Positions 1-64,000 of a DNA stretch of 64,000 nt are shown piece after piece; position 1 is the first letter of the stretch, and each line of letters begins with the position of its first letter. This DNA comes from Microbacterium abyssi. Its GTDB lineage: Bacteria > Actinomycetota > Actinomycetes > Actinomycetales > Microbacteriaceae. The notes below the pieces were generated by a model. It was not told the DNA's origin. It made no database searches and was given only the letters and a program-made list of their open reading frames with translations. The stretch covers positions 992,001 through 1,056,000 of the forward strand of contig NZ_CP063815.1 of NCBI RefSeq assembly GCF_015277895.1, written 5' to 3'. The translations under genes were made by a program, and so were the position numbers.

Positions 1-338
1 CCGTTCTTCGCGTACGCCGCGGCGGGGAACAGCTGCACGAGGTCGACGGCGCGGGCCACGAGCTGCGAGCGGTACTCGGCATTGACGGGAGACGACCAGT
101 CGGCGTAGGCGCGGGTGAGCACGAGCGTGCCGAAGGAGGACGCGTAGTCGATGATCGCGCCGACCTCGATCATGGCGTCCTTCAACCGCTCGGCGACCTC
201 GGGATCGTGCGGGTTGTCGGCGATGCGCTGACGATCCTTGCCGTACGCGTTTCGCCCGTGCACGCGGTCGTACCAGGAGATGACGATGTTGTCGAAGTCC
301 AGGTAGACGGCGACGCGGGTGTCCTGGGTGTCAGCCAT
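1..338 (-). CDS. NYN-domain (LabA/DUF88-like) protein, 3' part cut off by the window
   Basis: The first 112 residues are visible; the C-terminus lies left of base 1. The N-terminus VAVYLDFDNIV (D14, D16, N17) is the acidic start of a NYN domain, a PIN-like metal-dependent RNase fold, and the later stretch LTRAYADW also fits. The family is thought to process or degrade RNA, but its substrates are mostly unknown. The ATG overlaps the last 8 bases of the upstream oxidoreductase gene, so the two are probably translated from one mRNA. Family assignment is good; function is inferred. Confidence 0.75.
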   Translation of the reverse strand, partial: MADTQDTRVAVYLDFDNIVISWYDRVHGRNAYGKDRQRIADNPHDPEVAERLKDAMIEVGAIIDYASSFGTLVLTRAYADWSSPVNAEYRSQLVARAVDLVQLFPAAAYAKN

Positions 339-1326
339 CGGTGCGCTCCTCACTCGGGTAGCGCACGCCGATCTGCGCCCTGACCTCGTCCAGCGTCCCC
401 ATGATCGCGACGCTCTCGGCAAGCGGCAGGATGTCGCCGGCGAGGATGCCGTCGCGCACGAGCCGCTCGGCGGCCAGCGCCTGATACTGCATGCCGCGAC
501 CGTCGATGTGCGACTCATAGCTCTCGCGCACCTCGCCGTCCGGCGTGACGACCCGGAAGGAGGTCGGCGCGTACCAGACCCTGTCGATCTCGATCCGTGC
601 GTCGGTGCCGATGATCGCGGCCGAGTTTGGACCTGCGGCCCTGGACGAGGACAGGGTCGTCGAGATCGCGCCGCCGGCGTGGGTCATGAGCGTCGCGACC
701 TCCGCGTCGGCCCCGGTGTCGCCGAGGCGCGCGCTGGCCTGCACGGTCTCGGGAGCGCCGAGGATGTCCCAGACGAACGAGACGGGGTAGATGCCGAGAT
801 CCAGCAGCGCGCCGCCGCCGAGCTCGAGGGCGTTGAGCCGGTGCGCAGGGTCGTCGGTGATCTTCTGGGTGTGATCGGCGGTGACGGCGCGGAGTTCACC
901 GAGCGTCCCGGCTGCGATGATCTCGCGGATGCGGATCATGTGCGGCAGGTAGCGCGTCCACATCGCCTCCATCGCCAGCAGCCCGCGTTCGGAGGCGATG
1001 CGCTGCAGATCCTCGGCCTCGGCCCTGTTCACGGTGAAGGCCTTCTCGACGAGCACGTGCTTGCCGCTCTCGAGCGCGAGCTTCGCGCCGGCGTGATGCA
1101 TCGGATGCGGGGTGGAGACGTAGATGATGTCGACGTCGGGGTCGGCGGCGAGCGCCTCGTAGGACGCGTGCGCACGCGGGATGTCGAATTTGGCCGCGAA
1201 CGCGTCGGCGGATGCCTGCGAACGCGAACCCACCGCGACGAGATCGAGATCTGCGGTGCGCAGGTCGGAGGCGAAGGCGGTGGCGATGCCACCCGTGGCG
1301 AGGATTCCCCATCGAAGACCGGTCAT
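331..1326 (-). CDS. Gfo/Idh/MocA-family NAD(P)-dependent oxidoreductase
   Basis: 331 residues, the usual family length. A Rossmann nucleotide loop GILATGGIA sits at about residues 7-15 and the family Glu-Lys (EK) pair is at 94-95 within HVLVEKAF. The closest general match is the dihydrodiol dehydrogenase / NADP-D-xylose dehydrogenase subgroup, which oxidises sugars or cyclic diols; the substrate cannot be read from sequence. The start was chosen because MTGLRW opens the Rossmann fold and a TACGCT hexamer (1333-1338) lies 6 nt upstream. That suggests a leaderless promoter inside the end of the preceding monooxygenase gene, whose stop is only 4 nt away. Confidence 0.85.
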   Translation of the reverse strand: MTGLRWGILATGGIATAFASDLRTADLDLVAVGSRSQASADAFAAKFDIPRAHASYEALAADPDVDIIYVSTPHPMHHAGAKLALESGKHVLVEKAFTVNRAEAEDLQRIASERGLLAMEAMWTRYLPHMIRIREIIAAGTLGELRAVTADHTQKITDDPAHRLNALELGGGALLDLGIYPVSFVWDILGAPETVQASARLGDTGADAEVATLMTHAGGAISTTLSSSRAAGPNSAAIIGTDARIEIDRVWYAPTSFRVVTPDGEVRESYESHIDGRGMQYQALAAERLVRDGILAGDILPLAESVAIMGTLDEVRAQIGVRYPSEERTDG

Positions 1327-1330
1327 GCTC

Positions 1331-2389
1331 TCAGCGTAGAGCAGACACCAGCGCCTCCTGGGGGACGAGCGGGAAGACCTGCTCGGCGATCCGCTCGAGT
1401 TCCTCGTCCAGCGGTGATGCCTGGATGAGCAGCAGCGTGATTCCGGCATCCGCGTATTCGGTGATGCGCTCGGCGACCTGCTCGGCGGTGCCGACGAGGT
1501 TCGGGCGCAGCCCTCGGGTGCCGACCGAGTATTCGCGGCGGCTGACGTCGAGCGAGAGGTGCGAGTTGCGGCGGAACTCCTCGAAGGACGCGTAGCCGGG
1601 GGAGTTCTCGTCCACGGTGGTGATGCGGTCGAGCTCGCGCTGCGCCTCGGCCTCGGTGTCGCGGACGATCACGTACGCCGGCATCCCGAACTCGGCGATC
1701 GGGCGGCCGTGCAGCCGCTCCGAGCGCGCGTTCATGTCGGCGACGTTGCCGCGCACCTCGTCGAGCGTGCCGCCGTGCATGACGTAGGCGCCGGCGAAAC
1801 CGGCGATCGCCTCACGCCCTGCTTCGCTCTCGCCGCCGGCGAAGACGACAGGCAGCGCTGCGGGCTTCGGCTCGACGATCGTCTCCTCGAACTCGTAGTG
1901 GTCTCCGCCGAAGGTGAACGGGGTCTGCGACCACAGCCCGTTCAGCACCTCGACGAACTCCGTCGCCTGCGCGTAGCGGGCGTCGTGAGTCGGGAAGTCG
2001 CCGCCGAACTGACGCGCCTCCTCGGCCCACCATGCGGCGACGACGTTGAGCGCGACGCGGCCGGGGGCGATGCTGTCGAGCGTGCTGACGGTCTTCGCGA
2101 GGACGGCGGGGAGGTGGAAGCCGGGGCGGACCGCGGTCATCACGCGAAGCCGCTCCGTGACGGCGAGGATCGCGGCCGACAGCGACCACGCCTCGAGGCT
2201 CGGTGCCTCCACGCCCTTGCGGTCGTTGAGGTAGAGCTCGGGGACGAGAGTGGTGTGGAAGCCCAGCCGGTCAGCCTTCACCGACACCTCGCGGATGTAC
2301 TCCCAGGTGGCGGCCATCCGGCCCTCATCGGTGACGTTGCGGAGGAATCCGCCGTAGACGGGGGTCCAGTATCCGAGGTTGATGCCCAT
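1331..2389 (-). CDS. LLM-class FMN-dependent monooxygenase, SfnG-like (dimethylsulfone / sulfonate type)
   Basis: 352 residues with the luciferase-like monooxygenase barrel. The opening GYWTPVYGG, the segment GRVALNVVAAWW and the block FGGDHYEFEE..VEPKP resemble the SsuD/SfnG branch, which uses FMNH2 and O2 to cleave C-S bonds of sulfones and alkanesulfonates. FMNH2 would come from a separate reductase; an MsuE-like one lies at 16579-17145. The neighbour metY (2422-3735, same strand) would incorporate the released sulfur. Placement in the sulfone/sulfonate branch is by recall of family sequence; the exact substrate is inferred. Confidence 0.75.
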   Translation of the reverse strand: MGINLGYWTPVYGGFLRNVTDEGRMAATWEYIREVSVKADRLGFHTTLVPELYLNDRKGVEAPSLEAWSLSAAILAVTERLRVMTAVRPGFHLPAVLAKTVSTLDSIAPGRVALNVVAAWWAEEARQFGGDFPTHDARYAQATEFVEVLNGLWSQTPFTFGGDHYEFEETIVEPKPAALPVVFAGGESEAGREAIAGFAGAYVMHGGTLDEVRGNVADMNARSERLHGRPIAEFGMPAYVIVRDTEAEAQRELDRITTVDENSPGYASFEEFRRNSHLSLDVSRREYSVGTRGLRPNLVGTAEQVAERITEYADAGITLLLIQASPLDEELERIAEQVFPLVPQEALVSALR

Positions 2390-2421
2390 GATGCTCCGGT
2401 CGGTTGCGCGCGCGAGCGCTG

Positions 2422-3735
2422 TCAGATGCCCGCGAGGGCGCTGTCGAGGTCGGCGATGAGGTCGGCGGGGTCTTCGAGTCCGGCGCTGAGCCGGATCGTG
2501 TTCAGCGAGATGCCGGCGGCGGCGCGCTGCGCGGCGTTCAGGTGCGAGTGCGTCATGGATGCCGGATGCGAGACGAGGCTGCGGGCATCGCCGATGTTCG
2601 CGACCAGCCGGAAGATCCGCAGCGCGTCGACGACCTGTGCGACCCTCGCGTGCGCGTCGGTCGCGCTGCCGGCTTCGTCGTCCACGAGATCGAACGAGAA
2701 CACGGAGGGCACGCCGCGCGGCAGGTAGCGCTCGGCGAGTGCGTGCCAGCGGTTGCCGGCGAGGCCGGGGTGGTGGACGGCCGCGACTCGAGGATGCTGC
2801 GCCAGGTGCTCTGCGACGGCGAGCGCGGTCGCAGCCTGGCGCGAGACGCGCAGGTCGAGCGTCTCGATGCCCTGCAGGATCTGCCAGGCGTTGAACGGGG
2901 ACAGCGACGGGCCGAGGTCGTGGACGTACTTCGTCTTCACGAGTACGGCGAACGCCTGCCCGATCCCGAAGCGCTCCCACAGCACGAGGTCGCCGAACCG
3001 CGGATACGGGGCGGTGAACTGCGGCCAGCGGTCGGAGTCGGCGCCGAAGTCGAACGTGCCCTGATCGACGACGACACCGCCGAGGGAGGTGCCATGACCG
3101 GCCAGGAACTTCGTGGCCGAGTGCACGACGAAGTCGGCCCCGTGCTCGCCCGGACGCACCAGGTGCGGGGTTCCGACGGTGTTGTCGATCACGACGGGGA
3201 TGCCGGCATCGTGAGCGATCTGCGCCACCGCCTCGAAATCGAGCACCTGCGCGATCGGGTTCGCAATCGACTCCGCGAACACCGCCCGGGTGGTCGGTCG
3301 GATCGCCGAACGCCAGGCATCCGGGTCGTCCTGATCGACGAACGTCACCTCGATGCCGAGGTCGGCGAAGGTGTCCTGGAACAGGTCGACGGTGCCGCCG
3401 TACAGCTGATGGGCCGACACGATGTGGCCACCTCGGCCGGCGAGCGCCAGCAGCGTGACGGCGACCGCGGCCTGCCCCGAGGCGACCGCGACGGCGGAGG
3501 CGCCGCCCTCGAGGGCGGCGACGCGCTGCTCGAGGATCAGCTGGGTCGGGCTGGCGCTGCGGCTGTACAGGTTGCCGATCTGACGCAGCGCGAAGATGTC
3601 GGCCGCGTCGGCGAGCGAGGCGAACTCATACGCCGCCGTCTGATGGATCGGCGGCACAGCGCTGTTCTGCGGGGCGCGGGAGTCGTAGCCGGTCTGCACC
3701 TGCGCCGTAGCGAAGCCGGCCTTCGTCCCTGTCAT
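2422..3735 (-). CDS. metY: O-acetylhomoserine sulfhydrylase (aminocarboxypropyltransferase)
   Basis: 437 residues, typical for MetY. It is a PLP enzyme of the Cys/Met metabolism family; the PLP lysine is K209 in [11 protein letters not shown], and SASPTQ plus the aspartate of [10 protein letters not shown] are other pocket elements. It makes homocysteine from O-acetylhomoserine and sulfide, or methionine from methanethiol. Its ATG overlaps the stop of the upstream alpha/beta hydrolase by 4 bases, so the pair is one operon. The SfnG-like gene starts 32 bases downstream. This arrangement suggests sulfur assimilation; metX, the usual partner, is not in the window. Confidence 0.92.
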
Positions 3736-4415
3736 ACCGGCGCTCCCTGTCGGCGCGGGCGCACGACGGGCTCGCGCACGTCGCCTGAGCGCAGACGCTC
3801 AAGCCACAGCACGATCGTGGCGGCGACGCTGCGGTGCGACTGGTCGTTGAGCGCATCATGCAGGCCGTCCACGGTCTCGACGAGTTCGAGATCGGGGACG
3901 GCGCCGAGCACCGCGGAGGCTTCGACGATGGGGGAGACCGGGTCGGCGGTGCCGTGGAACGCGAGTACTGGAACCGAGACCGCGGCGAGGTCTGCGGCGT
4001 CGGGCACCGGTTCCACCGCGACGCCGGCCGTGCGGGACTCCGGCGTTCCGAGCACGCCGAGGTGCAACGGGCAGGCCGTGCGCTCGGCATCGGCGGGCTC
4101 CGCGGCGGCGGCGTCGACGGGCGTGCCGGCGAGGAGCGCGGCGTCCGCCTCCGCTCCCTGTGCGAGCGCTCGCAGGACCGACGCCGCGCCGGTGTCGGAG
4201 CCGGCGAGGACGCGGGGCGCGTCGGCGGCGGCGATCCAGGATGCCGCGGCGTCCGCATCCGCCTCGAAGACGGCGACGGTGTACCCGTCCGCGCTCAGGC
4301 GGCGGCCGAAGCGCTCGTAGACGGGGGCCAACTCGCCGCGTCCGGTGACGAGCGCGATCGTGCCGCGCACGCGGGCGGCGGGCCAGACGGCGGCGGGGGA
4401 CAGGTCGGTGCTCAT
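3732..4415 (-). CDS. Alpha/beta hydrolase with Asp at the nucleophile elbow
   Basis: 227 residues. The fold is suggested by ALVTGRGELAPVYERFGRRL, the elbow LAGSDTG (residues 71-76), the acid turn FHGTADPVSP and a late histidine in DGLHDALND. The elbow reads G-S-D-T-G, so the G-x-Nuc-x-G nucleophile position is Asp74 rather than Ser. An Asp nucleophile occurs in dehalogenases and epoxide hydrolases, but the overall similarity is too weak to claim that. The ATG at 4415 has GAGG 9 nt upstream; an in-frame ATG lies at 4424. It is co-transcribed with metY. The substrate is unknown. Confidence 0.7.
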   Translation of the reverse strand: MSTDLSPAAVWPAARVRGTIALVTGRGELAPVYERFGRRLSADGYTVAVFEADADAAASWIAAADAPRVLAGSDTGAASVLRALAQGAEADAALLAGTPVDAAAAEPADAERTACPLHLGVLGTPESRTAGVAVEPVPDAADLAAVSVPVLAFHGTADPVSPIVEASAVLGAVPDLELVETVDGLHDALNDQSHRSVAATIVLWLERLRSGDVREPVVRPRRQGAPV

Positions 4416-4535
4416 GCGGTCCATCCTCGGGGCGGGGCGAGGGCGGCGTGGGCGATGTGTCGAACTGTTGCAGTCTGTGTCGCCCCGCATCGGGACCCCT
4501 CGCCGGCGGAATCGCGCCGTTCTACTTTCGCATCC
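4416..4535. promoter_or_regulatory. Divergent control region between the hydrolase-metY genes and the peptide-type ABC operon
   Basis: This 120-bp divergent spacer holds TACTTT at 4523-4528, 7 nt before the ATG of the binding-protein gene, which fits a leaderless promoter. Near 4464-4474 is the small dyad ACTG-ttg-CAGT, flanked on both sides by GTGTCG. A shared regulator of sulfur genes binding here is a guess. No strong -35 element is visible. Confidence 0.35.
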
Positions 4536-6056
4536 ATGACTTCACGACACCGACTCGCACCACTCGCCGTGCTCGCCGCGGCCGCGCTCGCCCTGACCGC
4601 CTGCTCCACGGCGCAGGCCACCGGTGACGCCGGCGCCGAGGATACGTCGCTCACATGGGGGTGGAATCTCCCCACCAGCTGGGATCCGGTCACCTCGACC
4701 GCGGGCTGGGACACGCACGCGCTCGCCCTGGTGTACGACGGGCTGACCCAGCTCGATACTGAGGGGGAGCCGGTCCCGGGTCTCGCCGAGACGTGGGAGT
4801 ACAGCGCGGACGGCACCTCGATCACGTTCCACCTGCGTGACGATGCCGTATTCAGCGACGGGACGCCGGTCACCGCCGAGGCCGTGAAGCTCAACCTCGA
4901 ACGCGGCCGCGACCAGGAGAACTCCACCCTCGCGGGACAGCTGCGCATCGTCACCGCCGTCGACGCGGTCGATGACCACACCGTGACGGTGCATCTCGAC
5001 CAGGCCGATTACCAGGTGCCGTACCTGTTCGCGGGCAAGACGGGGTTCATCGTGAACCCCGCCGCCTTCGACGATGTCGAGGCTCTCGCCACACAACCGG
5101 AAGGGGCCGGCCCGTTCGCCCTGACCGAGTACGTGCCGAACGCTCACGCGACGCTCGAGAAGAACGAGGAGTACTGGAACGCCGACCACATCTTCATCGA
5201 TGACCTCTCCGTCGTCCCGGTCGCCGACCCTGCGACCGCGGTGGCCGGGGTCAGCTCCGGCCAGTGGGATGTGTCGATCATCCCCGCCGCTCAGGCGGAG
5301 GCGGCCGAGAGCGCAGGGCTCGAGGTCGAGGTGATCAAGGCGCTCACGGTGCGCACCCTCGACGTGAACAGCACCGTGGAGCCGTTCGACGACCAGCGCG
5401 TGCTGCAGGCGATCAGCCACGCGACCGATCGGCAGGCGCTCATCGACGCCACCTACTTCGGGCACGGCACCCCGAACTGGCAGCCGTTCCCCGATGGCTA
5501 CGTCGCACACAACGACGAGCTCGACGACCTGTACCCGCACGACATCGACGCGGCGAAGGACCTGCTCACGGAAGCCGGCTACCCGGACGGCGTCGACGTC
5601 ACGCTCACACTCGGCGAGGACGACACCGCCCTCGCCGAGCTGCTGCAGGCGCAGTGGGCCGAGGCAGGCATCCGCGTCACGTTGAATGTGCAGGCCGCCG
5701 GCGCGCTCGCACAGAACTACGTGCAGCGCACGTTCCCGCTCGCGCTGGACAGCTACTCGGGACGTCAGTCGCCGTTGCAGGCTCTGGAGGTGCTGTACGG
5801 CCCGGAGGGGCTGATGAACCTCGGCCGGCAGACCCCCCACGAGCTCACGACGGCGATCGACGTCGCCCGGGCGACTCCGACGGACGACCCCGAATACGCT
5901 CAGCGACTTCAGGATGCCGTCGAGGTCGGCGTGCGCCTGCAGCCGAACACATTCCTGTTCAGCTGGCCGCGCATCCTCATCCACCCCGAGGGCGTCACCG
6001 GCATCCAGCACTGGCTCGACGTGCAGCGCTGGGAAGACGTGAAGATCGAGGACTGA
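4536..6056 (+). CDS. ABC transporter substrate-binding lipoprotein, peptide/nickel family (SBP_bac_5)
   Basis: 506 residues. It has a lipoprotein signal peptide with lipobox LTAC and lipidated Cys23. The mature protein has family features: SWDPVTS, LAETWEYSADG, FHLRDDAVFSDGTPVTAEAV and the closing region. It is the extracellular capture subunit of the importer encoded by the next four genes. The family binds peptides, nickel chelates, opines and other small polar compounds. Because it lies between metY and flavin monooxygenases, a sulfur-containing ligand is inferred. The start follows TACTTT by 7 nt; its stop overlaps the permease start in TGATG. Confidence 0.88.
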   Translation: MTSRHRLAPLAVLAAAALALTACSTAQATGDAGAEDTSLTWGWNLPTSWDPVTSTAGWDTHALALVYDGLTQLDTEGEPVPGLAETWEYSADGTSITFHLRDDAVFSDGTPVTAEAVKLNLERGRDQENSTLAGQLRIVTAVDAVDDHTVTVHLDQADYQVPYLFAGKTGFIVNPAAFDDVEALATQPEGAGPFALTEYVPNAHATLEKNEEYWNADHIFIDDLSVVPVADPATAVAGVSSGQWDVSIIPAAQAEAAESAGLEVEVIKALTVRTLDVNSTVEPFDDQRVLQAISHATDRQALIDATYFGHGTPNWQPFPDGYVAHNDELDDLYPHDIDAAKDLLTEAGYPDGVDVTLTLGEDDTALAELLQAQWAEAGIRVTLNVQAAGALAQNYVQRTFPLALDSYSGRQSPLQALEVLYGPEGLMNLGRQTPHELTTAIDVARATPTDDPEYAQRLQDAVEVGVRLQPNTFLFSWPRILIHPEGVTGIQHWLDVQRWEDVKIED

Positions 6057-7000
6057 TGCGCACCCTCCTGGTCACGTTCGGCACGGCTGTCACGGTCTTC
6101 GTGCTCGCCACCTTCGCCACGTTCGCGCTCGGCGCGGCGAGCGGGTCCAATCCCGCCGCCGTCGCGCTCGGCGAGGTCGCCACGCAGGAGGACGTCGACC
6201 GGCTCAACCACGTGTTCGGGCTCGACAGGCCCTTCCTCGTCCGCTACTTCGATTGGATCTCCGGCGCCGTCACCGGAGACCTCGGCAACAGCTGGTTCAC
6301 CACGATTCCCGTCGCCGACAGCATCGCGCAGGCGTTCCCGGTGAGCCTGTCCATCGCCATCGGCGCGATCGTGCTCGCGCTCTTGTTCGGCTTCGTCGGG
6401 GGCGTGCTGGCAGCCGTCACCCGAGGAGGCTTCGTCGATCGCGTGGTGACGCTGCTGACCACGGTATCGGCGACCGTTCCCGCGTTCGTCGCCGCGATCG
6501 CGCTCATCCTGGTGTTCGCGTACGCGATCCCGATCTTCCCCGTGGCGGGTTACGTGCCTCCGAGCAAAGACCTCGGTGGCTGGTTGCTGTGCCTCGTGCT
6601 CCCGTCCGTCGCGCTGAGCCTCGATGCCGGGGCCGACATCGCCCGCCAGCTGCGCACCTCGCTGGTCGGCACGCTCCAGGAGAACTACATCATCGGGGCG
6701 CGGGTCCACGGCCTCGCGCCGGGGCGGATCGTGCTGCGCCACGCCCTGCCGGTCGCGTCGACTCCGGCGCTGTCCGTGCTCGGCGTGCATGCGCCGAGAC
6801 TCATCGGCGGCGCGGTCATCACGGAGGTGATCTTCGGGATGCCGGGACTCGGTCAGCTGGCGAACCGGTCTGCACTGCAGGGCGACATCCCGGTCGTGCA
6901 GGGGGTGCTGCTGGTCACGATCGCGATGGTCGTCGTCATCGGCGCGATCATCAATCTCGTCATCGCCCGCACCGGCGGCACCGAACGGAGCGCCGCATGA
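6056..7000 (+). CDS. ABC transporter permease, DppB/OppB type
   Basis: 314 residues with about six membrane helices. A periplasmic loop after helix 1 (FGLDRPFLVRYFDW..GDLGNSW) is typical of DppB. The cytoplasmic EAA-like loop GARVHGLAPGRIVLRHALP contacts the ATPases, and the C-terminus EVIFGMPGLGQL is highly characteristic. It forms a heterodimeric channel with the next gene product. The start overlaps the previous stop by one base, implying translational coupling. Confidence 0.9.
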   Translation: MRTLLVTFGTAVTVFVLATFATFALGAASGSNPAAVALGEVATQEDVDRLNHVFGLDRPFLVRYFDWISGAVTGDLGNSWFTTIPVADSIAQAFPVSLSIAIGAIVLALLFGFVGGVLAAVTRGGFVDRVVTLLTTVSATVPAFVAAIALILVFAYAIPIFPVAGYVPPSKDLGGWLLCLVLPSVALSLDAGADIARQLRTSLVGTLQENYIIGARVHGLAPGRIVLRHALPVASTPALSVLGVHAPRLIGGAVITEVIFGMPGLGQLANRSALQGDIPVVQGVLLVTIAMVVVIGAIINLVIARTGGTERSAA

Positions 7001-7860
7001 ACGTCATCGCACGTCTCTGGGCGGCCGGCTGGACGGTGCGTGCCGCGTTGCTCGTGATTCTCGGCGTCGCAGCGATCGCCGCATTCGGGCCACTGCTCGC
7101 GCCGTACGACCCGCTCGCGCAGAACACCTCGATCGCCCTGCAGGATCCCTCTGTCGCTCACGTGTTCGGCACCGACTATCTCGGTCGGGACGTGTTCTCC
7201 CGCCTGCTTGCAGGTGCGCCGGCATCACTGCTCAGCGCACTCGGCGCCGCTGTGATCGGTCTGGTGCTCGGGGCGATCCCCGGTGCGCTCAGCGCGTTCG
7301 TGCCGAAGATCGGCGAGTGGCTGTCTCTTCGGGTCGTCGACGCGCTGCTGTCTCTGCCATTCATCCTGTTCGCCATCGTGTTCGCGGCGCTGCTGGGGAA
7401 CGGGCTGTTCCAGGCGACCCTGGCGATCGGCATCCTCATCGCACCGGGCTTCTTCCGGATAGCCCGTGCTGCCACACTGCGCGTGCGCGACTCGCAGTAC
7501 GTCGAGGCGGCCGTGTTCCTCGGCGGATCGTCCTGGTGGGTCCTCCGAAGGCACATCTGGCGGCAGGTCGCCCCGAACCTGGTCGTCGCCTCGGTCTCGG
7601 CTCTGGGAGGGGCACTGCTCGCCGTCGCGTCGCTCACCTTCCTCGGCATCGGCGTGCAGCCTCCGGCGCCGACCTGGGGCGGGATGCTCTCCAGCGACCT
7701 CGGATACCTCAGCCAGCGCCCGTTCGGTCCCGTTGCCCCGGCGCTCGCGATCATCGTCACCGTCGGTGCGTTGAACCTGCTCGCGGATGCGGCGCGCGAG
7801 GTGCTCGGGGCGGATGCCGTCAGCACCCGCCCGCGCCGGAAGGAGAAGTTCCATGTCTGA
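6997..7860 (+). CDS. ABC transporter permease, DppC/OppC type
   Basis: 287 residues. The N-terminal motif FGTDYLGRDVFSRLLAG and the EAA loop YVEAAVFLGGSSWWVLRRHI are DppC hallmarks, as is FLGIGVQPPAPTWGGML. It pairs with the DppB-like subunit. ATGA overlap with the upstream gene and an 8-base overlap with the downstream ATPase show a tightly coupled operon. Confidence 0.9.
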   Translation: MNVIARLWAAGWTVRAALLVILGVAAIAAFGPLLAPYDPLAQNTSIALQDPSVAHVFGTDYLGRDVFSRLLAGAPASLLSALGAAVIGLVLGAIPGALSAFVPKIGEWLSLRVVDALLSLPFILFAIVFAALLGNGLFQATLAIGILIAPGFFRIARAATLRVRDSQYVEAAVFLGGSSWWVLRRHIWRQVAPNLVVASVSALGGALLAVASLTFLGIGVQPPAPTWGGMLSSDLGYLSQRPFGPVAPALAIIVTVGALNLLADAAREVLGADAVSTRPRRKEKFHV

Positions 7861-8749
7861 AGTGCAGACCGCCCCGACGCGCACACGGAACGCGGCGCCG
7901 CCCGTGAACGAGGAGCCGTTCGTCCCGTCGTTCGACGAGAGTTCGCTGACGCGGCCTCCTGCCGCGTCAGCGGAGAACCTCGTCGTCACAGCCGCAGACG
8001 GCACCGAACTCGTGCACGGCGTCTCGGTCTCGGTGCGGCCCGGGGAGGCTCTGGGCATCGTCGGCGAGTCCGGCAGCGGCAAGACACTCACCTGTCGCGC
8101 GCTGCTCGGCATTCTGCCTCCCGGCCTCCGCGTCGCGGGCGGCACGGTGAGCATCGACGGCCAGAATCTGACGGATGCCGGCGAGAAGGAGTGGCGCCGC
8201 GTACGCGGCACCCACGTCGCGGCGGTCTTCCAGGACCCCGCCTCGTACCTGCATCCCGCGATCCCTGTCGGGGCGCAGCTGGAGGAGACGCTGCGGATCA
8301 CGGCCGGGCTGTCCCGGAAGAGCGCGCGCGAGCAAGCCCGTGCGCTGCTCGATGATCTCGGTATCCGCCGCGTCGACCTCGTGCTGCGTCAGCGCGTGGC
8401 CCAGCTCAGCGGCGGGATGCTGCAGCGCGTGCTGATCGCGATGGCGCTCGCCGCCGACCCGGCGGTGCTCATCGCCGATGAGGCGACGACAGCACTCGAC
8501 GTCACGGTGCAGGCCGAGCTGCTCGAGTTGCTGAAGCGTCTTCGGATCGAGCGAGAGCTTGCACTCATCCTCGTATCGCACGATCTCGCGGTCGTCGCGC
8601 AGGTGTGCGAGCGCGTCCAGGTGTTCCGCGACGGGCGCGTCGTGGAAGCCGGAGCGACGTCGCGGGTGCTGCGCGCTCCCGGGCACCCGTATACGCGGGA
8701 GCTGTTGGCAGCCCACGCCGCCTATGGACTGGAGAGGTTCCTCGGATGA
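7853..8749 (+). CDS. ABC transporter ATP-binding protein, DppD type
   Basis: 298 residues. Walker A GESGSGKT is at 71-78; the signature LSGGM, Walker B VLIADEAT and the H-loop SHDLAVV follow. The C-terminal HPYTRELL is the oligopeptide/dipeptide ATPase mark. The first roughly 40 residues are a Pro/Thr/Glu-rich tail not usual in DppD; a start further in is possible, but GGAG precedes the chosen ATG. It energises the permease pair together with the next gene product. Confidence 0.88.
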   Translation: MSEVQTAPTRTRNAAPPVNEEPFVPSFDESSLTRPPAASAENLVVTAADGTELVHGVSVSVRPGEALGIVGESGSGKTLTCRALLGILPPGLRVAGGTVSIDGQNLTDAGEKEWRRVRGTHVAAVFQDPASYLHPAIPVGAQLEETLRITAGLSRKSAREQARALLDDLGIRRVDLVLRQRVAQLSGGMLQRVLIAMALAADPAVLIADEATTALDVTVQAELLELLKRLRIERELALILVSHDLAVVAQVCERVQVFRDGRVVEAGATSRVLRAPGHPYTRELLAAHAAYGLERFLG

Positions 8750-9537
8750 CGTCGAATCGTGTGCTTCAACTCGACGCAGTCTCGGTCGACTACGACAAGG
8801 TGCGCGTGCTCGACGGCATCTCGCTGACGATCCGTCCCGGAGAGGTCGTCGGCGTGGTCGGCGAGTCCGGGTCCGGGAAGACCACGCTCGCACGGACCGT
8901 GCTGGGGGCGGTGGCACCCGCGGCGGGGCAGGTGCACGTCGCGGGACGCGACGTCAACCGCCTCCGTGGCCGGGCTCTTCGCCGCTGGCGTCGTTCGGGT
9001 GCCGTGCAGTATGTGTTCCAGGACCCGCTGCGCTCTCTCGATCCCGGCATCCCCGTTGCCGACTCGATCGTCGAGGGGCTGAAGATCGCCCGCATTCCGG
9101 CAGCCGAGGTCGCGCGCCGTCGGGCAGCTGCTCTCGAAGCGGTCGGCCTCGACGAAGACCTGGTCACGCGACTGCCGTCCGGACTCTCCGGCGGCCAGCG
9201 ACAACGCGCCGCGATCGCCAGGGCGCTCGTGGTCGAACCGAGGCTGCTGGTGCTCGATGAGCCGGTGAGCGCGCTCGATGCCGCCAGCCGCGACCACGTC
9301 GTGCAGGCGCTCATCGCGCTTCGCGACCGTCGTGGCAGCGATCTGGCGATGCTCGTCATCTCGCATGACATCGGCTCGCTCGCCGCGATGAGCGACCGTC
9401 TCGTCGTCCTCGATCACGGTCAGATCGTCGAAGACGGTCCGACCCGCGGCGTGATCGCCCAGCCACAACACCCGTATACGCAGCGGCTCATCGCCTCTGT
9501 ACCCGTCATCCACACCACTTCCGCAAACCGTCCCTGA
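8746..9537 (+). CDS. ABC transporter ATP-binding protein, DppF type
   Basis: 263 residues with Walker A GESGSGKTT (39-47), signature LSGGQRQR, Walker B LLVLDEP and the C-terminal HPYTQRLI typical of the family. ATGA overlap with the DppD-like gene. It completes the importer: binding protein, two permeases, two ATPases. DppF proteins are often longer; this one lacks a long C-terminal extension. Confidence 0.88.
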   Translation: MTSNRVLQLDAVSVDYDKVRVLDGISLTIRPGEVVGVVGESGSGKTTLARTVLGAVAPAAGQVHVAGRDVNRLRGRALRRWRRSGAVQYVFQDPLRSLDPGIPVADSIVEGLKIARIPAAEVARRRAAALEAVGLDEDLVTRLPSGLSGGQRQRAAIARALVVEPRLLVLDEPVSALDAASRDHVVQALIALRDRRGSDLAMLVISHDIGSLAAMSDRLVVLDHGQIVEDGPTRGVIAQPQHPYTQRLIASVPVIHTTSANRP

Positions 9538-9566
9538 ACTCTCATTGATCGACCATTGGAGCTGAC

Positions 9567-10685
9567 ATGCCCATCGAACTTCTCGGAATGATCGCCACGA
9601 CCGCAGGGTCTGAGTCGAAGGCCATCTCTGGACCCGTCGTCGACGCCGACTATGTGCGCGAGTTCTCCCGCGCGCACGAGGACGCCGGATTCGACCGCGT
9701 GCTGATCGGATACAGCGCGAGCTCGCCCGACGGCTTCGCGGTGGCATCGGCCGCATTGCACGCCACAGAGCGGCTGAAGGTGCTCATCGCACATCGGCCG
9801 GGATTCGTGCCGCCCACGATCGTCGCCCGCAAGCTCGCCACCCTCGACCACCTCACCGGCGGTGGGCGGGTCGCGATCCATCACATCACCGGCGGCAGCG
9901 AGGCCGATCAGCGTCGCGACGGCGACTTCAGTGAGAAGAACGACCGTTACCGGCGCACTGGCGAGTTCATCGACGTGTTGCGTCGAACGCTCACTGCGGA
10001 TGAGCCCTTCGACCACGACGGAGAGTTCTATCGTTTCGAAGGTGCTTACTCGGGCGTGAAGCCCGCCACCGATGCAGGGATCCCGATCTTCTTCGGCGGG
10101 CTGTCGGACGGCGCCGTCGAGGTGGGCGCGAAGGGCGCCGATGTGTACATGCTGTTCGGTGAGCCGCTGGACGACGTCGCCGAGCACGTACGCACGATCC
10201 GCGCTGCCGCGGCCAAGGAGGGACGCCGGATCGAGTTCAGCCTGTCCACCCGGCCGATCATCGCAGACACCGAGGAGGAGGCGTGGGCCAAGGCAGATCG
10301 GATCTATGCGCGCACCGAGGAGCTGCTGGCCGCCCAGCAGGACGGCAACACACTGGCGTTCGCGCGACCACTGCGCCGCGAGCGGACGGCGGTCTCGGCC
10401 GATCGTCTGCAGGAGCACGCCAAGCGCGGCGATGTGCATGACGAGCGGCTCTGGCTCGGCATCACCGGGCTCACCGGGCCGTCCGGCAACTCCACGGCAC
10501 CCGTCGGGACGCCGGCGCAGGTCGCCGAGGCGCTGCTGAAGTACTACGACCTCGGCGTGACCCGGTTCCTCATCCGCGGATTCGACCCGCTCGGCGACGT
10601 GCGCGACTGGGGCAAGGAGCTGGTGCCGCTGCTGCGCGAGGGCGCGCGGCAGCGTGACGAGAGGAGCGCGGAACAGGTCGCCTGA
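9567..10685 (+). CDS. LLM-class FMN-dependent monooxygenase, SsuD-like (alkanesulfonate type)
   Basis: 372 residues. HRPGFVPPTIVARKLATLDHLTGGRVAIH and HDGEFYRFEG follow the alkanesulfonate monooxygenase pattern (the long segment spans about residues 75-110). The family uses FMNH2 and O2 to convert an alkanesulfonate to an aldehyde and sulfite. TTGGAG lies 5 nt before the ATG, and the gap from the DppF-like gene is 29 bases, so it is probably the last gene of the importer operon. The imported compound is therefore likely its substrate. The exact ligand is unknown; other LLM enzymes desulfurise or oxidise different compounds. Confidence 0.78.
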   Translation: MPIELLGMIATTAGSESKAISGPVVDADYVREFSRAHEDAGFDRVLIGYSASSPDGFAVASAALHATERLKVLIAHRPGFVPPTIVARKLATLDHLTGGGRVAIHHITGGSEADQRRDGDFSEKNDRYRRTGEFIDVLRRTLTADEPFDHDGEFYRFEGAYSGVKPATDAGIPIFFGGLSDGAVEVGAKGADVYMLFGEPLDDVAEHVRTIRAAAAKEGRRIEFSLSTRPIIADTEEEAWAKADRIYARTEELLAAQQDGNTLAFARPLRRERTAVSADRLQEHAKRGDVHDERLWLGITGLTGPSGNSTAPVGTPAQVAEALLKYYDLGVTRFLIRGFDPLGDVRDWGKELVPLLREGARQRDERSAEQVA

Positions 10686-10703
10686 ACCCGGCGACCGCGG
10701 CCG

Positions 10704-11648
10704 TCACGGCACGAGGGTGATCTTGCCGCGCGCCTGATGTGCCTCGATCAGCCGGTGCGCCTCGGCCGCCTCGCTGAGGGGAAGCTCCGCGCCCAGTTCG
10801 ACCTGGAAGTCGCCGGTCGCGATGCGGTCGATCGCGACCCGCACGCCCTCTTCGCGCCAGGCGAGCTCCTCGGCGGTGAGCGGCTCGGGGGAGCCGCCGC
10901 TGAATGCGCGGATGCCGAAGTCCGCAGCATCCGGCCCGCGCACGATCGTGGCGATCCGGTTGCGGTCGGCGACCAGTTCGAGTGAGGCCTCGATCGCCTC
11001 GTCGGTGCCCGCGCAGTCGAGAGCGACCGTGATATCGCCGTCGACGGCCTCGCGCAGGCGGTCGGTCAGACCTTCGCCGTACGCGACCGGGATGGCGCCG
11101 AGTTCGCGAAGCTGCTCGTGACGGGCCGGGCTGCCGGTGGCGACGACGGTCGCACCCCAGGCGACGGCGAACTGGATCGCCGCCTGCCCGACCGCACCGG
11201 AACCGGCGTGCACGAGCAGGATTTCGCCCTCACCGACCTGGAGCGAGCGCAGGCACTGGTAGGCGGTGCCGACCGGGATGGCGAGACCGGCAGCCTCGGC
11301 GGCGGTCACCGCGTCGGGGAGTGCGTAGAGACGGTCGGCCTTGATGGCGATGTGCGTCGCGTACGTGCCGATGGCGTCGCGGACCGCCACGCGATCGCCG
11401 ATGGCGAACCCGGTCACGCCGTCGCCCACCGATTCGATGACACCCGCGCCGTCGAACCCGACGCGGCGCGGTTCGGTGATCGGGGGCATCGGCCGCTTGC
11501 CGCTGCGCCGCTTCGCATCGAGCGGGTTCACACCCGCGGCCTCGATGCGGACCACCACTTCGCCCGGACCTGCGACGGGGTCGGGGATCTCCACGAGCTG
11601 GAGGACGTCTGGGGAACCGAGTTCTGTGTAGACGATCGCGCGAGCCAT
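10704..11648 (-). CDS. NADPH:quinone oxidoreductase-like (zinc-free MDR family) protein
   Basis: 314 residues. The medium-chain dehydrogenase fold is shown by AGVNPLDAKRRSG, VGFDGAGVIESVGDGVTGF, LVHAGSGAVGQAAIQFA and the C-terminal RGKITLVP. Structural zinc cysteines are absent, as in quinone reductases and enoyl reductases. It would reduce quinones or enones with NADPH in the cytosol. TAGCCT (11655-11660) sits 6 nt before the ATG, suggesting a leaderless mRNA. It converges on the SsuD-like gene with an 18-bp gap. Confidence 0.85.
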   Translation of the reverse strand: MARAIVYTELGSPDVLQLVEIPDPVAGPGEVVVRIEAAGVNPLDAKRRSGKRPMPPITEPRRVGFDGAGVIESVGDGVTGFAIGDRVAVRDAIGTYATHIAIKADRLYALPDAVTAAEAAGLAIPVGTAYQCLRSLQVGEGEILLVHAGSGAVGQAAIQFAVAWGATVVATGSPARHEQLRELGAIPVAYGEGLTDRLREAVDGDITVALDCAGTDEAIEASLELVADRNRIATIVRGPDAADFGIRAFSGGSPEPLTAEELAWREEGVRVAIDRIATGDFQVELGAELPLSEAAEAHRLIEAHQARGKITLVP

Positions 11649-11657
11649 GCGGCCAGG

Positions 11658-16487
<4,830 letters not shown>

Positions 16488-16522
16488 GACGTCCTTCTCT
16501 GAGACGCTGCATTGCGTTCGAT

Positions 16523-16557
16523 GACGCCCTGTGTCGCTGCGTGCGACGCAGGGCGTC
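16523..16557 (+). terminator. Hairpin terminator after the aldo/keto reductase
   Basis: GACGCCCTG (16523-16531) pairs exactly with CAGGGCGTC (16549-16557), with an inner TCGC/GCGA stem in the loop. No T-tract follows, as is common in actinobacteria. It ends 9 nt before the next TAGCGT hexamer. Confidence 0.6.
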
Positions 16558-16578
16558 GTCGTCGCTAGCGTCGCCTGT

Positions 16579-17145
16579 ATGACAGCTCCGTACCGCATCG
16601 TCGCCGTGTCCGGCTCGCTCCACGAGCCCAGCAAGACGACCGCACTGATCCGCGCGATCGCGGATGCCGTCGCCGAGCGTGCCGACGCCGAGGTGCGGCT
16701 CATCGAACTCACGGCGATCGGGCCCTCGCTCGCCGGCGCGCTGCGCCGCGAGGAGCTTCCCGCTCAGGTGGAGGAACAGCTCGTCGCGATCGAGCAGGCC
16801 GACCTGCTGATCGTCGGCAGCCCGGTCTATCGTGCCTCGTTCACCGGACTGTTCAAGCACCTGTTCGACTTCGTCGGGCAGTACGAGCTCGTCGGCAAGC
16901 CGGTGCTGCTCGCGGCGACCGGCGGAGGCGAACGGCACGCGCTGATGATCGAGCATCAGCTGCGCCCGCTGTTCGCGTTCTTCCAGGCGCTGACGCTCCC
17001 CGTCGGCGTCTACGCCAGCAACACCGACTTCGGCGGATATCGCGTGAACTCGGAGGTGCTGGAGGCGCGCATCGCCCTGGCCGCCGATCGTGCGCTGCCC
17101 TTGATGGGCTACGCCGCATCGCGTGCGGTGGAGGCCCTCGTCTGA
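16579..17145 (+). CDS. NAD(P)H-dependent FMN reductase, MsuE/SsuE-like flavodoxin fold
   Basis: 188 residues. The FMN phosphate loop is SGSLHEPSKT near the N-terminus, followed by IVGSPVYRASFTGLFKHLFD and LLAATGGGERHAL, the SsuE/MsuE pattern. It supplies FMNH2 to two-component monooxygenases, so it is the natural partner of the SfnG-like and SsuD-like enzymes at 1331 and 9567, although it is about 6 kb from the nearer one. TAGCGT (16566-16571) is 7 nt before the ATG; no Shine-Dalgarno is seen. Confidence 0.85.
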   Translation: MTAPYRIVAVSGSLHEPSKTTALIRAIADAVAERADAEVRLIELTAIGPSLAGALRREELPAQVEEQLVAIEQADLLIVGSPVYRASFTGLFKHLFDFVGQYELVGKPVLLAATGGGERHALMIEHQLRPLFAFFQALTLPVGVYASNTDFGGYRVNSEVLEARIALAADRALPLMGYAASRAVEALV

Positions 17146-17169
17146 CGATCTCGGCGTAGCGTGTGGGGC

Positions 17170-18972
17170 ATGACCAATCGCCTCGCCGACACGCTCAGCC
17201 CGTATCTGCGCGCGCACGCCGACAATCCCGTCGACTGGTGGCCGTGGGGAGCGGACGCTTTCGCCGAGGCGCAGCGCCGCGAGGTGCCGCTGCTCATCTC
17301 GATCGGTTACTCGACGTGCCACTGGTGTCACGTGATGGCGAGGGAGTCGTTCTCCTCGCCTGAGATCGCCGCGCTCATCAACGCGAACTTCGTCGCGATC
17401 AAGGTCGATCGCGAGGAGCATCCGGATGTCGACGGCGCGTACATGGCGGCGGCATCCGCGTTCACCCAGAATCTCGGCTGGCCGCTGACGGCTTTCACGA
17501 CGCCGCAGGGGCGTACGTTCTATGCCGGTACGTACTGGCCGCCGGAGGCTCGGGGGCAGATGCCGGGCTTCCGAGACGTGCTCGCCGCCGTGCAGGAGGC
17601 CTGGACGATGCGCCGCGAGCAGGCGATCGAATCGGCGGATGCCGTCGCCGCAGCGCTCGCGCAGGCCGCGCTGGTCGCGCCGTCCGATCTGCCCTCGGCG
17701 TCCGCGCTCGTCGCGGCCGCCGAGGCTTCCGCCGCGCGTGAGGACAGGATGTTCGGCGGTTTCGGCGGAGCGCCGAAGTTCCCGGTCGCGACGACACTGA
17801 GCTTCCTGCAGCAACCGCTGGTGCGCCGCGAGACGCCGGATGCCGCGGCCGCCGCCGACCGCGCGCTCGCCGCGATGGCGGCATCCGACCTGCGCGACGA
17901 AGACGGTGGCTTCTTCCGGTACGCGACCCAGCGCGACTGGACCGTGCCGCACTACGAGCGGATGCTGACCGACAACGCGCAGCTGCTCGATGTCGCGGTG
18001 CGCGCAGGAGACGAGGCGACGGCACGGGGGATCGCGGACTTTCTGCTCGACGTGCTTCGGCGCGACGGTGGCGGCTTCGGCGCCGCGCAGGACTCTGAGT
18101 CGATGATCGACGGAGCGCGCAGCGAGGGCGGCTATTACCTGCGCCCCGTGGCCGACCGCTCTGATCTCGAGCCGCCCGCGGTCGACGGCAAGGTCATCAC
18201 GGGCTGGAACGGTCTTGCGATCGCCGCTCTCGCGCGGGCCGGTGCGGCCTTAGGGGAGAGAGTGTGGGTGGATGCCGCGGTCGAGGCCGCGGCGTACGTC
18301 TCGACTGTGAATCGCTCGGTGGAGGGACGGCTGGTGCGCTCGTCGCTCGACGGATTCGCCTCAGCCGCAGTGGCGACGCTCGCCGACCTGGCGCTGTTCG
18401 CCGAGGGGCTGTTCGCTCTCGCCGCGGCCACGGGCGAGGCCGAATGGGCGGTGCAGGCCCGCGACATCCTCGACGAGGCGCTCACCTCAGGCGCAGAGCC
18501 TGACCCGGTGCTGGCGGGGCAGGGTGTGGCATCTGCGCCGGATGAGACGGACGGCGATCTGCCGTCCGGTGTCGCCGCGCTCGCCGGCGCGGCGCTCACG
18601 GCGTGGCGGCTCGGCGCGGGGGAGCAGTACCGCGAGGTCGCCGAAGCGCAGGTGCAGGCGGTTGCGGCATCCGCTCTGCAGCACCCGTTCGGGCACGGAT
18701 CCCTGCTCGGGATCGCGGCTAGCCTCGTCGAGCCGCCGCGCCAGGTCGTCGCGGTGACCGCTGATCGTACGGGTGCTCTCGCGGCGGCATCCCGGCGTCT
18801 GGATGCCGATGTCATCGCCGTCGTGACGCCCGCCCAGGCGCACGCGTTCGAGGATGCCGGGTTCGAGCTGTTCGCGGGGAAGTCCGCTGCGGCAGAGCTG
18901 GCGTACGACTGCCGGGCGTTCGTGTGCCGGCTTCCTGTCGCGGATGCTGCCGAGCTGACCCGCGGGCGCTGA
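17170..18972 (+). CDS. YyaL-type thioredoxin-domain / (alpha/alpha)6-barrel protein (DUF255)
   Basis: 600 residues. The N-terminus [21 protein letters not shown] and a thioredoxin-like CHWC at residues 50-53 are diagnostic of the YyaL/SPATA20 family, followed by a six-hairpin glycosidase-like barrel. The family is widespread and its function poorly known. Length is shorter than the 650-700 often seen. TAGCGT sits 7 nt before the ATG, so it is probably leaderless. It is very rich in the GGATGCC heptamer (nine copies in both orientations by my count). The coding end overlaps a strong hairpin (18962-18998). Confidence 0.88.
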
Positions 18973-18998
18973 GGGCCCGCGGGTCCCTCAGCGCCCGC
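18962..18998 (+). terminator. 14-bp perfect hairpin overlapping the yyaL stop codon
   Basis: GCGGGCGCTGAGGG (18962-18975) and CCCTCAGCGCCCGC (18985-18998) are exact inverted repeats; the 9-nt loop itself contains CCCGCGGG. The gene's TGA lies in the left arm. It is a likely intrinsic terminator without a U-tract. Confidence 0.7.
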
Positions 18999-18999
18999 C

Positions 19000-19058
19000 A
19001 TGCTGTATGGGTTCGGTCGGTCATCCACGCCTTAGAACCGACGCAATCGATACAGCAT
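19000..19058. terminator. Second inverted repeat between convergent yyaL-like and pmt genes
   Basis: ATGCTGTAT (19000-19008) matches ATACAGCAT (19050-19058) exactly, with an inner GGTTC (19010-19014) / GAACC (19035-19039). It lies 16 bp before the pmt stop and may terminate pmt transcription. The arms are AT-richer than the surroundings. Confidence 0.5.
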
Positions 19059-19074
19059 CGTCGGTCGGCCGGTA

Positions 19075-20625
19075 CTACACCCAGGTCGGCAACCAGTTGT
19101 GGATCAGCCAGAACTCGTACGGCACGCTCATTCCGGTCCACACGGGATAGAAGAACGCCGAGACGAGCACGACGGCGACGAGGAACACCATGACGGTGCG
19201 CTCTCCCGCCTGTCGTCGGTACAGAGGGTCCTCCCGACGCCCCGCGATCTCACGCAACACGAGCACCAGCGCCAGGACGAGGAACGGCACCATCACCACC
19301 GTGTAGAACTGGAAGATCGTGCGCTCCGGGTACAGCAGCCACGGCACGTACGTGACCGCGAGGCCGACGAGCGGAAGACCGTACGTCCACGGCATCGGCC
19401 GCCGCTGGATGAGCCCGCGCACGAGCCGGTACAGCAGGTAGATCGCGGCGGCGACGCCGGCGTACCAGATCAGCGGATTGGGCACGGTGGAGATCACCGA
19501 CATGCAGTGGTCGGTGCCGCAGCTCTGGTCGTCGCCGACCCACACGGCGGTCGGGCGGATGAGGAACGGCCACTGCCACGCCGGGCTCGCATACGCATGC
19601 CCCGAGCTGAGGCCGACGTGGAATCCGTAGATCGACTCGTGATACTTCCACAGCGCGATGAGCGGGTTGCCGTCCGACTGCCGGTCGTAGCCGCCTGCGG
19701 TCACCAGCCAGCCGGTCCAGGAGACGAGATAGGTGACGAAGGCCACCGGTACCAGCAGCAGGAACGAGACCACGCCCTGCCTGGCGACGGCGTCCATCGG
19801 CCAGTACGCGACGCCCGCCCGCCGACGGGCGAGCGCGTCGGTGACCACGAGGTAGATGCCGAACCCCGCCAGCGCGTACAGTCCCGACCACTTCACGGCG
19901 GTCGCCGCGCCGAGCGCGACACCGGCCGCGATGAGCCACGGGCGACGCCAGACGATGCGCCCCCACAGGTGTTCCCGGTCGCCGTCGGGGGCATGTTCCA
20001 CCAGCGGAATCGAGCGCCGTCGGTCCAGGAGGATGAAGAGGAACCCCAGCAGGATGAAGAACGTGAGGATGCCGTCGAGCAGCCCGACCCTGCTCATCAC
20101 GATGCTCAGCCCGTCGATGGCGAGCAGCAGGCCCGCGACGCTCGCCGCGACGATCGACCGGGTGAGCTCCTTCGCGACGAAGTAGACCAGCAGCACGGTC
20201 GCCGTGCCGATCAGCGCGACGGCCAGCCGCCACGCCGCGCTGTTGCCGACGCCGAACGCACCCATGCCGAGCGCGATCAGCCACTTGCCGAGCGGCGGGT
20301 GCACGACGAAACTGCCGGCATCGCTCAGCGCACTCGTGTCGCCGGTCACGAACGCCTCGTTCGCGCCGTCGCCCCAGGTGCCCTCGTAGCCGAGGACCCA
20401 CAGCGACCAGGCGTCCTTGACGTAATACGTCTCATCGAACGCCAGCGTCTGCGGGTGCGCCAGATTGGCCAGTCGCAATACGGCGGCGAGCGCCGTGATC
20501 ACCAGCGGCGCGAGCCAGCGGATGACGCGACTCCACTCCGCGTCCAGCAGCAGCCGGTCGCGCAGCCGTCCCCATACCGTCAGACGCTCCTCGGGCGGCG
20601 GGAGCAGAGGCGCGGGCGCAGACAC
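19075..20625 (-). CDS. pmt: Polyprenol-phosphate-mannose protein O-mannosyltransferase
   Basis: 516 residues, multi-spanning GT39 family. The catalytic acid pair is in LAFDETYYVKDAWS (D64, E65); PPLGKWLIALG and the large luminal loop near GLSSGHAYASPAWQWP are typical. It O-mannosylates secreted proteins in actinobacteria, exporting mannose from polyprenol-P-mannose. The GTG start leaves only 22 bp to the divergent rsmI start, an arrangement also found in Mycobacterium. TAGGCT on the minus strand (20632-20637) is 6 nt before the GTG. Confidence 0.92.
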   Translation of the reverse strand: MSAPAPLLPPPEERLTVWGRLRDRLLLDAEWSRVIRWLAPLVITALAAVLRLANLAHPQTLAFDETYYVKDAWSLWVLGYEGTWGDGANEAFVTGDTSALSDAGSFVVHPPLGKWLIALGMGAFGVGNSAAWRLAVALIGTATVLLVYFVAKELTRSIVAASVAGLLLAIDGLSIVMSRVGLLDGILTFFILLGFLFILLDRRRSIPLVEHAPDGDREHLWGRIVWRRPWLIAAGVALGAATAVKWSGLYALAGFGIYLVVTDALARRRAGVAYWPMDAVARQGVVSFLLLVPVAFVTYLVSWTGWLVTAGGYDRQSDGNPLIALWKYHESIYGFHVGLSSGHAYASPAWQWPFLIRPTAVWVGDDQSCGTDHCMSVISTVPNPLIWYAGVAAAIYLLYRLVRGLIQRRPMPWTYGLPLVGLAVTYVPWLLYPERTIFQFYTVVMVPFLVLALVLVLREIAGRREDPLYRRQAGERTVMVFLVAVVLVSAFFYPVWTGMSVPYEFWLIHNWLPTWV

Positions 20626-20647
20626 GGCATAAGCCTAAGCTGAACGG
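20626..20647. promoter_or_regulatory. 22-bp divergent double promoter of pmt and rsmI with overlapping -10 boxes
   Basis: The plus-strand hexamer TAAGCT (20636-20641) is 6 nt before the rsmI GTG, and the minus-strand hexamer TAGGCT (20632-20637) is 6 nt before the pmt GTG. The hexamers overlap by 2 bp, so each -35 region must lie inside the other gene. Both mRNAs would be leaderless. No Shine-Dalgarno is possible on the pmt side in this space. Confidence 0.6.
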
Positions 20648-21469
20648 GTGATCATCCTCGCGGCGACCCCGATCGGAAACCTCGGCGACGCGTCCCGACG
20701 TCTGGTCGAAGTGCTCGAGAACGCCGCGCTCGTCGCTGCCGAGGACACCCGCACGACGCAGCGGCTGCTGCAGGCGCTGAAGATCGAGAACCGGCCGCGG
20801 CTGATCGCCCTGCACGACCACAACGAGAAGCACAAGGCCGCGGAACTCGCCGCGCTCGCCGTCGACGAGGACATCGTCGTCGTCAGCGATGCCGGGATGC
20901 CGGCGGTCAGCGACCCCGGATACGGGCTGGTCGCCGCGGCTGTCGAGCTGGGCGTGACGGTGACCGCCATCCCCGGTCCCAGCGCCGTGATCATGGCGCT
21001 GGCGATCTCGGGCCTGCCCACCGACCGGTTCACGTTCGAGGGCTTCCTGCCGCGCAAGCCGGGGGAGCGGCGCTCAACCCTCCGTGCTGTGGCCGCCGAA
21101 CCGCGCACCATGATCTTCTTCGAGTCCCCCTCACGACTCGCCTCGACGCTCGCCGACATGGGCGGGGTCTTCGGCGATGATCGCCGCATCGCGGTGTGCC
21201 GTGAACTGACGAAGTTCTACGAAGAGGTGCGGCGCGGCACGGCATCCGAGCTCGTCGAGTGGGCAGAGTCCGGTGTCAAGGGCGAGATCGTCATCGTCGT
21301 CGAGGGCGCACCTCCCGTCGCGGCATCCGCCGAGGATGCCGGCGCCCAGGTGCAGGCGCTGGTCGAGAGTGGCATGCGCCTGAAGGAGGCCTGCGCCGAA
21401 GTCGCCGCGGCCACCGGCCTCAGTTCCCGCGACCTCTACCAGCAGGCCCTCGCGTCCCGCGCACGATGA
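20648..21469 (+). CDS. rsmI: 16S rRNA (cytidine1402-2'-O)-methyltransferase
   Basis: 273 residues, tetrapyrrole-methylase fold. AATPIGNLGD opens the protein; SDAGMPAVSDPG, PGPSAV and GFLPRK are the RsmI signatures for SAM and rRNA binding. It modifies C1402 in the ribosomal decoding centre. The GTG start is fixed by the N-terminal motif, which begins at residue 3. Its stop overlaps the ATG of a methyltransferase by 4 bases. Confidence 0.95.
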   Translation: MIILAATPIGNLGDASRRLVEVLENAALVAAEDTRTTQRLLQALKIENRPRLIALHDHNEKHKAAELAALAVDEDIVVVSDAGMPAVSDPGYGLVAAAVELGVTVTAIPGPSAVIMALAISGLPTDRFTFEGFLPRKPGERRSTLRAVAAEPRTMIFFESPSRLASTLADMGGVFGDDRRIAVCRELTKFYEEVRRGTASELVEWAESGVKGEIVIVVEGAPPVAASAEDAGAQVQALVESGMRLKEACAEVAAATGLSSRDLYQQALASRAR

Positions 21470-22083
21470 GCGACGCGTCGATCGCCACGGCTTACGACGC
21501 GCGCGCCGCCGCGTACATCGAGGTCGCGGGAAGCATCGAGCAGATGGATGCCGCGGACCGCAATCTGATTGCGCAGTGGCGCGAAACGACGACAGCCACA
21601 CTGCTGGATGCCGGGTGCGGACCCGGCCTGTGGACGGACTTCCTCCACGACGGTCACCGAGACGTGGTCGGCCTCGACATCTCCGAGGAGTTCCTGGCGA
21701 GTGCGCGCCGCACCTACCCGCATCTGAGGTTCGAGGCCGGCAGCTTCCGCACGCTTCCCGTCGCAGACGCCTCGCTCGGCGGCATCCTCGCCTGGTACTC
21801 GCTGATACACACGCCTCCCGCCGAGATCCCGGCGGTGCTGCGGGAGTTCGCGCGCGCTCTGAAGCCCGACGGCTCGCTGCTCATCGGCTTCTTCGACGGC
21901 CCGCCCCGCGAACCCTTCGCCCACGCGGTGACTGAGGCGTACTTCTGGTCGATCGAAGCCCTTTCCCATTTGTTGGAAACCGCAGGCTTCACCATCGTCT
22001 CGACGCAGCGCCGCTCCCGCGCCGCCGCCGAAGTCAGCACCCGCCCCCACGCCGCAGCGACAGCGATCAAACGCGACATGTGA
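21466..22083 (+). CDS. Class I SAM-dependent methyltransferase
   Basis: 205 residues. SAM motif I LLDAGCGPG is at about 46-54; motif II GLDIS and the acidic VADASLGGILAWYSL region follow. The substrate cannot be told; it looks like the UbiE/Methyltransf_11 group that acts on small molecules. ATGA overlap with rsmI indicates translational coupling. A 76-nt structured element (22091-22166) begins 8 nt after the stop. Confidence 0.85.
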   Translation: MSDASIATAYDARAAAYIEVAGSIEQMDAADRNLIAQWRETTTATLLDAGCGPGLWTDFLHDGHRDVVGLDISEEFLASARRTYPHLRFEAGSFRTLPVADASLGGILAWYSLIHTPPAEIPAVLREFARALKPDGSLLIGFFDGPPREPFAHAVTEAYFWSIEALSHLLETAGFTIVSTQRRSRAAAEVSTRPHAAATAIKRDM

Positions 22084-22090
22084 GGGCGCA

Positions 22091-22166
22091 GGGATGCCGC
22101 ATGAGCGAGCATCGGGGTGCCCGCGCAGCGGGCGGGGTCCCCGCTCTGCGAGCGAGGCGGCATCCC
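22091..22166. terminator. Multi-stem inverted-repeat element between the methyltransferase gene and metG
   Basis: The outer arms GGGATGCCGC (22091-22100) and GCGGCATCCC (22157-22166) pair exactly. Inside, CGGGG (22113-22117) pairs with CCCCG (22139-22143), enclosing GCCCGC-gca-GCGGGC (22119-22133). It is probably the terminator of the rsmI transcript, but the nested arms also look like a palindromic repeat unit. Confidence 0.5.
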
Positions 22167-22224
22167 GGAGCCCGGGGCGTTACGGCATCCGACCACCGGC
22201 GAGTAACACGCCCGGCATCCCGCC

Positions 22225-22230
22225 TAGAAT
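22225..22230 (+). promoter_or_regulatory. TAGAAT -10 box, 7 nt before the metG ATG
   Basis: The hexamer is close to consensus and lies 7 nt before the start codon with no Shine-Dalgarno between, so transcription would start at or next to the A of ATG. No clear -35 is visible. Confidence 0.6.
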
Positions 22231-22237
22231 CGAGAGC

Positions 22238-23815
22238 ATGCCCGCAGGCGATTCCTTCTACATCACCACGCCCATCTACTACCCCTCCGATGTGCCCCAC
22301 ATCGGCCACGGATACACGTCGGTGGCGGTCGACACGCTCGCGCGCTGGCACCGCCAGGCGGGCGATGACACCTGGATGCTGACCGGAACCGACGAGCACG
22401 GCCAGAAGATGCTCCGCGCCGCCGCGGCGAACGACGTGACCCCGCAGCAGTGGGTCGACAAGCTCGTCTCCGAGAGCTGGTTCCCGCTGCTGGAGACCCT
22501 CGATGTCGCGAACGACGACTTCATCCGCACCACGCAGGAGCGCCACGAGAAGAACGTGCAGGTGTTCTTCCAGCGGCTCTACGACGCCGGCTACATCTAC
22601 GCCGGCGAGTACGAAGCGCTGTACTGTGTGGGCTGTGAGGAGTTCAAGCCCGAGTCCGAGATCGTCGACGGCACCGGCCCCTTCGAGGGACTGAAGGTCT
22701 GCGCGATCCACTCCAAGCCGCTCGAGCTGCTGCAGGAGAAGAACTACTTCTTCAAGTTGAGCGAGTTCCAGGACCGCCTGCTCGAGCTGTACAAGAACGA
22801 ACCCGACTTCGTCCGCCCGCACTCCGCCCGTAACGAGGTCGTCTCGTTCGTGAGCCAGGGACTGAAGGACCTCTCCATCTCGCGCTCGACCTTCGACTGG
22901 GGCATCCCGCTGCCGTGGGACGAGTCGCACGTCATCTACGTCTGGGTCGACGCCCTGCTGAACTACGCCACCGCCGTCGGGTACGGATCCGATGAGGAGA
23001 CGTTCGCCCGCCGCTGGCCCGCGTACCACGTCGTCGGAAAGGACATCCTCCGCTTCCACGCCGTGATCTGGCCCGCGCTGCTGATGGCCGCCGGCGTCGA
23101 GGTGCCCAAGGGCGTCTTCGCGCACGGCTGGCTGCTCGTCGGCGGCGAGAAGATGTCGAAATCGAAGCTCACCGGCATCGCTCCGACCGAGATCACCGAT
23201 GTGTTCGGCTCGGACGCGTACCGGTTCTACTTCCTGTCCGCGATCGCATTCGGACAGGACGGCTCGTTCTCCTGGGAGGACCTGTCGGCCCGCTACCAGG
23301 CCGAGCTCGCGAACGGTTTCGGCAACCTCGCCTCGCGCACCGTCGCGATGATCGAGAAGTACTTCGAGGGCGTCGTCCCCGAGCCCGCCGCGTACACCGA
23401 GCAGGATCTCGCGATCCAGAAGATCGTGGCGGATGCCGCCACCGCAGCGGATGCCGCGATCGAGAGCTTCCGCATCGACGAGGCGATCTCGTCGATCTGG
23501 ACCATCGTCGACGCACTGAACGGCTACATCACCGAGAACGAGCCGTGGGCCCTGGCACGCGATGAGGAGCAGCGCGGACGCCTCGGCACCGTGCTCTACA
23601 CCTGCGCGGAGGGGCTGCGCGCACTGTCTGTGCTGCTGTCACCCGTGATGCCGCAGTCGACCGGCAAGCTGTGGTCAGCGCTCGGAGCCGCAGAGGCCCT
23701 CGGCAGCCTGCAGGAGCAGCCGCTCCGCGAGGCCGGCGCCTGGGGCGCCCTCCGCCCCGGAACGAACGTGACGCCCCTCGCCCCCCTCTTCCCGCGCGTC
23801 GAGTCCCAGCCCTGA
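22238..23815 (+). CDS. metG: Methionyl-tRNA synthetase
   Basis: 525 residues, the short actinobacterial form without a C-terminal tRNA-binding domain. The HIGH motif is at 21-24 in PHIGHGYT and KMSKS lies in GEKMSKSKLTG. A single zinc knuckle, YCVGCEEF...VCAIH, sits in the connective peptide. It charges initiator and elongator tRNA-Met. Gene order metG-tatD-(insert)-ksgA-ispE matches Mycobacterium. The start fits FYITTPIYYPSD at residues 7-18. Confidence 0.96.
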   Translation: MPAGDSFYITTPIYYPSDVPHIGHGYTSVAVDTLARWHRQAGDDTWMLTGTDEHGQKMLRAAAANDVTPQQWVDKLVSESWFPLLETLDVANDDFIRTTQERHEKNVQVFFQRLYDAGYIYAGEYEALYCVGCEEFKPESEIVDGTGPFEGLKVCAIHSKPLELLQEKNYFFKLSEFQDRLLELYKNEPDFVRPHSARNEVVSFVSQGLKDLSISRSTFDWGIPLPWDESHVIYVWVDALLNYATAVGYGSDEETFARRWPAYHVVGKDILRFHAVIWPALLMAAGVEVPKGVFAHGWLLVGGEKMSKSKLTGIAPTEITDVFGSDAYRFYFLSAIAFGQDGSFSWEDLSARYQAELANGFGNLASRTVAMIEKYFEGVVPEPAAYTEQDLAIQKIVADAATAADAAIESFRIDEAISSIWTIVDALNGYITENEPWALARDEEQRGRLGTVLYTCAEGLRALSVLLSPVMPQSTGKLWSALGAAEALGSLQEQPLREAGAWGALRPGTNVTPLAPLFPRVESQP

Positions 23816-23823
23816 CTCCTCTT

Positions 23824-23884
23824 CGCGAGACTTCACCAGTGTCCTCGAAACAGCCTGATCCCGTGACATACGTGAAGTCTCGCG
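23824..23884. repeat. 61-bp palindrome across the metG-tatD junction (13-bp perfect arms)
   Basis: CGCGAGACTTCAC (23824-23836) and GTGAAGTCTCGCG (23872-23884) are exact inverted repeats with a 35-nt loop. Both candidate GTG starts of tatD (23839 and 23863) lie in the loop, and the right arm is coding. It may be an RNA switch, a weak terminator or a dispersed repeat unit. Confidence 0.6.
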
Positions 23885-24735
23885 GTGCGGACGGGAGGAA
23901 AGACCTGAGGTATCCGCCCCCGCCGGAAGCGTTGACGGTGCCGGTGTACGACAACCACGCGCACCTCGAGATCACGGACGGCGACGATCCGCTCTCGCTC
24001 ACCGAGCAACTCGATCGCGCTGAGGCGGTCGGCATCCTGGGTGTCGTGCAGGCGTCCGGCGACATCGAGTCGTCCCGCTGGGCGGTGGATGCCGCGGCAT
24101 CCGACCCCCGTGTTCTCGCGGCCGTCGCGATCCACCCGAACGACGCCCCCGTCTACGCCGACGCGGGGAAGCTCGACCACGCCATCCGCGTGATCGACGA
24201 GCTCGCCGCGCACCCGCGAGTGCGCGCGATCGGTGAGACCGGCCTGGACTTCTTCCGCACCGGACCCGACGGCCATGCCGCACAGTTCGAATCCTTCGAG
24301 GCGCATATCGCGCTCGCCAAGAAGCACGGCATCGCGATGCAGATCCACGACCGCGACGCGCACGACGCGGTGCTGGAGACGCTCGCCAGGGTCGGCGCGC
24401 CCGAGAGGACCGTCTTCCACTGCTTCTCCGGCGACGACGCGATGGCGCGCACCTGCGCCGACGCCGGCTACCACCTGTCCTTCGCAGGGAACATCACGTT
24501 CAAGAACGCGCAGAACCTGCGCGATGCACTGAAGGTCACGCCGCTCGACCGGATCCTCGTCGAGACGGATGCTCCGTTCCTCACGCCCGTGCCGCTTCGC
24601 GGCCGCCCGAACGCGCCGTACCTCGTGCCCCTGACCGTGCGATTCATGGCCGCGGAGCTCGATCTGCCCGTCGACGAGCTCGCAGCGCAGATCGCCGAGA
24701 ACACGGTCCGCGTCTACGGCGCGTTCGCCGACTGA
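23839..24735 (+). CDS. tatD: TatD-family metal-dependent deoxyribonuclease
   Basis: 298 residues from GTG 23839. Metal ligands are seen in VYDNHAHLE (H40, H42), IHPND, IGETGLDF, MQIHDRDAHD, VFHCFSG and VETDAPF, the full TatD set. It is a 3'-5' DNA exonuclease involved in repair or DNA degradation. The start is uncertain: GTG 23863 (MTYVKSRG...) is in frame and leaves all motifs intact. Both lie in the loop of a 13-bp hairpin. The gene follows metG by 23 bp and is probably co-transcribed. Confidence 0.88.
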   Translation: MSSKQPDPVTYVKSRGADGRKDLRYPPPPEALTVPVYDNHAHLEITDGDDPLSLTEQLDRAEAVGILGVVQASGDIESSRWAVDAAASDPRVLAAVAIHPNDAPVYADAGKLDHAIRVIDELAAHPRVRAIGETGLDFFRTGPDGHAAQFESFEAHIALAKKHGIAMQIHDRDAHDAVLETLARVGAPERTVFHCFSGDDAMARTCADAGYHLSFAGNITFKNAQNLRDALKVTPLDRILVETDAPFLTPVPLRGRPNAPYLVPLTVRFMAAELDLPVDELAAQIAENTVRVYGAFAD

Positions 24736-24739
24736 CCGG

Positions 24740-25996
24740 TCACTCGGCGGCCTCCGGCTCGTCGACCACGACCGGTGCGTTCACGATATGCGAGATCGGC
24801 TTCCACACCAGCAGCAGCGTGACGGCCGCGCCCGCGAAGGCGAACCACCACGGCGCCGTGAGTCCCCACACCTGTGCGATCACTCCGCCGAGTGCCTGAC
24901 CGATCACCATGCCGCCGAAGACGCCGACCATGTTCACGGACCCGACCCGTCCCTGCAGGGCATGGGGCACCAGGCGCTGCCGCACGGTGGTGGAGATCGT
25001 GCCCCACACGAACGCATAACTGCCGAACACGAACATGATCACCAGCGCCACCCAACCGGCAGTGGTGAGGGCGAACGCCAGATGCATGAGCACTTCGAGG
25101 CTCAGCGCCACCCGCATCAGCGTCGCGAACGACACGTGCCGCTCCAGCCACCCGAAGCTCAGCGTCGCGAGGATCCCCCCTGCGGCCGACGCGGTCGTCA
25201 GCATGCCGTAACCCACCGGGCCCATGTTCAGGTGTTCGATCGCATACAGCACGAGCACGCCCCAGGGCGCGGCCCAGGTGACGTTGAAGACGAGGATGAT
25301 CAGGATCAGCGTGCGCACCGGCGGGTTGCGCCACATCCATCGGACGCCCTCGGCGATATCGGTGTGCACAGGGGTTCGCGCTTCGGTCTCACGCGGTGGA
25401 ACCGGCGTCGAGGCCATTCGCGCGATCAGGACGACGGCGAACCCGATGCAGACGACCTCGACGAGGAACGGCCAGGGTGCACCGGCGGCGAACAGGAAGG
25501 CGCCGATGGGCGGGCCGGCGAACTGATTGGCCACGAGGTAGCCGGCCTGCAGACGGGCGTTCCCGATTCCGAGATCGGCGGGCCCTACGAGCATCGGCAG
25601 CAGAGTGCTGGCGGAGGTGTCGACGAAGACCTCTGCCGTGCCGTACAGGAACGCCACGGTCAGGACGACCCAGATGTTCGCCGTGCCTGTGACGATGAAT
25701 ACGCACAGAGCCGCCAGCACGATCATCCGGGCGGCGTTGGCGAACATCACCAGCCGGCGCCGGTCGAACCGGTCGGCGATCGCGCCGGCATGCAGCCCGA
25801 AGACCAGCCACGGGAGGAACTGGAGCACCGCGCCGGCCGCCACCAGGATGGGGGACGACGTCAGCGACGCGATCAGCAGGGGAGCGGCGGCCAGGGCGAT
25901 GCCGTCGCCGACGTTGCTCGTCCACGACGACGCCAGCAGCCAGCGGAAATCGCGCCCCATGCGACGGGGTGCGACGAGCTCGCCGAGTGTGGGCAC
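24740..25996 (-). CDS. MFS transporter, MFS_3 / EntS-like exporter
   Basis: 418 residues with about 12 membrane helices. FRWLLASSWTSNVGDG at the N-terminus and the loop IADRFDRRRLVMF between helices 2 and 3 are the MFS_3 pattern. This subfamily exports siderophores, drugs or other small molecules; the substrate is unknown. It lies antiparallel between tatD and ksgA, where many actinobacteria carry rpfB. TAATGT (26003-26008, minus strand) is 6 nt before its GTG start. Confidence 0.85.
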   Translation of the reverse strand: MPTLGELVAPRRMGRDFRWLLASSWTSNVGDGIALAAAPLLIASLTSSPILVAAGAVLQFLPWLVFGLHAGAIADRFDRRRLVMFANAARMIVLAALCVFIVTGTANIWVVLTVAFLYGTAEVFVDTSASTLLPMLVGPADLGIGNARLQAGYLVANQFAGPPIGAFLFAAGAPWPFLVEVVCIGFAVVLIARMASTPVPPRETEARTPVHTDIAEGVRWMWRNPPVRTLILIILVFNVTWAAPWGVLVLYAIEHLNMGPVGYGMLTTASAAGGILATLSFGWLERHVSFATLMRVALSLEVLMHLAFALTTAGWVALVIMFVFGSYAFVWGTISTTVRQRLVPHALQGRVGSVNMVGVFGGMVIGQALGGVIAQVWGLTAPWWFAFAGAAVTLLLVWKPISHIVNAPVVVDEPEAAE

Positions 25997-26032
25997 CCGT
26001 TCACATTAGTGTGCATGGGGGACAATGGCAGG
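25997..26032. promoter_or_regulatory. 36-bp divergent promoter region of the MFS gene and ksgA
   Basis: The minus-strand hexamer TAATGT (26003-26008) is 6 nt before the MFS GTG; the plus-strand GACAAT (26021-26026) is 6 nt before the ksgA ATG. The two start codons are only 36 bp apart. An in-frame ATG for ksgA at 26015 would place its codon upstream of the GACAAT box. Confidence 0.5.
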
Positions 26033-26881
26033 ATGACCGTCACACTGCTCGGCGCCACCGAGATCCGTCGCCTCGCCGCCGAGCTCGACGTCACCCCGAC
26101 CAAGAAGCTCGGCCAGAACTTCGTCGTCGACGCGAACACCGTTCGCAAGATCGTGCACGTCGGCAGGGTGCAGGCGGGGGAGCGCGTCGTCGAGGTCGGG
26201 CCGGGCCTGGGCTCCCTGACCCTCGCCATCCTTGAGGCCGGGGCCTCCGTCACAGCGGTCGAGATCGATCACCGTCTCGCCGCCCGCCTGCCTGAGACCG
26301 CTGCCGCACACGGCGTTCCGGGCGGCGCCCTCACGGTCGTCGACGCCGACGCGCTGCGGGTCACGGAGCTCACCGGCAACCCGAACGTGCTCGTCGCCAA
26401 CCTGCCCTACAACGTGTCGGTGCCGGTGCTGCTGCACTTCATGGAGACCTTCCCGAACCTGCAGCGCGGCGTCGTCATGGTGCAGGCGGAGGTCGGCGAG
26501 CGCCTCGCGGCCCCTCCCGGCAGCAAGGTCTACGGCGCGCCGAGCGTCAAAGCCGCCTGGTACGGACCGTGGCGTCTGGCGGGCCACGTCTCCCGGCAGG
26601 TGTTCTGGCCGGTCCCGAACGTCGACAGCGTCCTGGTCGCTTTCGAGCGCGATGCGCAGCCGCGAGGCGATGAGGACCTGCGCCGCGCAACGTTCCGCAT
26701 CGTGGATGCCGCTTTCCAGCAGCGCCGCAAGATGCTCCGGCAGGCGCTGGCAGCCGTCCTCGGCGGCACGGCAGCCGAGGCATCCGCTCTTCTCGAGCGT
26801 GCCGGCGTCGCACCGACGGCCCGCGGCGAGGAGCTCACGGTCGACGATTTCGTGAGAATCGCGCAGACGCTTCAGGGCTAA
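26033..26881 (+). CDS. rsmA: 16S rRNA (adenine1518-N6/adenine1519-N6)-dimethyltransferase
   Basis: 282 residues (KsgA). KKLGQNFVVD is the N-terminal hallmark; SAM motif VEVGPGLGSLT, VEID and the catalytic NLPYNVS are all present. It dimethylates two adenines near the 3' end of 16S rRNA and serves as an assembly checkpoint. The TAA stop (26879-26881) is part of the TAACCT hexamer proposed as -10 box of the next gene. Confidence 0.95.
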   Translation: MTVTLLGATEIRRLAAELDVTPTKKLGQNFVVDANTVRKIVHVGRVQAGERVVEVGPGLGSLTLAILEAGASVTAVEIDHRLAARLPETAAAHGVPGGALTVVDADALRVTELTGNPNVLVANLPYNVSVPVLLHFMETFPNLQRGVVMVQAEVGERLAAPPGSKVYGAPSVKAAWYGPWRLAGHVSRQVFWPVPNVDSVLVAFERDAQPRGDEDLRRATFRIVDAAFQQRRKMLRQALAAVLGGTAAEASALLERAGVAPTARGEELTVDDFVRIAQTLQG

Positions 26882-26890
26882 CCTGGAGAC

Positions 26891-27958
26891 GTGACTGAAT
26901 CGCCGCGCTTCCGCTCCGATGTTCCTGAGATCCACCGCCCCTATGTGGCGAAGGACGACCGCTATCAGCAGTTCGAGTACCGGCAGGTCGGCACTTCGGG
27001 CCTGTTCCTCCCGCCGATCTCGCTGGGACTGTGGTGGAACTTCGGCGACAACATCCCGCTCGACAATCAGCGCGCCCTCCTGCGTCACGCATTCGACCGC
27101 GGCATCACCCACTTCGACCTGGCCAACAATTACGGCCCGCCCTATGGCTCCGCCGAGAAGAACTTCGGCCGCATCTTCAACGAGGACTTCCGGCCCTACC
27201 GCGATGAGCTGATCATCTCGTCCAAGGCCGGCTGGGACATGTGGCCCGGCCCCTATGGCGACTTCGGCAGCCGTAAGTACCTCCTCTCCAGCGCCGAGCG
27301 GTCGCTTCAGAGCATGAACCTCGACTACGTCGACATCTTCTACTCCCACCGCGTCGACCCGGTGACCCCGATCGAGGAGACCGTCGGGGCTCTCGACACC
27401 CTGGTGCGTCAGGGCAAGGCGCTCTACGTGGGCATCTCCTCGTACAGCGCCGAGCGCACAGTCAAGGCGGTCGAGGTCGCCCGGGAGCTCGGCACCCCGC
27501 TCGTCATCCACCAGCCGTCGTACTCGATCCTGAACCGCTGGACAGAGGCCGAGCTCAACGACACCCTGCGCACCGAGGGCCTCGGCGCCATCGCGTTCAC
27601 GCCGCTCGCCCAGGGGCTGCTCACCGACAAGTACCTCGCCGACGGCACCGCGCAGCGCGCGCAGAAGCGCGGATCGATCTCCGAGAAGCCGCTCTCGGCC
27701 GAGGGGCTGGCGATCCTGCGCGGCCTCGACGAGATCGCGACCGAGCGCGGCCAGTCGCTCGCGCAGATGGCCCTGCAGTGGACGCTGCGCGACCCCGTGG
27801 TCGTCTCGGCCCTGATCGGCGCCTCGCGGCCGGAGCAGCTCGACGAGAACATCGCCGCCGTCGGCGGGCCGGCGTTCTCAGCCGATCAGCTCGCGCGCAT
27901 CGACGCGCTCTCGAACGGCATCGACGTCGACCTGTGGGCCTCCTCGTCCACGCTGTGA
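26891..27958 (+). CDS. Aldo/keto reductase, YghZ (L-glyceraldehyde 3-phosphate reductase) type
   Basis: 355 residues, longer than plain AKRs and matching the YghZ/Kvbeta-like AKR14 group: YRQVGTSGLFLPPISLGLWWNFGD, HFDLANNYGPPYGSAE and GVSGYS-equivalent VGISSYSAERT. Likely NADPH-dependent reduction of reactive aldehydes such as L-glyceraldehyde 3-phosphate or methylglyoxal. It is inserted between ksgA and ispE. The GTG start is 6 nt behind TAACCT and also carries GGAG 2 nt before it, too close for a normal Shine-Dalgarno. Confidence 0.87.
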   Translation: MTESPRFRSDVPEIHRPYVAKDDRYQQFEYRQVGTSGLFLPPISLGLWWNFGDNIPLDNQRALLRHAFDRGITHFDLANNYGPPYGSAEKNFGRIFNEDFRPYRDELIISSKAGWDMWPGPYGDFGSRKYLLSSAERSLQSMNLDYVDIFYSHRVDPVTPIEETVGALDTLVRQGKALYVGISSYSAERTVKAVEVARELGTPLVIHQPSYSILNRWTEAELNDTLRTEGLGAIAFTPLAQGLLTDKYLADGTAQRAQKRGSISEKPLSAEGLAILRGLDEIATERGQSLAQMALQWTLRDPVVVSALIGASRPEQLDENIAAVGGPAFSADQLARIDALSNGIDVDLWASSSTL

Positions 27959-27965
27959 GCCGACC

Positions 27966-28898
27966 ATGAGCCTCGCCGCCTTCCCCGAATCCGTGCACGT
28001 GCGCGCGCCGGGGAAGATCAACGTCTACCTGGGCGTCGGTGGCCGCCATGACGACGGCTATCACGCCCTGGCGACGGTGTTCCAGGCCGTGTCGCTCTAC
28101 GAGGACGTCATCGCGACAGAGGCGGCCGACTTCACCCTGAGCGTGTCGGGCATCGATAACCCCGAGGCCGTGCCCCTCGACGACCGGAACCTCGCGATGC
28201 GCGCGGCGAAGATGCTCGCCTCCGCCACCGGGTACGATGGCGGTGTTCACCTCGAGCTGCGCAAGAGCGTGCCGGTGGCCGGCGGCATGGGCGGGGGATC
28301 GGCGGATGCCGCCGCGGCCCTGGTCGCGTGCGACGCCCTGTGGGGCACCGGGCTGTCGCCGCACGACCTGCACGAGCTCGCGGCCCGGCTCGGCGCCGAC
28401 GTCCCATTCGCCCTGCACGGCGGCACGGCCGTGGGCACGGGGCGCGGAGACGAGCTGAACCCCGCGCTCGCGCGCGGACGCTTCGACTGGGTGCTGGTGA
28501 CCAGCGACGAGGGTCTCTCCACGCCGGAGATCTACGCGCGGCTCGACGCGCACCGCGCCGAGAACGGCGCGCTCGCCGACGATCCTCCGCTCTCGCTCGA
28601 CGTGCCGATCCCCGTGCTGCAGGCGCTGCGCGCTGGAGACCCGCACTCGCTCGCGGCGAGCATGTACAACGATCTCGAGGTGCCGGCCCTGCTGGAGCGG
28701 CCGGTCCTGGACGACATCATCAACGAGGGCCTGCACGCCGGTGCCCTCAGCGGCATCGTCTCGGGGTCGGGCCCGACGCTCGCCTTCCTGTGCGAGACGC
28801 CCGAGAGCGCGCAGTACGTGCAGGCCGCGTTCGCGGATGCCGGCCGCACGGCGCTGCACGTGCACGGTCCGGTGGCCGGTGCCCGCATCATCACTTGA
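27966..28898 (+). CDS. ispE: 4-diphosphocytidyl-2-C-methyl-D-erythritol kinase
   Basis: 310 residues, GHMP kinase. RAPGKINVYLGVGG is the N-terminal substrate motif, PVAGGMGGGSADAAAAL the ATP-binding glycine loop, and GSGPTLAFL motif 3. It phosphorylates CDP-methylerythritol in the MEP isoprenoid pathway. It starts 7 nt after the aldo/keto reductase stop, so it is co-transcribed. Its place after ksgA is conserved in actinobacteria. Confidence 0.95.
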   Translation: MSLAAFPESVHVRAPGKINVYLGVGGRHDDGYHALATVFQAVSLYEDVIATEAADFTLSVSGIDNPEAVPLDDRNLAMRAAKMLASATGYDGGVHLELRKSVPVAGGMGGGSADAAAALVACDALWGTGLSPHDLHELAARLGADVPFALHGGTAVGTGRGDELNPALARGRFDWVLVTSDEGLSTPEIYARLDAHRAENGALADDPPLSLDVPIPVLQALRAGDPHSLAASMYNDLEVPALLERPVLDDIINEGLHAGALSGIVSGSGPTLAFLCETPESAQYVQAAFADAGRTALHVHGPVAGARIIT

Positions 28899-28991
28899 GC
28901 CCTGAGTCGCGGCGCAGATCGTGTGAATCTGACAACGCGATGCCTCCCGCAGATGCGGGAGTTGTGCGCGGAGGACATAATGGGATGATCC

Positions 28992-29007
28992 ATGTGACCG
29001 TGCACAT
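28992..29007. promoter_or_regulatory. LacI-family operator before the regulator gene
   Basis: ATGTGACCGTGCACAT is an imperfect palindrome with a central CG, the LacI-family form. It closely matches ATGTGAACGGTCACAT at 30122-30137 before the sugar ABC operon. It lies 18 bp before the regulator ATG, just behind a possible -10 box CATAAT (28976-28981), which fits autorepression. A small hairpin CTCCCGC-agat-GCGGGAG (28944-28961) lies upstream. Confidence 0.65.
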
Positions 29008-29024
29008 CCGAAGGAGGCGTTGCG

Positions 29025-30038
29025 ATGGCATCCTCCGGCGAGCGGGCACGAGTGCCCAGCATCCGCGATGTGGCGCGCCTGGCCGGCGTCTCGCATCAGA
29101 CGGTCTCACGGGTGCTGAACGAACATCCGAGCATCCGGCCGGAGACGCGCAAACGCGTCGAGGACGCGATCTCGGTCCTCGATTACAAGCCGAACCTCGC
29201 CGCCCGAGCCCTCGTGACGAGCCGCACTCGCACGATCGGGGTGCTGTCCGCCACGATCGGGGAGTTCGGCCCGACGTCGTCGATCGCGAGCATCGAGGAT
29301 GCCGCGCGAGCCGAGGGATACTCGGTGACGACCGTGAATCTGCCGACGACCACGGCCGAGGCGATCGGCGACGCGATCCGTCAGTTGGGCAGAGAGCAGG
29401 TCAGCGGCATCGTCGCGCTCGCGCCTCAGGTGCGGGTCTTCAACGTGCTGCGCGGCATGGCGGTCGGCGTGCCGTTGGTGAGCCTGCAGACGGCGTCGGG
29501 CTCGGACGGCTACACGCTGTCGGCCGACCAGGTCGCCGGCGCACGGGCCGTCACCGAGCATCTGATCGATCTCGGCCACACCGACATCCTGCACCTCGCC
29601 GGCCCGCAGGACTGGATCGAGGCCGAGTCGCGCATGCGGGGCTATCTCGATGCGCTGCGCGAGGCCGACCTGCCGACGTTCCCGCCGATCCGGGGGGACT
29701 GGACTGCTGATTTCGGCCACTTCGCCGGCCTCGAACTGGCGCGCCGTCGCGACTTCACGGCGGTCTTCGCGGCGAACGATCTGATGGCGATCGGCCTCCT
29801 GCACGGCTTCCGGGATGCCGGGATCGACGTGCCGCGCGAGGTCAGCGTCGTCGGGTTCGACGATATTCCGGTCGCGGCACATGTCTGGCCGCCGCTGACC
29901 ACCGTGCACCAGGACTTCCCTGAACTCGGGCGCCGTGCGGTGGACATCCTCCTCGCCGAGATCCGCGGAGATCAGGTACCGCAGTTCGGCGCCGTCCCGC
30001 CGCAGCTGCGCCTGCGCTCTTCCAGCGCCGCACGGTAA
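29025..30038 (+). CDS. LacI-family transcriptional regulator
   Basis: 337 residues. The N-terminal HTH SIRDVARLAGVSHQTVSRVLNEH and hinge YKPNLAARALVTSRT are classic; a periplasmic-binding-like effector domain follows, with the dimer motif AVFAANDLMAIG. It presumably represses the adjacent ABC sugar operon: matching operator-like palindromes precede both. The effector is likely the sugar imported by that operon. It has a full AAGGAGG ribosome site 7 nt before the ATG, in contrast to the many leaderless genes here. Confidence 0.92.
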   Translation: MASSGERARVPSIRDVARLAGVSHQTVSRVLNEHPSIRPETRKRVEDAISVLDYKPNLAARALVTSRTRTIGVLSATIGEFGPTSSIASIEDAARAEGYSVTTVNLPTTTAEAIGDAIRQLGREQVSGIVALAPQVRVFNVLRGMAVGVPLVSLQTASGSDGYTLSADQVAGARAVTEHLIDLGHTDILHLAGPQDWIEAESRMRGYLDALREADLPTFPPIRGDWTADFGHFAGLELARRRDFTAVFAANDLMAIGLLHGFRDAGIDVPREVSVVGFDDIPVAAHVWPPLTTVHQDFPELGRRAVDILLAEIRGDQVPQFGAVPPQLRLRSSSAAR

Positions 30039-30084
30039 CGCGAGTTCGCACGATCTCGAATCGGCATCGAGAATCCGGCTCCAC

Positions 30085-30113
30085 TTGACACCGGCGTTCC
30101 GGAAGCGCAATAT
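30085..30113 (+). promoter_or_regulatory. Consensus-like promoter of the sugar ABC operon
   Basis: TTGACA (30085-30090, perfect -35) and CAATAT (30108-30113, -10) are separated by exactly 17 bp. The start of transcription would fall near 30120, inside or just before the LacI-type operator. It is the best vegetative promoter in the window. Confidence 0.8.
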
Positions 30114-30121
30114 GGTGTCTC

Positions 30122-30137
30122 ATGTGAACGGTCACAT
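30122..30137. promoter_or_regulatory. LacI-family operator at the start of the sugar ABC transcript
   Basis: ATGTGAACGGTCACAT has perfect ATGTGA/TCACAT arms around ACGG with a central CG. It begins 9 bp after the -10 box, so a bound repressor would block initiation or promoter escape. It matches the site at 28992-29007. Confidence 0.7.
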
Positions 30138-30170
30138 TGAGACCGACCGCCGAGCTATCAAGGAAGATTC

Positions 30171-31739
30171 GTGAGCATTACAGCAACGATGCCAGCCGTG
30201 GCGGGCCCGATCTTGGAGATGCGCAGCATCACCAAGGAGTTCCCCGGCGTGAAGGCCCTCTCCGACGTCTCGATCACCGTGCGCTCCGGTGAGATCCACG
30301 CGATCTGCGGCGAGAACGGCGCGGGCAAGTCGACGCTGATGAAGGTGCTGTCCGGGGTTTACCCGTATGGCAGCTATGACGGCGACATCCTGCTGTACGG
30401 CGAGGAGCAGCGTTTCAAGGACATCGCAGCGAGCGAGCAGGCCGGCATCGCGATCATCCACCAGGAACTCGCTCTCATCCCCGAGCTCTCGATCACCGAG
30501 AACATCTTCCTCGGCAACGAGATCGCACATTTCGGCGCGATTGACTGGCGTGCCGCGAAGACGCGTGCGATCGAACTGCTCGCGCGCGTCGGACTCGACG
30601 AGGACCCGGACATCGCGATCAAGCACCTCGGCGTGGGCAAGCAGCAGCTGATCGAGATCGCGAAGGCCCTGAACAAGGACGTCCGCCTCCTCATCCTCGA
30701 CGAGCCCACCGCCGCGCTCAATGAGACAGACTCCCAGCAGCTGCTCGATCTGATCCTGGGCCTGAAGGCCAAGGGAATCGCGTCGATCATGATCAGCCAC
30801 AAACTCAACGAGATCGAGCAGATCGCCGATGAGATCACGATCATCCGCGACGGACGCACCGTCGAGACACTCGACATCTCGAGCGGTGGGGTCAACGAGG
30901 ATCGCATCATCCGCGGGATGGTCGGCCGCTCGCTCGAGAGCCGCTACCCGGATCGCACCCCTGAGCTCGGCGAGGTGTTCTTCGAGGTCAAGGATTGGGT
31001 CGTCCAGCATCCGACGGTGTCGGAACGCATGGTGGTGAAGGGATCCAGCATCAATGTGCGCCGGGGCGAGGTCGTCGGCATCGCGGGGCTCATGGGAGCC
31101 GGGCGCACCGAGTTCGCCATGAGCATCTTCGGCCGGTCGTACGGTACCTATCTCGGCGGGACGCTCGTCAAGGACGGCGAGGAGATCGTGCTTCCCGACG
31201 TCGCATCCGCCATCCGTCACGGCCTCGCCTACGTCAGCGAAGACCGAAAGACGCTCGGTCTCAACCTGCTCGACACCATCAAGCGTGCGATCGTCTCAGC
31301 GAAACTGTCGAAGATCGCACGCAACGGCGTCGTCGACGACCGCGAGGAGTATGCGGTCTCCGAGCGCTACCGCAAGGCGCTGCGCATCAAGACGCCGACC
31401 GTCGACGAGGGAGTTTCGAAGCTCTCCGGCGGAAACCAGCAGAAGGTGGTGCTGGCGAAGTGGATGTTCACAGATCCCGACCTGCTGATCCTCGACGAGC
31501 CCACTCGCGGCATCGACGTCGGAGCGAAGTACGAGATCTACTCGATCATCAACGAGCTCGCCGCAGCCGGTAAGGGCGTCATCGTCATCTCCAGCGAACT
31601 GCCCGAACTGATGGGCATCTCCGACCGCATCTACACGATCTTCGAGGGGCGCGTCACCGACTGCATCCTCGCTGACCAGGCAACTCCGGAGGCGCTCATG
31701 CGCAGCATGACCTCCACGAACCAGAAGGCGACCGCATGA
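30171..31739 (+). CDS. mmsA: Multiple-sugar ABC transporter ATPase (MmsA/GguA type, duplicated ATPase)
   Basis: 522 residues with two ABC domains. Domain 1 has Walker [10 protein letters not shown] (47-55) and the degenerate signature LGVGKQQ; domain 2 has the inactive-type GLMGAGRTE loop and LSGGNQQK. This asymmetry is normal for the carbohydrate CUT2 class. It drives import of monosaccharides (xylose, arabinose, galactose or glucose type) through MmsB. The GTG start follows AAGGAAG. ATGA overlap with mmsB. Expression is probably controlled by the operator at 30122-30137. Confidence 0.9.
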
Positions 31740-33094
31740 GCACCAGCACGACACCGACCGAGAAGCGCGGCTTCCACTTCGGCGATATCAAGAAGATGCT
31801 GGGCGGCAATGGCACATCGTCGCTGCGCCAGTTCGGGATTCTGGGAAGCCTGCTGGCGATCGTCCTGTTCTTCCAGGTCGTCACGATGATGCGCAACCCC
31901 AACGGCGCCACGCTCTCGCCGAACAACCTCATCAACGTCATCAACCAGTACTCCTTCATCCTGATCCTCGCGATCGGGATGGTGATGGTGATCATCATGG
32001 GCCACATCGACCTCTCGGTCGGTTCTGTGGCGGCATTCACCGGGATCATCGTCGCCAAGGCGATGACCGACTGGAGCCTTCCCTGGCCGCTGGCGATCGT
32101 TCTGGGTCTGGTCGTGGGAGCTCTGGTCGGCGCCTGGCAGGGATTCTGGGTGGCCTACGTCGGGGTGCCGGCGTTCATCGTGACCCTGGCGGGCATGCTC
32201 TTCTTCCGCGGTGCGAACCAGTTCATCGGCCAGTCCACGACGGTGCCGGTGCCGAAGGAGTTCGTCATCATCGGTGCCGGGTACATGCCCGAGATCCCGA
32301 TCCCCGGCATGAACTTCAACGTGCCGACGATGATCCTCGCCGTCCTCGCCGTCGGCTGGGTGGTCTTCTACGAGCTGCGCACCCGTCGAATCCAGCGCCG
32401 CATGGGATCGGAGACCGCTCCGACATGGGTCATGGCCACCAAGATCATCGTGCTGTCGGTCATCATCCTCGGCGCCGGCTGGCTGTTCGCCACCGGACGT
32501 CCGGGAACGAGCTTCCCGATCTCGGGTCTGATCCTGCTCGCGCTGGTGATCCTGTACACCTTCATCACCCGCAACACGATCTTCGGACGTCACATCTACG
32601 CGGTCGGCGGCAACAGGCAGGCTGCACGGCTCTCGGGCGTGAAGGACCGCTGGGTCGACTTCTTCGTCATCATGAACATGTCGGTGCTCGCCTCTCTGGC
32701 GGGAATGATCTTCGTCGCACGTTCGCAGGCCTCCGGCCCCGGTGACGGCAACATGTGGGAGCTCGACGCGATCGCGGCCGTCTTCATCGGCGGCGCGGCA
32801 GTCTCCGGCGGCATCGGCACCGTGATCGGCTCGATCATCGGTGGTCTTGTGATGGCCTTCCTGAACAACGGCATGGCTCTGCTCGGGCTTTCCGCCGATG
32901 TCGTCTCGATGGTCAAGGGCCTCGTGCTGCTCTTCGCCGTCGGCATCGATGTGTGGAACAAGCAGCAAGGACGCCCCTCCATCATCGGATTCCTCACCCG
33001 TCGCCGAGCCCGAACGGATGATTTCGGCTCGTCGACCCTGCAGACCCCCGTCGCCGACGGCGCGAACGGGAAGAAGGAGACGTCCGCGCGTTGA
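31736..33094 (+). CDS. mmsB: Multiple-sugar ABC transporter permease (MmsB/GguB type)
   Basis: 452 residues, longer than ordinary RbsC-type permeases, as expected for GguB/Xyl[24 protein letters not shown] and [22 protein letters not shown] are CUT2 permease signatures. About 10-12 helices. It starts inside the mmsA stop (ATGA) and is followed after 39 bp by the binding-protein gene. Confidence 0.9.
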
Positions 33095-33133
33095 GCGGGG
33101 CCGTTCCCTGACACCTTGAAAGAAAGTGATCGC

Positions 33134-34255
33134 ATGAAGAAAATCGCAGTAGCGGCGACAGCGTTGGTCGTCACAGGTGCACTCGCCCTCACGGGCTGCT
33201 CCGGCGCAGAGCGCGGTGGCGGTACCGAAGGAGACGGCGGCGAAGAGGTCGTCGGATTCGAGGAGGGCTCGACGATCGGCGTCGCGCTGCCGGACAAGAC
33301 CAGTGAGAACTGGGTCCTGGCCGGTCAGCTGTTCAAGGACGGACTGGAAGAGGCCGGCTTCGAGGCCGACGTCCAGTACGCGCCCGCCAGCAACACGGTC
33401 GCCGAGCAGCAGAACCAGATCCAGGCCATGGTCACCGGCGGTGCCAAGGTGATCATCATCGGGGCGAAGGACGGCAAGCAGCTCGCCACACAGGTGCAGG
33501 CGGCGCAGGATGCCGGTGCCTACGTCATCGCGTACGACCGACTGATCGAGAACACCGAGGCTGTCGACTACTACGTCGCCTTCGACAACTTCAAGGTCGG
33601 CCAGCTTCAGGGCAACGCGCTGCTCGAGGGCCTCGAGGCGAACGCCGGACATGAGGCTCCGTACAACATCGAGCTGTTCTCCGGTTCGCCGGATGACGCG
33701 AACTCGGCTGTCTTCTTCGACGGCGCGATGGACGTGCTGCAGCCGAAGATCGACGACGGCACCCTCGTCGTCGCCTCCGGCCAGACCGAGATCGGTCAGA
33801 CCGCCACGGAAGGCTGGCTGGCCGAGAACGCACAGAACCGCATGGACACCCTCATCACCTCCACCTACGGCGGTGACACGGTCATCGACGGCGTCCTGTC
33901 GCCGAACGACACTCTCGCTCGCGCCATCCTCACCTCGGTGACGCAGGCCGGCAAGCCCGTTCCGGTCGTCACCGGTCAGGACTCCGAGGTCGAGTCGGTC
34001 AAGTCGATCATGGAGGGCGTGCAGTACTCCACGATCAACAAGGACACCGCGCTGCTCGTGGAGCAGGCCATCAAGATGGTCGGCCAGCTCCAGCAGGGCG
34101 AAGAAGCAGAGGTCAACGACACCGAGCAGTACGACAACGGCGCGAAGATCGTTCCCGCGTTCCTGCTCGAGCCGCTGATCGTCACCAAGGAGAACGCCGC
34201 AGAGGCGTACGCCAACGTGCCGAGCCTGCTCGAGATCGTCGAGTCGTACAAGTAA
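33134..34255 (+). CDS. chvE: Multiple-sugar ABC transporter binding lipoprotein (ChvE-like)
   Basis: 373 residues. Lipobox LTGC with Cys22 gives a membrane-anchored binding protein. GVALPDKTSENWVLAG, VIAYDRLI, YVAFDNFKVG and SPNDTLARAI match ChvE, which binds several pentoses and hexoses; Arg/Asp of YDRLI usually contact sugar. The ATG was chosen because MKKIAVAATAL begins the signal peptide; an upstream ATG at 33116 is less likely. It ends the operon; a strong terminator follows. Confidence 0.9.
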   Translation: MKKIAVAATALVVTGALALTGCSGAERGGGTEGDGGEEVVGFEEGSTIGVALPDKTSENWVLAGQLFKDGLEEAGFEADVQYAPASNTVAEQQNQIQAMVTGGAKVIIIGAKDGKQLATQVQAAQDAGAYVIAYDRLIENTEAVDYYVAFDNFKVGQLQGNALLEGLEANAGHEAPYNIELFSGSPDDANSAVFFDGAMDVLQPKIDDGTLVVASGQTEIGQTATEGWLAENAQNRMDTLITSTYGGDTVIDGVLSPNDTLARAILTSVTQAGKPVPVVTGQDSEVESVKSIMEGVQYSTINKDTALLVEQAIKMVGQLQQGEEAEVNDTEQYDNGAKIVPAFLLEPLIVTKENAAEAYANVPSLLEIVESYK

Positions 34256-34264
34256 CTCGATTCG

Positions 34265-34319
34265 CACGAACGAACGAGCCGTCCGGACCTTCGGGTCCGG
34301 GCGGCTCGCTCGTTTCGTG
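34265..34319 (+). terminator. Strong terminator of the sugar ABC operon (TTCG tetraloop)
   Basis: GAGCCGTCCGGACC (34276-34289) pairs with GGTCCGGGCGGCTC (34294-34307) around a stable TTCG loop, with one T-G wobble. Outer CACGAA (34265-34270) and TTCGTG (34314-34319) extend the stem imperfectly. It lies between convergent genes and may serve both. Confidence 0.8.
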
Positions 34320-34329
34320 AGGGATCCGC

Positions 34330-34821
34330 TCAGGTGGTGAAACGGCGGAGGTGGAGAGCGCGCAGCTCGTCCGCGAACTCCGCGACGGGGCCGGACACCG
34401 CCTGTCGCGGTGCGATCGTCGTGATGGACAGCGCCGCAACCGGTGCCGGCGGCGCGCCGCATTCCGCGAGCCATGATTGCAGCTGCTCCGAACTCGCCGC
34501 ATAGACGATGCGACCGAGCCCCATCCACGCGTGCGCGGCCGAGCACATCGGACAGTGCTCTCCCGAGGTGTAGACCGTGCTGCCGGCGCGCTCCTCCGCG
34601 GTGAGAGCGGTTGCTGACCAACGCGCGATCTCGAATTCCGGATGCCGGGTCTGATCCCCGTGCCTGACCCGATTGCGGTCCTCGAACCGCACCTTCCCGT
34701 CCGCATCGACGAGAACCGAGCCGAACGGTTCGTCGCCGTCGTCCAGGGCCTCGCGCGCCAGGTCGACGCATCGACGCAGGTGCGTCCGCTCCTGCGGGGT
34801 CGGATCGTAGAAGTCGCTCAT
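34330..34821 (-). CDS. Nucleoside deaminase (CMP/dCMP-deaminase fold, GuaD/TadA-like)
   Basis: 163 residues. Zinc motif HPE (H60, E62) and PCxxC-type cluster HCPMC (C90, C93) are present, with EPFGSVLVDADG upstream. The motif is HPEFE rather than the usual HAE, which points to guanine deaminase or unknown small-molecule deaminases more than to tRNA TadA. It would act in the cytosol on a purine or pterin. TACCCT (34829-34834, minus strand) is 7 nt before the ATG. Confidence 0.82.
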   Translation of the reverse strand: MSDFYDPTPQERTHLRRCVDLAREALDDGDEPFGSVLVDADGKVRFEDRNRVRHGDQTRHPEFEIARWSATALTAEERAGSTVYTSGEHCPMCSAAHAWMGLGRIVYAASSEQLQSWLAECGAPPAPVAALSITTIAPRQAVSGPVAEFADELRALHLRRFTT

Positions 34822-34879
34822 GTGACCGAGGGTAGCGACCGGATTCGGCAGGGGGAACCTGCCGTAGCCTGGTAAGGAC

Positions 34880-36682
34880 ATGGCACATCTTCTCGGGGCC
34901 GAGGGCCTCCACCTGGAATACCCGACCAAGGTCGTCTTCGACTCCATCACGCTCGGCATCGAGGAGGGCGACCGGATCGGCATCGTCGGCCGCAACGGCG
35001 ACGGCAAGAGCTCGCTGCTCGCGATGCTCGCCGGCCGCAAGGAGCCCGACGGCGGACGTGTGACGATGCGCGCCGGAACGCGCGTCGGGGTGCTCGACCA
35101 GGCCGATACCCTCGACGACGCCCTCACGATCGCGCAGTCGGTCGTCGGCGACGTGCCCGAATACGAGTGGGCGGGCGACGCGCGGGTGCGCGACGTCATC
35201 CACGGCCTGCTCGCGGATCTGGCGTGGGAGGCACCCGTCGCGGGCCTCAGCGGCGGGCAGCGTCGTCGCGTGGCGCTCGCCGCCCTGCTGGTGAATGACT
35301 GGGACATCATCGCGCTCGACGAGCCGACGAACCACCTCGACGTCGAGGCGATCACCTGGCTCGCCGGTCACCTGAAGAAGCGCTGGGCCGCGAACGCCGG
35401 CGCGTTCCTCGTCGTGACGCACGACCGGTGGTTCCTCGACGAGGTGTGCACCGAGACCTGGGAGGTGCACGACCGGATCGTCGAGCCCTTCGAGGGCGGA
35501 TATGCCGCGTACATCCTCCAGCGCGTCGAGCGCGACCGGATGGCGGCCGCCACCGAGGCGAAGCGCCAGAACCTCGCCCGCAAGGAGCTCGCCTGGCTGC
35601 GCCGCGGAGCGCCCGCGCGCACGAGCAAGCCGAAGTTCCGCATCGATGCGGCCAACGTCCTGATCGAGGACGTCCCCGAGATCCGCGACAAGGTCTCGCT
35701 GCAGTCGCTGGCGGTCTCGCGGCTCGGCAAGGACGTGGTCGACCTGCTCGATGCCGGAGTGACGTACCCCGCCACGGACGGCGCACCCGCACGAGAGGTG
35801 CTCCGCGACGTCGAGTGGCGCATCGCACCGGGGGAGCGCACCGGCATCCTCGGCGTGAACGGTGCGGGCAAATCCACCCTGCTCGGGCTGGTGGCGGGCA
35901 CGGTCGAACCGACCAGCGGGCGGGTCAAGCGCGGCAGCACCGTGCAGGTCCGCACGCTGACACAGCGCATCGACGAGCTGGCCCAGCACTGGAACGATCC
36001 GGTGCGCGTCGTCATCCAGGGCCTGCGCACCGAGTACACGTTCGGCACCGGATCCAAGGCGCAGGCGCTCACGCCCGGCCAGCTGCTCGAGCGGCTCGGC
36101 TTCTCATCGGCGCAGCTCTCCACGCCGGTGAAGGACCTCTCGGGTGGTCAGCAGCGGCGGCTGCAGCTGCTGCTCGTGCTGCTCGATCAGCCCAACGTGC
36201 TCATCCTCGACGAGCCGACCAACGACCTCGACACCGACATGCTCGCCGCGATCGAGGATCTGCTGGACTCATGGCCGGGAACGCTGCTGGTCGTCTCGCA
36301 CGACCGGTACTTCCTGGAGCGCGTCACCGACCAGCAGTATGCCGTGCTGGGCGGGCATCTGCGGCACCTGCCCGGCGGCGTCGACGAGTACCTGCGCCTG
36401 CGGTCCGCCGAGAAGAATGCGCCCGCGGTGGGGGCGAAGGCGGCAGCGACCCCGCAGCTGGACGGTGCGGCGCTGCGAGCTGCGCAGAAGGAGGTCGCCT
36501 CTCTCGAGCGGAAGATCCAGAAGCTCACCGAGCAGATCGACAGGTCCAAGCACGCGCTCGTCGAGCATGACCAGTCCGATTACGAGGGTCTCGCCGAGAA
36601 GATGAAGGCGATCGCGGGGCTCGAGACCGAGGTCGAGGAGAACGAACTGCGCTGGCTGGAGCTCAGCGAGCAGCTCGACTGA
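34880..36682 (+). CDS. ABC-F ATPase, Uup-like
   Basis: 600 residues, two ABC domains in one chain and no membrane part. Walker A loops are GRNGDGKSS (37-45) and GVNGAGKST; signatures LSGGQRRR and LSGGQQRR. The C-terminal coiled coil ASLERKIQKLTEQIDRSK fits Uup, which acts on DNA branches or ribosomes. ABC-F proteins bind the ribosomal E site; antibiotic-protection members exist but nothing here marks this as one. TAGCCT lies 9 nt and AAGGA close before the ATG. Confidence 0.9.
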   Translation: MAHLLGAEGLHLEYPTKVVFDSITLGIEEGDRIGIVGRNGDGKSSLLAMLAGRKEPDGGRVTMRAGTRVGVLDQADTLDDALTIAQSVVGDVPEYEWAGDARVRDVIHGLLADLAWEAPVAGLSGGQRRRVALAALLVNDWDIIALDEPTNHLDVEAITWLAGHLKKRWAANAGAFLVVTHDRWFLDEVCTETWEVHDRIVEPFEGGYAAYILQRVERDRMAAATEAKRQNLARKELAWLRRGAPARTSKPKFRIDAANVLIEDVPEIRDKVSLQSLAVSRLGKDVVDLLDAGVTYPATDGAPAREVLRDVEWRIAPGERTGILGVNGAGKSTLLGLVAGTVEPTSGRVKRGSTVQVRTLTQRIDELAQHWNDPVRVVIQGLRTEYTFGTGSKAQALTPGQLLERLGFSSAQLSTPVKDLSGGQQRRLQLLLVLLDQPNVLILDEPTNDLDTDMLAAIEDLLDSWPGTLLVVSHDRYFLERVTDQQYAVLGGHLRHLPGGVDEYLRLRSAEKNAPAVGAKAAATPQLDGAALRAAQKEVASLERKIQKLTEQIDRSKHALVEHDQSDYEGLAEKMKAIAGLETEVEENELRWLELSEQLD

Positions 36683-36700
36683 CGTGCCCGCCGCCCCGGT

Positions 36701-37612
36701 TCACGGGCGGATGACGACGCCGGTGCCCGCGGGCAGCTCAGCGAGCTTTGTGATCGCTGCTTCATCGAGCCGAAGGCATCCGTTCGAGATCGCGCCCGCG
36801 CGGTCGTCGTGGTAGTGGAAGGCAGTGATGGCGACGTCCTGCCCGCCGAACCCGTCGAGCACGGGTGATTGCAGGGAAAGGTATACGACCGGGAAGCCAC
36901 GCGTGTAGTCGAACGACGTGACCTCGGTCAGGTGGATGAAAGAGCGGCCGATCGGGGTGGGCGTCTGATCGGTGCCCCAGCCGAAGTCCGTGGCGATCCG
37001 ATCGGAGGCTCCGGCGCGCACGATGTCGATGGTGCGCCCGGAGAGACTCACCTCGACCGTCGTGTCCATGGGCGCCAGCTCGACATCGGCGGTGCGCACC
37101 CATCCGGTCAGCTGCGCCGGATCGCCTTCGGACGGGACACCCTGACGCCCGGTCAGCAGCACACGCACCCAGTTCTGCTGCTTCTCCACGACGGCGACCG
37201 TCGTGCCACCGTACCGGTACTCGCGCGGCAATGCTGCGACCGGATCACCGCGCGGATCGGCCCACACCGGCACGATGTCTGCGATGGCGCGCGCCGTGAA
37301 TCCTGCGAATGGCGCCTCCGGGGTCGGATCGACCGGTAGCTGCGGCAGGATGGCGAACACGTTCGCCGCCGGAAGCGCGCCGGCGTCATAGACCTCGGTG
37401 TTCGCGGGAAACCCCGTCGGTGTCGGGGACGGTGCGGGAGCGGGCACGCTCGTCTGCACACCGGCAGCGGAACGAACGACGCTCGGCGCCGCATCCGGAC
37501 GGGGCCACATCATCACGACGGCCGCGATGATGAGCGCACCGATGATGCCGATGAGTGTCCACGCGCGCACTCCGAGCCGGCGTGCGCGGCGATCTGGGGC
37601 TGGTGGTGCCAT
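36701..37612 (-). CDS. L,D-transpeptidase (YkuD domain), membrane-anchored
   Basis: 303 residues. A cytoplasmic basic start and one helix (about 17-36) anchor it outside the membrane, followed by a Pro/Thr/Ser-rich linker. The C-terminal YkuD domain ends in HYHDDRAGAISNGCLRL, with catalytic H268 and C279 and S276. It cross-links peptidoglycan 3-3 or attaches proteins. A GGAG ribosome site is 4 nt before the ATG. The central region (about 100-180) may be an SH3-like domain. Confidence 0.86.
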   Translation of the reverse strand: MAPPAPDRRARRLGVRAWTLIGIIGALIIAAVVMMWPRPDAAPSVVRSAAGVQTSVPAPAPSPTPTGFPANTEVYDAGALPAANVFAILPQLPVDPTPEAPFAGFTARAIADIVPVWADPRGDPVAALPREYRYGGTTVAVVEKQQNWVRVLLTGRQGVPSEGDPAQLTGWVRTADVELAPMDTTVEVSLSGRTIDIVRAGASDRIATDFGWGTDQTPTPIGRSFIHLTEVTSFDYTRGFPVVYLSLQSPVLDGFGGQDVAITAFHYHDDRAGAISNGCLRLDEAAITKLAELPAGTGVVIRP

Positions 37613-37636
37613 CAGGCTCCCTGTCGGATCTCGGAC

Positions 37637-38554
37637 TCAGCGTGGTGCGTACTGCAATCTCCGGCGGGTGACGAACTCGCGTTGCCGACCCGACAGGGGG
37701 TCGACGAACCGCAGTTCCCTCGCCAGCAACTGTAGCGGGCGTTCGTGGTCATCCGGTGTCTCGTCCGTGAGGATCGGGTAGAGATTGTCGTGCAGGATGC
37801 CGGCGCCGATCGATGCGAGATGCACGCGCAGCTGGTGCATCTTGCCGGTGTGCGGACGAAGCAGGGTGTGGATGACGTCGTCGTCGGCATCGATCAGCTC
37901 GATGAGCGTCTCCGAGTTCGCCTCGCGCGCAGGATCGACCTCGACGCACACCTGACCGCGCAGCTTCTCGATGTGCATCCGCACGGTCAGCGGGAACGGG
38001 GCCTCCCACCCGTCGGGCCTGGCGGACACCGCCTCATAGACCTTCTCGATCGCGCGGTCCTGGAACAGCATCTGGTACGCGCCGCGCGTCTGCGGGCGCG
38101 CCGAGAACATCAGCAGTCCTGCCGTCGCACGGTCGAGGCGGTGCACCGGCGCGAGGTCGGGATTGTCGAGCGCTCGCCGCAGGCGCACCAGAGCCGAGTT
38201 CTGCACGTACTTGCCGGCCGGCGTCGTGGGGAGGAAGTGCGGCTTGTCCACGACGACGAGGTCCTCGTCCTGGTGGAGGATCTCCACGTCGAACGGGATC
38301 CCGACCTCCACAGGGGGCTCGCGGTAGTACCAGACGAACTCCTCCGCCCCGAGAGCGGTGTCGCGCGTCAGGGCCGAGCCGTCCGCGGCCACGATCTCGC
38401 CACGATCGAAGCGCTCCCGCAGACTCTCCGGTTCGAGGTGGAAGAAACGCTCGACCATGTACGCGCTCACGGTCGGCCACGGGCCAGAGAGCGGCACGTG
38501 CAGACGGGTGGCTCCCACGCCGTCGCGGACCGGGAGGGGCGAGCGCATCGCCAT
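37637..38554 (-). CDS. RluA-family 23S rRNA pseudouridine synthase
   Basis: 305 residues. The catalytic aspartate is D141 in HRLDRATAG; an extra N-terminal region and PHTGKMHQLRVHLASIG close the fold. VVDKPHFLPTTPAG is the family's VxKPxG-type strand with an altered sequence, typical of a subgroup of actinobacterial RluA homologues. Which uridine it modifies is unknown. A second in-frame ATG at 38548 is possible. It is upstream of the L,D-transpeptidase by 24 bp. Confidence 0.87.
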   Translation of the reverse strand: MAMRSPLPVRDGVGATRLHVPLSGPWPTVSAYMVERFFHLEPESLRERFDRGEIVAADGSALTRDTALGAEEFVWYYREPPVEVGIPFDVEILHQDEDLVVVDKPHFLPTTPAGKYVQNSALVRLRRALDNPDLAPVHRLDRATAGLLMFSARPQTRGAYQMLFQDRAIEKVYEAVSARPDGWEAPFPLTVRMHIEKLRGQVCVEVDPAREANSETLIELIDADDDVIHTLLRPHTGKMHQLRVHLASIGAGILHDNLYPILTDETPDDHERPLQLLARELRFVDPLSGRQREFVTRRRLQYAPR

Positions 38555-38567
38555 CAGGACACCGCCA

Positions 38568-39062
38568 TCAGGAGTCGAAGCTCAGGCTGAGCTTGCGCAG
38601 CAGCGACGCCATCCGATCGCGGTCGGACCGCGACAGCGCCTTGAGCAGCTCGGCCTCGACATCGACGAGGCGGGTGATGGCGGCATCCACGCGGATGCGG
38701 CCATCGTCGGTGAGCGTGACCAGCACGCTGCGCCGGTCGCCCGGGTCGGCCTCTCGTCGCACGAAGCGGCGACCGACGAGACGGTCGATGCGATTGGTCA
38801 TGGTGCCGCTCGAGACGAGAGTCTGCTGCAGCAGCTGCTTGGGGGAGAGCTGGAACGGTGCGCCCGCGCGGCGGAGGGCCGAGAGCACGTCCCACTCCCA
38901 GGCCTCGATGTCGCTGCGCCGGAACACGTCGCGCCGTGCGCGATCGAGGTGGCGGGAGAGCCGGTCCATGCGGGAGAGGACCTCGAGGGGAGAGAAATCG
39001 AGATCGGGACGCTGGGTGTGCCATGCGCCGACGATCCGGTCGACCTCATCTGCCTCGTTCAT
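38568..39062 (-). CDS. MarR-family transcriptional regulator
   Basis: 164 residues. The winged-helix core is recognisable: LLQQTLVSSGTMTNRIDRLVGRRFVRREADPGDRRSVLVTLTDDGR, with the DxRxxxxxLT wing. It is a dimeric repressor that usually responds to small aromatic ligands. GATAAT (39069-39074, minus strand) is 6 nt before the ATG; the intervening GGAGGG abuts the ATG and is too close to be a normal ribosome site. It ends 13 bp before the pseudouridine synthase start. Confidence 0.88.
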   Translation of the reverse strand: MNEADEVDRIVGAWHTQRPDLDFSPLEVLSRMDRLSRHLDRARRDVFRRSDIEAWEWDVLSALRRAGAPFQLSPKQLLQQTLVSSGTMTNRIDRLVGRRFVRREADPGDRRSVLVTLTDDGRIRVDAAITRLVDVEAELLKALSRSDRDRMASLLRKLSLSFDS

Positions 39063-39131
39063 CCCTCCATTATCCGATGCGGGCGCATCGGCCGGGCATG
39101 GCAGACTTGTCTGGCAGCCCGCGGGCTGTGG

Positions 39132-39203
39132 TCCGCCGTGGTGTAATGGCAGCACGACAGCCTTTGGAGCTGTTAGGTCCAGGTTCGAGTCCTGGCGGCG
39201 GAG
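39132..39203 (+). tRNA. tRNA-Gln (anticodon UUG)
   Basis: Acceptor arms TCCGCCG (39132-39138) and CGGCGGA (39196-39202) pair; discriminator G is 39203. The anticodon stem ACAGC/GCTGT encloses the loop CTTTGGA, giving UUG. GGTTCGAGTCC forms the T loop. CCA is not encoded. The glmU ATG starts at 39205, one base after the tRNA, so both are probably on one transcript. Confidence 0.95.
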
Positions 39204-39204
39204 C

Positions 39205-40638
39205 ATGACGGAGAACACGCTCGCCATCGTCGTCCTCGCGGCAGGACAGGGCACTCGCATGAAGTCGCGCCTGCCCAAGGTGCTGCATCCGATCGCCGGG
39301 CGCCCGCTCGTCGGGCACGTGCTGACCACGGCATCCCATCTCGGCGCGGAGCACATCGAGGTCGTCGTGCGTCACGAGCGCGACCGCGTGGTCGAGATGC
39401 TCAGCCAGAGTCACCCCGACGCCGTGATCGTCGACCAGGACGACATCCCCGGCACGGGGCGCGCCGTCCAGGTCGCGATCGACGCGCTGCCGGCGGATTT
39501 CACCGGCGACGTGCTGGTGCTGTCCGGCGATGTCCCGCTGCTCGAGGCCGGCACGCTGCAGGCTCTCGTCGACGCGCACCGGTCCGCCGCGGCATCCGCC
39601 ACTGTTCTCAGCGCCCTGCTCGACGATCCGACCGGGTACGGACGCGTCATCCGTGACGACAGCGGCACAGTCGCGCGCATCGTCGAGCAGAAGGATGCCT
39701 CCGCGGACGAGGCTGCCGTCACCGAGATCAACGCCGGCGTCTACGTCTTCCGCGCGGCATCCCTGCGCACGTTCCTCACGAAGATCGACCAGGACAACGC
39801 CCAGGGCGAGCTGTACCTGACCGACGTGATCGGCCTGCTGCGCGAGGCGCAGGAGACCGTCGCCGCCGAGATCGCCGCCGACACCGCAGCGACCTTCGGC
39901 GTCAACGATCGCGTACAGCTCGCCGAGGCCGGTCGCGTGCTGAACGACCGCATCGTCCGGCGCTGGCAGCGCGAGGGCGTCACCGTCGTCGACCCGGCGA
40001 CCACCTGGATCGACGACGACGCCAAGCTCGCCCCTGACGTGACCCTCATGCCGAACACGTACATCGCCGGAGCCACGGTCGTCGAGTCCGGCGCCGTGAT
40101 CGGTCCCGACACATCGCTCGTCGACTGCGAGGTCGGAGAGGATGCCGTCATCCGCCGTTCCGACGCGACGCTCGCCGTCATCGGCGCCGGCGCGAACGTC
40201 GGCCCGTTCGCATACGTCCGGCCCGGCACCGTCCTCGGCGAGAAGGGCAAGATCGGCACCTTCGTCGAGACGAAGAACTCGCAGATCGGCGCCGGGAGCA
40301 AGGTTCCGCACCTGTCGTACATCGGCGACACGACGATCGGCGAGCGCGTGAATCTCGGCGCCGGCGCCATCACCGCGAACTACGACGACATCGCCAAGCA
40401 CCGCACCGAGATCGGCGACGAGGTGCACACCGGCTCGCACAACGTCTTCGTGGCGCCGGTTAGGATTGGTGACGGTGCGAAGACCGGAGCAGGAGCGGTC
40501 GTCCGCAAGGACGTTCCCGCAGGTGCTCTGGCCTTGAGTGTCGCCCCTCAGCGCAATGTCGAGGGGTGGGTCGAGAAGAATCGGGCCGGCACGGGGGCCG
40601 CTGAGGCGGCCGACCGGGCCAGCAGAACCGAAAAGTAA
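39205..40638 (+). CDS. glmU: Bifunctional N-acetylglucosamine-1-phosphate uridyltransferase / glucosamine-1-phosphate acetyltransferase
   Basis: 477 residues. The uridyltransferase motif LAAGQGTRMKSRLPKVLHP (K25) opens the protein; VLSGDVPLL follows; left-handed beta-helix repeats from about residue 265 with NYDDIAKHRTEIGD and GSHNVFVAPVRIGDGAKTG form the acetyltransferase. It makes UDP-GlcNAc for peptidoglycan. The ATG is the only start that keeps the N-terminal motif and lies one base past tRNA-Gln, so no separate leader exists. It precedes prs as in many actinobacteria. Confidence 0.96.
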   Translation: MTENTLAIVVLAAGQGTRMKSRLPKVLHPIAGRPLVGHVLTTASHLGAEHIEVVVRHERDRVVEMLSQSHPDAVIVDQDDIPGTGRAVQVAIDALPADFTGDVLVLSGDVPLLEAGTLQALVDAHRSAAASATVLSALLDDPTGYGRVIRDDSGTVARIVEQKDASADEAAVTEINAGVYVFRAASLRTFLTKIDQDNAQGELYLTDVIGLLREAQETVAAEIAADTAATFGVNDRVQLAEAGRVLNDRIVRRWQREGVTVVDPATTWIDDDAKLAPDVTLMPNTYIAGATVVESGAVIGPDTSLVDCEVGEDAVIRRSDATLAVIGAGANVGPFAYVRPGTVLGEKGKIGTFVETKNSQIGAGSKVPHLSYIGDTTIGERVNLGAGAITANYDDIAKHRTEIGDEVHTGSHNVFVAPVRIGDGAKTGAGAVVRKDVPAGALALSVAPQRNVEGWVEKNRAGTGAAEAADRASRTEK

Positions 40639-40647
40639 AGGCGGGTC

Positions 40648-41682
40648 ATGGGCCAGAAGAAGAAGACCGTTGCACTGGATCGGGACAACGGTGTGGCCCC
40701 CGGCCTCATCGCGAAGACGAAGAAGCGCCTCGTCGTCGCGGGGGGCCGCTCTCATCCTGAGCTGACCCACGCGGTAGCCGACGTCCTCGGCACGCAGATG
40801 GTTCCCGTCGAGCACCGCACCTTCGCCTCCGGCGAGATCTACTCCCGGTTCGAGGTGTCGATCCGCGGCTGCGACCTCTTCCTGATCCAGACCTTCGGCG
40901 AGCCGGTCAACGAGTGGCTCATGGAGACGCTCATCATGATCGATGCGGCCAAGCGCGCATCGGCCAAGCGCATCACGGTCGTCGCCCCGTACTACCCGTA
41001 CTCCCGACAGGACAAGAAGGGCCGCGGCCGTGAGCCGATCAGCGCCCGCCTGGTCGCCGACCTGCTCAAGACCGCCGGCGCCGACCGCGTCATGAGCGTC
41101 GACCTCCACGCCGCACAGATCCAGGGCTTCTTCGACGGTCCAGTCGACCACCTGTTCGCCAAGCCGGTGCTTCTCGAGCACTTCCGCGCGAACCTCACGG
41201 AGGAAGACCGTGAGACGCTCACGATCGTCTCTCCCGACATGGGCCGGGTGCGAGTCGCAGACACGTGGTCCGACAGCCTGAGCGCCCCGCTCGCGATCAT
41301 CCACAAGCGCCGCGACCCCAAGGTCGCCAACCAGGTTTCCGTCCACGAGATCGTCGGTGCGGTCGAGGGGCGCACCTGCCTCCTCGTCGACGACATGATC
41401 GACACCGGCGGCACGATCGTCAAGGCCGCGCAGGCGCTGAAGGCCAACGGCGCGCGCCGCGTCATCGTCGCCGCCACGCACGCGATCTTCAGCGATCCCG
41501 CCAGCGAGCGCCTGCAGGATGCCGCGATCGATGAGGTCGTCGTCACCGACACCATCCCGCTCACCCAGTCGCGCCGGTGGGAGAACCTCACGGTCCTCCC
41601 CATCGCTCCGCTGCTGGCCCGCGCGATCCACGAGGTCTTCGAGGACGGGTCGGTGACGAGCATGTTCGGCGGCGACGCCTGA
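40648..41682 (+). CDS. prs: Ribose-phosphate pyrophosphokinase
   Basis: 344 residues, with about 25 N-terminal residues (KKKTVALDRDNGVAPG...) more than the usual 315-320, typical of the Microbacteriaceae form. SVDLHAAQIQGFF, the catalytic RRDPK, and the PRPP loop LLVDDMIDTGGTI are present. It makes PRPP for purines, pyrimidines, His and Trp. It starts 9 nt after glmU with AAAGG as a ribosome site, so it is in the same operon. Confidence 0.95.
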   Translation: MGQKKKTVALDRDNGVAPGLIAKTKKRLVVAGGRSHPELTHAVADVLGTQMVPVEHRTFASGEIYSRFEVSIRGCDLFLIQTFGEPVNEWLMETLIMIDAAKRASAKRITVVAPYYPYSRQDKKGRGREPISARLVADLLKTAGADRVMSVDLHAAQIQGFFDGPVDHLFAKPVLLEHFRANLTEEDRETLTIVSPDMGRVRVADTWSDSLSAPLAIIHKRRDPKVANQVSVHEIVGAVEGRTCLLVDDMIDTGGTIVKAAQALKANGARRVIVAATHAIFSDPASERLQDAAIDEVVVTDTIPLTQSRRWENLTVLPIAPLLARAIHEVFEDGSVTSMFGGDA

Positions 41683-41723
41683 GACACAGCCCGCGCATAG
41701 CGGTGCCTCTTACGCTCGATCCC

Positions 41724-42161
41724 ATGATCAGCCAGGCCGCCTCACCATCCGTTCGCAAGGGCGCAGCCGTCGCCGGCATCGCAGGAATGCTCGTGCTGGC
41801 CGGGTGCTCGGGCGCGGCCGACGCGGAACCTCCGGCGGATTCCGGCGCATCCACGGGCTCTGGCACGTACGTCGACGGCACCTATACGGCCGAGGGCTCG
41901 TATCAGACGCCCGAGACCGTCGAGCAGATCTCCGTCACCCTCACCCTCGAGAGCGGCATCGTGGCCGACGTCGAGGTGACCGGCGACCCGCAGGCCCGCG
42001 AAACCGAGCAGTATCAGGGGCAGTTCATCGCCGGCATCGCTGAAGAGGTCGAAGGCCGCCCGATCGACGAGCTGGACGTCAGCCGCGTCGCGGGCTCCTC
42101 GCTCACCAGCGGCGGATTCAACGCCGCAGTCGAGGACATCAAGGACCAGGCCGCAGCCTGA
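41724..42161 (+). CDS. FMN-binding (RnfG/NqrC-like) lipoprotein
   Basis: 145 residues. Lipobox VLAGC with Cys28 anchors it outside. The mature part is a minimal FMN_bind domain: GTYTAEGSYQTPETVEQISVTL and VSRVAGSSLTSGGFNAAV. The flavinylation motif reads AGSSLTS (123-129) where NqrC/RnfG have SGATLTS, making Ser126 the expected FMN-phosphate acceptor. The next gene encodes the flavinyltransferase, 2 bp downstream. It should shuttle electrons on the outer face of the membrane. TACGCT (41711-41716) is 7 nt before the ATG. Confidence 0.82.
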   Translation: MISQAASPSVRKGAAVAGIAGMLVLAGCSGAADAEPPADSGASTGSGTYVDGTYTAEGSYQTPETVEQISVTLTLESGIVADVEVTGDPQARETEQYQGQFIAGIAEEVEGRPIDELDVSRVAGSSLTSGGFNAAVEDIKDQAAA

Positions 42162-42163
42162 CC

Positions 42164-43021
42164 ATGTCGACGTGGCGATTCGACGCGATCGGCACGCGCT
42201 GGGAGATCGAGACCATCGAGCCGCTCGAGCCCGAGCGCCGCGCACGTGTCGGTGCGGTGATCGCCGACTTCGATGCGACCTGGTCGCGGTTCCGCGAAGA
42301 TTCGGTCGTGAGTCGCCTCGCGCAGTCCGGCGGCTGGGTCACGACACCGACGGATGCCGTCGCCATGCTCGATGCGTACCGCGAGCTCTCCGCGGCGACG
42401 GCCGGCGCGGTCAATCCGCTGGTCGGTGGGAGCCTGAGCGCGCTCGGCTACGACGCCTCATACTCGCTCGCCGCCGGCGACGCCGTCGCGGCGCCGCCGG
42501 ACTGGCCGGAGATCCTCACTTGGGATGCGGACGGAGTGAACCTGGCATCCGCTGCGCTGATCGATGTCGGAGCCCTCGGCAAGGGACGGCTGGTCGATCT
42601 GGTGGCCGCCGCACTCGACGGTGTCGCGGGTGCGTTCGTCGTGGATGCCGGAGGCGATATGGCGGTGCGCGGCGAGGCGCGCGTCGGACTGGAGCATCCC
42701 TTCGACCAGACCAAGGCGATCGGCATCGCCACGGTGCGGGATCAGGCGCTGTGCGCGTCGGCGACGAACCGGCGCGCGTGGGGCGACGGGCTCCATCACG
42801 TGCTCGATGCACGCACCGGTATTCCCGTGCGCACCTGGGTGGCCACCTGGGCGTTCGCCCCCGACGCGATGCACGCGGATGCCGTCGCCACAGCCCTGTT
42901 CTTCGACGGCGGCCCGGCACTCGCGGGGCATTGGGGAGCGGAGTGGGTGCGGATGAGCACGGCGGGCGTCGCGGAACGGTCGCCGAACGCACCTGTGGAG
43001 CTGTTCATAGGGAAGAGTTGA
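42164..43021 (+). CDS. apbE: FAD:protein FMN transferase (ApbE)
   Basis: 285 residues. IDVGALGKGRLVDLVAAAL and VDAGGDMAVRG are the ApbE signature blocks, and MHADAVATALF is the Mg site. No signal peptide is visible, although many ApbE proteins are exported; an N-terminal cytosolic form or an unrecognised route is possible. It moves FMN from FAD to Ser/Thr in an S/AGxS/T motif, here presumably Ser126 of the upstream lipoprotein. Confidence 0.88.
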   Translation: MSTWRFDAIGTRWEIETIEPLEPERRARVGAVIADFDATWSRFREDSVVSRLAQSGGWVTTPTDAVAMLDAYRELSAATAGAVNPLVGGSLSALGYDASYSLAAGDAVAAPPDWPEILTWDADGVNLASAALIDVGALGKGRLVDLVAAALDGVAGAFVVDAGGDMAVRGEARVGLEHPFDQTKAIGIATVRDQALCASATNRRAWGDGLHHVLDARTGIPVRTWVATWAFAPDAMHADAVATALFFDGGPALAGHWGAEWVRMSTAGVAERSPNAPVELFIGKS

Positions 43022-43025
43022 TGTC

Positions 43026-44594
43026 GTGACTTCATTCACCTCCATGCGCCAGCGGGTGCTCGCCGTCCTCGGCGCCGTATCGATGTACCGACTGGCCCTG
43101 TCGAGCCTGGCGATCCTCGCCGGCATCGCGCTGATCCTGTCCCTGTTCGGCCTCGTCGGTCCTTCGCCGCTCGAGCTCGTGGTGTCGTTCGTGGTCCTCT
43201 CCGTCGTGATTTCGGCGGTGGATGCTGCGGCGCAGCGGCTGCTGCATCTGCCCTGGCGCGTGGAGTCGTCGCTGGTGACCGCGCTGATCCTCCTGTTCGT
43301 CATGCGGCCTGGCGTCGACGGGCCCGCGCTGATCGGCTTGGCACTGGCCGGAGCGATCGCGAGCGTCTCGAAATACCTCATCGCATGGCGCGGACGGCAT
43401 ATCTTCAACCCGGCGGCTTTCGGCGCCGCGGTCGTGTCGATCGCGGGCGCGTTCGGTGTTTTCGACTGGCTCGGGACGTCGGCATCCTGGTGGGTCGGGA
43501 CGGCCGCGATGGCGGTCCCCGTCGCGATCCTTGGCCTGGCGGTGCTGTGGCGCACCGAGAAAGTGCGCGTCGTACTGGTCTTCCTGCTGATCGCCGTCGG
43601 CACCTCGGTGGTGCGACAGGCCGTGCAGGCGCAGCAGTTCGGCATCGAGTTCGCCCTGCCGACGGCGCTGTCGTTCGCGGTGCTGCAATCACCGTTCCTG
43701 TTCCTCGGGGTCTTCATGGTCTCGGAGCCGCTGACCAGCCCGCCGCGGCGCTGGCAGCAGTTCTGGGTCGCCGGCCTCGTGGGCGTGCTCGCGGGCTGGC
43801 CGATCTTCGTCGGCGATCTGTTCACGCTGGGGCAGGAGAGGGCGCTTCTGATCGGCAACCTCCTCGCCCTCACCTTCGCGCTGCGCGGATCGGTGCGTCT
43901 CACGCTCGAGAAGCGCGAGTTCATCACCCCGACCGCGCAGGAGCTGACGTTCAGGGCCAAGGGAAAGCTGAGGTTCCGCCCCGGGCAGTATCTCGAGCTC
44001 GATGTCCCGCATCACCGGCCGGATGCACGCGGAACGCGCCGCGAGTTCAGCATCGTCTCAGCGCCGGCCGATCTGCCGGTGCTGCGGATCGCGTACAAGA
44101 ACGGCGACCAGAAGCATCCGTCCTCGTACAAGCGGGCGCTCGCGGCCGCCGATCCGGGCACGGTCCTCGCCGTCACCGGAACCTGGGGCGATTTCCTGCT
44201 GCCGAAGGGCGAGGCGCCGGTGCTCATGGTCGCCGCCGGCATCGGCGTCACGCCGTTCGTATCGCAGCTGCGCCAGCTGCGGGCGGACGGGGTCTCGCGC
44301 GACGTCGTGCTCGTTTACGTCGCATCCGAGGCGTCGGAGCTCGCCTTCCGTGCCGAGCTGGAGGCGACGCGCGTGCCCACGATCGTGTTCTGCCGCGACC
44401 GGCCGGAGGATCTGCCCGCGCACTGGAGCTGGGCGCAGGGCGTCCGCCTCGACGCAGCCGGTCTCGAGCGGGTCGTGCCGGACATCTCCGCCCGCCACAC
44501 GTTCATCTCCGGGCCGCCGCGGCTGATCGCCGACCTCGCCCCGGCCCTGCAGAAGGCGCACTCGGTCATCACCGACGCGTTCGCCGGGTACTGA
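43026..44594 (+). CDS. NqrB/RnfD-like membrane domain fused to ferredoxin-NADP reductase module
   Basis: 522 residues. The first roughly 290 form about nine membrane helices with GRHIFNPAAFGA and FMVSEPLTSPPRRWQQ, like NqrB/RnfD (which have NPxAF and a DPVTSP-type segment), but no S-G-A-T flavinylation motif is seen. The C-terminal part is an FNR module: FAD motif RREFSIVSAP (about 340), NAD(P) loop GIGVTPF (about 405) and terminal SGPP (about 490). No iron-sulfur domain. It would pass electrons from cytosolic NAD(P)H through the membrane to the flavinylated lipoprotein. The GTG start overlaps nothing; 4 bp after apbE. Confidence 0.82.
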   Translation: MTSFTSMRQRVLAVLGAVSMYRLALSSLAILAGIALILSLFGLVGPSPLELVVSFVVLSVVISAVDAAAQRLLHLPWRVESSLVTALILLFVMRPGVDGPALIGLALAGAIASVSKYLIAWRGRHIFNPAAFGAAVVSIAGAFGVFDWLGTSASWWVGTAAMAVPVAILGLAVLWRTEKVRVVLVFLLIAVGTSVVRQAVQAQQFGIEFALPTALSFAVLQSPFLFLGVFMVSEPLTSPPRRWQQFWVAGLVGVLAGWPIFVGDLFTLGQERALLIGNLLALTFALRGSVRLTLEKREFITPTAQELTFRAKGKLRFRPGQYLELDVPHHRPDARGTRREFSIVSAPADLPVLRIAYKNGDQKHPSSYKRALAAADPGTVLAVTGTWGDFLLPKGEAPVLMVAAGIGVTPFVSQLRQLRADGVSRDVVLVYVASEASELAFRAELEATRVPTIVFCRDRPEDLPAHWSWAQGVRLDAAGLERVVPDISARHTFISGPPRLIADLAPALQKAHSVITDAFAGY

Positions 44595-44630
44595 GTGGGC
44601 GCGACGGACTCTGGCTAGGTTCGTTCGGGT

Positions 44631-44692
44631 ACGGATGGCCGTCGATCGACACGGATGGCTGGCGAACCACGGAGGGATGCACGGCCATCCGT
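44631..44692. terminator. 12-bp inverted repeat between convergent flavin cassette and histidine kinase
   Basis: ACGGATGGCCGT (44631-44642) and ACGGCCATCCGT (44681-44692) are exact inverted repeats; a third partial copy ACGGATGGC lies at 44651-44659. The loop is long (38 nt). It probably ends one or both convergent transcripts. Confidence 0.55.
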
Positions 44693-44720
44693 GATTTCCG
44701 ACTGACAAACGCCCCGGGAA

Positions 44721-46190
44721 CTAAGCGGCGGGCACCGGCGTGATCGGGAACCGGACCGTGAACGTCGTGTCGCCGGGCTCCGACTGCACGGCGATCGTCC
44801 CGTGGTGGCCCTCGACGATGGCCTTCACGATCGCGAGGCCGAGGCCGGTGCCACCGGTCTGACGGGCGCGGGAGCTGTCGCCGCGGGCGAAGCGCGCGAA
44901 CAGCTCGTCCCGCACGGCGGGGTCGATGCCGGGCCCGTCGTCGTGCACGCGGATGACGGCTTCCTCACCCTCACGCGAGACCCGCAACGTGATCCGGGTT
45001 CCGGCGGGTGTGTGCGTGCGTGCGTTGGCGAGCAGGTTCGCGACGACCTGATGGAGCCGCCCGGCGTCGCCGAGCATCACGACCGGCTCCTCGGGCACGT
45101 CGATGGCCCACACGTGATCCGGTGCGGTCGGCCGGGCATCCGAGACGCCCTCGAGGGCGAGTTGCGTGAGGTCGACGGTGCCGTGCACGAGCTCCTGGCC
45201 CTCATCGAGTCGTGCGAGCAGCAGCAGGTCCTCGACCAGCCGCGTCATCCGCAGGGACTGCGCCTGGATGCGCTCCAGCGCCGTCTCGGTGCCGGAGGGG
45301 TCGGCTCCGTGGTGCAGGGCGCGCAGCGACAGCTCCGAGTAACCGCGGATGGATGCCAGGGGCGTGCGCAGCTCGTGACTGGCGTCCGCCACGAACTTCC
45401 GCATCAGCTCCTCGTTCCGCTGACGCGCGGCTAGGGAGTCGTTGACGTGGTCGAGCAGTTTGTTCAGCGACGCGCCCACGATCCCGGTCTCGGTGCGCGG
45501 ATCGGCCTCGGAGTCGGGCACGCGCTCGGTGATCGATACCTCACCGCGATCGAGCGGCTGGTTGGCGACGCGCGTCGCGGTCCCCGCGACCGCACGAAGC
45601 GGCCGCAGGCTGTAGCGGATGGTGACGGCGGTCGTCAGCGCCAGCAGGATGAGCCCTCCGAGGGTCGCGAGCGTGATCACCGTCAATAGCTGCGCCATCG
45701 TGCTCTGGATCTCATCGCGCGGCAGGCCGGTCACGATCCCGATGCCGTCGCTCTCCTGCACTGTGACCTGGAACGAGCCGAGTCCGTCGAGTGTCACAGC
45801 GGTGTTCGGAGCAGACTGGACGGCCTCGCTCAGCGTGCGCAGATCGTCGGCAGTGAGAGCTGTCGTACCATCGGTCGTCACCACTGCTCCGCTGGTGCCG
45901 CCCTCGGTCGCGACGGCCAGCAGCAGCCCGGGGTAGTGCTGGCCGGCGAGGACGGTCTGGGCGGTGAGGGGGCGGCCGGTGACCGTCAGGTACTGCGCCT
46001 GCTTGACGAGAACCGACGTCTGACCCGAGACCGAGCGCAGCTGATCCTGCAGCCGCCCCTCCAGTGCCTGCCCGAGCGTCGCGCTGGTGATCACGGCGAC
46101 GATGATGAGGATGAGCGACACGAACCCGATGACGGCGGTCATCAGCCGCGCCTGCAGGGTGAGCGGTCGGTGCATCCTCTTCTCGATCAC
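44721..46190 (-). CDS. Sensor histidine kinase (HAMP, HisKA, HATPase_c)
   Basis: 489 residues. Two membrane helices (about 17-40 and 165-190) flank an extracellular sensor of about 125 residues; a HAMP segment follows, then HisKA with His272 in DASHELRTPLASI and N-box VVANLLANARTHTP, G-box GGTGLGL. It senses an unknown envelope signal. The GTG start overlaps the response regulator stop in GTGA; ATG at 46175 is an alternative. It controls the regulator next door and, by position, the divergent ABC exporter. Confidence 0.9.
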   Translation of the reverse strand: MIEKRMHRPLTLQARLMTAVIGFVSLILIIVAVITSATLGQALEGRLQDQLRSVSGQTSVLVKQAQYLTVTGRPLTAQTVLAGQHYPGLLLAVATEGGTSGAVVTTDGTTALTADDLRTLSEAVQSAPNTAVTLDGLGSFQVTVQESDGIGIVTGLPRDEIQSTMAQLLTVITLATLGGLILLALTTAVTIRYSLRPLRAVAGTATRVANQPLDRGEVSITERVPDSEADPRTETGIVGASLNKLLDHVNDSLAARQRNEELMRKFVADASHELRTPLASIRGYSELSLRALHHGADPSGTETALERIQAQSLRMTRLVEDLLLLARLDEGQELVHGTVDLTQLALEGVSDARPTAPDHVWAIDVPEEPVVMLGDAGRLHQVVANLLANARTHTPAGTRITLRVSREGEEAVIRVHDDGPGIDPAVRDELFARFARGDSSRARQTGGTGLGLAIVKAIVEGHHGTIAVQSEPGDTTFTVRFPITPVPAA

Positions 46191-46915
46191 TGCGGCGCCT
46201 TGATCATGTAGCCCACGCCGCGAACCGTGTGCAGCAGGGGAGTGCGCCCCGCGTCGATCTTCTTGCGCAGGTACGAGATGTACAGCTCGACGACCGACGA
46301 CTTTCCGCCGAAGTCGTAGCTCCACACCCGATCGAGGATCTGAGCCTTCGACAGCACACGGCGCTCGTTGCGCATCAGGTAGCGCAGCAGCTCGAACTCC
46401 GTCGCGGTCAGCTCGATCTCGGTGCCGTCACGCTCGACCTCGTGGCTGTCCTCGTTGAGCGTGAGATCGCCTACGCGGAGGATCGACTGGCCGTCGTCGG
46501 CCGTCGCGACACCCGTGCGGCGGATGATCGCGCGCAGACGAGCGATGACCTCCTCCAGGCTGAACGGCTTGGTGACGTAATCGTCGCCACCGGCGGTGAG
46601 GCCCGCGATGCGATCGCCGACGGCATCCTTCGCAGTGAGGAACAGCACGGGGACGAGATTGCCGGACTCGCGCAGGCGCCGCAGCACGCTCATCCCGTCG
46701 AGGTCGGGCATCATGATGTCGAGCACGAGGGCGTCCGGTTCGAAATCGCGCGCCACCTGCAGCGCTTCGAGACCGGAGGATGCTGTGCGCACCTCCCACC
46801 CCTCCATCCGCAGCGCCATCGCGAGCAGGTCGGTGAGCATCTGCTCATCGTCGACGGCGAGGATGCGGAGAGGGGATCCATCGGGGCGGCGCAGTTCGGG
46901 CTGATCGGAGGTCAT
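46187..46915 (-). CDS. OmpR/PhoB-family response regulator
   Basis: 242 residues. Receiver domain with acidic pocket AVDDE and phosphoryl Asp66 in LVLDIMMPD, Thr in LTAKD and Lys in VTKPFS; C-terminal winged helix ends with LHTVRGVGYMIK. The five CTRTG repeats upstream (46925-46975) are spaced like binding sites of this family, so autoregulation is likely. ATG 46915 fits the receiver start; an in-frame GTG at 46936 is possible but overlaps the repeats. Confidence 0.93.
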   Translation of the reverse strand: MTSDQPELRRPDGSPLRILAVDDEQMLTDLLAMALRMEGWEVRTASSGLEALQVARDFEPDALVLDIMMPDLDGMSVLRRLRESGNLVPVLFLTAKDAVGDRIAGLTAGGDDYVTKPFSLEEVIARLRAIIRRTGVATADDGQSILRVGDLTLNEDSHEVERDGTEIELTATEFELLRYLMRNERRVLSKAQILDRVWSYDFGGKSSVVELYISYLRKKIDAGRTPLLHTVRGVGYMIKAPQ

Positions 46916-46924
46916 GCGTCCATT

Positions 46925-46975
46925 CTGTGGAATCACCTATGTGATTTCTATGGAGAACGCTATGCGTGTTCTGTG
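46925..46975. promoter_or_regulatory. Five helically phased CTRTG direct repeats (response-regulator box)
   Basis: CTGTG (46925), CTATG (46937), CTATG (46948), CTATG (46960) and CTGTG (46971) begin 12, 11, 12 and 11 bp apart, one per helical turn, as in PhoB/OmpR tandem sites. They lie in the 161-bp divergent spacer between the regulator and the ABC exporter. AATCAC-ctat-GTGATT (46931-46946) and AGTGAT-ctc-ATCACT (46988-47002) are additional dyads. Confidence 0.7.
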
Positions 46976-47076
46976 AGTCCCTCTGATAGTGATCTCATCA
47001 CTGCGTCATCTCATGCCCATATCTGCTCTCCATAACGTCGAATCGAGTCGCGGGTGGTCCCGACCGAAGGAGAGAG

Positions 47077-48543
47077 ATGTACGCAAGATATCTCCGGCGA
47101 GAACTCGCCGGACGCAAGAAGCAGACCGTGATCGTGGCGGTCGGCCTCGCCGTGGCGATCGCCCTGGTGATCGTCGTCAACGCACTCACCGCCGGCGTGC
47201 GCGATGCGCAGGCGCAGGCGCTCGAATCCGTTTACGGCGTCGGCACCGATCTCACGGTGACCGGGGCTGCCGCCGAGCCCGGCGAGGGAGGCGGAGCGCG
47301 GTTCGACTTCGACGAGGATGCCGGCGAGACCTCCGGCGACACGACGACGATCAGCCAGTCCCGGCTGTCCGCCGACATGATTCGCGGAACGCTGGATGCC
47401 GTGGTCCTGAGCGACGTCGTCGCCACCGAAGGGGTGGGCGCGGCATCCGCCGCTCTCAGCCTCACCAACTCGACGTTCTCGGGGGAGATGCCCACCGGCG
47501 GGTTCGGCGACCAGGGCAGCCAGAGCGCAGAGGGCGAGGCCCCCGCAGAGGGGCAGCAGCCACCGCAGGGCGGCGGAGGAAGCTCCTTCGGTGTCGACTC
47601 CTTCTCGGTGCTCGGCATCGATCCGGCCGGTTCGGCCACCGGCCCGCTCGCCTCGGTGGAGGTGACGGACGGTCGCGGCTTCGACCACGACGATTCCGAG
47701 GCGCTCGTCGCCCTCGTCGACAGCACCTACGCCGGCACGAACGAGATCGCCGTCGGCGATGTCATCGACGTGGCCGGCTCCGAGGTCGAGGTCGTGGGCG
47801 TCATCTCGTCGACGTCCGACACCGCCGACACCGCAGCCGACGTCTATCTCCCGCTGGACACCGCGCAGAGCCTCGCAGGCCTGAAGGACGTGGTCTCCAC
47901 GGTGTACGTCCAGGCGGAATCCGCCTCCGACATCGACGCCGTTCAGACCGCGCTCGAGGAGCAGCTCCCCGACGCGACGATCAGCTCGCAATCCGACCTC
48001 GCCTCGACGGTGTCCGGCTCGCTCACCAGCGCCACGGCGATGATCACGAACCTCGGCACCTGGCTGTCGATCATCGTGCTCGGCGTCGCGCTGCTGATGG
48101 CGATCCTCTTCACGATCTCGGGCGTCTCCCGTCGCACCCGAGAGTTCGGCACCCTGAAGGCGATCGGCTGGTCCAACGGCCGCGTCGTGCGCCAGGTCGC
48201 GGGCGAGTCGATGGTGCAGGGCCTGATCGGCGGGGCGGGCGGGCTGATCCTCGGGATCATCGGGATCGTCCTCATCAACATCATCCAGCCCACGATCGCG
48301 GCATCCACCGGGACCGAAGTCGGAATGGGGGCGCCCGGGGAAGGCGGCGGGCCCACCGGAGGCGGCGGAGGGATGTTCCAGGTGGCTGAGACCGCCGACA
48401 TCGTGCTCAGCGCACCCTTCACCCCGATCGTCATCGTCGCGGCCATCGGCATCGCGGTGCTCGGCGGCCTGCTCGCCGGCGCATTCGGCGGCTGGCGGGC
48501 GGGCCGGCTGAGCCCGGCAGAAGCACTGCGGTCCGTGGCATGA
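47077..48543 (+). CDS. ABC transporter permease, MacB/FtsX type
   Basis: 488 residues. Helix 1 near residues 16-38, a large extracytoplasmic domain of about 270 residues, and three C-terminal helices with RTREFGTLKAIGW are the MacB plan. The outer domain carries a Gly/Pro/Gln-rich stretch (about 145-175), and a second glycine-rich loop sits before the last helix. Such exporters move lipids, antibiotics or peptides, or act as sensors with two-component systems. GGAGAGAG precedes the ATG. It is divergent from the response regulator. Confidence 0.87.
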   Translation: MYARYLRRELAGRKKQTVIVAVGLAVAIALVIVVNALTAGVRDAQAQALESVYGVGTDLTVTGAAAEPGEGGGARFDFDEDAGETSGDTTTISQSRLSADMIRGTLDAVVLSDVVATEGVGAASAALSLTNSTFSGEMPTGGFGDQGSQSAEGEAPAEGQQPPQGGGGSSFGVDSFSVLGIDPAGSATGPLASVEVTDGRGFDHDDSEALVALVDSTYAGTNEIAVGDVIDVAGSEVEVVGVISSTSDTADTAADVYLPLDTAQSLAGLKDVVSTVYVQAESASDIDAVQTALEEQLPDATISSQSDLASTVSGSLTSATAMITNLGTWLSIIVLGVALLMAILFTISGVSRRTREFGTLKAIGWSNGRVVRQVAGESMVQGLIGGAGGLILGIIGIVLINIIQPTIAASTGTEVGMGAPGEGGGPTGGGGGMFQVAETADIVLSAPFTPIVIVAAIGIAVLGGLLAGAFGGWRAGRLSPAEALRSVA

Positions 48544-48569
48544 GCGCCTCGAGAACAGGAGAAGAGAAC

Positions 48570-49298
48570 ATGACCATCACGCAGGCGACCGATTCCGGTG
48601 TCGCGGAGTCGACTCCGGCGGGCATCGTGTACCGGCTGCAGGACGTCACCCGCACGTACGCGCAGAAGGGCCGCGTCGTCAGAGCGCTCACGGGCGTCGA
48701 CCTCGAGGTCGCCGCCGGCGAGTTCGTGACGATCCAGGGCCCCACCGGCGGCGGCAAGTCCACCCTGCTGCAGCTGCTCGGCGCCCTCGACAGGCCGAGC
48801 AGCGGTTCCCTTCTGCTCGGCGACGTCGAGCTCGCCACGGCATCCGGCGCCGAACTCAACAGGCTGCGATCGGAGGAGATCGGGTTCGTGTTCCAGGGAT
48901 TCAACCTGATCCCGACGCTGACGGCATCCGAGAACGTCGACATGGCGCTGGAGATGACCGGACTCCACCGCGACGAGCGCCGCCGGCGCGTCGCGGAGGC
49001 ACTCGAGCACGTGGGCCTCGCCGACCGCGGCGACCATCGGCCGGGAGAGCTGTCCGGCGGTCAGCAGCAGCGCGTGGCCATCGCCCGTGCGATCGTGAAG
49101 CGTCCCAAGGTGCTGCTGGCCGACGAGCCGACCGGGAACCTCGACGAGAGCATGCGCGACGAGATCCTCGCCGTTCTCGAGAGGCTGTGCGCCGAGGGCC
49201 TGACGCTGGTCGTCGTGACGCACGACTCCGCGGTCGCCCGGCGCGCGTCTCGGCGGCTTCGTCTCGCGAAGGGGGTGGTGACCGACATCACTGTGTGA
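48570..49298 (+). CDS. ABC transporter ATP-binding protein, MacB/LolD type
   Basis: 242 residues. Walker A GPTGGGKST (usual GPSGSGKST), signature LSGGQQQRV, Walker B LLADEPTGNLD and TLVVVTHD show the LolD/MacB group. It works with the permease just upstream. Start: ATG 48570 has AGGAG about 8 nt upstream; an in-frame ATG at 48540 overlaps the permease stop (ATGA) and would add 10 residues. Both are possible. Confidence 0.88.
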   Translation: MTITQATDSGVAESTPAGIVYRLQDVTRTYAQKGRVVRALTGVDLEVAAGEFVTIQGPTGGGKSTLLQLLGALDRPSSGSLLLGDVELATASGAELNRLRSEEIGFVFQGFNLIPTLTASENVDMALEMTGLHRDERRRRVAEALEHVGLADRGDHRPGELSGGQQQRVAIARAIVKRPKVLLADEPTGNLDESMRDEILAVLERLCAEGLTLVVVTHDSAVARRASRRLRLAKGVVTDITV

Positions 49299-49319
49299 GG
49301 CCAGACGCCACGCATTCCG

Positions 49320-49356
49320 GATGCCCCGGTCAGCGCTCTGCGCCGATCGGGGCATC
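49320..49356. terminator. Bidirectional hairpin shared by the ABC exporter and FadR-type gene
   Basis: GATGCCCCG (49320-49328) pairs with CGGGGCATC (49348-49356). The right arm and stop codon of the regulator gene lie inside it, so its last codons are part of the stem. It likely ends both convergent transcripts. Confidence 0.6.
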
Positions 49357-50097
49357 ACCTTCCCTGTCCCAGATCGTGCTCATCTCGCTGAGTGCCCGCT
49401 CCGTGATCGCGACCATCGACAGGGATGCCTTATCGGCGTTGCCGGTCTGGATCGCGGTCGCGATGTCGACGTGCCACTGCAGTGCCTCGGTGGCCGGATA
49501 CTTCGGCATCAGGTCGTACTGCGCACGGCTGCGCAGCACCTCTTCCACGAGGTGGTGGAGCTGCTCGAACATCTCGTTGCCGCTGAGGCGCAGGATCATC
49601 TGGTGGAACTGCAGATCCAGGCGCAGGAACTCCGCGGCGTCGCCCTGCTTGCCCGCAGCCCACAGGCGCCCGGCGAGCCCGACCAGCTCGCCGGCCTCGT
49701 TCAACGGCACGCGGATCGCGGCCAGCCGCGCGGCCGCGGGCTCGATGGCACCGCGCAACTCGGTCAGCGACCGCAGCTGCGCCACACGGCTGGGGCCTGC
49801 CAGCCGCCAGCGGATCACCTGCAGGTCGTAGGCATTCCAGCGGGTGGCCGGCATCACGCGGACTCCGACGCGTCGCTTCGCCTCGACGAGACCGAGCGCC
49901 TCGAGCGCTCGCAGCGCCTCGCGGACGACCGGGCGCGACACACGGAAGCGGCTCTCGATCGACTCGGTCGTGAAGGTCGCTCCCACCGCGATCATGCCGG
50001 CGCAGATCTCGCGCCCGAGGGTGTCGAGCACGAGATTGCGCAGATCGCGCGCGGGGGTGCGGGCGGGATCGACATCGATGCTCGAAGGAGTCGCCAT
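49330..50097 (-). CDS. FadR-family (GntR) transcriptional regulator, DgoR-like
   Basis: 255 residues. The N-terminal winged HTH includes FRVSRPVVREALRALEALGLVEAKRRVGVRV; the C-terminal FCD domain has metal-type histidines in FHQMILRLSGN and WHVDIATAI. Its place beside galactonate genes and the similarity suggest DgoR, a repressor released by galactonate. TAAGAT (50104-50109, minus strand) is 6 nt before the ATG. A palindrome inside the divergent promoter (50136-50149) is the probable operator. Confidence 0.88.
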   Translation of the reverse strand: MATPSSIDVDPARTPARDLRNLVLDTLGREICAGMIAVGATFTTESIESRFRVSRPVVREALRALEALGLVEAKRRVGVRVMPATRWNAYDLQVIRWRLAGPSRVAQLRSLTELRGAIEPAAARLAAIRVPLNEAGELVGLAGRLWAAGKQGDAAEFLRLDLQFHQMILRLSGNEMFEQLHHLVEEVLRSRAQYDLMPKYPATEALQWHVDIATAIQTGNADKASLSMVAITERALSEMSTIWDREGDAPIGAER

Positions 50098-50127
50098 GGC
50101 TTGATCTTATCTTTTCGGTATCACGGG

Positions 50128-50157
50128 TTGAAAAGTATGACTTGTCATAGCTATCTT
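50128..50157 (+). promoter_or_regulatory. Promoter of the galactonate-type operon
   Basis: TTGAAA (50128-50133) and TATCTT (50152-50157) are 18 bp apart. Between them lies the palindrome TATGACTTGTCATA (50136-50149), so a bound repressor would exclude RNA polymerase. The first gene starts about 75 bp downstream. Confidence 0.65.
50136..50149. promoter_or_regulatory. Palindromic operator TATGACTTGTCATA inside the promoter spacer
   Basis: The arms TATGAC and GTCATA are perfect around TT. The GT..AC-type symmetry fits FadR-subfamily GntR sites. It sits in the -35/-10 spacer of the operon promoter and about 40 bp before the regulator ATG on the other strand, so one dimer could control both. Confidence 0.65.
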
Positions 50158-50232
50158 GGCCACTGAGCAGATGTAACGCCGCATCTGCGCCAGGAGACCT
50201 CGCGATGACGCGACGCTCAGGATGGAGTCACA

Positions 50233-51543
50233 GTGAAGTACGGATCCAAGACCGCCCGCTTCCTCGCGGCGGCAACCACAGCTGTAGTCGCCGGTGCGCT
50301 GGTCAGCTGCAGCGCAGGCTCGGACATCGATCCGGACGCGGGAATCGAGGGGACGACGATCCGCGTCACCCTCGCCAACCACGTCTGGACCGAGACGATC
50401 AAGGAGATGATCCCGGAGTTCGAGGAGGAGACCGGAGCCAAGGTCGAGATCTCGCAGCTCGCCGAGGACCAGCTCTCCGACCAGTACAACGTCAAGCTCA
50501 ATGCGGGAACCGATGAGATCGACGTCCTCATGTACCGCCCGCTGCAGGAGAACAAGCTGTTCGCCAGCAACGGCTACCTCTCCGACCTCACCGAACTGGT
50601 CGAGAGCGACGAGGAGTTTGACTGGGGTGATTTCCAGGAAGGCCCCGCCGCCCTGACCACCTACGAGGACGAAGTGGTCGGAGTACCGATCATCACCGAG
50701 CGCACGGTGCTCTACTACCGCAAGGACCTGCTCGAGCAGGCCGGCCTCGAGGTCCCCACGACCCTCGAGGAGCTGGAGTCCGCAGCCGCCGCCATCCACG
50801 AGCAGAACCCCGATGTCGCCGGCTACATCGGCCGCACCGGCAAGTCCGCCGCGGTCACGCAGTTCAGCGCCTTCCTGTTCAGCTCGGGCGGGGACTTCAT
50901 CGGCGAGGACGGCACCTCCGTGATCGGCAGCGACGAGGCGCGCGAGGCCTACGCGTACTACGGCGACCTGATCCGCAACCACACGGATGCGACCATCAAC
51001 CCAGAGATGAGCTGGGCAGAGGCCTTCGCCGTCTTCCAGCAGGGCAAGGCAGCCTTCATCGCGGATGCCGACAGCCTGTACAAGAACATGATCGACCCCG
51101 AGCAGTCCACGGTCTCCGATCAGGTGGGCTTCGCGGCCTTCCCGGCGGGCGCTGACGGCGCGAAGCCGTACAACGTGGCGGCCTGGGCGCTGGCGATCAA
51201 CGAGACCAGCGAGAATCAGTCGGCCGCGTGGGCATTCATCAAGTGGGCGACCTCCAAGGCGCAGACCATCGAGATGACCAAGCTCGGCGTCACAGGTGCA
51301 CGCACCTCCTCATGGGAGGACGACGCGGCCATCGCCGACTTCCCGACCGAGCTCGTCGAGGCCATCAAGGTCAACGGCGAGAACGGCGTCGGCAAGGACC
51401 GCCCGCTCGTGATCGACGTCGCGAAGGCGCGCGAGATCGTCGGCGACCCGATCGTGGTCGCGATCGCCGGCGGAGACGTGGATGCCGCTGTCGACGAGGC
51501 GAACGCGGCCTTCGACGAGTTCCTCCTCGAGGACTCCGAGTAA
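50233..51543 (+). CDS. Sugar ABC transporter substrate-binding lipoprotein (family 1)
   Basis: 436 residues. The signal peptide ends near LVSCSAG (Cys26), a lipobox with an unusual S before C. The mature protein is a family 1 solute-binding protein: ITERTVLYYRKDLLEQAG and WAFIKWATSKA are typical. It captures a sugar or sugar acid for the two permeases that follow. The ATPase is not in the operon, as is common where one MsiK-like ATPase serves several systems. A 16-bp hairpin separates this gene from the permeases. Confidence 0.88.
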   Translation: MKYGSKTARFLAAATTAVVAGALVSCSAGSDIDPDAGIEGTTIRVTLANHVWTETIKEMIPEFEEETGAKVEISQLAEDQLSDQYNVKLNAGTDEIDVLMYRPLQENKLFASNGYLSDLTELVESDEEFDWGDFQEGPAALTTYEDEVVGVPIITERTVLYYRKDLLEQAGLEVPTTLEELESAAAAIHEQNPDVAGYIGRTGKSAAVTQFSAFLFSSGGDFIGEDGTSVIGSDEAREAYAYYGDLIRNHTDATINPEMSWAEAFAVFQQGKAAFIADADSLYKNMIDPEQSTVSDQVGFAAFPAGADGAKPYNVAAWALAINETSENQSAAWAFIKWATSKAQTIEMTKLGVTGARTSSWEDDAAIADFPTELVEAIKVNGENGVGKDRPLVIDVAKAREIVGDPIVVAIAGGDVDAAVDEANAAFDEFLLEDSE

Positions 51544-51551
51544 TCGCCTTC

Positions 51552-51589
51552 GGGTCGCCGCCGCTCCGTATCAGGGGCGGCGGCGACCC
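51552..51589 (+). terminator. Intra-operon hairpin after the binding-protein gene
   Basis: GGGTCGCCGCCGCTCC (51552-51567) pairs with GGGGCGGCGGCGACCC (51574-51589) across a 6-nt loop, one T-G wobble. It lies between the binding-protein and permease genes; such hairpins usually raise the binding protein relative to the permeases by partial termination or by protecting the 3' end of the upstream mRNA. Confidence 0.65.
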
Positions 51590-51607
51590 CTCTCGAGGGA
51601 AGAGCAC

Positions 51608-52534
51608 ATGACTGCACTCAAGACCTCCGGCGAGCTCGGCACGAGAGAGCGCTTCAGCCGCTGGGCCAACCAGCACCGCAAGTGGCTTTTCGCCGGGCCG
51701 TCCATCGCCTTCACCGCGCTGCTGCTGGTCGTCCCTCTCGCGTGGACGCTGTTCCTGAGCTTCACCGACGCCAGGCGCTCCGTGCGGCGGGACTTCGGCT
51801 TCAACGGCATCGAGAACTACGTCGAGGTGCTCACCGACACCGAGCGGTTCTGGCCGTCGGTGTGGCGCACCTTCGCGTTTACCGCCGGGGCGCTCACCTT
51901 CGAGCTCATCCTCGGCATGGTGATCGCCCTGCTGCTGTGGAAGCCGTTCCGCGGCCAGGGCGTCGTCCGCACGATCGTGCTGCTGCCGCTCGTGGCGACG
52001 CCGGTCGCCGTCGGAATGATGTGGCGCCTGCTGTTCGAGCCGAACATCGGCTTCGTCAACGAGATGCTCTCCTGGGTCGGCATCCCGCCTCAGCCCTGGC
52101 TGGCCGACCCATCCACATCGCTGGCGACGCTGACCTTCGTCGACATCTGGCAGTGGACGCCCATGGTGGCCCTGATCCTGCTGGCCGGTCTCACGAGTCT
52201 CTCCGAGGAACCGCAGGAGGCCGCGCGGGTCGACGGCGCGAACGGATGGCAGCGTTTCTGGTACATCACGGTGCCGCTGATGCGCCCCGTGATCATCGCC
52301 GCCGTGCTCCTGCGCGGCATCGACGCGCTGAAGACGTTCGACATCCTGTACGCCACCAAGGGCAAGGGCGGCGGCGCGTTCCACGACGTCGAGACGCTGA
52401 ACGTCTACGCCTACGGGCTCAGCTTCGACTACAACGAGTACGGCCTCGCCTCGGCCGTGCTGATCCTCTTCTTCCTGATCATCCTCGCCGTGATCTGGGT
52501 CCTGCAGATGCAGAGAAAGGGCAAGGACGCATGA
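51608..52534 (+). CDS. Sugar ABC transporter permease (MalF/UgpA type)
   Basis: 308 residues, six helices. The EAA loop is EEPQEAARVDGANGWQRFWYITVPLMRP, split in my reading about residues 198-225; LFEPNIGFVNEM is typical of the UgpA/LacF subgroup. It forms the channel with the next permease. ATGA overlap with that gene. GGGAAGAG precedes the ATG. Confidence 0.9.
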   Translation: MTALKTSGELGTRERFSRWANQHRKWLFAGPSIAFTALLLVVPLAWTLFLSFTDARRSVRRDFGFNGIENYVEVLTDTERFWPSVWRTFAFTAGALTFELILGMVIALLLWKPFRGQGVVRTIVLLPLVATPVAVGMMWRLLFEPNIGFVNEMLSWVGIPPQPWLADPSTSLATLTFVDIWQWTPMVALILLAGLTSLSEEPQEAARVDGANGWQRFWYITVPLMRPVIIAAVLLRGIDALKTFDILYATKGKGGGAFHDVETLNVYAYGLSFDYNEYGLASAVLILFFLIILAVIWVLQMQRKGKDA

Positions 52535-53409
52535 CCGCCCTCGACACCCGCGCGACCGTCGCGCCGAAATCCGCACCCGTCCGCCGCAGGCGGAAGCTCC
52601 GCTGGGGAACGGTCGGCCGCTTCGCCGGTCTCGCGGTGATCGTGCTGGCCTTCCTCGGCCCGATCGTCTGGATGGTGCTGGCCAGCTTCAAGTACAACGT
52701 CCAGATCCACGACGCCAGTAAAGCGTTCATCTTCGATCCGACGCTGACCAACTACGGCACGGTCTTCGACCCGCGCCGCGGGAACTATCTCGTCTACATC
52801 TGGAACTCGTTCTTCGTCGCATTCATGGCGACCGCCCTGTCGCTCGTGCTCGCGGTCCCGGCCGCGTACGCGATGAGCCGGTTCATCATGAACAAATCCG
52901 CGATGGTGGTGCTGCTGGCCCGCATCATCCCCGGGGTGAGCCTGCTGGTGCCGTGGTACTTCATCTTCGCCCAGCTGAAGATGACCGGCGGATACCTGCC
53001 GCTGGTGCTCTCGCACATGTTCGTCTCGCTGCCGCTGATCCTCTACATCATGATGTCGTTCTTCGACCAGATGCCCGAGGAGCTGGAGGAGTCCGCGCAG
53101 GTCGACGGCCTGACCGCGATCGGGGCGTTCTTCCGCATCACGCTGCCGCTGTCGGTGCCCGGCATCGCGACGGCCACGATCCTGTCGTTCATCTTCTCGT
53201 GGAACAACTTCATGTTCGCGCTGGTGCTCTCCAGCGCCGCCACCAAGACCCTTCCGGTCGCGATCTTCGACTTCATCGGCTACGCCTCGATCGACTGGGG
53301 CGCCCTGATGGCGGCATCCGTCGTGGTGACGACGCCGATCATGCTGATCGCGCTGTTCACTCAGCGCTACATCGTGTCGGGCTTGACGGCCGGCGCGACG
53401 AAGGGCTGA
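52531..53409 (+). CDS. Sugar ABC transporter permease (MalG/UgpE type)
   Basis: 292 residues. EAA loop EELEESAQVDGLTAIGAFFRI and the C-terminus QRYIVSGLTAGATKG match MalG-type permeases, where the last residues contact the ATPase. Three bases separate its stop from the dehydratase gene, which ties transport to catabolism. Confidence 0.9.
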   Translation: MTALDTRATVAPKSAPVRRRRKLRWGTVGRFAGLAVIVLAFLGPIVWMVLASFKYNVQIHDASKAFIFDPTLTNYGTVFDPRRGNYLVYIWNSFFVAFMATALSLVLAVPAAYAMSRFIMNKSAMVVLLARIIPGVSLLVPWYFIFAQLKMTGGYLPLVLSHMFVSLPLILYIMMSFFDQMPEELEESAQVDGLTAIGAFFRITLPLSVPGIATATILSFIFSWNNFMFALVLSSAATKTLPVAIFDFIGYASIDWGALMAASVVVTTPIMLIALFTQRYIVSGLTAGATKG

Positions 53410-53412
53410 GCG

Positions 53413-54564
53413 ATGACCGCAGCGATCACCCGAGTCGAGTCCTTCCCGGTCGCGCCGCGCTGGCTGTTCGTCCGGATCGAGACCGGCGACGGACTCGTCG
53501 GCTGGGGGGAGGCGTCGCTCGAGGGCTATGCCGATGTCGTCCGCGCCGCCGTCGACCAGTTCGCCGCATACCTGATCGGACGCGACCCGGGGCCGATCGA
53601 GGACCACTGGCAGGTGCTCACCAAGAGCCAGTTCTACCGGGGCGGGGCGGTGCTCGCGAGTGCCGTGTCGGGGATCGACCAGGCGCTGTGGGATCTCAAG
53701 GGCAAGCGTCTCGGAGTGCCGGTGCACGACCTGCTCGGGGGGCCCGTGCGCGACCGCATCCGCGCCTACGGCTGGGTGGGCGGCGACGACCCAGCCGAGG
53801 TCGCCGACCACATCTCTGCGCAGCTCGAGACCGGCCTGACAGCCGTGAAGATGAACGCCTCGGGGCGGATGAACCTCAACGGCTCGGTCGCCGAACTCGA
53901 CCGCGTCGTGTCGCGGGTCGCCAGCGCCCGCGAGGTGCTCGGCCCCGACCGCGACGTCGCGGTCGACCTGCACGGGCGGTTCACGGTGGCGACCGCCCGC
54001 CGGCTCGCGCCGATGCTGGAGCCGCTGCATCCGTTCTTCATCGAGGAGCCGGTGGTTCCCGAGAACACGCACATGATCGGCAGGGTGGCGGATGCCACAT
54101 CCATCCCGATCGCGGCGGGGGAGCGGCTGTACAGCAGGCAGGAGTTCCTGCCTGCGCTCCAAGCGGGGGTCGCGATCGTCCAGCCCGATCTCTCGCACGC
54201 CGGGGGCATCTCGGAGGTTCGGCGGATCGCCTCCCTCGCCGAGACCTTCGACGCGCTGCTCGCGCCGCACTGCCCGCTGGGCCCGCTCGCGCTCGCCTCG
54301 TGCCTGCAGGTCGCGTTCGCGACGCCGAACCACCTCATCCAGGAGCAGTCGATCGGCATCCACTACAACACCGGCGCCGAAGTGCTCGACTACGTCGTCG
54401 ACAAGGCCCCGCTGGCATTCGAGGACGGCTGCTTCCCGCTGCTGACCGGTCCGGGACTCGGGATCGAGATCGACGAGACGGCGGTGCGCGAGGCATCGGC
54501 ACGCTGGGAGACCTGGCAGAATCCGGTCTGGCGGCACGCAGACGGATCCATGGCCGAGTGGTGA
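53413..54564 (+). CDS. dgoD: D-galactonate dehydratase-like enolase-superfamily enzyme
   Basis: 383 residues, close to DgoD (382). Metal ligands D185, E211 and E237 and acid/base residues H187 (in DLHGR) and H286 (in LAPHCPLGP) align with those of the characterised enzyme at a near-constant offset. It removes water from D-galactonate to give 2-keto-3-deoxygalactonate. Related sugar-acid dehydratases share these residues, so another hexonate is possible. It is followed after 27 bp by the matching aldolase. Confidence 0.85.
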   Translation: MTAAITRVESFPVAPRWLFVRIETGDGLVGWGEASLEGYADVVRAAVDQFAAYLIGRDPGPIEDHWQVLTKSQFYRGGAVLASAVSGIDQALWDLKGKRLGVPVHDLLGGPVRDRIRAYGWVGGDDPAEVADHISAQLETGLTAVKMNASGRMNLNGSVAELDRVVSRVASAREVLGPDRDVAVDLHGRFTVATARRLAPMLEPLHPFFIEEPVVPENTHMIGRVADATSIPIAAGERLYSRQEFLPALQAGVAIVQPDLSHAGGISEVRRIASLAETFDALLAPHCPLGPLALASCLQVAFATPNHLIQEQSIGIHYNTGAEVLDYVVDKAPLAFEDGCFPLLTGPGLGIEIDETAVREASARWETWQNPVWRHADGSMAEW

Positions 54565-54591
54565 ACGGTTCGAGCATCGGAGGGTGAGCAG

Positions 54592-55239
54592 ATGAGCACG
54601 GTGGACAACAGGACGCTGCAGGAACGGGTCGGCGCCGATCGCCTGGTGGCGATCCTCCGCGGGACCGACGTCGACGCGACGGTGACCGCCGCGCGCACCC
54701 TCATCGACGCCGGCGTGACGACCCTGGAGATCACGCTCACACTCTCGGATGCCGAGGAGGCGATCGCGCAGATCACGACGGATGCTCCAGCAGCAGCTCT
54801 GATCGGGGCGGGCACCGTTCTCACCGAGGTCGATGTCGACCGCGCCGTCGACGCGGGAGCGCAGTTCATCGTGACACCCACGCTCACGGCATCCGTCGAG
54901 TACGCGATCGGGCAGGGGATCGGAGTGCTCCCCGGCGTCTATACGCCCACCGAGATCCAGCGCGGGCTCGACCTCGGGGCGGCGGCGGTCAAGCTGTTCC
55001 CGGCATCCGCGCTCGGGCCGGGATTCATCCGCGCCGTGCGCGACCCCTTCCCCGATGCCCGCATCATCCCCGTCGGCGGCGTCGGCGTCGAGACGATCCC
55101 GGCGTTCCTCGCCGCAGGAGCCTTCGGCGTCGGCGTCGGCGGGCCGCTGGTCGGCGACGCCGCGCACCCCGGCGGAGACCTGAGGGCGTTGGCTGAGCGG
55201 GCCGCGGCCTTCCGGCGTGCCGTCGAGGAGATCGCATGA
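54592..55239 (+). CDS. 2-keto-3-deoxy-6-phosphogluconate/galactonate aldolase
   Basis: 215 residues, class I aldolase of the KDPG/KDPGal family. The Schiff-base lysine is K134 in AAVKLFPAS and the catalytic glutamate is E46 in TLEITLT. It yields pyruvate and glyceraldehyde 3-phosphate. The phosphate-binding GGVG loop near the end is kept, so it should want the phosphorylated substrate, yet no kinase for the dehydratase product is in this operon. ATGA overlap with the next gene. Confidence 0.88.
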   Translation: MSTVDNRTLQERVGADRLVAILRGTDVDATVTAARTLIDAGVTTLEITLTLSDAEEAIAQITTDAPAAALIGAGTVLTEVDVDRAVDAGAQFIVTPTLTASVEYAIGQGIGVLPGVYTPTEIQRGLDLGAAAVKLFPASALGPGFIRAVRDPFPDARIIPVGGVGVETIPAFLAAGAFGVGVGGPLVGDAAHPGGDLRALAERAAAFRRAVEEIA

Positions 55240-56252
55240 GCAGTGGCTCCCGCACGATGCCGGCCGTCATCAAGACGGGCGACGGCGCCTCGGGCATCGA
55301 GATCGGCACCGTGACGGTCCCCGTGCCGGACGCGGGGCAGGCCGTCATCGATGTGCTCGCCACAGGCATCTGCGGCACCGACGTGCACATCGCGCGCGAC
55401 GAGTACGCGCACGAGCGCCCTGTCGTGATGGGACACGAGGTGCTCGGCACGTTGTCATCGGTCGGCTCCGCGGGCGACGCGGCCTGGCTCGACGCGACGG
55501 TCGCCGTCGAGACCTACTTCTCCGCGTGCGAGACCTGCGATCAGTGCCGCGCCGGCCGCCGCAATCTGTGCGCCGAGCGGCGATCGATCGGATCGTTCCG
55601 CAACGGTGGATTCGCGACGCGGATGCTGGTCCCGGTGAGCAACCTGCACCGGATGCCGGCGACACCGGGCGCGCTGGACGGCGTGCTCAGCGAACCCCTG
55701 GCATGCGTCACGCACTGTCTGCTCGACCCGCCGATCGTGCAGCCGGGAGACCGTGTGCTCGTCACCGGTCCGGGCGCCATGGGTCAGCTGGCGGCCCAGG
55801 TCGCCAAGGCCTCAGGCGGACTCGTCACCCTCGCAGGGCTCGCTGCGGACGCATCGCGGCTCGAGGTCGCGGCGGAGCTCGGCATCCGCACTCTCACGAC
55901 GCCGCCGGAGGAGGACGCATACGACGTCGTGATCGAGTGCTCGGGCTCGGCGCCGGGCGCCGCGTCGGCCCTGCGGGCGGCCAGGCGCGGAGGGCGCTAC
56001 GTCCAGGTCGGCATCTTCGGCCGGGACGTCACCGTGCCCCTCGACCTCGTGCTCTACAAAGAGCTGGCTGTGACCAGCGGGTTCGCGTCGACGCCGACGT
56101 CATGGCGCGCCGCGATGCGTCTCATCGAGTCCGGGGACGTCGTCCTGACGCCGCTCATCACGAAGCAGGTGCCGCTGGACGGCTTCTTCGATGCGTTGGA
56201 TGCCGCGATCCGCGGCGAGGGGCTGAAGACGGTCGTCGTCCCCGGTCTCTGA
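55236..56252 (+). CDS. Zinc-dependent alcohol/polyol dehydrogenase (threonine-dehydrogenase-like MDR)
   Basis: 338 residues. Catalytic zinc ligands C46 and H67-E68 (GHE) and four structural cysteines C98, C101, C104 and C112 are all present; VLVTGPGAMGQLAAQVAK is the NAD loop. It resembles galactitol, sorbitol and L-threonine dehydrogenases. In this operon it may oxidise a sugar alcohol or sugar feeding galactonate. The N-terminus has ATG 55236 overlapping the aldolase stop; ATG at 55257 (MPAV) is an in-frame option. Confidence 0.85.
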   Translation: MSSGSRTMPAVIKTGDGASGIEIGTVTVPVPDAGQAVIDVLATGICGTDVHIARDEYAHERPVVMGHEVLGTLSSVGSAGDAAWLDATVAVETYFSACETCDQCRAGRRNLCAERRSIGSFRNGGFATRMLVPVSNLHRMPATPGALDGVLSEPLACVTHCLLDPPIVQPGDRVLVTGPGAMGQLAAQVAKASGGLVTLAGLAADASRLEVAAELGIRTLTTPPEEDAYDVVIECSGSAPGAASALRAARRGGRYVQVGIFGRDVTVPLDLVLYKELAVTSGFASTPTSWRAAMRLIESGDVVLTPLITKQVPLDGFFDALDAAIRGEGLKTVVVPGL

Positions 56253-56307
56253 CGTCGCCGTCCGCGAGGGGTTCCCGATGTCGGATGCGTCCTCTAACGT
56301 TCTGCGC

Positions 56308-57561
56308 ATGACAGATGACATCGTCACGGCCCGTCCATCGAATGCTGCGGAGGTCGCCGACCTCGTGCGCCGCGCACAGCATGATTCCCTCCCGATCACC
56401 ATCGTCGCAGGAGGGCACGGTCCCTGGTCGCACGCCCCAGCGCCCGGCATGCGGATCGAACTCGCCGACCTCTCCGACGTCGAGATCGAAGGCCTGGCCC
56501 TCGACGGCGAAGACGCCGTCGTGCACATCGGCGGCGGCGCGGTGTGGGGTGATGTCGCTGCGAAGCTCGGCGCCGACGGGCTCGCGATCAGCTCCGGTGA
56601 CACGGCATCCGTCGGCGTCGGCGGGCTGACTCTCGGCGGCGGCATCGGACTGATGGTGCGCGCGTGGGGTCTCGCCGCCGACCAGCTGGTCGGCGCGCAG
56701 GTCGTCACAGCCTCCGGCGGCATCGTCGAGACCTCGGCTGACGAGAACCCCGACCTGTTCTGGGCGCTGCGCGGCGGGGGCGGGAACTTCGGCATCGTGA
56801 CGCGATTCGACTTCCTGGCGCACCCGGTCACCGGCATCGCGTACGGCGAGTATGTGATCACGGGCGACGCCGGCCGGGTGATCCGCGCCGCGCGCGACGT
56901 GATGCGTGACGCGCCGCGCGAGTTGACCATGACGTACATGGATGTGCCGCCGATGGATCCCAGCGCCCCGGCGGGTGCGCGGATCAGCGCCGTGTGGGCG
57001 GGTGACGACGTCGAGCGGTTCCGGCAGGTGATGGCGCCCGTGGCCGACCTCGACGGCGTCGACGCCGAGTACACGACGCCCGCCTACCGCGACATCCTCC
57101 TCGAGATGCCCGAACCCGTGGAGGGCGCCGAGCTGCCGCCGTGCTTCATCGGGGGCAACGGGCTGTTCACTCGACTTGACGACGAACTCATCGACCGGCT
57201 CGTGGCGTTCCGCGCCGCATACCCGGCGTCGGTCGTGTTCCTCCGCTCGCTCGGCGGCGCGTTCGGCGAGGTGCCGCAGGCGAGTACGGCGTTCCCCGCG
57301 CGCACCGCGACGTGGTTCGTCATGGCCGGAGCGTTCGACATCCCCGGCGTGGTCGACGACGATGCCCGTGCGGCGATCCGCGCGGACTGGGAGCGCATAG
57401 AGGCAGGACGGCTCGCCGAGTACGGCAACTTCGCGGACACCGAGCGCCCGGATGCCGTGCCCGGTATGTTCACCCCCGAGGCGCACGAGCGCCTTCGCGC
57501 GGTCAAGGCGCAGTGGGATCCGCAGAACGTGTTCCGCCGCAACCACAACATCCCCGTCTGA
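56308..57561 (+). CDS. FAD-linked oxidase, BBE/VAO-type (monocovalent flavin predicted)
   Basis: 417 residues. PCMH-type FAD domain: GGHG with H37 as 8-alpha-histidyl site; SVGVGGLTLGGGIG is the second FAD loop. The Cys that makes the second covalent link in bicovalent members is Thr99 here, so one link is expected. A C-terminal BBE strand NVFRRNHNIPV closes. It oxidises sugars, alcohols or aromatic alkaloids with O2. TAACGT (56295-56300) is 7 nt before ATG 56308; ATG 56278 would place the start upstream of it. It follows the dehydrogenase by 55 bp and has its own promoter. Confidence 0.83.
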   Translation: MTDDIVTARPSNAAEVADLVRRAQHDSLPITIVAGGHGPWSHAPAPGMRIELADLSDVEIEGLALDGEDAVVHIGGGAVWGDVAAKLGADGLAISSGDTASVGVGGLTLGGGIGLMVRAWGLAADQLVGAQVVTASGGIVETSADENPDLFWALRGGGGNFGIVTRFDFLAHPVTGIAYGEYVITGDAGRVIRAARDVMRDAPRELTMTYMDVPPMDPSAPAGARISAVWAGDDVERFRQVMAPVADLDGVDAEYTTPAYRDILLEMPEPVEGAELPPCFIGGNGLFTRLDDELIDRLVAFRAAYPASVVFLRSLGGAFGEVPQASTAFPARTATWFVMAGAFDIPGVVDDDARAAIRADWERIEAGRLAEYGNFADTERPDAVPGMFTPEAHERLRAVKAQWDPQNVFRRNHNIPV

Positions 57562-57564
57562 CGC

Positions 57565-57601
57565 GTGAGGGCCGGGAACCTCCACGGTTCCCGGCCCTCA
57601 C
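57565..57601. terminator. 15-bp perfect terminator between convergent oxidase and gnd
   Basis: GTGAGGGCCGGGAAC (57565-57579) and GTTCCCGGCCCTCAC (57587-57601) are exact inverted repeats with a 7-nt loop. It lies between the oxidase stop and the gnd stop and can serve both strands. Confidence 0.8.
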
Positions 57602-57615
57602 GGCGATCAGCGCGA

Positions 57616-59064
57616 TCAGTGCGTGTCGACGGCTGCGATCTCGGTGCGGTCGCCTGACCACTGGGTGTGGAAGGTGCCGTCCTTGTCGATGCGCTTGTAG
57701 GTGTGCGCTCCGAAGAAGTCGCGCTGTCCCTGCACGAGGGCTGCGGGGAGGCGGTCGGCGCGGATGCCGTCGTAGTAGGAGAGCGATGACGAGAAGGCGG
57801 GGGCGGGGATGCCGGCGGTCGCGGCGGCGATGACGACGCGGCGCCAGGACGCCTGGGCACGGGTGATCGCCTCGGCGAAGTACGGTGCGGTCATCAGCAC
57901 CGGAAGCTCCGGGGTCTCGTCGTACGCGTCGGCGATGCGGTTGAGGAACTGGGCGCGAATGATGCAGCCGCCGCGCCAGATCTTCGAGATCGCGCCGAGA
58001 TCGATGTTCCATTCGTATTCGGCAGCACCGGCGCGGATCTCGTCGAAGCCCTGGGAGTAGGCGACGATCTTCGAGGCGTACAGGGCCAGGCGGACGTCCT
58101 CGATGAATGCGTCGACATCGGTGACCGTGAAAACGTCGTCGGGGCCGGGCAGGTTCACGGCGACGGCGCGCTGCTCGGGGTGCGAGGACAGCGAGCGGGC
58201 GAAGGTGGCCTCGGCGATGCCGGAGACCGGCACGCCCAGAGACAGCGCCGTCTGCACGGTCCACGCGCCGGTGCCCTTGGCTCCGGCCTGGTCGAGGATC
58301 ACGTCGACGAGCGGCTTGCCGGTCTCGGCATCCACCTGACGGAGCACCTCGGCGGTGATCTCGATCAGGTACGACTCGAGCTCGCCCTTGTTCCACTCGG
58401 CGAAGATCTCGGCGATCTCGGCCGGGGACTTTCCGGTGCCTCGGCGGATGAGGTCGTAGGCCTCGGCGATCAGCTGCATGTCGGCGTACTCGATGCCGTT
58501 GTGCACCATCTTGACGAAGTGTCCGGCGCCGTCGTGGCCGACGTGCGTGACGCACGGCTCGCCCTCGGCGACCGCGGCGATCGAGCGCAGGATCGGACCG
58601 AGCGTGACCCACGACTCGTCCGAACCGCCGGGCATGATCGAAGGGCCGAGCAGCGCGCCCTCCTCGCCGCCGGAGATGCCGGCGCCGACGAAGTTGATGC
58701 CCGTCTCGCGAACGGCCTTCTCGCGACGGATCGTGTCGGGGAAGTACGCGTTGCCCCCGTCGACGATGATGTCGCCCGGCTCGAACACCTCCACAAGCGC
58801 GTCGATCACCGCGTCGGTGGGACGACCGGCCTTGACCATGATGATCGCGGTGCGCGGCTTCTGCAGCGACGCGGCGAACTCCTCATAGGTCGACGCAGGG
58901 AGGAACTCCGCTTCGGGGTGCTCATCGAGCAGCGTCTGGGTCTTCTCGTAGCTCCGGTTGAAGATCGCCACCGTGTTGCCCTCGCGGCTGGCGAGGTTGC
59001 GGGCGAGATTCGAACCCATGACAGCGAGTCCGACGACTCCGATGTTCGCTGATGCTTCGGGCAC
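57616..59064 (-). CDS. gnd: 6-phosphogluconate dehydrogenase (decarboxylating, NADP)
   Basis: 482 residues, the long GndA form. NADP loop GVVGLAVMGSNLARN at the start; catalytic K about 184 in GHFVKMVHNGIEY; GGCIIRAQFLNRI near the end. It oxidises 6-phosphogluconate to ribulose 5-phosphate in the pentose phosphate pathway. GTG start chosen because GAGGAG lies 6 nt upstream and the Rossmann motif follows at once; the reading frame extends upstream without a better start. Confidence 0.95.
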   Translation of the reverse strand: MPEASANIGVVGLAVMGSNLARNLASREGNTVAIFNRSYEKTQTLLDEHPEAEFLPASTYEEFAASLQKPRTAIIMVKAGRPTDAVIDALVEVFEPGDIIVDGGNAYFPDTIRREKAVRETGINFVGAGISGGEEGALLGPSIMPGGSDESWVTLGPILRSIAAVAEGEPCVTHVGHDGAGHFVKMVHNGIEYADMQLIAEAYDLIRRGTGKSPAEIAEIFAEWNKGELESYLIEITAEVLRQVDAETGKPLVDVILDQAGAKGTGAWTVQTALSLGVPVSGIAEATFARSLSSHPEQRAVAVNLPGPDDVFTVTDVDAFIEDVRLALYASKIVAYSQGFDEIRAGAAEYEWNIDLGAISKIWRGGCIIRAQFLNRIADAYDETPELPVLMTAPYFAEAITRAQASWRRVVIAAATAGIPAPAFSSSLSYYDGIRADRLPAALVQGQRDFFGAHTYKRIDKDGTFHTQWSGDRTEIAAVDTH

Positions 59065-59168
59065 AGACAGCTCCTCGATCGTGAAGTGGGGGAAGGTCTT
59101 CAGGGTATCGCTGTGAGCGGCGCCGGCATGCACCGAGGCAACCGGATGCCGGAAATTGCCGCTGGCGG

Positions 59169-59294
59169 TCAGTCCTTGCGATACCCCGTGCGTCCCATGG
59201 CGAAGAGAGCGCCGACGGTGAAGATGGTGGCGCACACGGCCATGGCGCCGATCAGCCAGAGGATGGCGTGCGAGAGGAAAGCACCGTCGATCAT
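59169..59294 (-). CDS. Small single-helix membrane protein, 41 residues
   Basis: MIDGAFLSHAILWLIG opens a hydrophobic helix that runs to about residue 33, followed by a basic tail GRTGYRKD. A ribosome site GGAG lies 6 nt before the ATG and the codon use is like that of neighbours. It is too short for ordinary ORF calling. The basic tail suggests the C-terminus is cytosolic. It is in the same direction as gnd, 104 bp upstream. No function is known to me. Confidence 0.65.
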   Translation of the reverse strand: MIDGAFLSHAILWLIGAMAVCATIFTVGALFAMGRTGYRKD

Positions 59295-59353
59295 GCCGGA
59301 CTCCGATTTCTGCGGGGGACGAGGACTGTGTTTCAGCCTATCTGGTCATCGGG

Positions 59354-59515
59354 TACGATAGAGGAGTTCCTCGGCGAGGGATGCTTCGCGTGCGCGGCAT
59401 CCGTGATCGACGCGGCGAATACAGCCTCGTGGCTTTTTCGCACGTCTGCGTCGGGAAGCCGATCACAAGACCACCACGCGGCGAGCAGTTCGCCGCGTGC
59501 CCCGAAGGAGAATCA
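59354..59515 (+). promoter_or_regulatory. Promoter and about 150-nt structured leader of rplY
   Basis: TACGAT (59354-59359) is a likely -10 box. The leader contains GGATGC/GCATCC (59379-59402) and, next to the ribosome site, a perfect 10-bp hairpin: CACGCGGCGA (59475-59484) and TCGCCGCGTG (59490-59499) with a 5-nt loop. GAAGGAG follows 4 nt later. Together with the small ORF on the other strand this fills the gap between gnd and rplY. Confidence 0.5.
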
Positions 59516-60145
59516 ATGTCTGAGGACACCAAGGTCCACGCCGAGGTCCGCGACCAGTTCGGCAAGGGCTTCGCCCGCCGTCTGCGCGCCGCCGGCAAGA
59601 TCCCCGCCGTCATCTACGGCCACGGCACCGAGCCCGTGCATGTCGCGCTGCCCGGCCACCAGGTCTCGCTCATCATCCGCCGTGCCAACGCGCTGCTCGA
59701 GCTCGACATCGACGGCAAGGACCAGCTCGCTCTGGTCAAGGACGTCCAGAAGGACCCGGTGCGCCAGATCATCGAGCACATCGACCTCCTCGTCGTGAAG
59801 AAGGGTGAGAAGATCCAGGTCGACGTTCCCGTCATCGTCACGGGCGAGCCGTTCGCCGGCACCGTCGCCAACCTCGACGCGACGTCGATCACCGTCGAGG
59901 TCGAGGCCACGCACATCCCGGAGCACGTCGAGGTCTCCGTCGAGGGTCTGGAAGAGGGCCAGCACATCACGGCCGCCGACGTGAAGCTGCCCAAGGGTGC
60001 AACGCTTCTCGCCGACCCCGAGACGCTCGTCGTCGCGATCTACGTGCCGACCGAAGAGGCCGCTGCCGAGCCCGAGGAGGGCGCTGAGGCTGCTGAGGGC
60101 GAGGCTGCCGCAGAGGCTCCCGCCGAAGAGGCCGCTGCAGAGTAA
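59516..60145 (+). CDS. rplY: 50S ribosomal protein L25 (general stress protein Ctc form)
   Basis: 209 residues. The 5S-rRNA-binding domain (KVHAEVRDQFGKGFARRLRAAGKIPAVIYGHG, about residues 6-37) and the C-terminal TL5/Ctc domain are both present, ending in an Ala/Glu-rich tail (about 180-209) common in actinobacteria. It binds 5S rRNA in the large subunit. It precedes pth as in Mycobacterium. A hairpin terminator lies between the two. Confidence 0.95.
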   Translation: MSEDTKVHAEVRDQFGKGFARRLRAAGKIPAVIYGHGTEPVHVALPGHQVSLIIRRANALLELDIDGKDQLALVKDVQKDPVRQIIEHIDLLVVKKGEKIQVDVPVIVTGEPFAGTVANLDATSITVEVEATHIPEHVEVSVEGLEEGQHITAADVKLPKGATLLADPETLVVAIYVPTEEAAAEPEEGAEAAEGEAAAEAPAEEAAAE

Positions 60146-60160
60146 TCACCTGCTTTCTGC

Positions 60161-60191
60161 AGAGGGGACGCGAGCACATCGCGTCCCCTCT
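60161..60191 (+). terminator. 13-bp hairpin between rplY and pth
   Basis: AGAGGGGACGCGA (60161-60173) pairs exactly with TCGCGTCCCCTCT (60179-60191), 5-nt loop. TGTCGTATCCT follows, in which TATCCT may be part of a separate pth promoter. Confidence 0.75.
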
Positions 60192-60237
60192 GTCGTATCC
60201 TGACCTGTCGTAACGGACGTCGAGAGATGAGAGACGC

Positions 60238-60819
60238 ATGGCCGACACCTGGCTGATCGTGGGGCTGGGCAATCCCGGTCCACGGTACGAGACGACCCGT
60301 CACAATGTCGGCCAGATGGTCGTCGACGAGCTCGCCGGGCGTCGTAATGAGAGCTTTCGTGACCACAAGGGCGGCGCGCGCGTCGTGGAGACCTGGTTGC
60401 GGCCCGGTGCGGACAAGATGGTCCTCGCCAAGCCCAACTCGTACATGAACGTCTCCGGCACCCCGGTGGCGGCCCTGGCGCGCTTCTATTCCGTGCCACC
60501 GGAGCGCACCGTGATCATCCACGACGAGCTGGACATCCCGTTCGACGTGCTCAAGCTCAAGACCGGCGGCGGTCACGGCGGCCACAACGGTGTGCGCGAC
60601 GTGGCCCGTGCGATCGGCACCGCCGACTTCCCGCGTGTGCGCGTCGGCATCGGGCGCCCTCCTGGGCGGCAGGATCCCGCAGATTGGGTGCTCTCACCGT
60701 TCGGCAAGGCCGAGCGGGAGTCCCTGCCGATCCTGGTGTCGGACGCCGCGGATGCCGTCGAGCTTCTCGTCGCCGAGGGGCTGCTCGCCGCTCAGCAGAA
60801 GCATCACGCGCCGCGCTGA
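60238..60819 (+). CDS. pth: Peptidyl-tRNA hydrolase
   Basis: 193 residues, normal length. [18 protein letters not shown] holds N12 and the catalytic H22; [16 protein letters not shown] and GGGHGGHNG follow. It frees tRNA from peptidyl-tRNA dropped by ribosomes. It starts 92 bp after rplY with a terminator between, so it probably has its own promoter near TAACGG upstream. Confidence 0.96.
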
Positions 60820-60848
60820 ACGACGCCGAGCGAGGGACCCGAGTCGAA

Positions 60849-61397
60849 TCAGGCGCCGTACAACGACACGGCGCCTGTGCCGGCGCCGACCCCGAGCGCG
60901 ATTCCGAGCACGACGAAGAAGATCACCGGGCCGAGCGCGGCCAGGATGAGGCCGATGATCCCCCACACCCGTCCTCGGCGCTTCGCGATGGCGACGATGC
61001 CGAGCACGATCGCGACGATGCCCGTGAGGGTCCCCACCCAGAAGCCGATCTCACCCAGCAGCACCTGGTCGCGGACGGGGGAGAGGAATGACAGGTCTGA
61101 CGTCGCCGCATCGACGTCGGTGGCGACAGAGGGCAGCCGGAACCCGATCTCGTAGCCGGCGATACCCGCGATGATCGGTGCGACCGCGACGGCGACGAGT
61201 GAGAGGACGAACGAGAGCACCCCGAGCGTCGCGGGCCTCGGTGCGGGGACGTCAACCGGTGCCTGATAGGCGCCCTGCGGCGTGCTGTAGCCGCCCACCG
61301 GTGCCGTGTACGAGCCCGGCGGTGTCTGGTAGGAGGGTGCGGGCGGAACCGGCGCCGATCCGTACGGCGAGGGCGGCGGAAGCTGCGGATCTGTCAC
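60849..61397 (-). CDS. Small membrane protein with proline-rich N-terminus (DUF4190-like)
   Basis: 182 residues. About 55 N-terminal residues are Pro/Tyr/Gly repeats (PYGSAPVPPAPSYQTPPGSY), then a helix, an extracellular loop of about 45 residues, and two more helices with a short basic linker AKRRGRVWG. The cytosolic tail and helix hairpin are seen in many actinobacterial proteins of unknown role. The GTG start is 6 nt after TAGGAT (61404-61409, minus strand). Confidence 0.75.
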   Translation of the reverse strand: MTDPQLPPPSPYGSAPVPPAPSYQTPPGSYTAPVGGYSTPQGAYQAPVDVPAPRPATLGVLSFVLSLVAVAVAPIIAGIAGYEIGFRLPSVATDVDAATSDLSFLSPVRDQVLLGEIGFWVGTLTGIVAIVLGIVAIAKRRGRVWGIIGLILAALGPVIFFVVLGIALGVGAGTGAVSLYGA

Positions 61398-61428
61398 GCA
61401 ACCATCCTATGGCGCGTGATGGATGCTC

Positions 61429-62433
61429 TCAGACGCGGCGGAGCAGCCCCACCTTGGCGTAGACGGCAGCGAGCGTCGCGTCGGCGACCGCGTCGGCCCG
61501 CTCGGCGTTCGCCGCGAGGATGCGGTCGAGCTCGGCCGGGTCATCGAGCAGCTCCAGGGCGCGGCCGCGCACCGGCTCGAACTCGGAGACGACGACCTCT
61601 GCGAGGCCCTTCTTGAAGTCGCCGTAGCCGCGGCCGGCGTACTCATCCTCGATGGCGGCGACCTGGCGGCCTGTGAGGGCGGCGTAGATCGTGAGGAGGT
61701 TCGAGACACCGGGTTTGTTCTCCCGGTCGAAGCGCACCGACCCCTCGTTGTCCGTCACGGCCCGCATGATCTTCTTCGCCGACTTCGACGGCTCATCCAG
61801 CATCCACAGCACACCCGCGTCGCTCTCGGCCGACTTCGACATCTTCGCCGTCGGGTTCTGCAGATCGTAGATGCGCGCGGTCTCCTTCTGGATGACCGGC
61901 ATCGGCACGACGAAGGTCTCTCCGAAACGTGAGTTGAATCGCTCGGCGAGGTCGCGGGTGAGCTCGACGTGCTGCTTCTGATCGTCGCCGACCGGAACGA
62001 CGTCGGTCTGATACAGCAGGATGTCGGCGGCCATCAGCACCGGGTAGGTGAACAGCCCGACGCTGGTGGCGTCCTGACCATACCGGGACGACTTGTCCTT
62101 GAACTGGGTCATGCGCCCGGCCTCGCCGAAGCCGGTGATGGTCGAGAGGATCCAGGCGAGCTCGGCGTGCGCGCGTACGTGCGACTGCACGTACAGCGTG
62201 GACTTGGACGGCTCGATGCCGGCGGCGATGTACTGCGCTGCGGTGCGGCGGGTCTTCTCGCGCAGCTCGGCGGGATCGTTCGGCTGCGTCAGCGCGTGCA
62301 GGTCCACGACCGAGAAGTACGCGTCGTACGAGCCCTGCAGATCACGCCACTGCAGGAGTGCGCCGATGTAGTTGCCGATCTGAAGCGAGTCGGCGGATGG
62401 CTGCATTCCTGAGTAAAGGCGAGGCTTGGTCAC
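61429..62433 (-). CDS. trpS: Tryptophanyl-tRNA synthetase
   Basis: 334 residues. [15 protein letters not shown] is the HIGH-equivalent motif and [10 protein letters not shown] the KMSKS loop; [19 protein letters not shown] recognises ATP and Trp. It charges tRNA-Trp. The GTG start is 6 nt behind TAGGAT (62440-62445, minus strand). It lies 93 bp downstream of xth on the same strand. Confidence 0.95.
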
Positions 62434-62526
62434 GTCTCAATCCTACGGGGACGTTCGAGCCTCAGAGGGGCCACGCGCCCGGAGGCTCCGGGCGGCGCGA
62501 AGCGATGGCTGGAGTGGGCGTGGGGA

Positions 62527-63366
62527 TCAATACGAGTAATCGACGATCACCGGAGCGTGGTCGCTCCAGCGGGTGTCGTACGTGGCGGCTCTCGCGACCC
62601 GGTAATCCAGCACGCGCGCCGCCAGAACCGGAGTGGCCAGGTGATAGTCGATCCGCCAACCGGAGTCGTTGTCGAACGCCTGTCCGCGCATCGACCACCA
62701 CGTGTACGGGCCGTCGATCTCGCCGTGGAACCGGCGGCCGACATCGACCCACCCCAGTCCGGTGCCGACCGTGCCGTCCACGCCGGTCACCTCGGCGCCG
62801 GCATCCCCGAGGAAACGATCGAAGTACGCCCGCTCGCGGGGGAGGAACCCTGCCTTCTTGCGGTTGCCCCGCCAGTTCTTGATGTCGAGCTCGCGATGGC
62901 CGACGTTGAGGTCACCGGTGACGAGGGCGAGCGCATCGTCCTGTCCCAGCTCCGTGAGCCGGATGCCGAACGCGTCGAGGAACTTCCACTTCTCGTCCTG
63001 CTTGGGGGTGTCGGCCTCACCGCTGTGCACGTAGGCGCTCACCACGGTGAGCGGGCGATCTCCGATCAGGAAGTCGCCCTCGACCCATCGCCCCTTCGAG
63101 TCGAAGTCGTCGGCCCCGAAAGCGGTGCGGGACGCGAGCGCGGGCGTGCGGCTCGCGATGGCGACGCCCGCGCGTCCCTTGGCGGTCGCCTCGTCGTGAA
63201 CGATCGACCAGCCGGGCAGGGCCGCCTCGAGATGCTCGTCCTGCCCGCGAACCTCCTGCAGCGTCAGGATGTCGATGTCGGCTGCGTCGAGCCATCCGCT
63301 CATCCCGTTGCGGGCCGCCGCCCTGATCCCGTTGACATTGACCGAGGCGATACGCAGGTGAGGCAT
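62527..63366 (-). CDS. xth: Exodeoxyribonuclease III / AP endonuclease
   Basis: 279 residues. Metal and catalytic residues are seen in LQEVRGQD (E38), TGDLNVG, RIDYHLA and SDHAPV. It cuts abasic sites and trims 3' ends in base excision repair. TAGGCT (63373-63378, minus strand) is 6 nt before the ATG, and its TAG is the stop codon of the upstream YihY gene. Confidence 0.94.
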   Translation of the reverse strand: MPHLRIASVNVNGIRAAARNGMSGWLDAADIDILTLQEVRGQDEHLEAALPGWSIVHDEATAKGRAGVAIASRTPALASRTAFGADDFDSKGRWVEGDFLIGDRPLTVVSAYVHSGEADTPKQDEKWKFLDAFGIRLTELGQDDALALVTGDLNVGHRELDIKNWRGNRKKAGFLPRERAYFDRFLGDAGAEVTGVDGTVGTGLGWVDVGRRFHGEIDGPYTWWSMRGQAFDNDSGWRIDYHLATPVLAARVLDYRVARAATYDTRWSDHAPVIVDYSY

Positions 63367-63375
63367 GTCTCCAGC

Positions 63376-64000
63376 CTACTGAGGGCCCCGGACATCGCCG
63401 CGCGAGCGCAGGAACTCGGCGAGCATCCGCTGCGCGCCGGACGTGACGGGCGCCGCAGTCTGGGGCGGGGCGGCGAGCAGGTCGTCGAGCTCGGCCGCAG
63501 CCTTGCGCACCGCGCGTTCGGCACCGAACCTGCGAAACCAGGGCGCGTCGTGCAGCGCCCGTCGCGCTTCGCGCAAGCGGATGCGCGCCGTCGTCAGCAG
63601 CGCCTGATACTCGGCAGCGATTCGATCGGCCTCGGTCTGCTGGAGCAGCGGAAGATCCCGGTCCTGCGCCGACACGGCGATCCACGCCGCGGCCACGAGC
63701 ATCACGACACCGTTGACGCGGAACCACAGCAGCAGTCCGATGAAGATGGCGAACGTCGCCAGCAGGGGATTGGTGGGCGTGTAGCTGAGCAGAAAGCCGG
63801 CACCGTACTGCAACACCGTCATGGCGCCGCCGCCGAGGAGCGCGCCCGGCCAGATCGTGCGCCAGCGCAGCGACGTGCCCGTGAGGAATCGCACCATCGC
63901 CGCCAGCGCTCCGGAGAGCAGGACGAACGAGATGAGCACGGTTCCCAGGCGGATGAGGAGGTTCAGCCCCGAGGACCCGGCGTCCCAGCCGAGCAGGTCG
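63376..64000 (-). CDS. YihY/BrkB-family membrane protein, 5' part cut off by the window
   Basis: 208 residues of the C-terminal part are visible; the reading frame is open through base 64000. Helices in LISFVLLSGALAAMVRFL, the motif LGGGAMTVLQYGAGFLL..NPLLATFAIFIGLLLWFRVNGVVML are typical of YihY/BrkB. A cytosolic tail of about 80 residues follows. Function is not known; older names as RNase BN are not supported. It stops 9 nt before xth. Confidence 0.85.
   Translation of the reverse strand, partial: DLLGWDAGSSGLNLLIRLGTVLISFVLLSGALAAMVRFLTGTSLRWRTIWPGALLGGGAMTVLQYGAGFLLSYTPTNPLLATFAIFIGLLLWFRVNGVVMLVAAAWIAVSAQDRDLPLLQQTEADRIAAEYQALLTTARIRLREARRALHDAPWFRRFGAERAVRKAAAELDDLLAAPPQTAAPVTSGAQRMLAEFLRSRGDVRGPQ

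Follow-up and report, generated by a model that had tools for sequence, protein, structure and literature searches.

A conserved tRNA-Gln(UUG)-glmU join in Microbacterium and its proposed role in leaderless expression of glmU

Mitochondrial transcripts are reportedly punctuated by tRNAs, a mode of expression associated with Ojala, Montoya and Attardi (1981). In E. coli, the tRNAs of thrU-tufB are co-transcribed in front of an mRNA. A related arrangement is reported for Thermococcus kodakarensis, where a tRNA-Lys lies inside the 159-nt 5′ UTR of TK0306 (PMC4247193). Leaderless mRNAs are common in actinomycetes: 264 of them are reported in S. coelicolor (Romero et al., PMC4681348), and in P. acnes 138 start codons coincide with a transcription start site or are no more than 10 nt away from one (Lin et al., PMC3848588). 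The latter report also mentions leaderless mRNAs made by MazF. Among the titles and abstract openings that we searched, with most subscription journals outside the search, no description of bacterial leaderless mRNAs made by tRNA processing was found.

We analyzed a window (the whole stretch of DNA under study, 64,000 nucleotides) from Microbacterium abyssi in which a tRNA-Gln(UUG) gene runs directly into glmU (Table 1). The original prediction had the tRNA discriminator at 39203 and the glmU ATG at 39205, and ARAGORN, Rfam, and the stem pairing all agree with this abutment. ARAGORN called tRNA-Gln(TTG) on the + strand and gave its 3′ end as 39204, while the Rfam model ends one base earlier (65.1 bits). 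The 5′-end TCCGCCG of the acceptor stem pairs with 39196-39202, followed by G39203, C39204, and the ATG. Position 74 of the tRNA gene is thus a C; because positions 75-76 are A and T, CCA is not encoded. This is the single tRNA with a UUG anticodon in the M. abyssi genome, which has one tRNA-Gln(CUG) besides. The open reading frame (ORF) from 39205 encodes a full GlmU (NF010932, 701 bits; cut-off, 611). From their 9-bp spacing, glmU and prs are probably co-transcribed. On the other side of the tRNA, a MarR-like regulator gene lies divergently at 38568-39062 (− strand); its best NCBIfam match, at 43 bits, is below the model cut-off.

It had also been claimed that no other start keeps the N-terminal motif of GlmU and that no ribosome site is available except bases of the acceptor stem, and both claims held. 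The next in-frame start downstream, at 39259, is already behind the LAAG motif, and the nearest one upstream, at 39016, is 5′ of both the tRNA and its promoter-like element. The sole purine-rich stretch before the glmU start is the GGAG of the acceptor stem, 1 nt from the AUG, a spacing that is too close for a Shine-Dalgarno (SD) site. As judged from the M. abyssi sequence, glmU has the marks of a leaderless gene, with neither a usable SD site nor an alternative start, and the tRNA gene abuts it directly with no room for a leader, as expected of tRNA punctuation.

Table 1. Positions of the features around the tRNA-Gln(UUG)-glmU join in the M. abyssi window
Feature	Position	Strand	Remarks
Extended -10 promoter element TGGCAGACT, probable	39099..39107	+	-10 = CAGACT, 39102-39107
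tRNA-Gln(UUG)	39132..39203	+	ARAGORN, Rfam RF00005; discriminator G39203
C74, first base of CCA end, encoded	39204..39204	+	Predicted cut between 39204 and 39205
glmU, 477 aa	39205..40638	+	Start codon immediately 3′ of C74
prs (ribose-phosphate diphosphokinase)	40648..41682	+	9 bp behind glmU stop

To follow the junction among relatives, we used the best 80 of the 146 stretches found in a scan of named genomes. The start codon was exactly one base after the tRNA-Gln discriminator (a state termed “fused” here) in 67 of these 80, including all loci labelled Microbacterium. Their start codons were 64 ATG and 3 GTG, the latter (L029, L034, and L047) each with an ATG as the very next codon, which could be the actual start. 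Two fused loci, L010 and L016, are at contig ends, and L010 has only the 3′ part of the tRNA. Among the other relatives, 3 (Leifsonia) had a spacer of 46-57 nt with GGGAG before the ATG, and 10 had no tRNA-Gln within 250 nt. The 67 fused loci have 10 to 20 codons between the start and the LAAG motif; an inner in-frame start codon before the motif is present in 10 of them and in none of the other 57. Since both the promoter-tRNA distance and the GlmU N-terminus vary, indels are tolerated on both sides of the join and not at the join itself. By this comparison of sequences, the tRNA-Gln/glmU join is not a product of chance. The original prediction had asked for such a junction alignment, and the join proved to be strictly kept in Microbacterium, in all labelled loci fetched. 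It had further named a variable spacer with normal ribosome sites as an observation that would speak against it; this does occur in other genera but in no Microbacterium locus fetched. A record named Planococcus sp. APC 4015 (L066) carries a tRNA-Gln-glmU of the Microbacterium type and falls among Microbacterium on the GlmU tree; this record is probably mislabelled or a mixed assembly.

We looked for promoter-like elements with GGCAGACT and variants of it, chosen by eye. Such an element was present in 88 of 89 pooled loci and was positioned 22-40 nt 5′ of the tRNA in 65 of the 67 fused loci, the other two being interrupted by contig ends. Of the 20 fused glmU loci of a family-wide pattern scan (see below), 19 had an element-tRNA distance of 21-43 nt, and L119 had one of 83 nt. 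A built-in sigma-70 scan gave no + strand promoter in the tRNA-glmU region, the conserved CAGACT element being outside its consensus. Judging from the element, the tRNA-glmU(-prs) transcript would probably start near 39114.

The 40 nt before the glmU start were scored for an SD-like site versus a -10-like box at the position expected for a leaderless start. Among 87 fused loci, which are not independent (the family scan includes the M. abyssi genome, and the GlmU rows of L030 and L131 are identical), 10, M. abyssi not being one of them, had an SD-like site within the tRNA at 4-11 nt from the start, and none had a -10-like box at the leaderless position. The tRNAs of the fused loci of genera g2, g34, and g57 contain GGAGG. 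Spaced loci had an SD-like site in 40 of 51 cases and the box in 3 of 51; taking the start preceded by the SD-like site, their leaders are from about 15 nt up. Some spaced loci have a nearer in-frame GTG or TTG (in L161, a TTG at position 75), which we regarded as unused. Where the tRNA is absent (loci within L073-L210), a box such as AGAAT was present just 5′ of the ATG, at the leaderless position, in 21 of 36 loci, and an SD-like site was present in 14 of 36. These counts imply that the glmU start in Microbacteriaceae is served by an ordinary ribosome site, by a leaderless-looking promoter of its own, or by the tRNA join.

Within the Microbacteriaceae, the join pattern matched 24 of 299 genomes and 9 of 85 genera, including 6 of 6 genomes in the genus of M. 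abyssi. Twenty of the 24 pattern loci were fused glmU (17 ATG and 3 GTG), from genera g1, g2, g34, g57, and g80. At the remaining joins we found an aldo/keto reductase ORF (L122; 247 bits in Pfam), a 110-codon ORF (L124), a locus that runs off its contig (L129), and a three-codon ORF at C-ATG followed by a spaced glmU with a strong SD-like site (L123, the same place as L177, in genome G288). We classed the last as spaced; its three-codon ORF may be a leader ORF that is itself leaderless, or a remnant of a former fused join. A sample from most other genera, with one locus per genus from 80 genomes searched (G015 and G038 were partial matches), gave 78 glmU loci, of which 49 were spaced, 27 lacked a tRNA-Gln within 250 nt, and 2 lacked the motif. 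The zero count of fused loci among these 78 is largely by construction, because the five pattern-bearing genomes G000, G001, G033, G056, and G079 were left out. On a GlmU tree of 86 rows, which does not separate gains from losses and in which L298 is a long branch, the fused state needs seven changes, at least five of them forced by well-supported branches.

Outside the family, we read 30 glmU loci of 47 genomes, 3 of which were without the motif. The fetched stretch had tRNA-Gln(UUG) 5′ of glmU in 22 of the 27 loci with the motif, and all 22 of these tRNA genes encode C74. Fused glmU was found in two f29 genomes (L397 and L404) and in the f28 genome G511 (L365), and so is present in five Microbacteriaceae genera and two other families. 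When the class was searched for any tRNA-like T arm with C-ATG directly behind it, 78 of 246 genomes matched. We read 68 distinct loci of the 107 matches listed, choosing representatives for repeats; 44 were confirmed tRNAs, about one-third of which were then followed only by short or noncoding-looking ORFs. The control pattern C-N-ATG matched more genomes (134 of 246). Thirty of its loci were read, of which 21 were confirmed tRNAs, many with an encoded CCA and then TG, and 4 (L259, L261, L266, and L282) had coding-like ORFs. Because encoded CCA followed by TG inflates C-N-ATG, raw pattern counts fail to separate the two classes. The raw comparison was dropped as a test, as the contrast was visible only once the ORFs were read. 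In two of the control loci, L266 and L261, tRNA-Thr(TGT) precedes a gene for a YdcZ-type transporter, and the join (C-G-ATG or C-C-ATG) exceeds the usual one by one base.

Since the C-ATG and C-N-ATG samples were not drawn alike, we relied more on complete genomes. Among 125 tRNA genes in the M. abyssi genome (G000), G438, and G511, 8 had a recognisable gene starting exactly after C74. By eye, none of the 125 had a convincing gene starting 1 to ~20 nt after it, where short or unverified ORFs do occur. Of 17 fused ORFs, 14 had Pfam matches and NCBIfam added DLW-39 for L301, for a total of 15; the ORFs of L124 and L302 had no match in Pfam or NCBIfam. Besides glmU, 12 tRNA-gene pairs whose proteins match a Pfam or NCBIfam family share the join. 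With C-AUG, these are Leu(CAA) with an ANTAR response regulator, Arg(TCT) with an RNase_T exonuclease, Ala(TGC) with a cyclophilin, Ala(GGC) with a short-chain dehydrogenase, Leu(GAG) with a phosphoribosyltransferase, Pro(GGG) with a CDP-alcohol phosphatidyltransferase, Asn(GTT) with an ACT protein, Leu(TAG) with a VTT protein, Ser(TGA) with an EamA transporter, Ile(GAT) with a DLW-39 protein, and Gln(TTG) with an aldo/keto reductase; Lys(TTT) is joined to an EamA transporter with GTG. The DLW-39 protein has 41 codons and is joined to tRNA-Ile(GAT) in both L301 and L325 (NF038356, 59.4 bits for L301). Genomes of family f28 (L256, L288-L296, L365, and L329), 1.3-1.5 Mb in size, have several joins each, 4 in G511 and 3 in G438; their genes starting directly 3′ of C74 include an ANTAR regulator, an exonuclease, a cyclophilin, a phosphoribosyltransferase, and glmU. 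The tRNA-C-start join is not special to cell-wall synthesis, and its use by unrelated genes elsewhere speaks for economy rather than for control specific to glmU.

All 44 tRNA genes of the M. abyssi genome encode C74, 17 of them C75 too, and 11 CCA. The corresponding numbers were 40 of 40, 13, and 12 in G438, for which ARAGORN gave 40 distinct of 41 tRNAs, and 40 of 41, 10, and 8 in G511. Pooled over these three genomes, C74 is encoded in 124 of 125 tRNA genes and CCA in 31. C74 was likewise present in 144 of 144 Microbacteriaceae tRNA-Gln loci (overlapping sets) and in 55 of 56 tRNAs of a phylum sample, 34 of which had full CCA. The totals for the three genomes suggest selection for C74 in tRNA genes that lack CCA, perhaps because the 3′ cut falls after C74.

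RNase Z was not recognised in the M. abyssi genome with the one model searched, TIGR02651 (best match, 16.3 bits; cut-off, 292.95), and we rejected it as the cutting enzyme for this genome. Full-length RNase Z-like matches of 245-282 bits, none over the cut-off, occurred in 7 of 40 picked genomes of the class. One of the seven, the fused genome G001 (g2), has a full-length RNase Z-like protein (246 bits); there the enzyme was not rejected and might cut after the discriminator, which counts against a cut after C74 in G001. The actinobacterial CCA-adding enzyme was found in 8 of 8 genomes tested.

Published cut sites bear on this point. For P. acnes, which is without an obvious tRNase Z, cuts inside CCA are reported to be always between the Cs, and other CCA-encoding tRNAs to be cut a few nt downstream; the authors suggest that CCA-less tRNAs might be substrates of this unknown enzyme as well, with tRNA-Gln(TTG) as an example (Lin et al., PMC3848588). 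For S. coelicolor, cuts between the Cs are likewise described in CCA-encoding tRNAs, and several CCA-less tRNAs are cut within a few nt of the 3′ end and not exactly after C74 (Romero et al., PMC4681348). The cuts between the Cs speak for a C74 cut in tRNA-Gln; that they were described in CCA-encoding tRNAs, and that other tRNAs of both species are cut at other places, counts against it. The original prediction had a cut after the discriminator, leaving an mRNA that begins C-AUG. Given that no RNase Z is recognisable, that C74 is encoded throughout the genome, and that cuts between Cs occur elsewhere, we find it more likely that the mRNA starts at the AUG itself. With a cut between C74 and N75, a start codon at position 75 would form the very 5′ end of the mRNA, and it is at this position that the start codons of the joins lie.

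Taken together, we believe that glmU of M. abyssi is probably expressed as a tRNA-punctuated, leaderless mRNA. In our model, the tRNA-Gln(UUG) promoter would give one tRNA-glmU precursor, with prs probably included. RNase P would trim the 5′ end of the tRNA. The 3′ cut would be made by an endonuclease that is probably not RNase Z and would most likely separate C74 from A39205. The tRNA would then be completed by the CCA-adding enzyme, and the other product would be a 5′-monophosphate mRNA beginning exactly at the glmU AUG and translated as leaderless, like other actinobacterial leaderless mRNAs. Expression of glmU would then track the transcription and 3′ processing of tRNA-Gln. The sequences show the join, its strict conservation and its recurrence; that a precursor exists, where and by which kind of nuclease it is cut, that the mRNA has a 5′ phosphate, and that the processed RNA is translated rather than the precursor, we infer. 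A 5′-monophosphate RNA should be open to 5′ attack, which counts against this model, as do the fused loci with an SD-like site inside the tRNA.

Those same 10 loci, in which the site is at a workable distance, would fit internal initiation at the AUG on the unprocessed precursor, with processing merely removing part of the mRNA. The precursor must exist briefly if the genes are co-transcribed. However, the purine stretch of M. abyssi is paired in the acceptor stem in addition to being 1 nt from the AUG, the SD-like sites of spaced relatives are mostly outside the tRNA, and a start on the precursor would make an exact join unnecessary. We consider this explanation unlikely. A separate promoter inside the tRNA gene, with transcripts starting at or just before the AUG, would make glmU leaderless by initiation and independent of processing. 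The original prediction had named a promoter start inside the tRNA, giving only a longer glmU leader, as something that would overturn it. The frequent box of the tRNA-less relatives suggests that glmU is commonly leaderless by its promoter there, and CAGGTT at 39180-39185 is a weak -10-like box; still, none of the 87 fused glmU loci has a -10-like box whose end is 4-10 nt 5′ of the start, nor does any of the 16 further fused ORFs checked, most of which involve other tRNAs and genes, and the feature that the joins share is the tRNA end. Thus, an inner promoter seems distinctly unlikely.

The join could also be a frozen accident, in which an ancestral deletion put the AUG beside the tRNA and common descent kept it there, with unremarkable expression. 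The 67 fused loci do come largely from one genus, and tRNA-Gln and glmU are old neighbors, as the loci of other families indicate. Neutral drift, however, should vary the spacer as it varies the neighboring distances, the GlmU tree holds several changes of state, and the join recurs in two other families and with unrelated genes; we regard such an accident as very unlikely.

On a broader version of the punctuation model we are evenly divided. It would be a general actinomycete route that evolved recurrently, in which an endonuclease other than RNase Z cuts 3′ of the encoded C74, so that any gene with its start codon at position 75 becomes leaderless under the tRNA promoter. Microbacterium glmU would be its best-conserved case, and the streamlined f28 genomes would carry several. 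If the punctuation model is true, free-living bacteria would share the tRNA punctuation of mitochondria, some leaderless mRNAs would form a class that escapes the mapping of triphosphate ends, and there would be a reason for C74 without CCA in these tRNA genes. It would also tie the synthesis of UDP-GlcNAc, and probably of PRPP, to transcription and maturation of tRNA-Gln. Such a tie may act as regulation, glutamine being used as well by GlmS, which precedes GlmM and GlmU in the pathway, or may merely save a promoter. The model makes two points testable: the identity of the enzyme that cuts between C74 and N75 in actinobacterial tRNAs, and whether leaderless mRNAs with a 5′ monophosphate are translated well.

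Compared with known systems, the proposed mode resembles mitochondrial tRNA punctuation, in which the excision of tRNAs leaves leaderless mRNAs whose 5′ ends coincide with the start codon or lie close to it. It would differ in acting on single genes of a bacterial chromosome, not on a whole polycistron, and in a cut that is probably after C74 of a CCA-less gene, where RNase Z is not recognised. With thrU-tufB and TK0306, it has in common a protein gene transcribed together with an upstream tRNA; there, a leader remains or the tRNA is within a long 5′ UTR, whereas zero or one leader base would remain before glmU. MazF, as mentioned in PMC3848588, is another endonuclease that removes a leader, but it is a stress toxin, and the proposed removal at glmU would be part of routine tRNA maturation. 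Finally, the actinobacterial leaderless mRNAs described in PMC4681348, PMC3848588, and PMC4633059 also begin at or within a few nt of an AUG or GUG without an SD site. Their 5′ ends are set by transcription start sites, whereas that of glmU, in our proposal, would be set by tRNA processing and carry a monophosphate.
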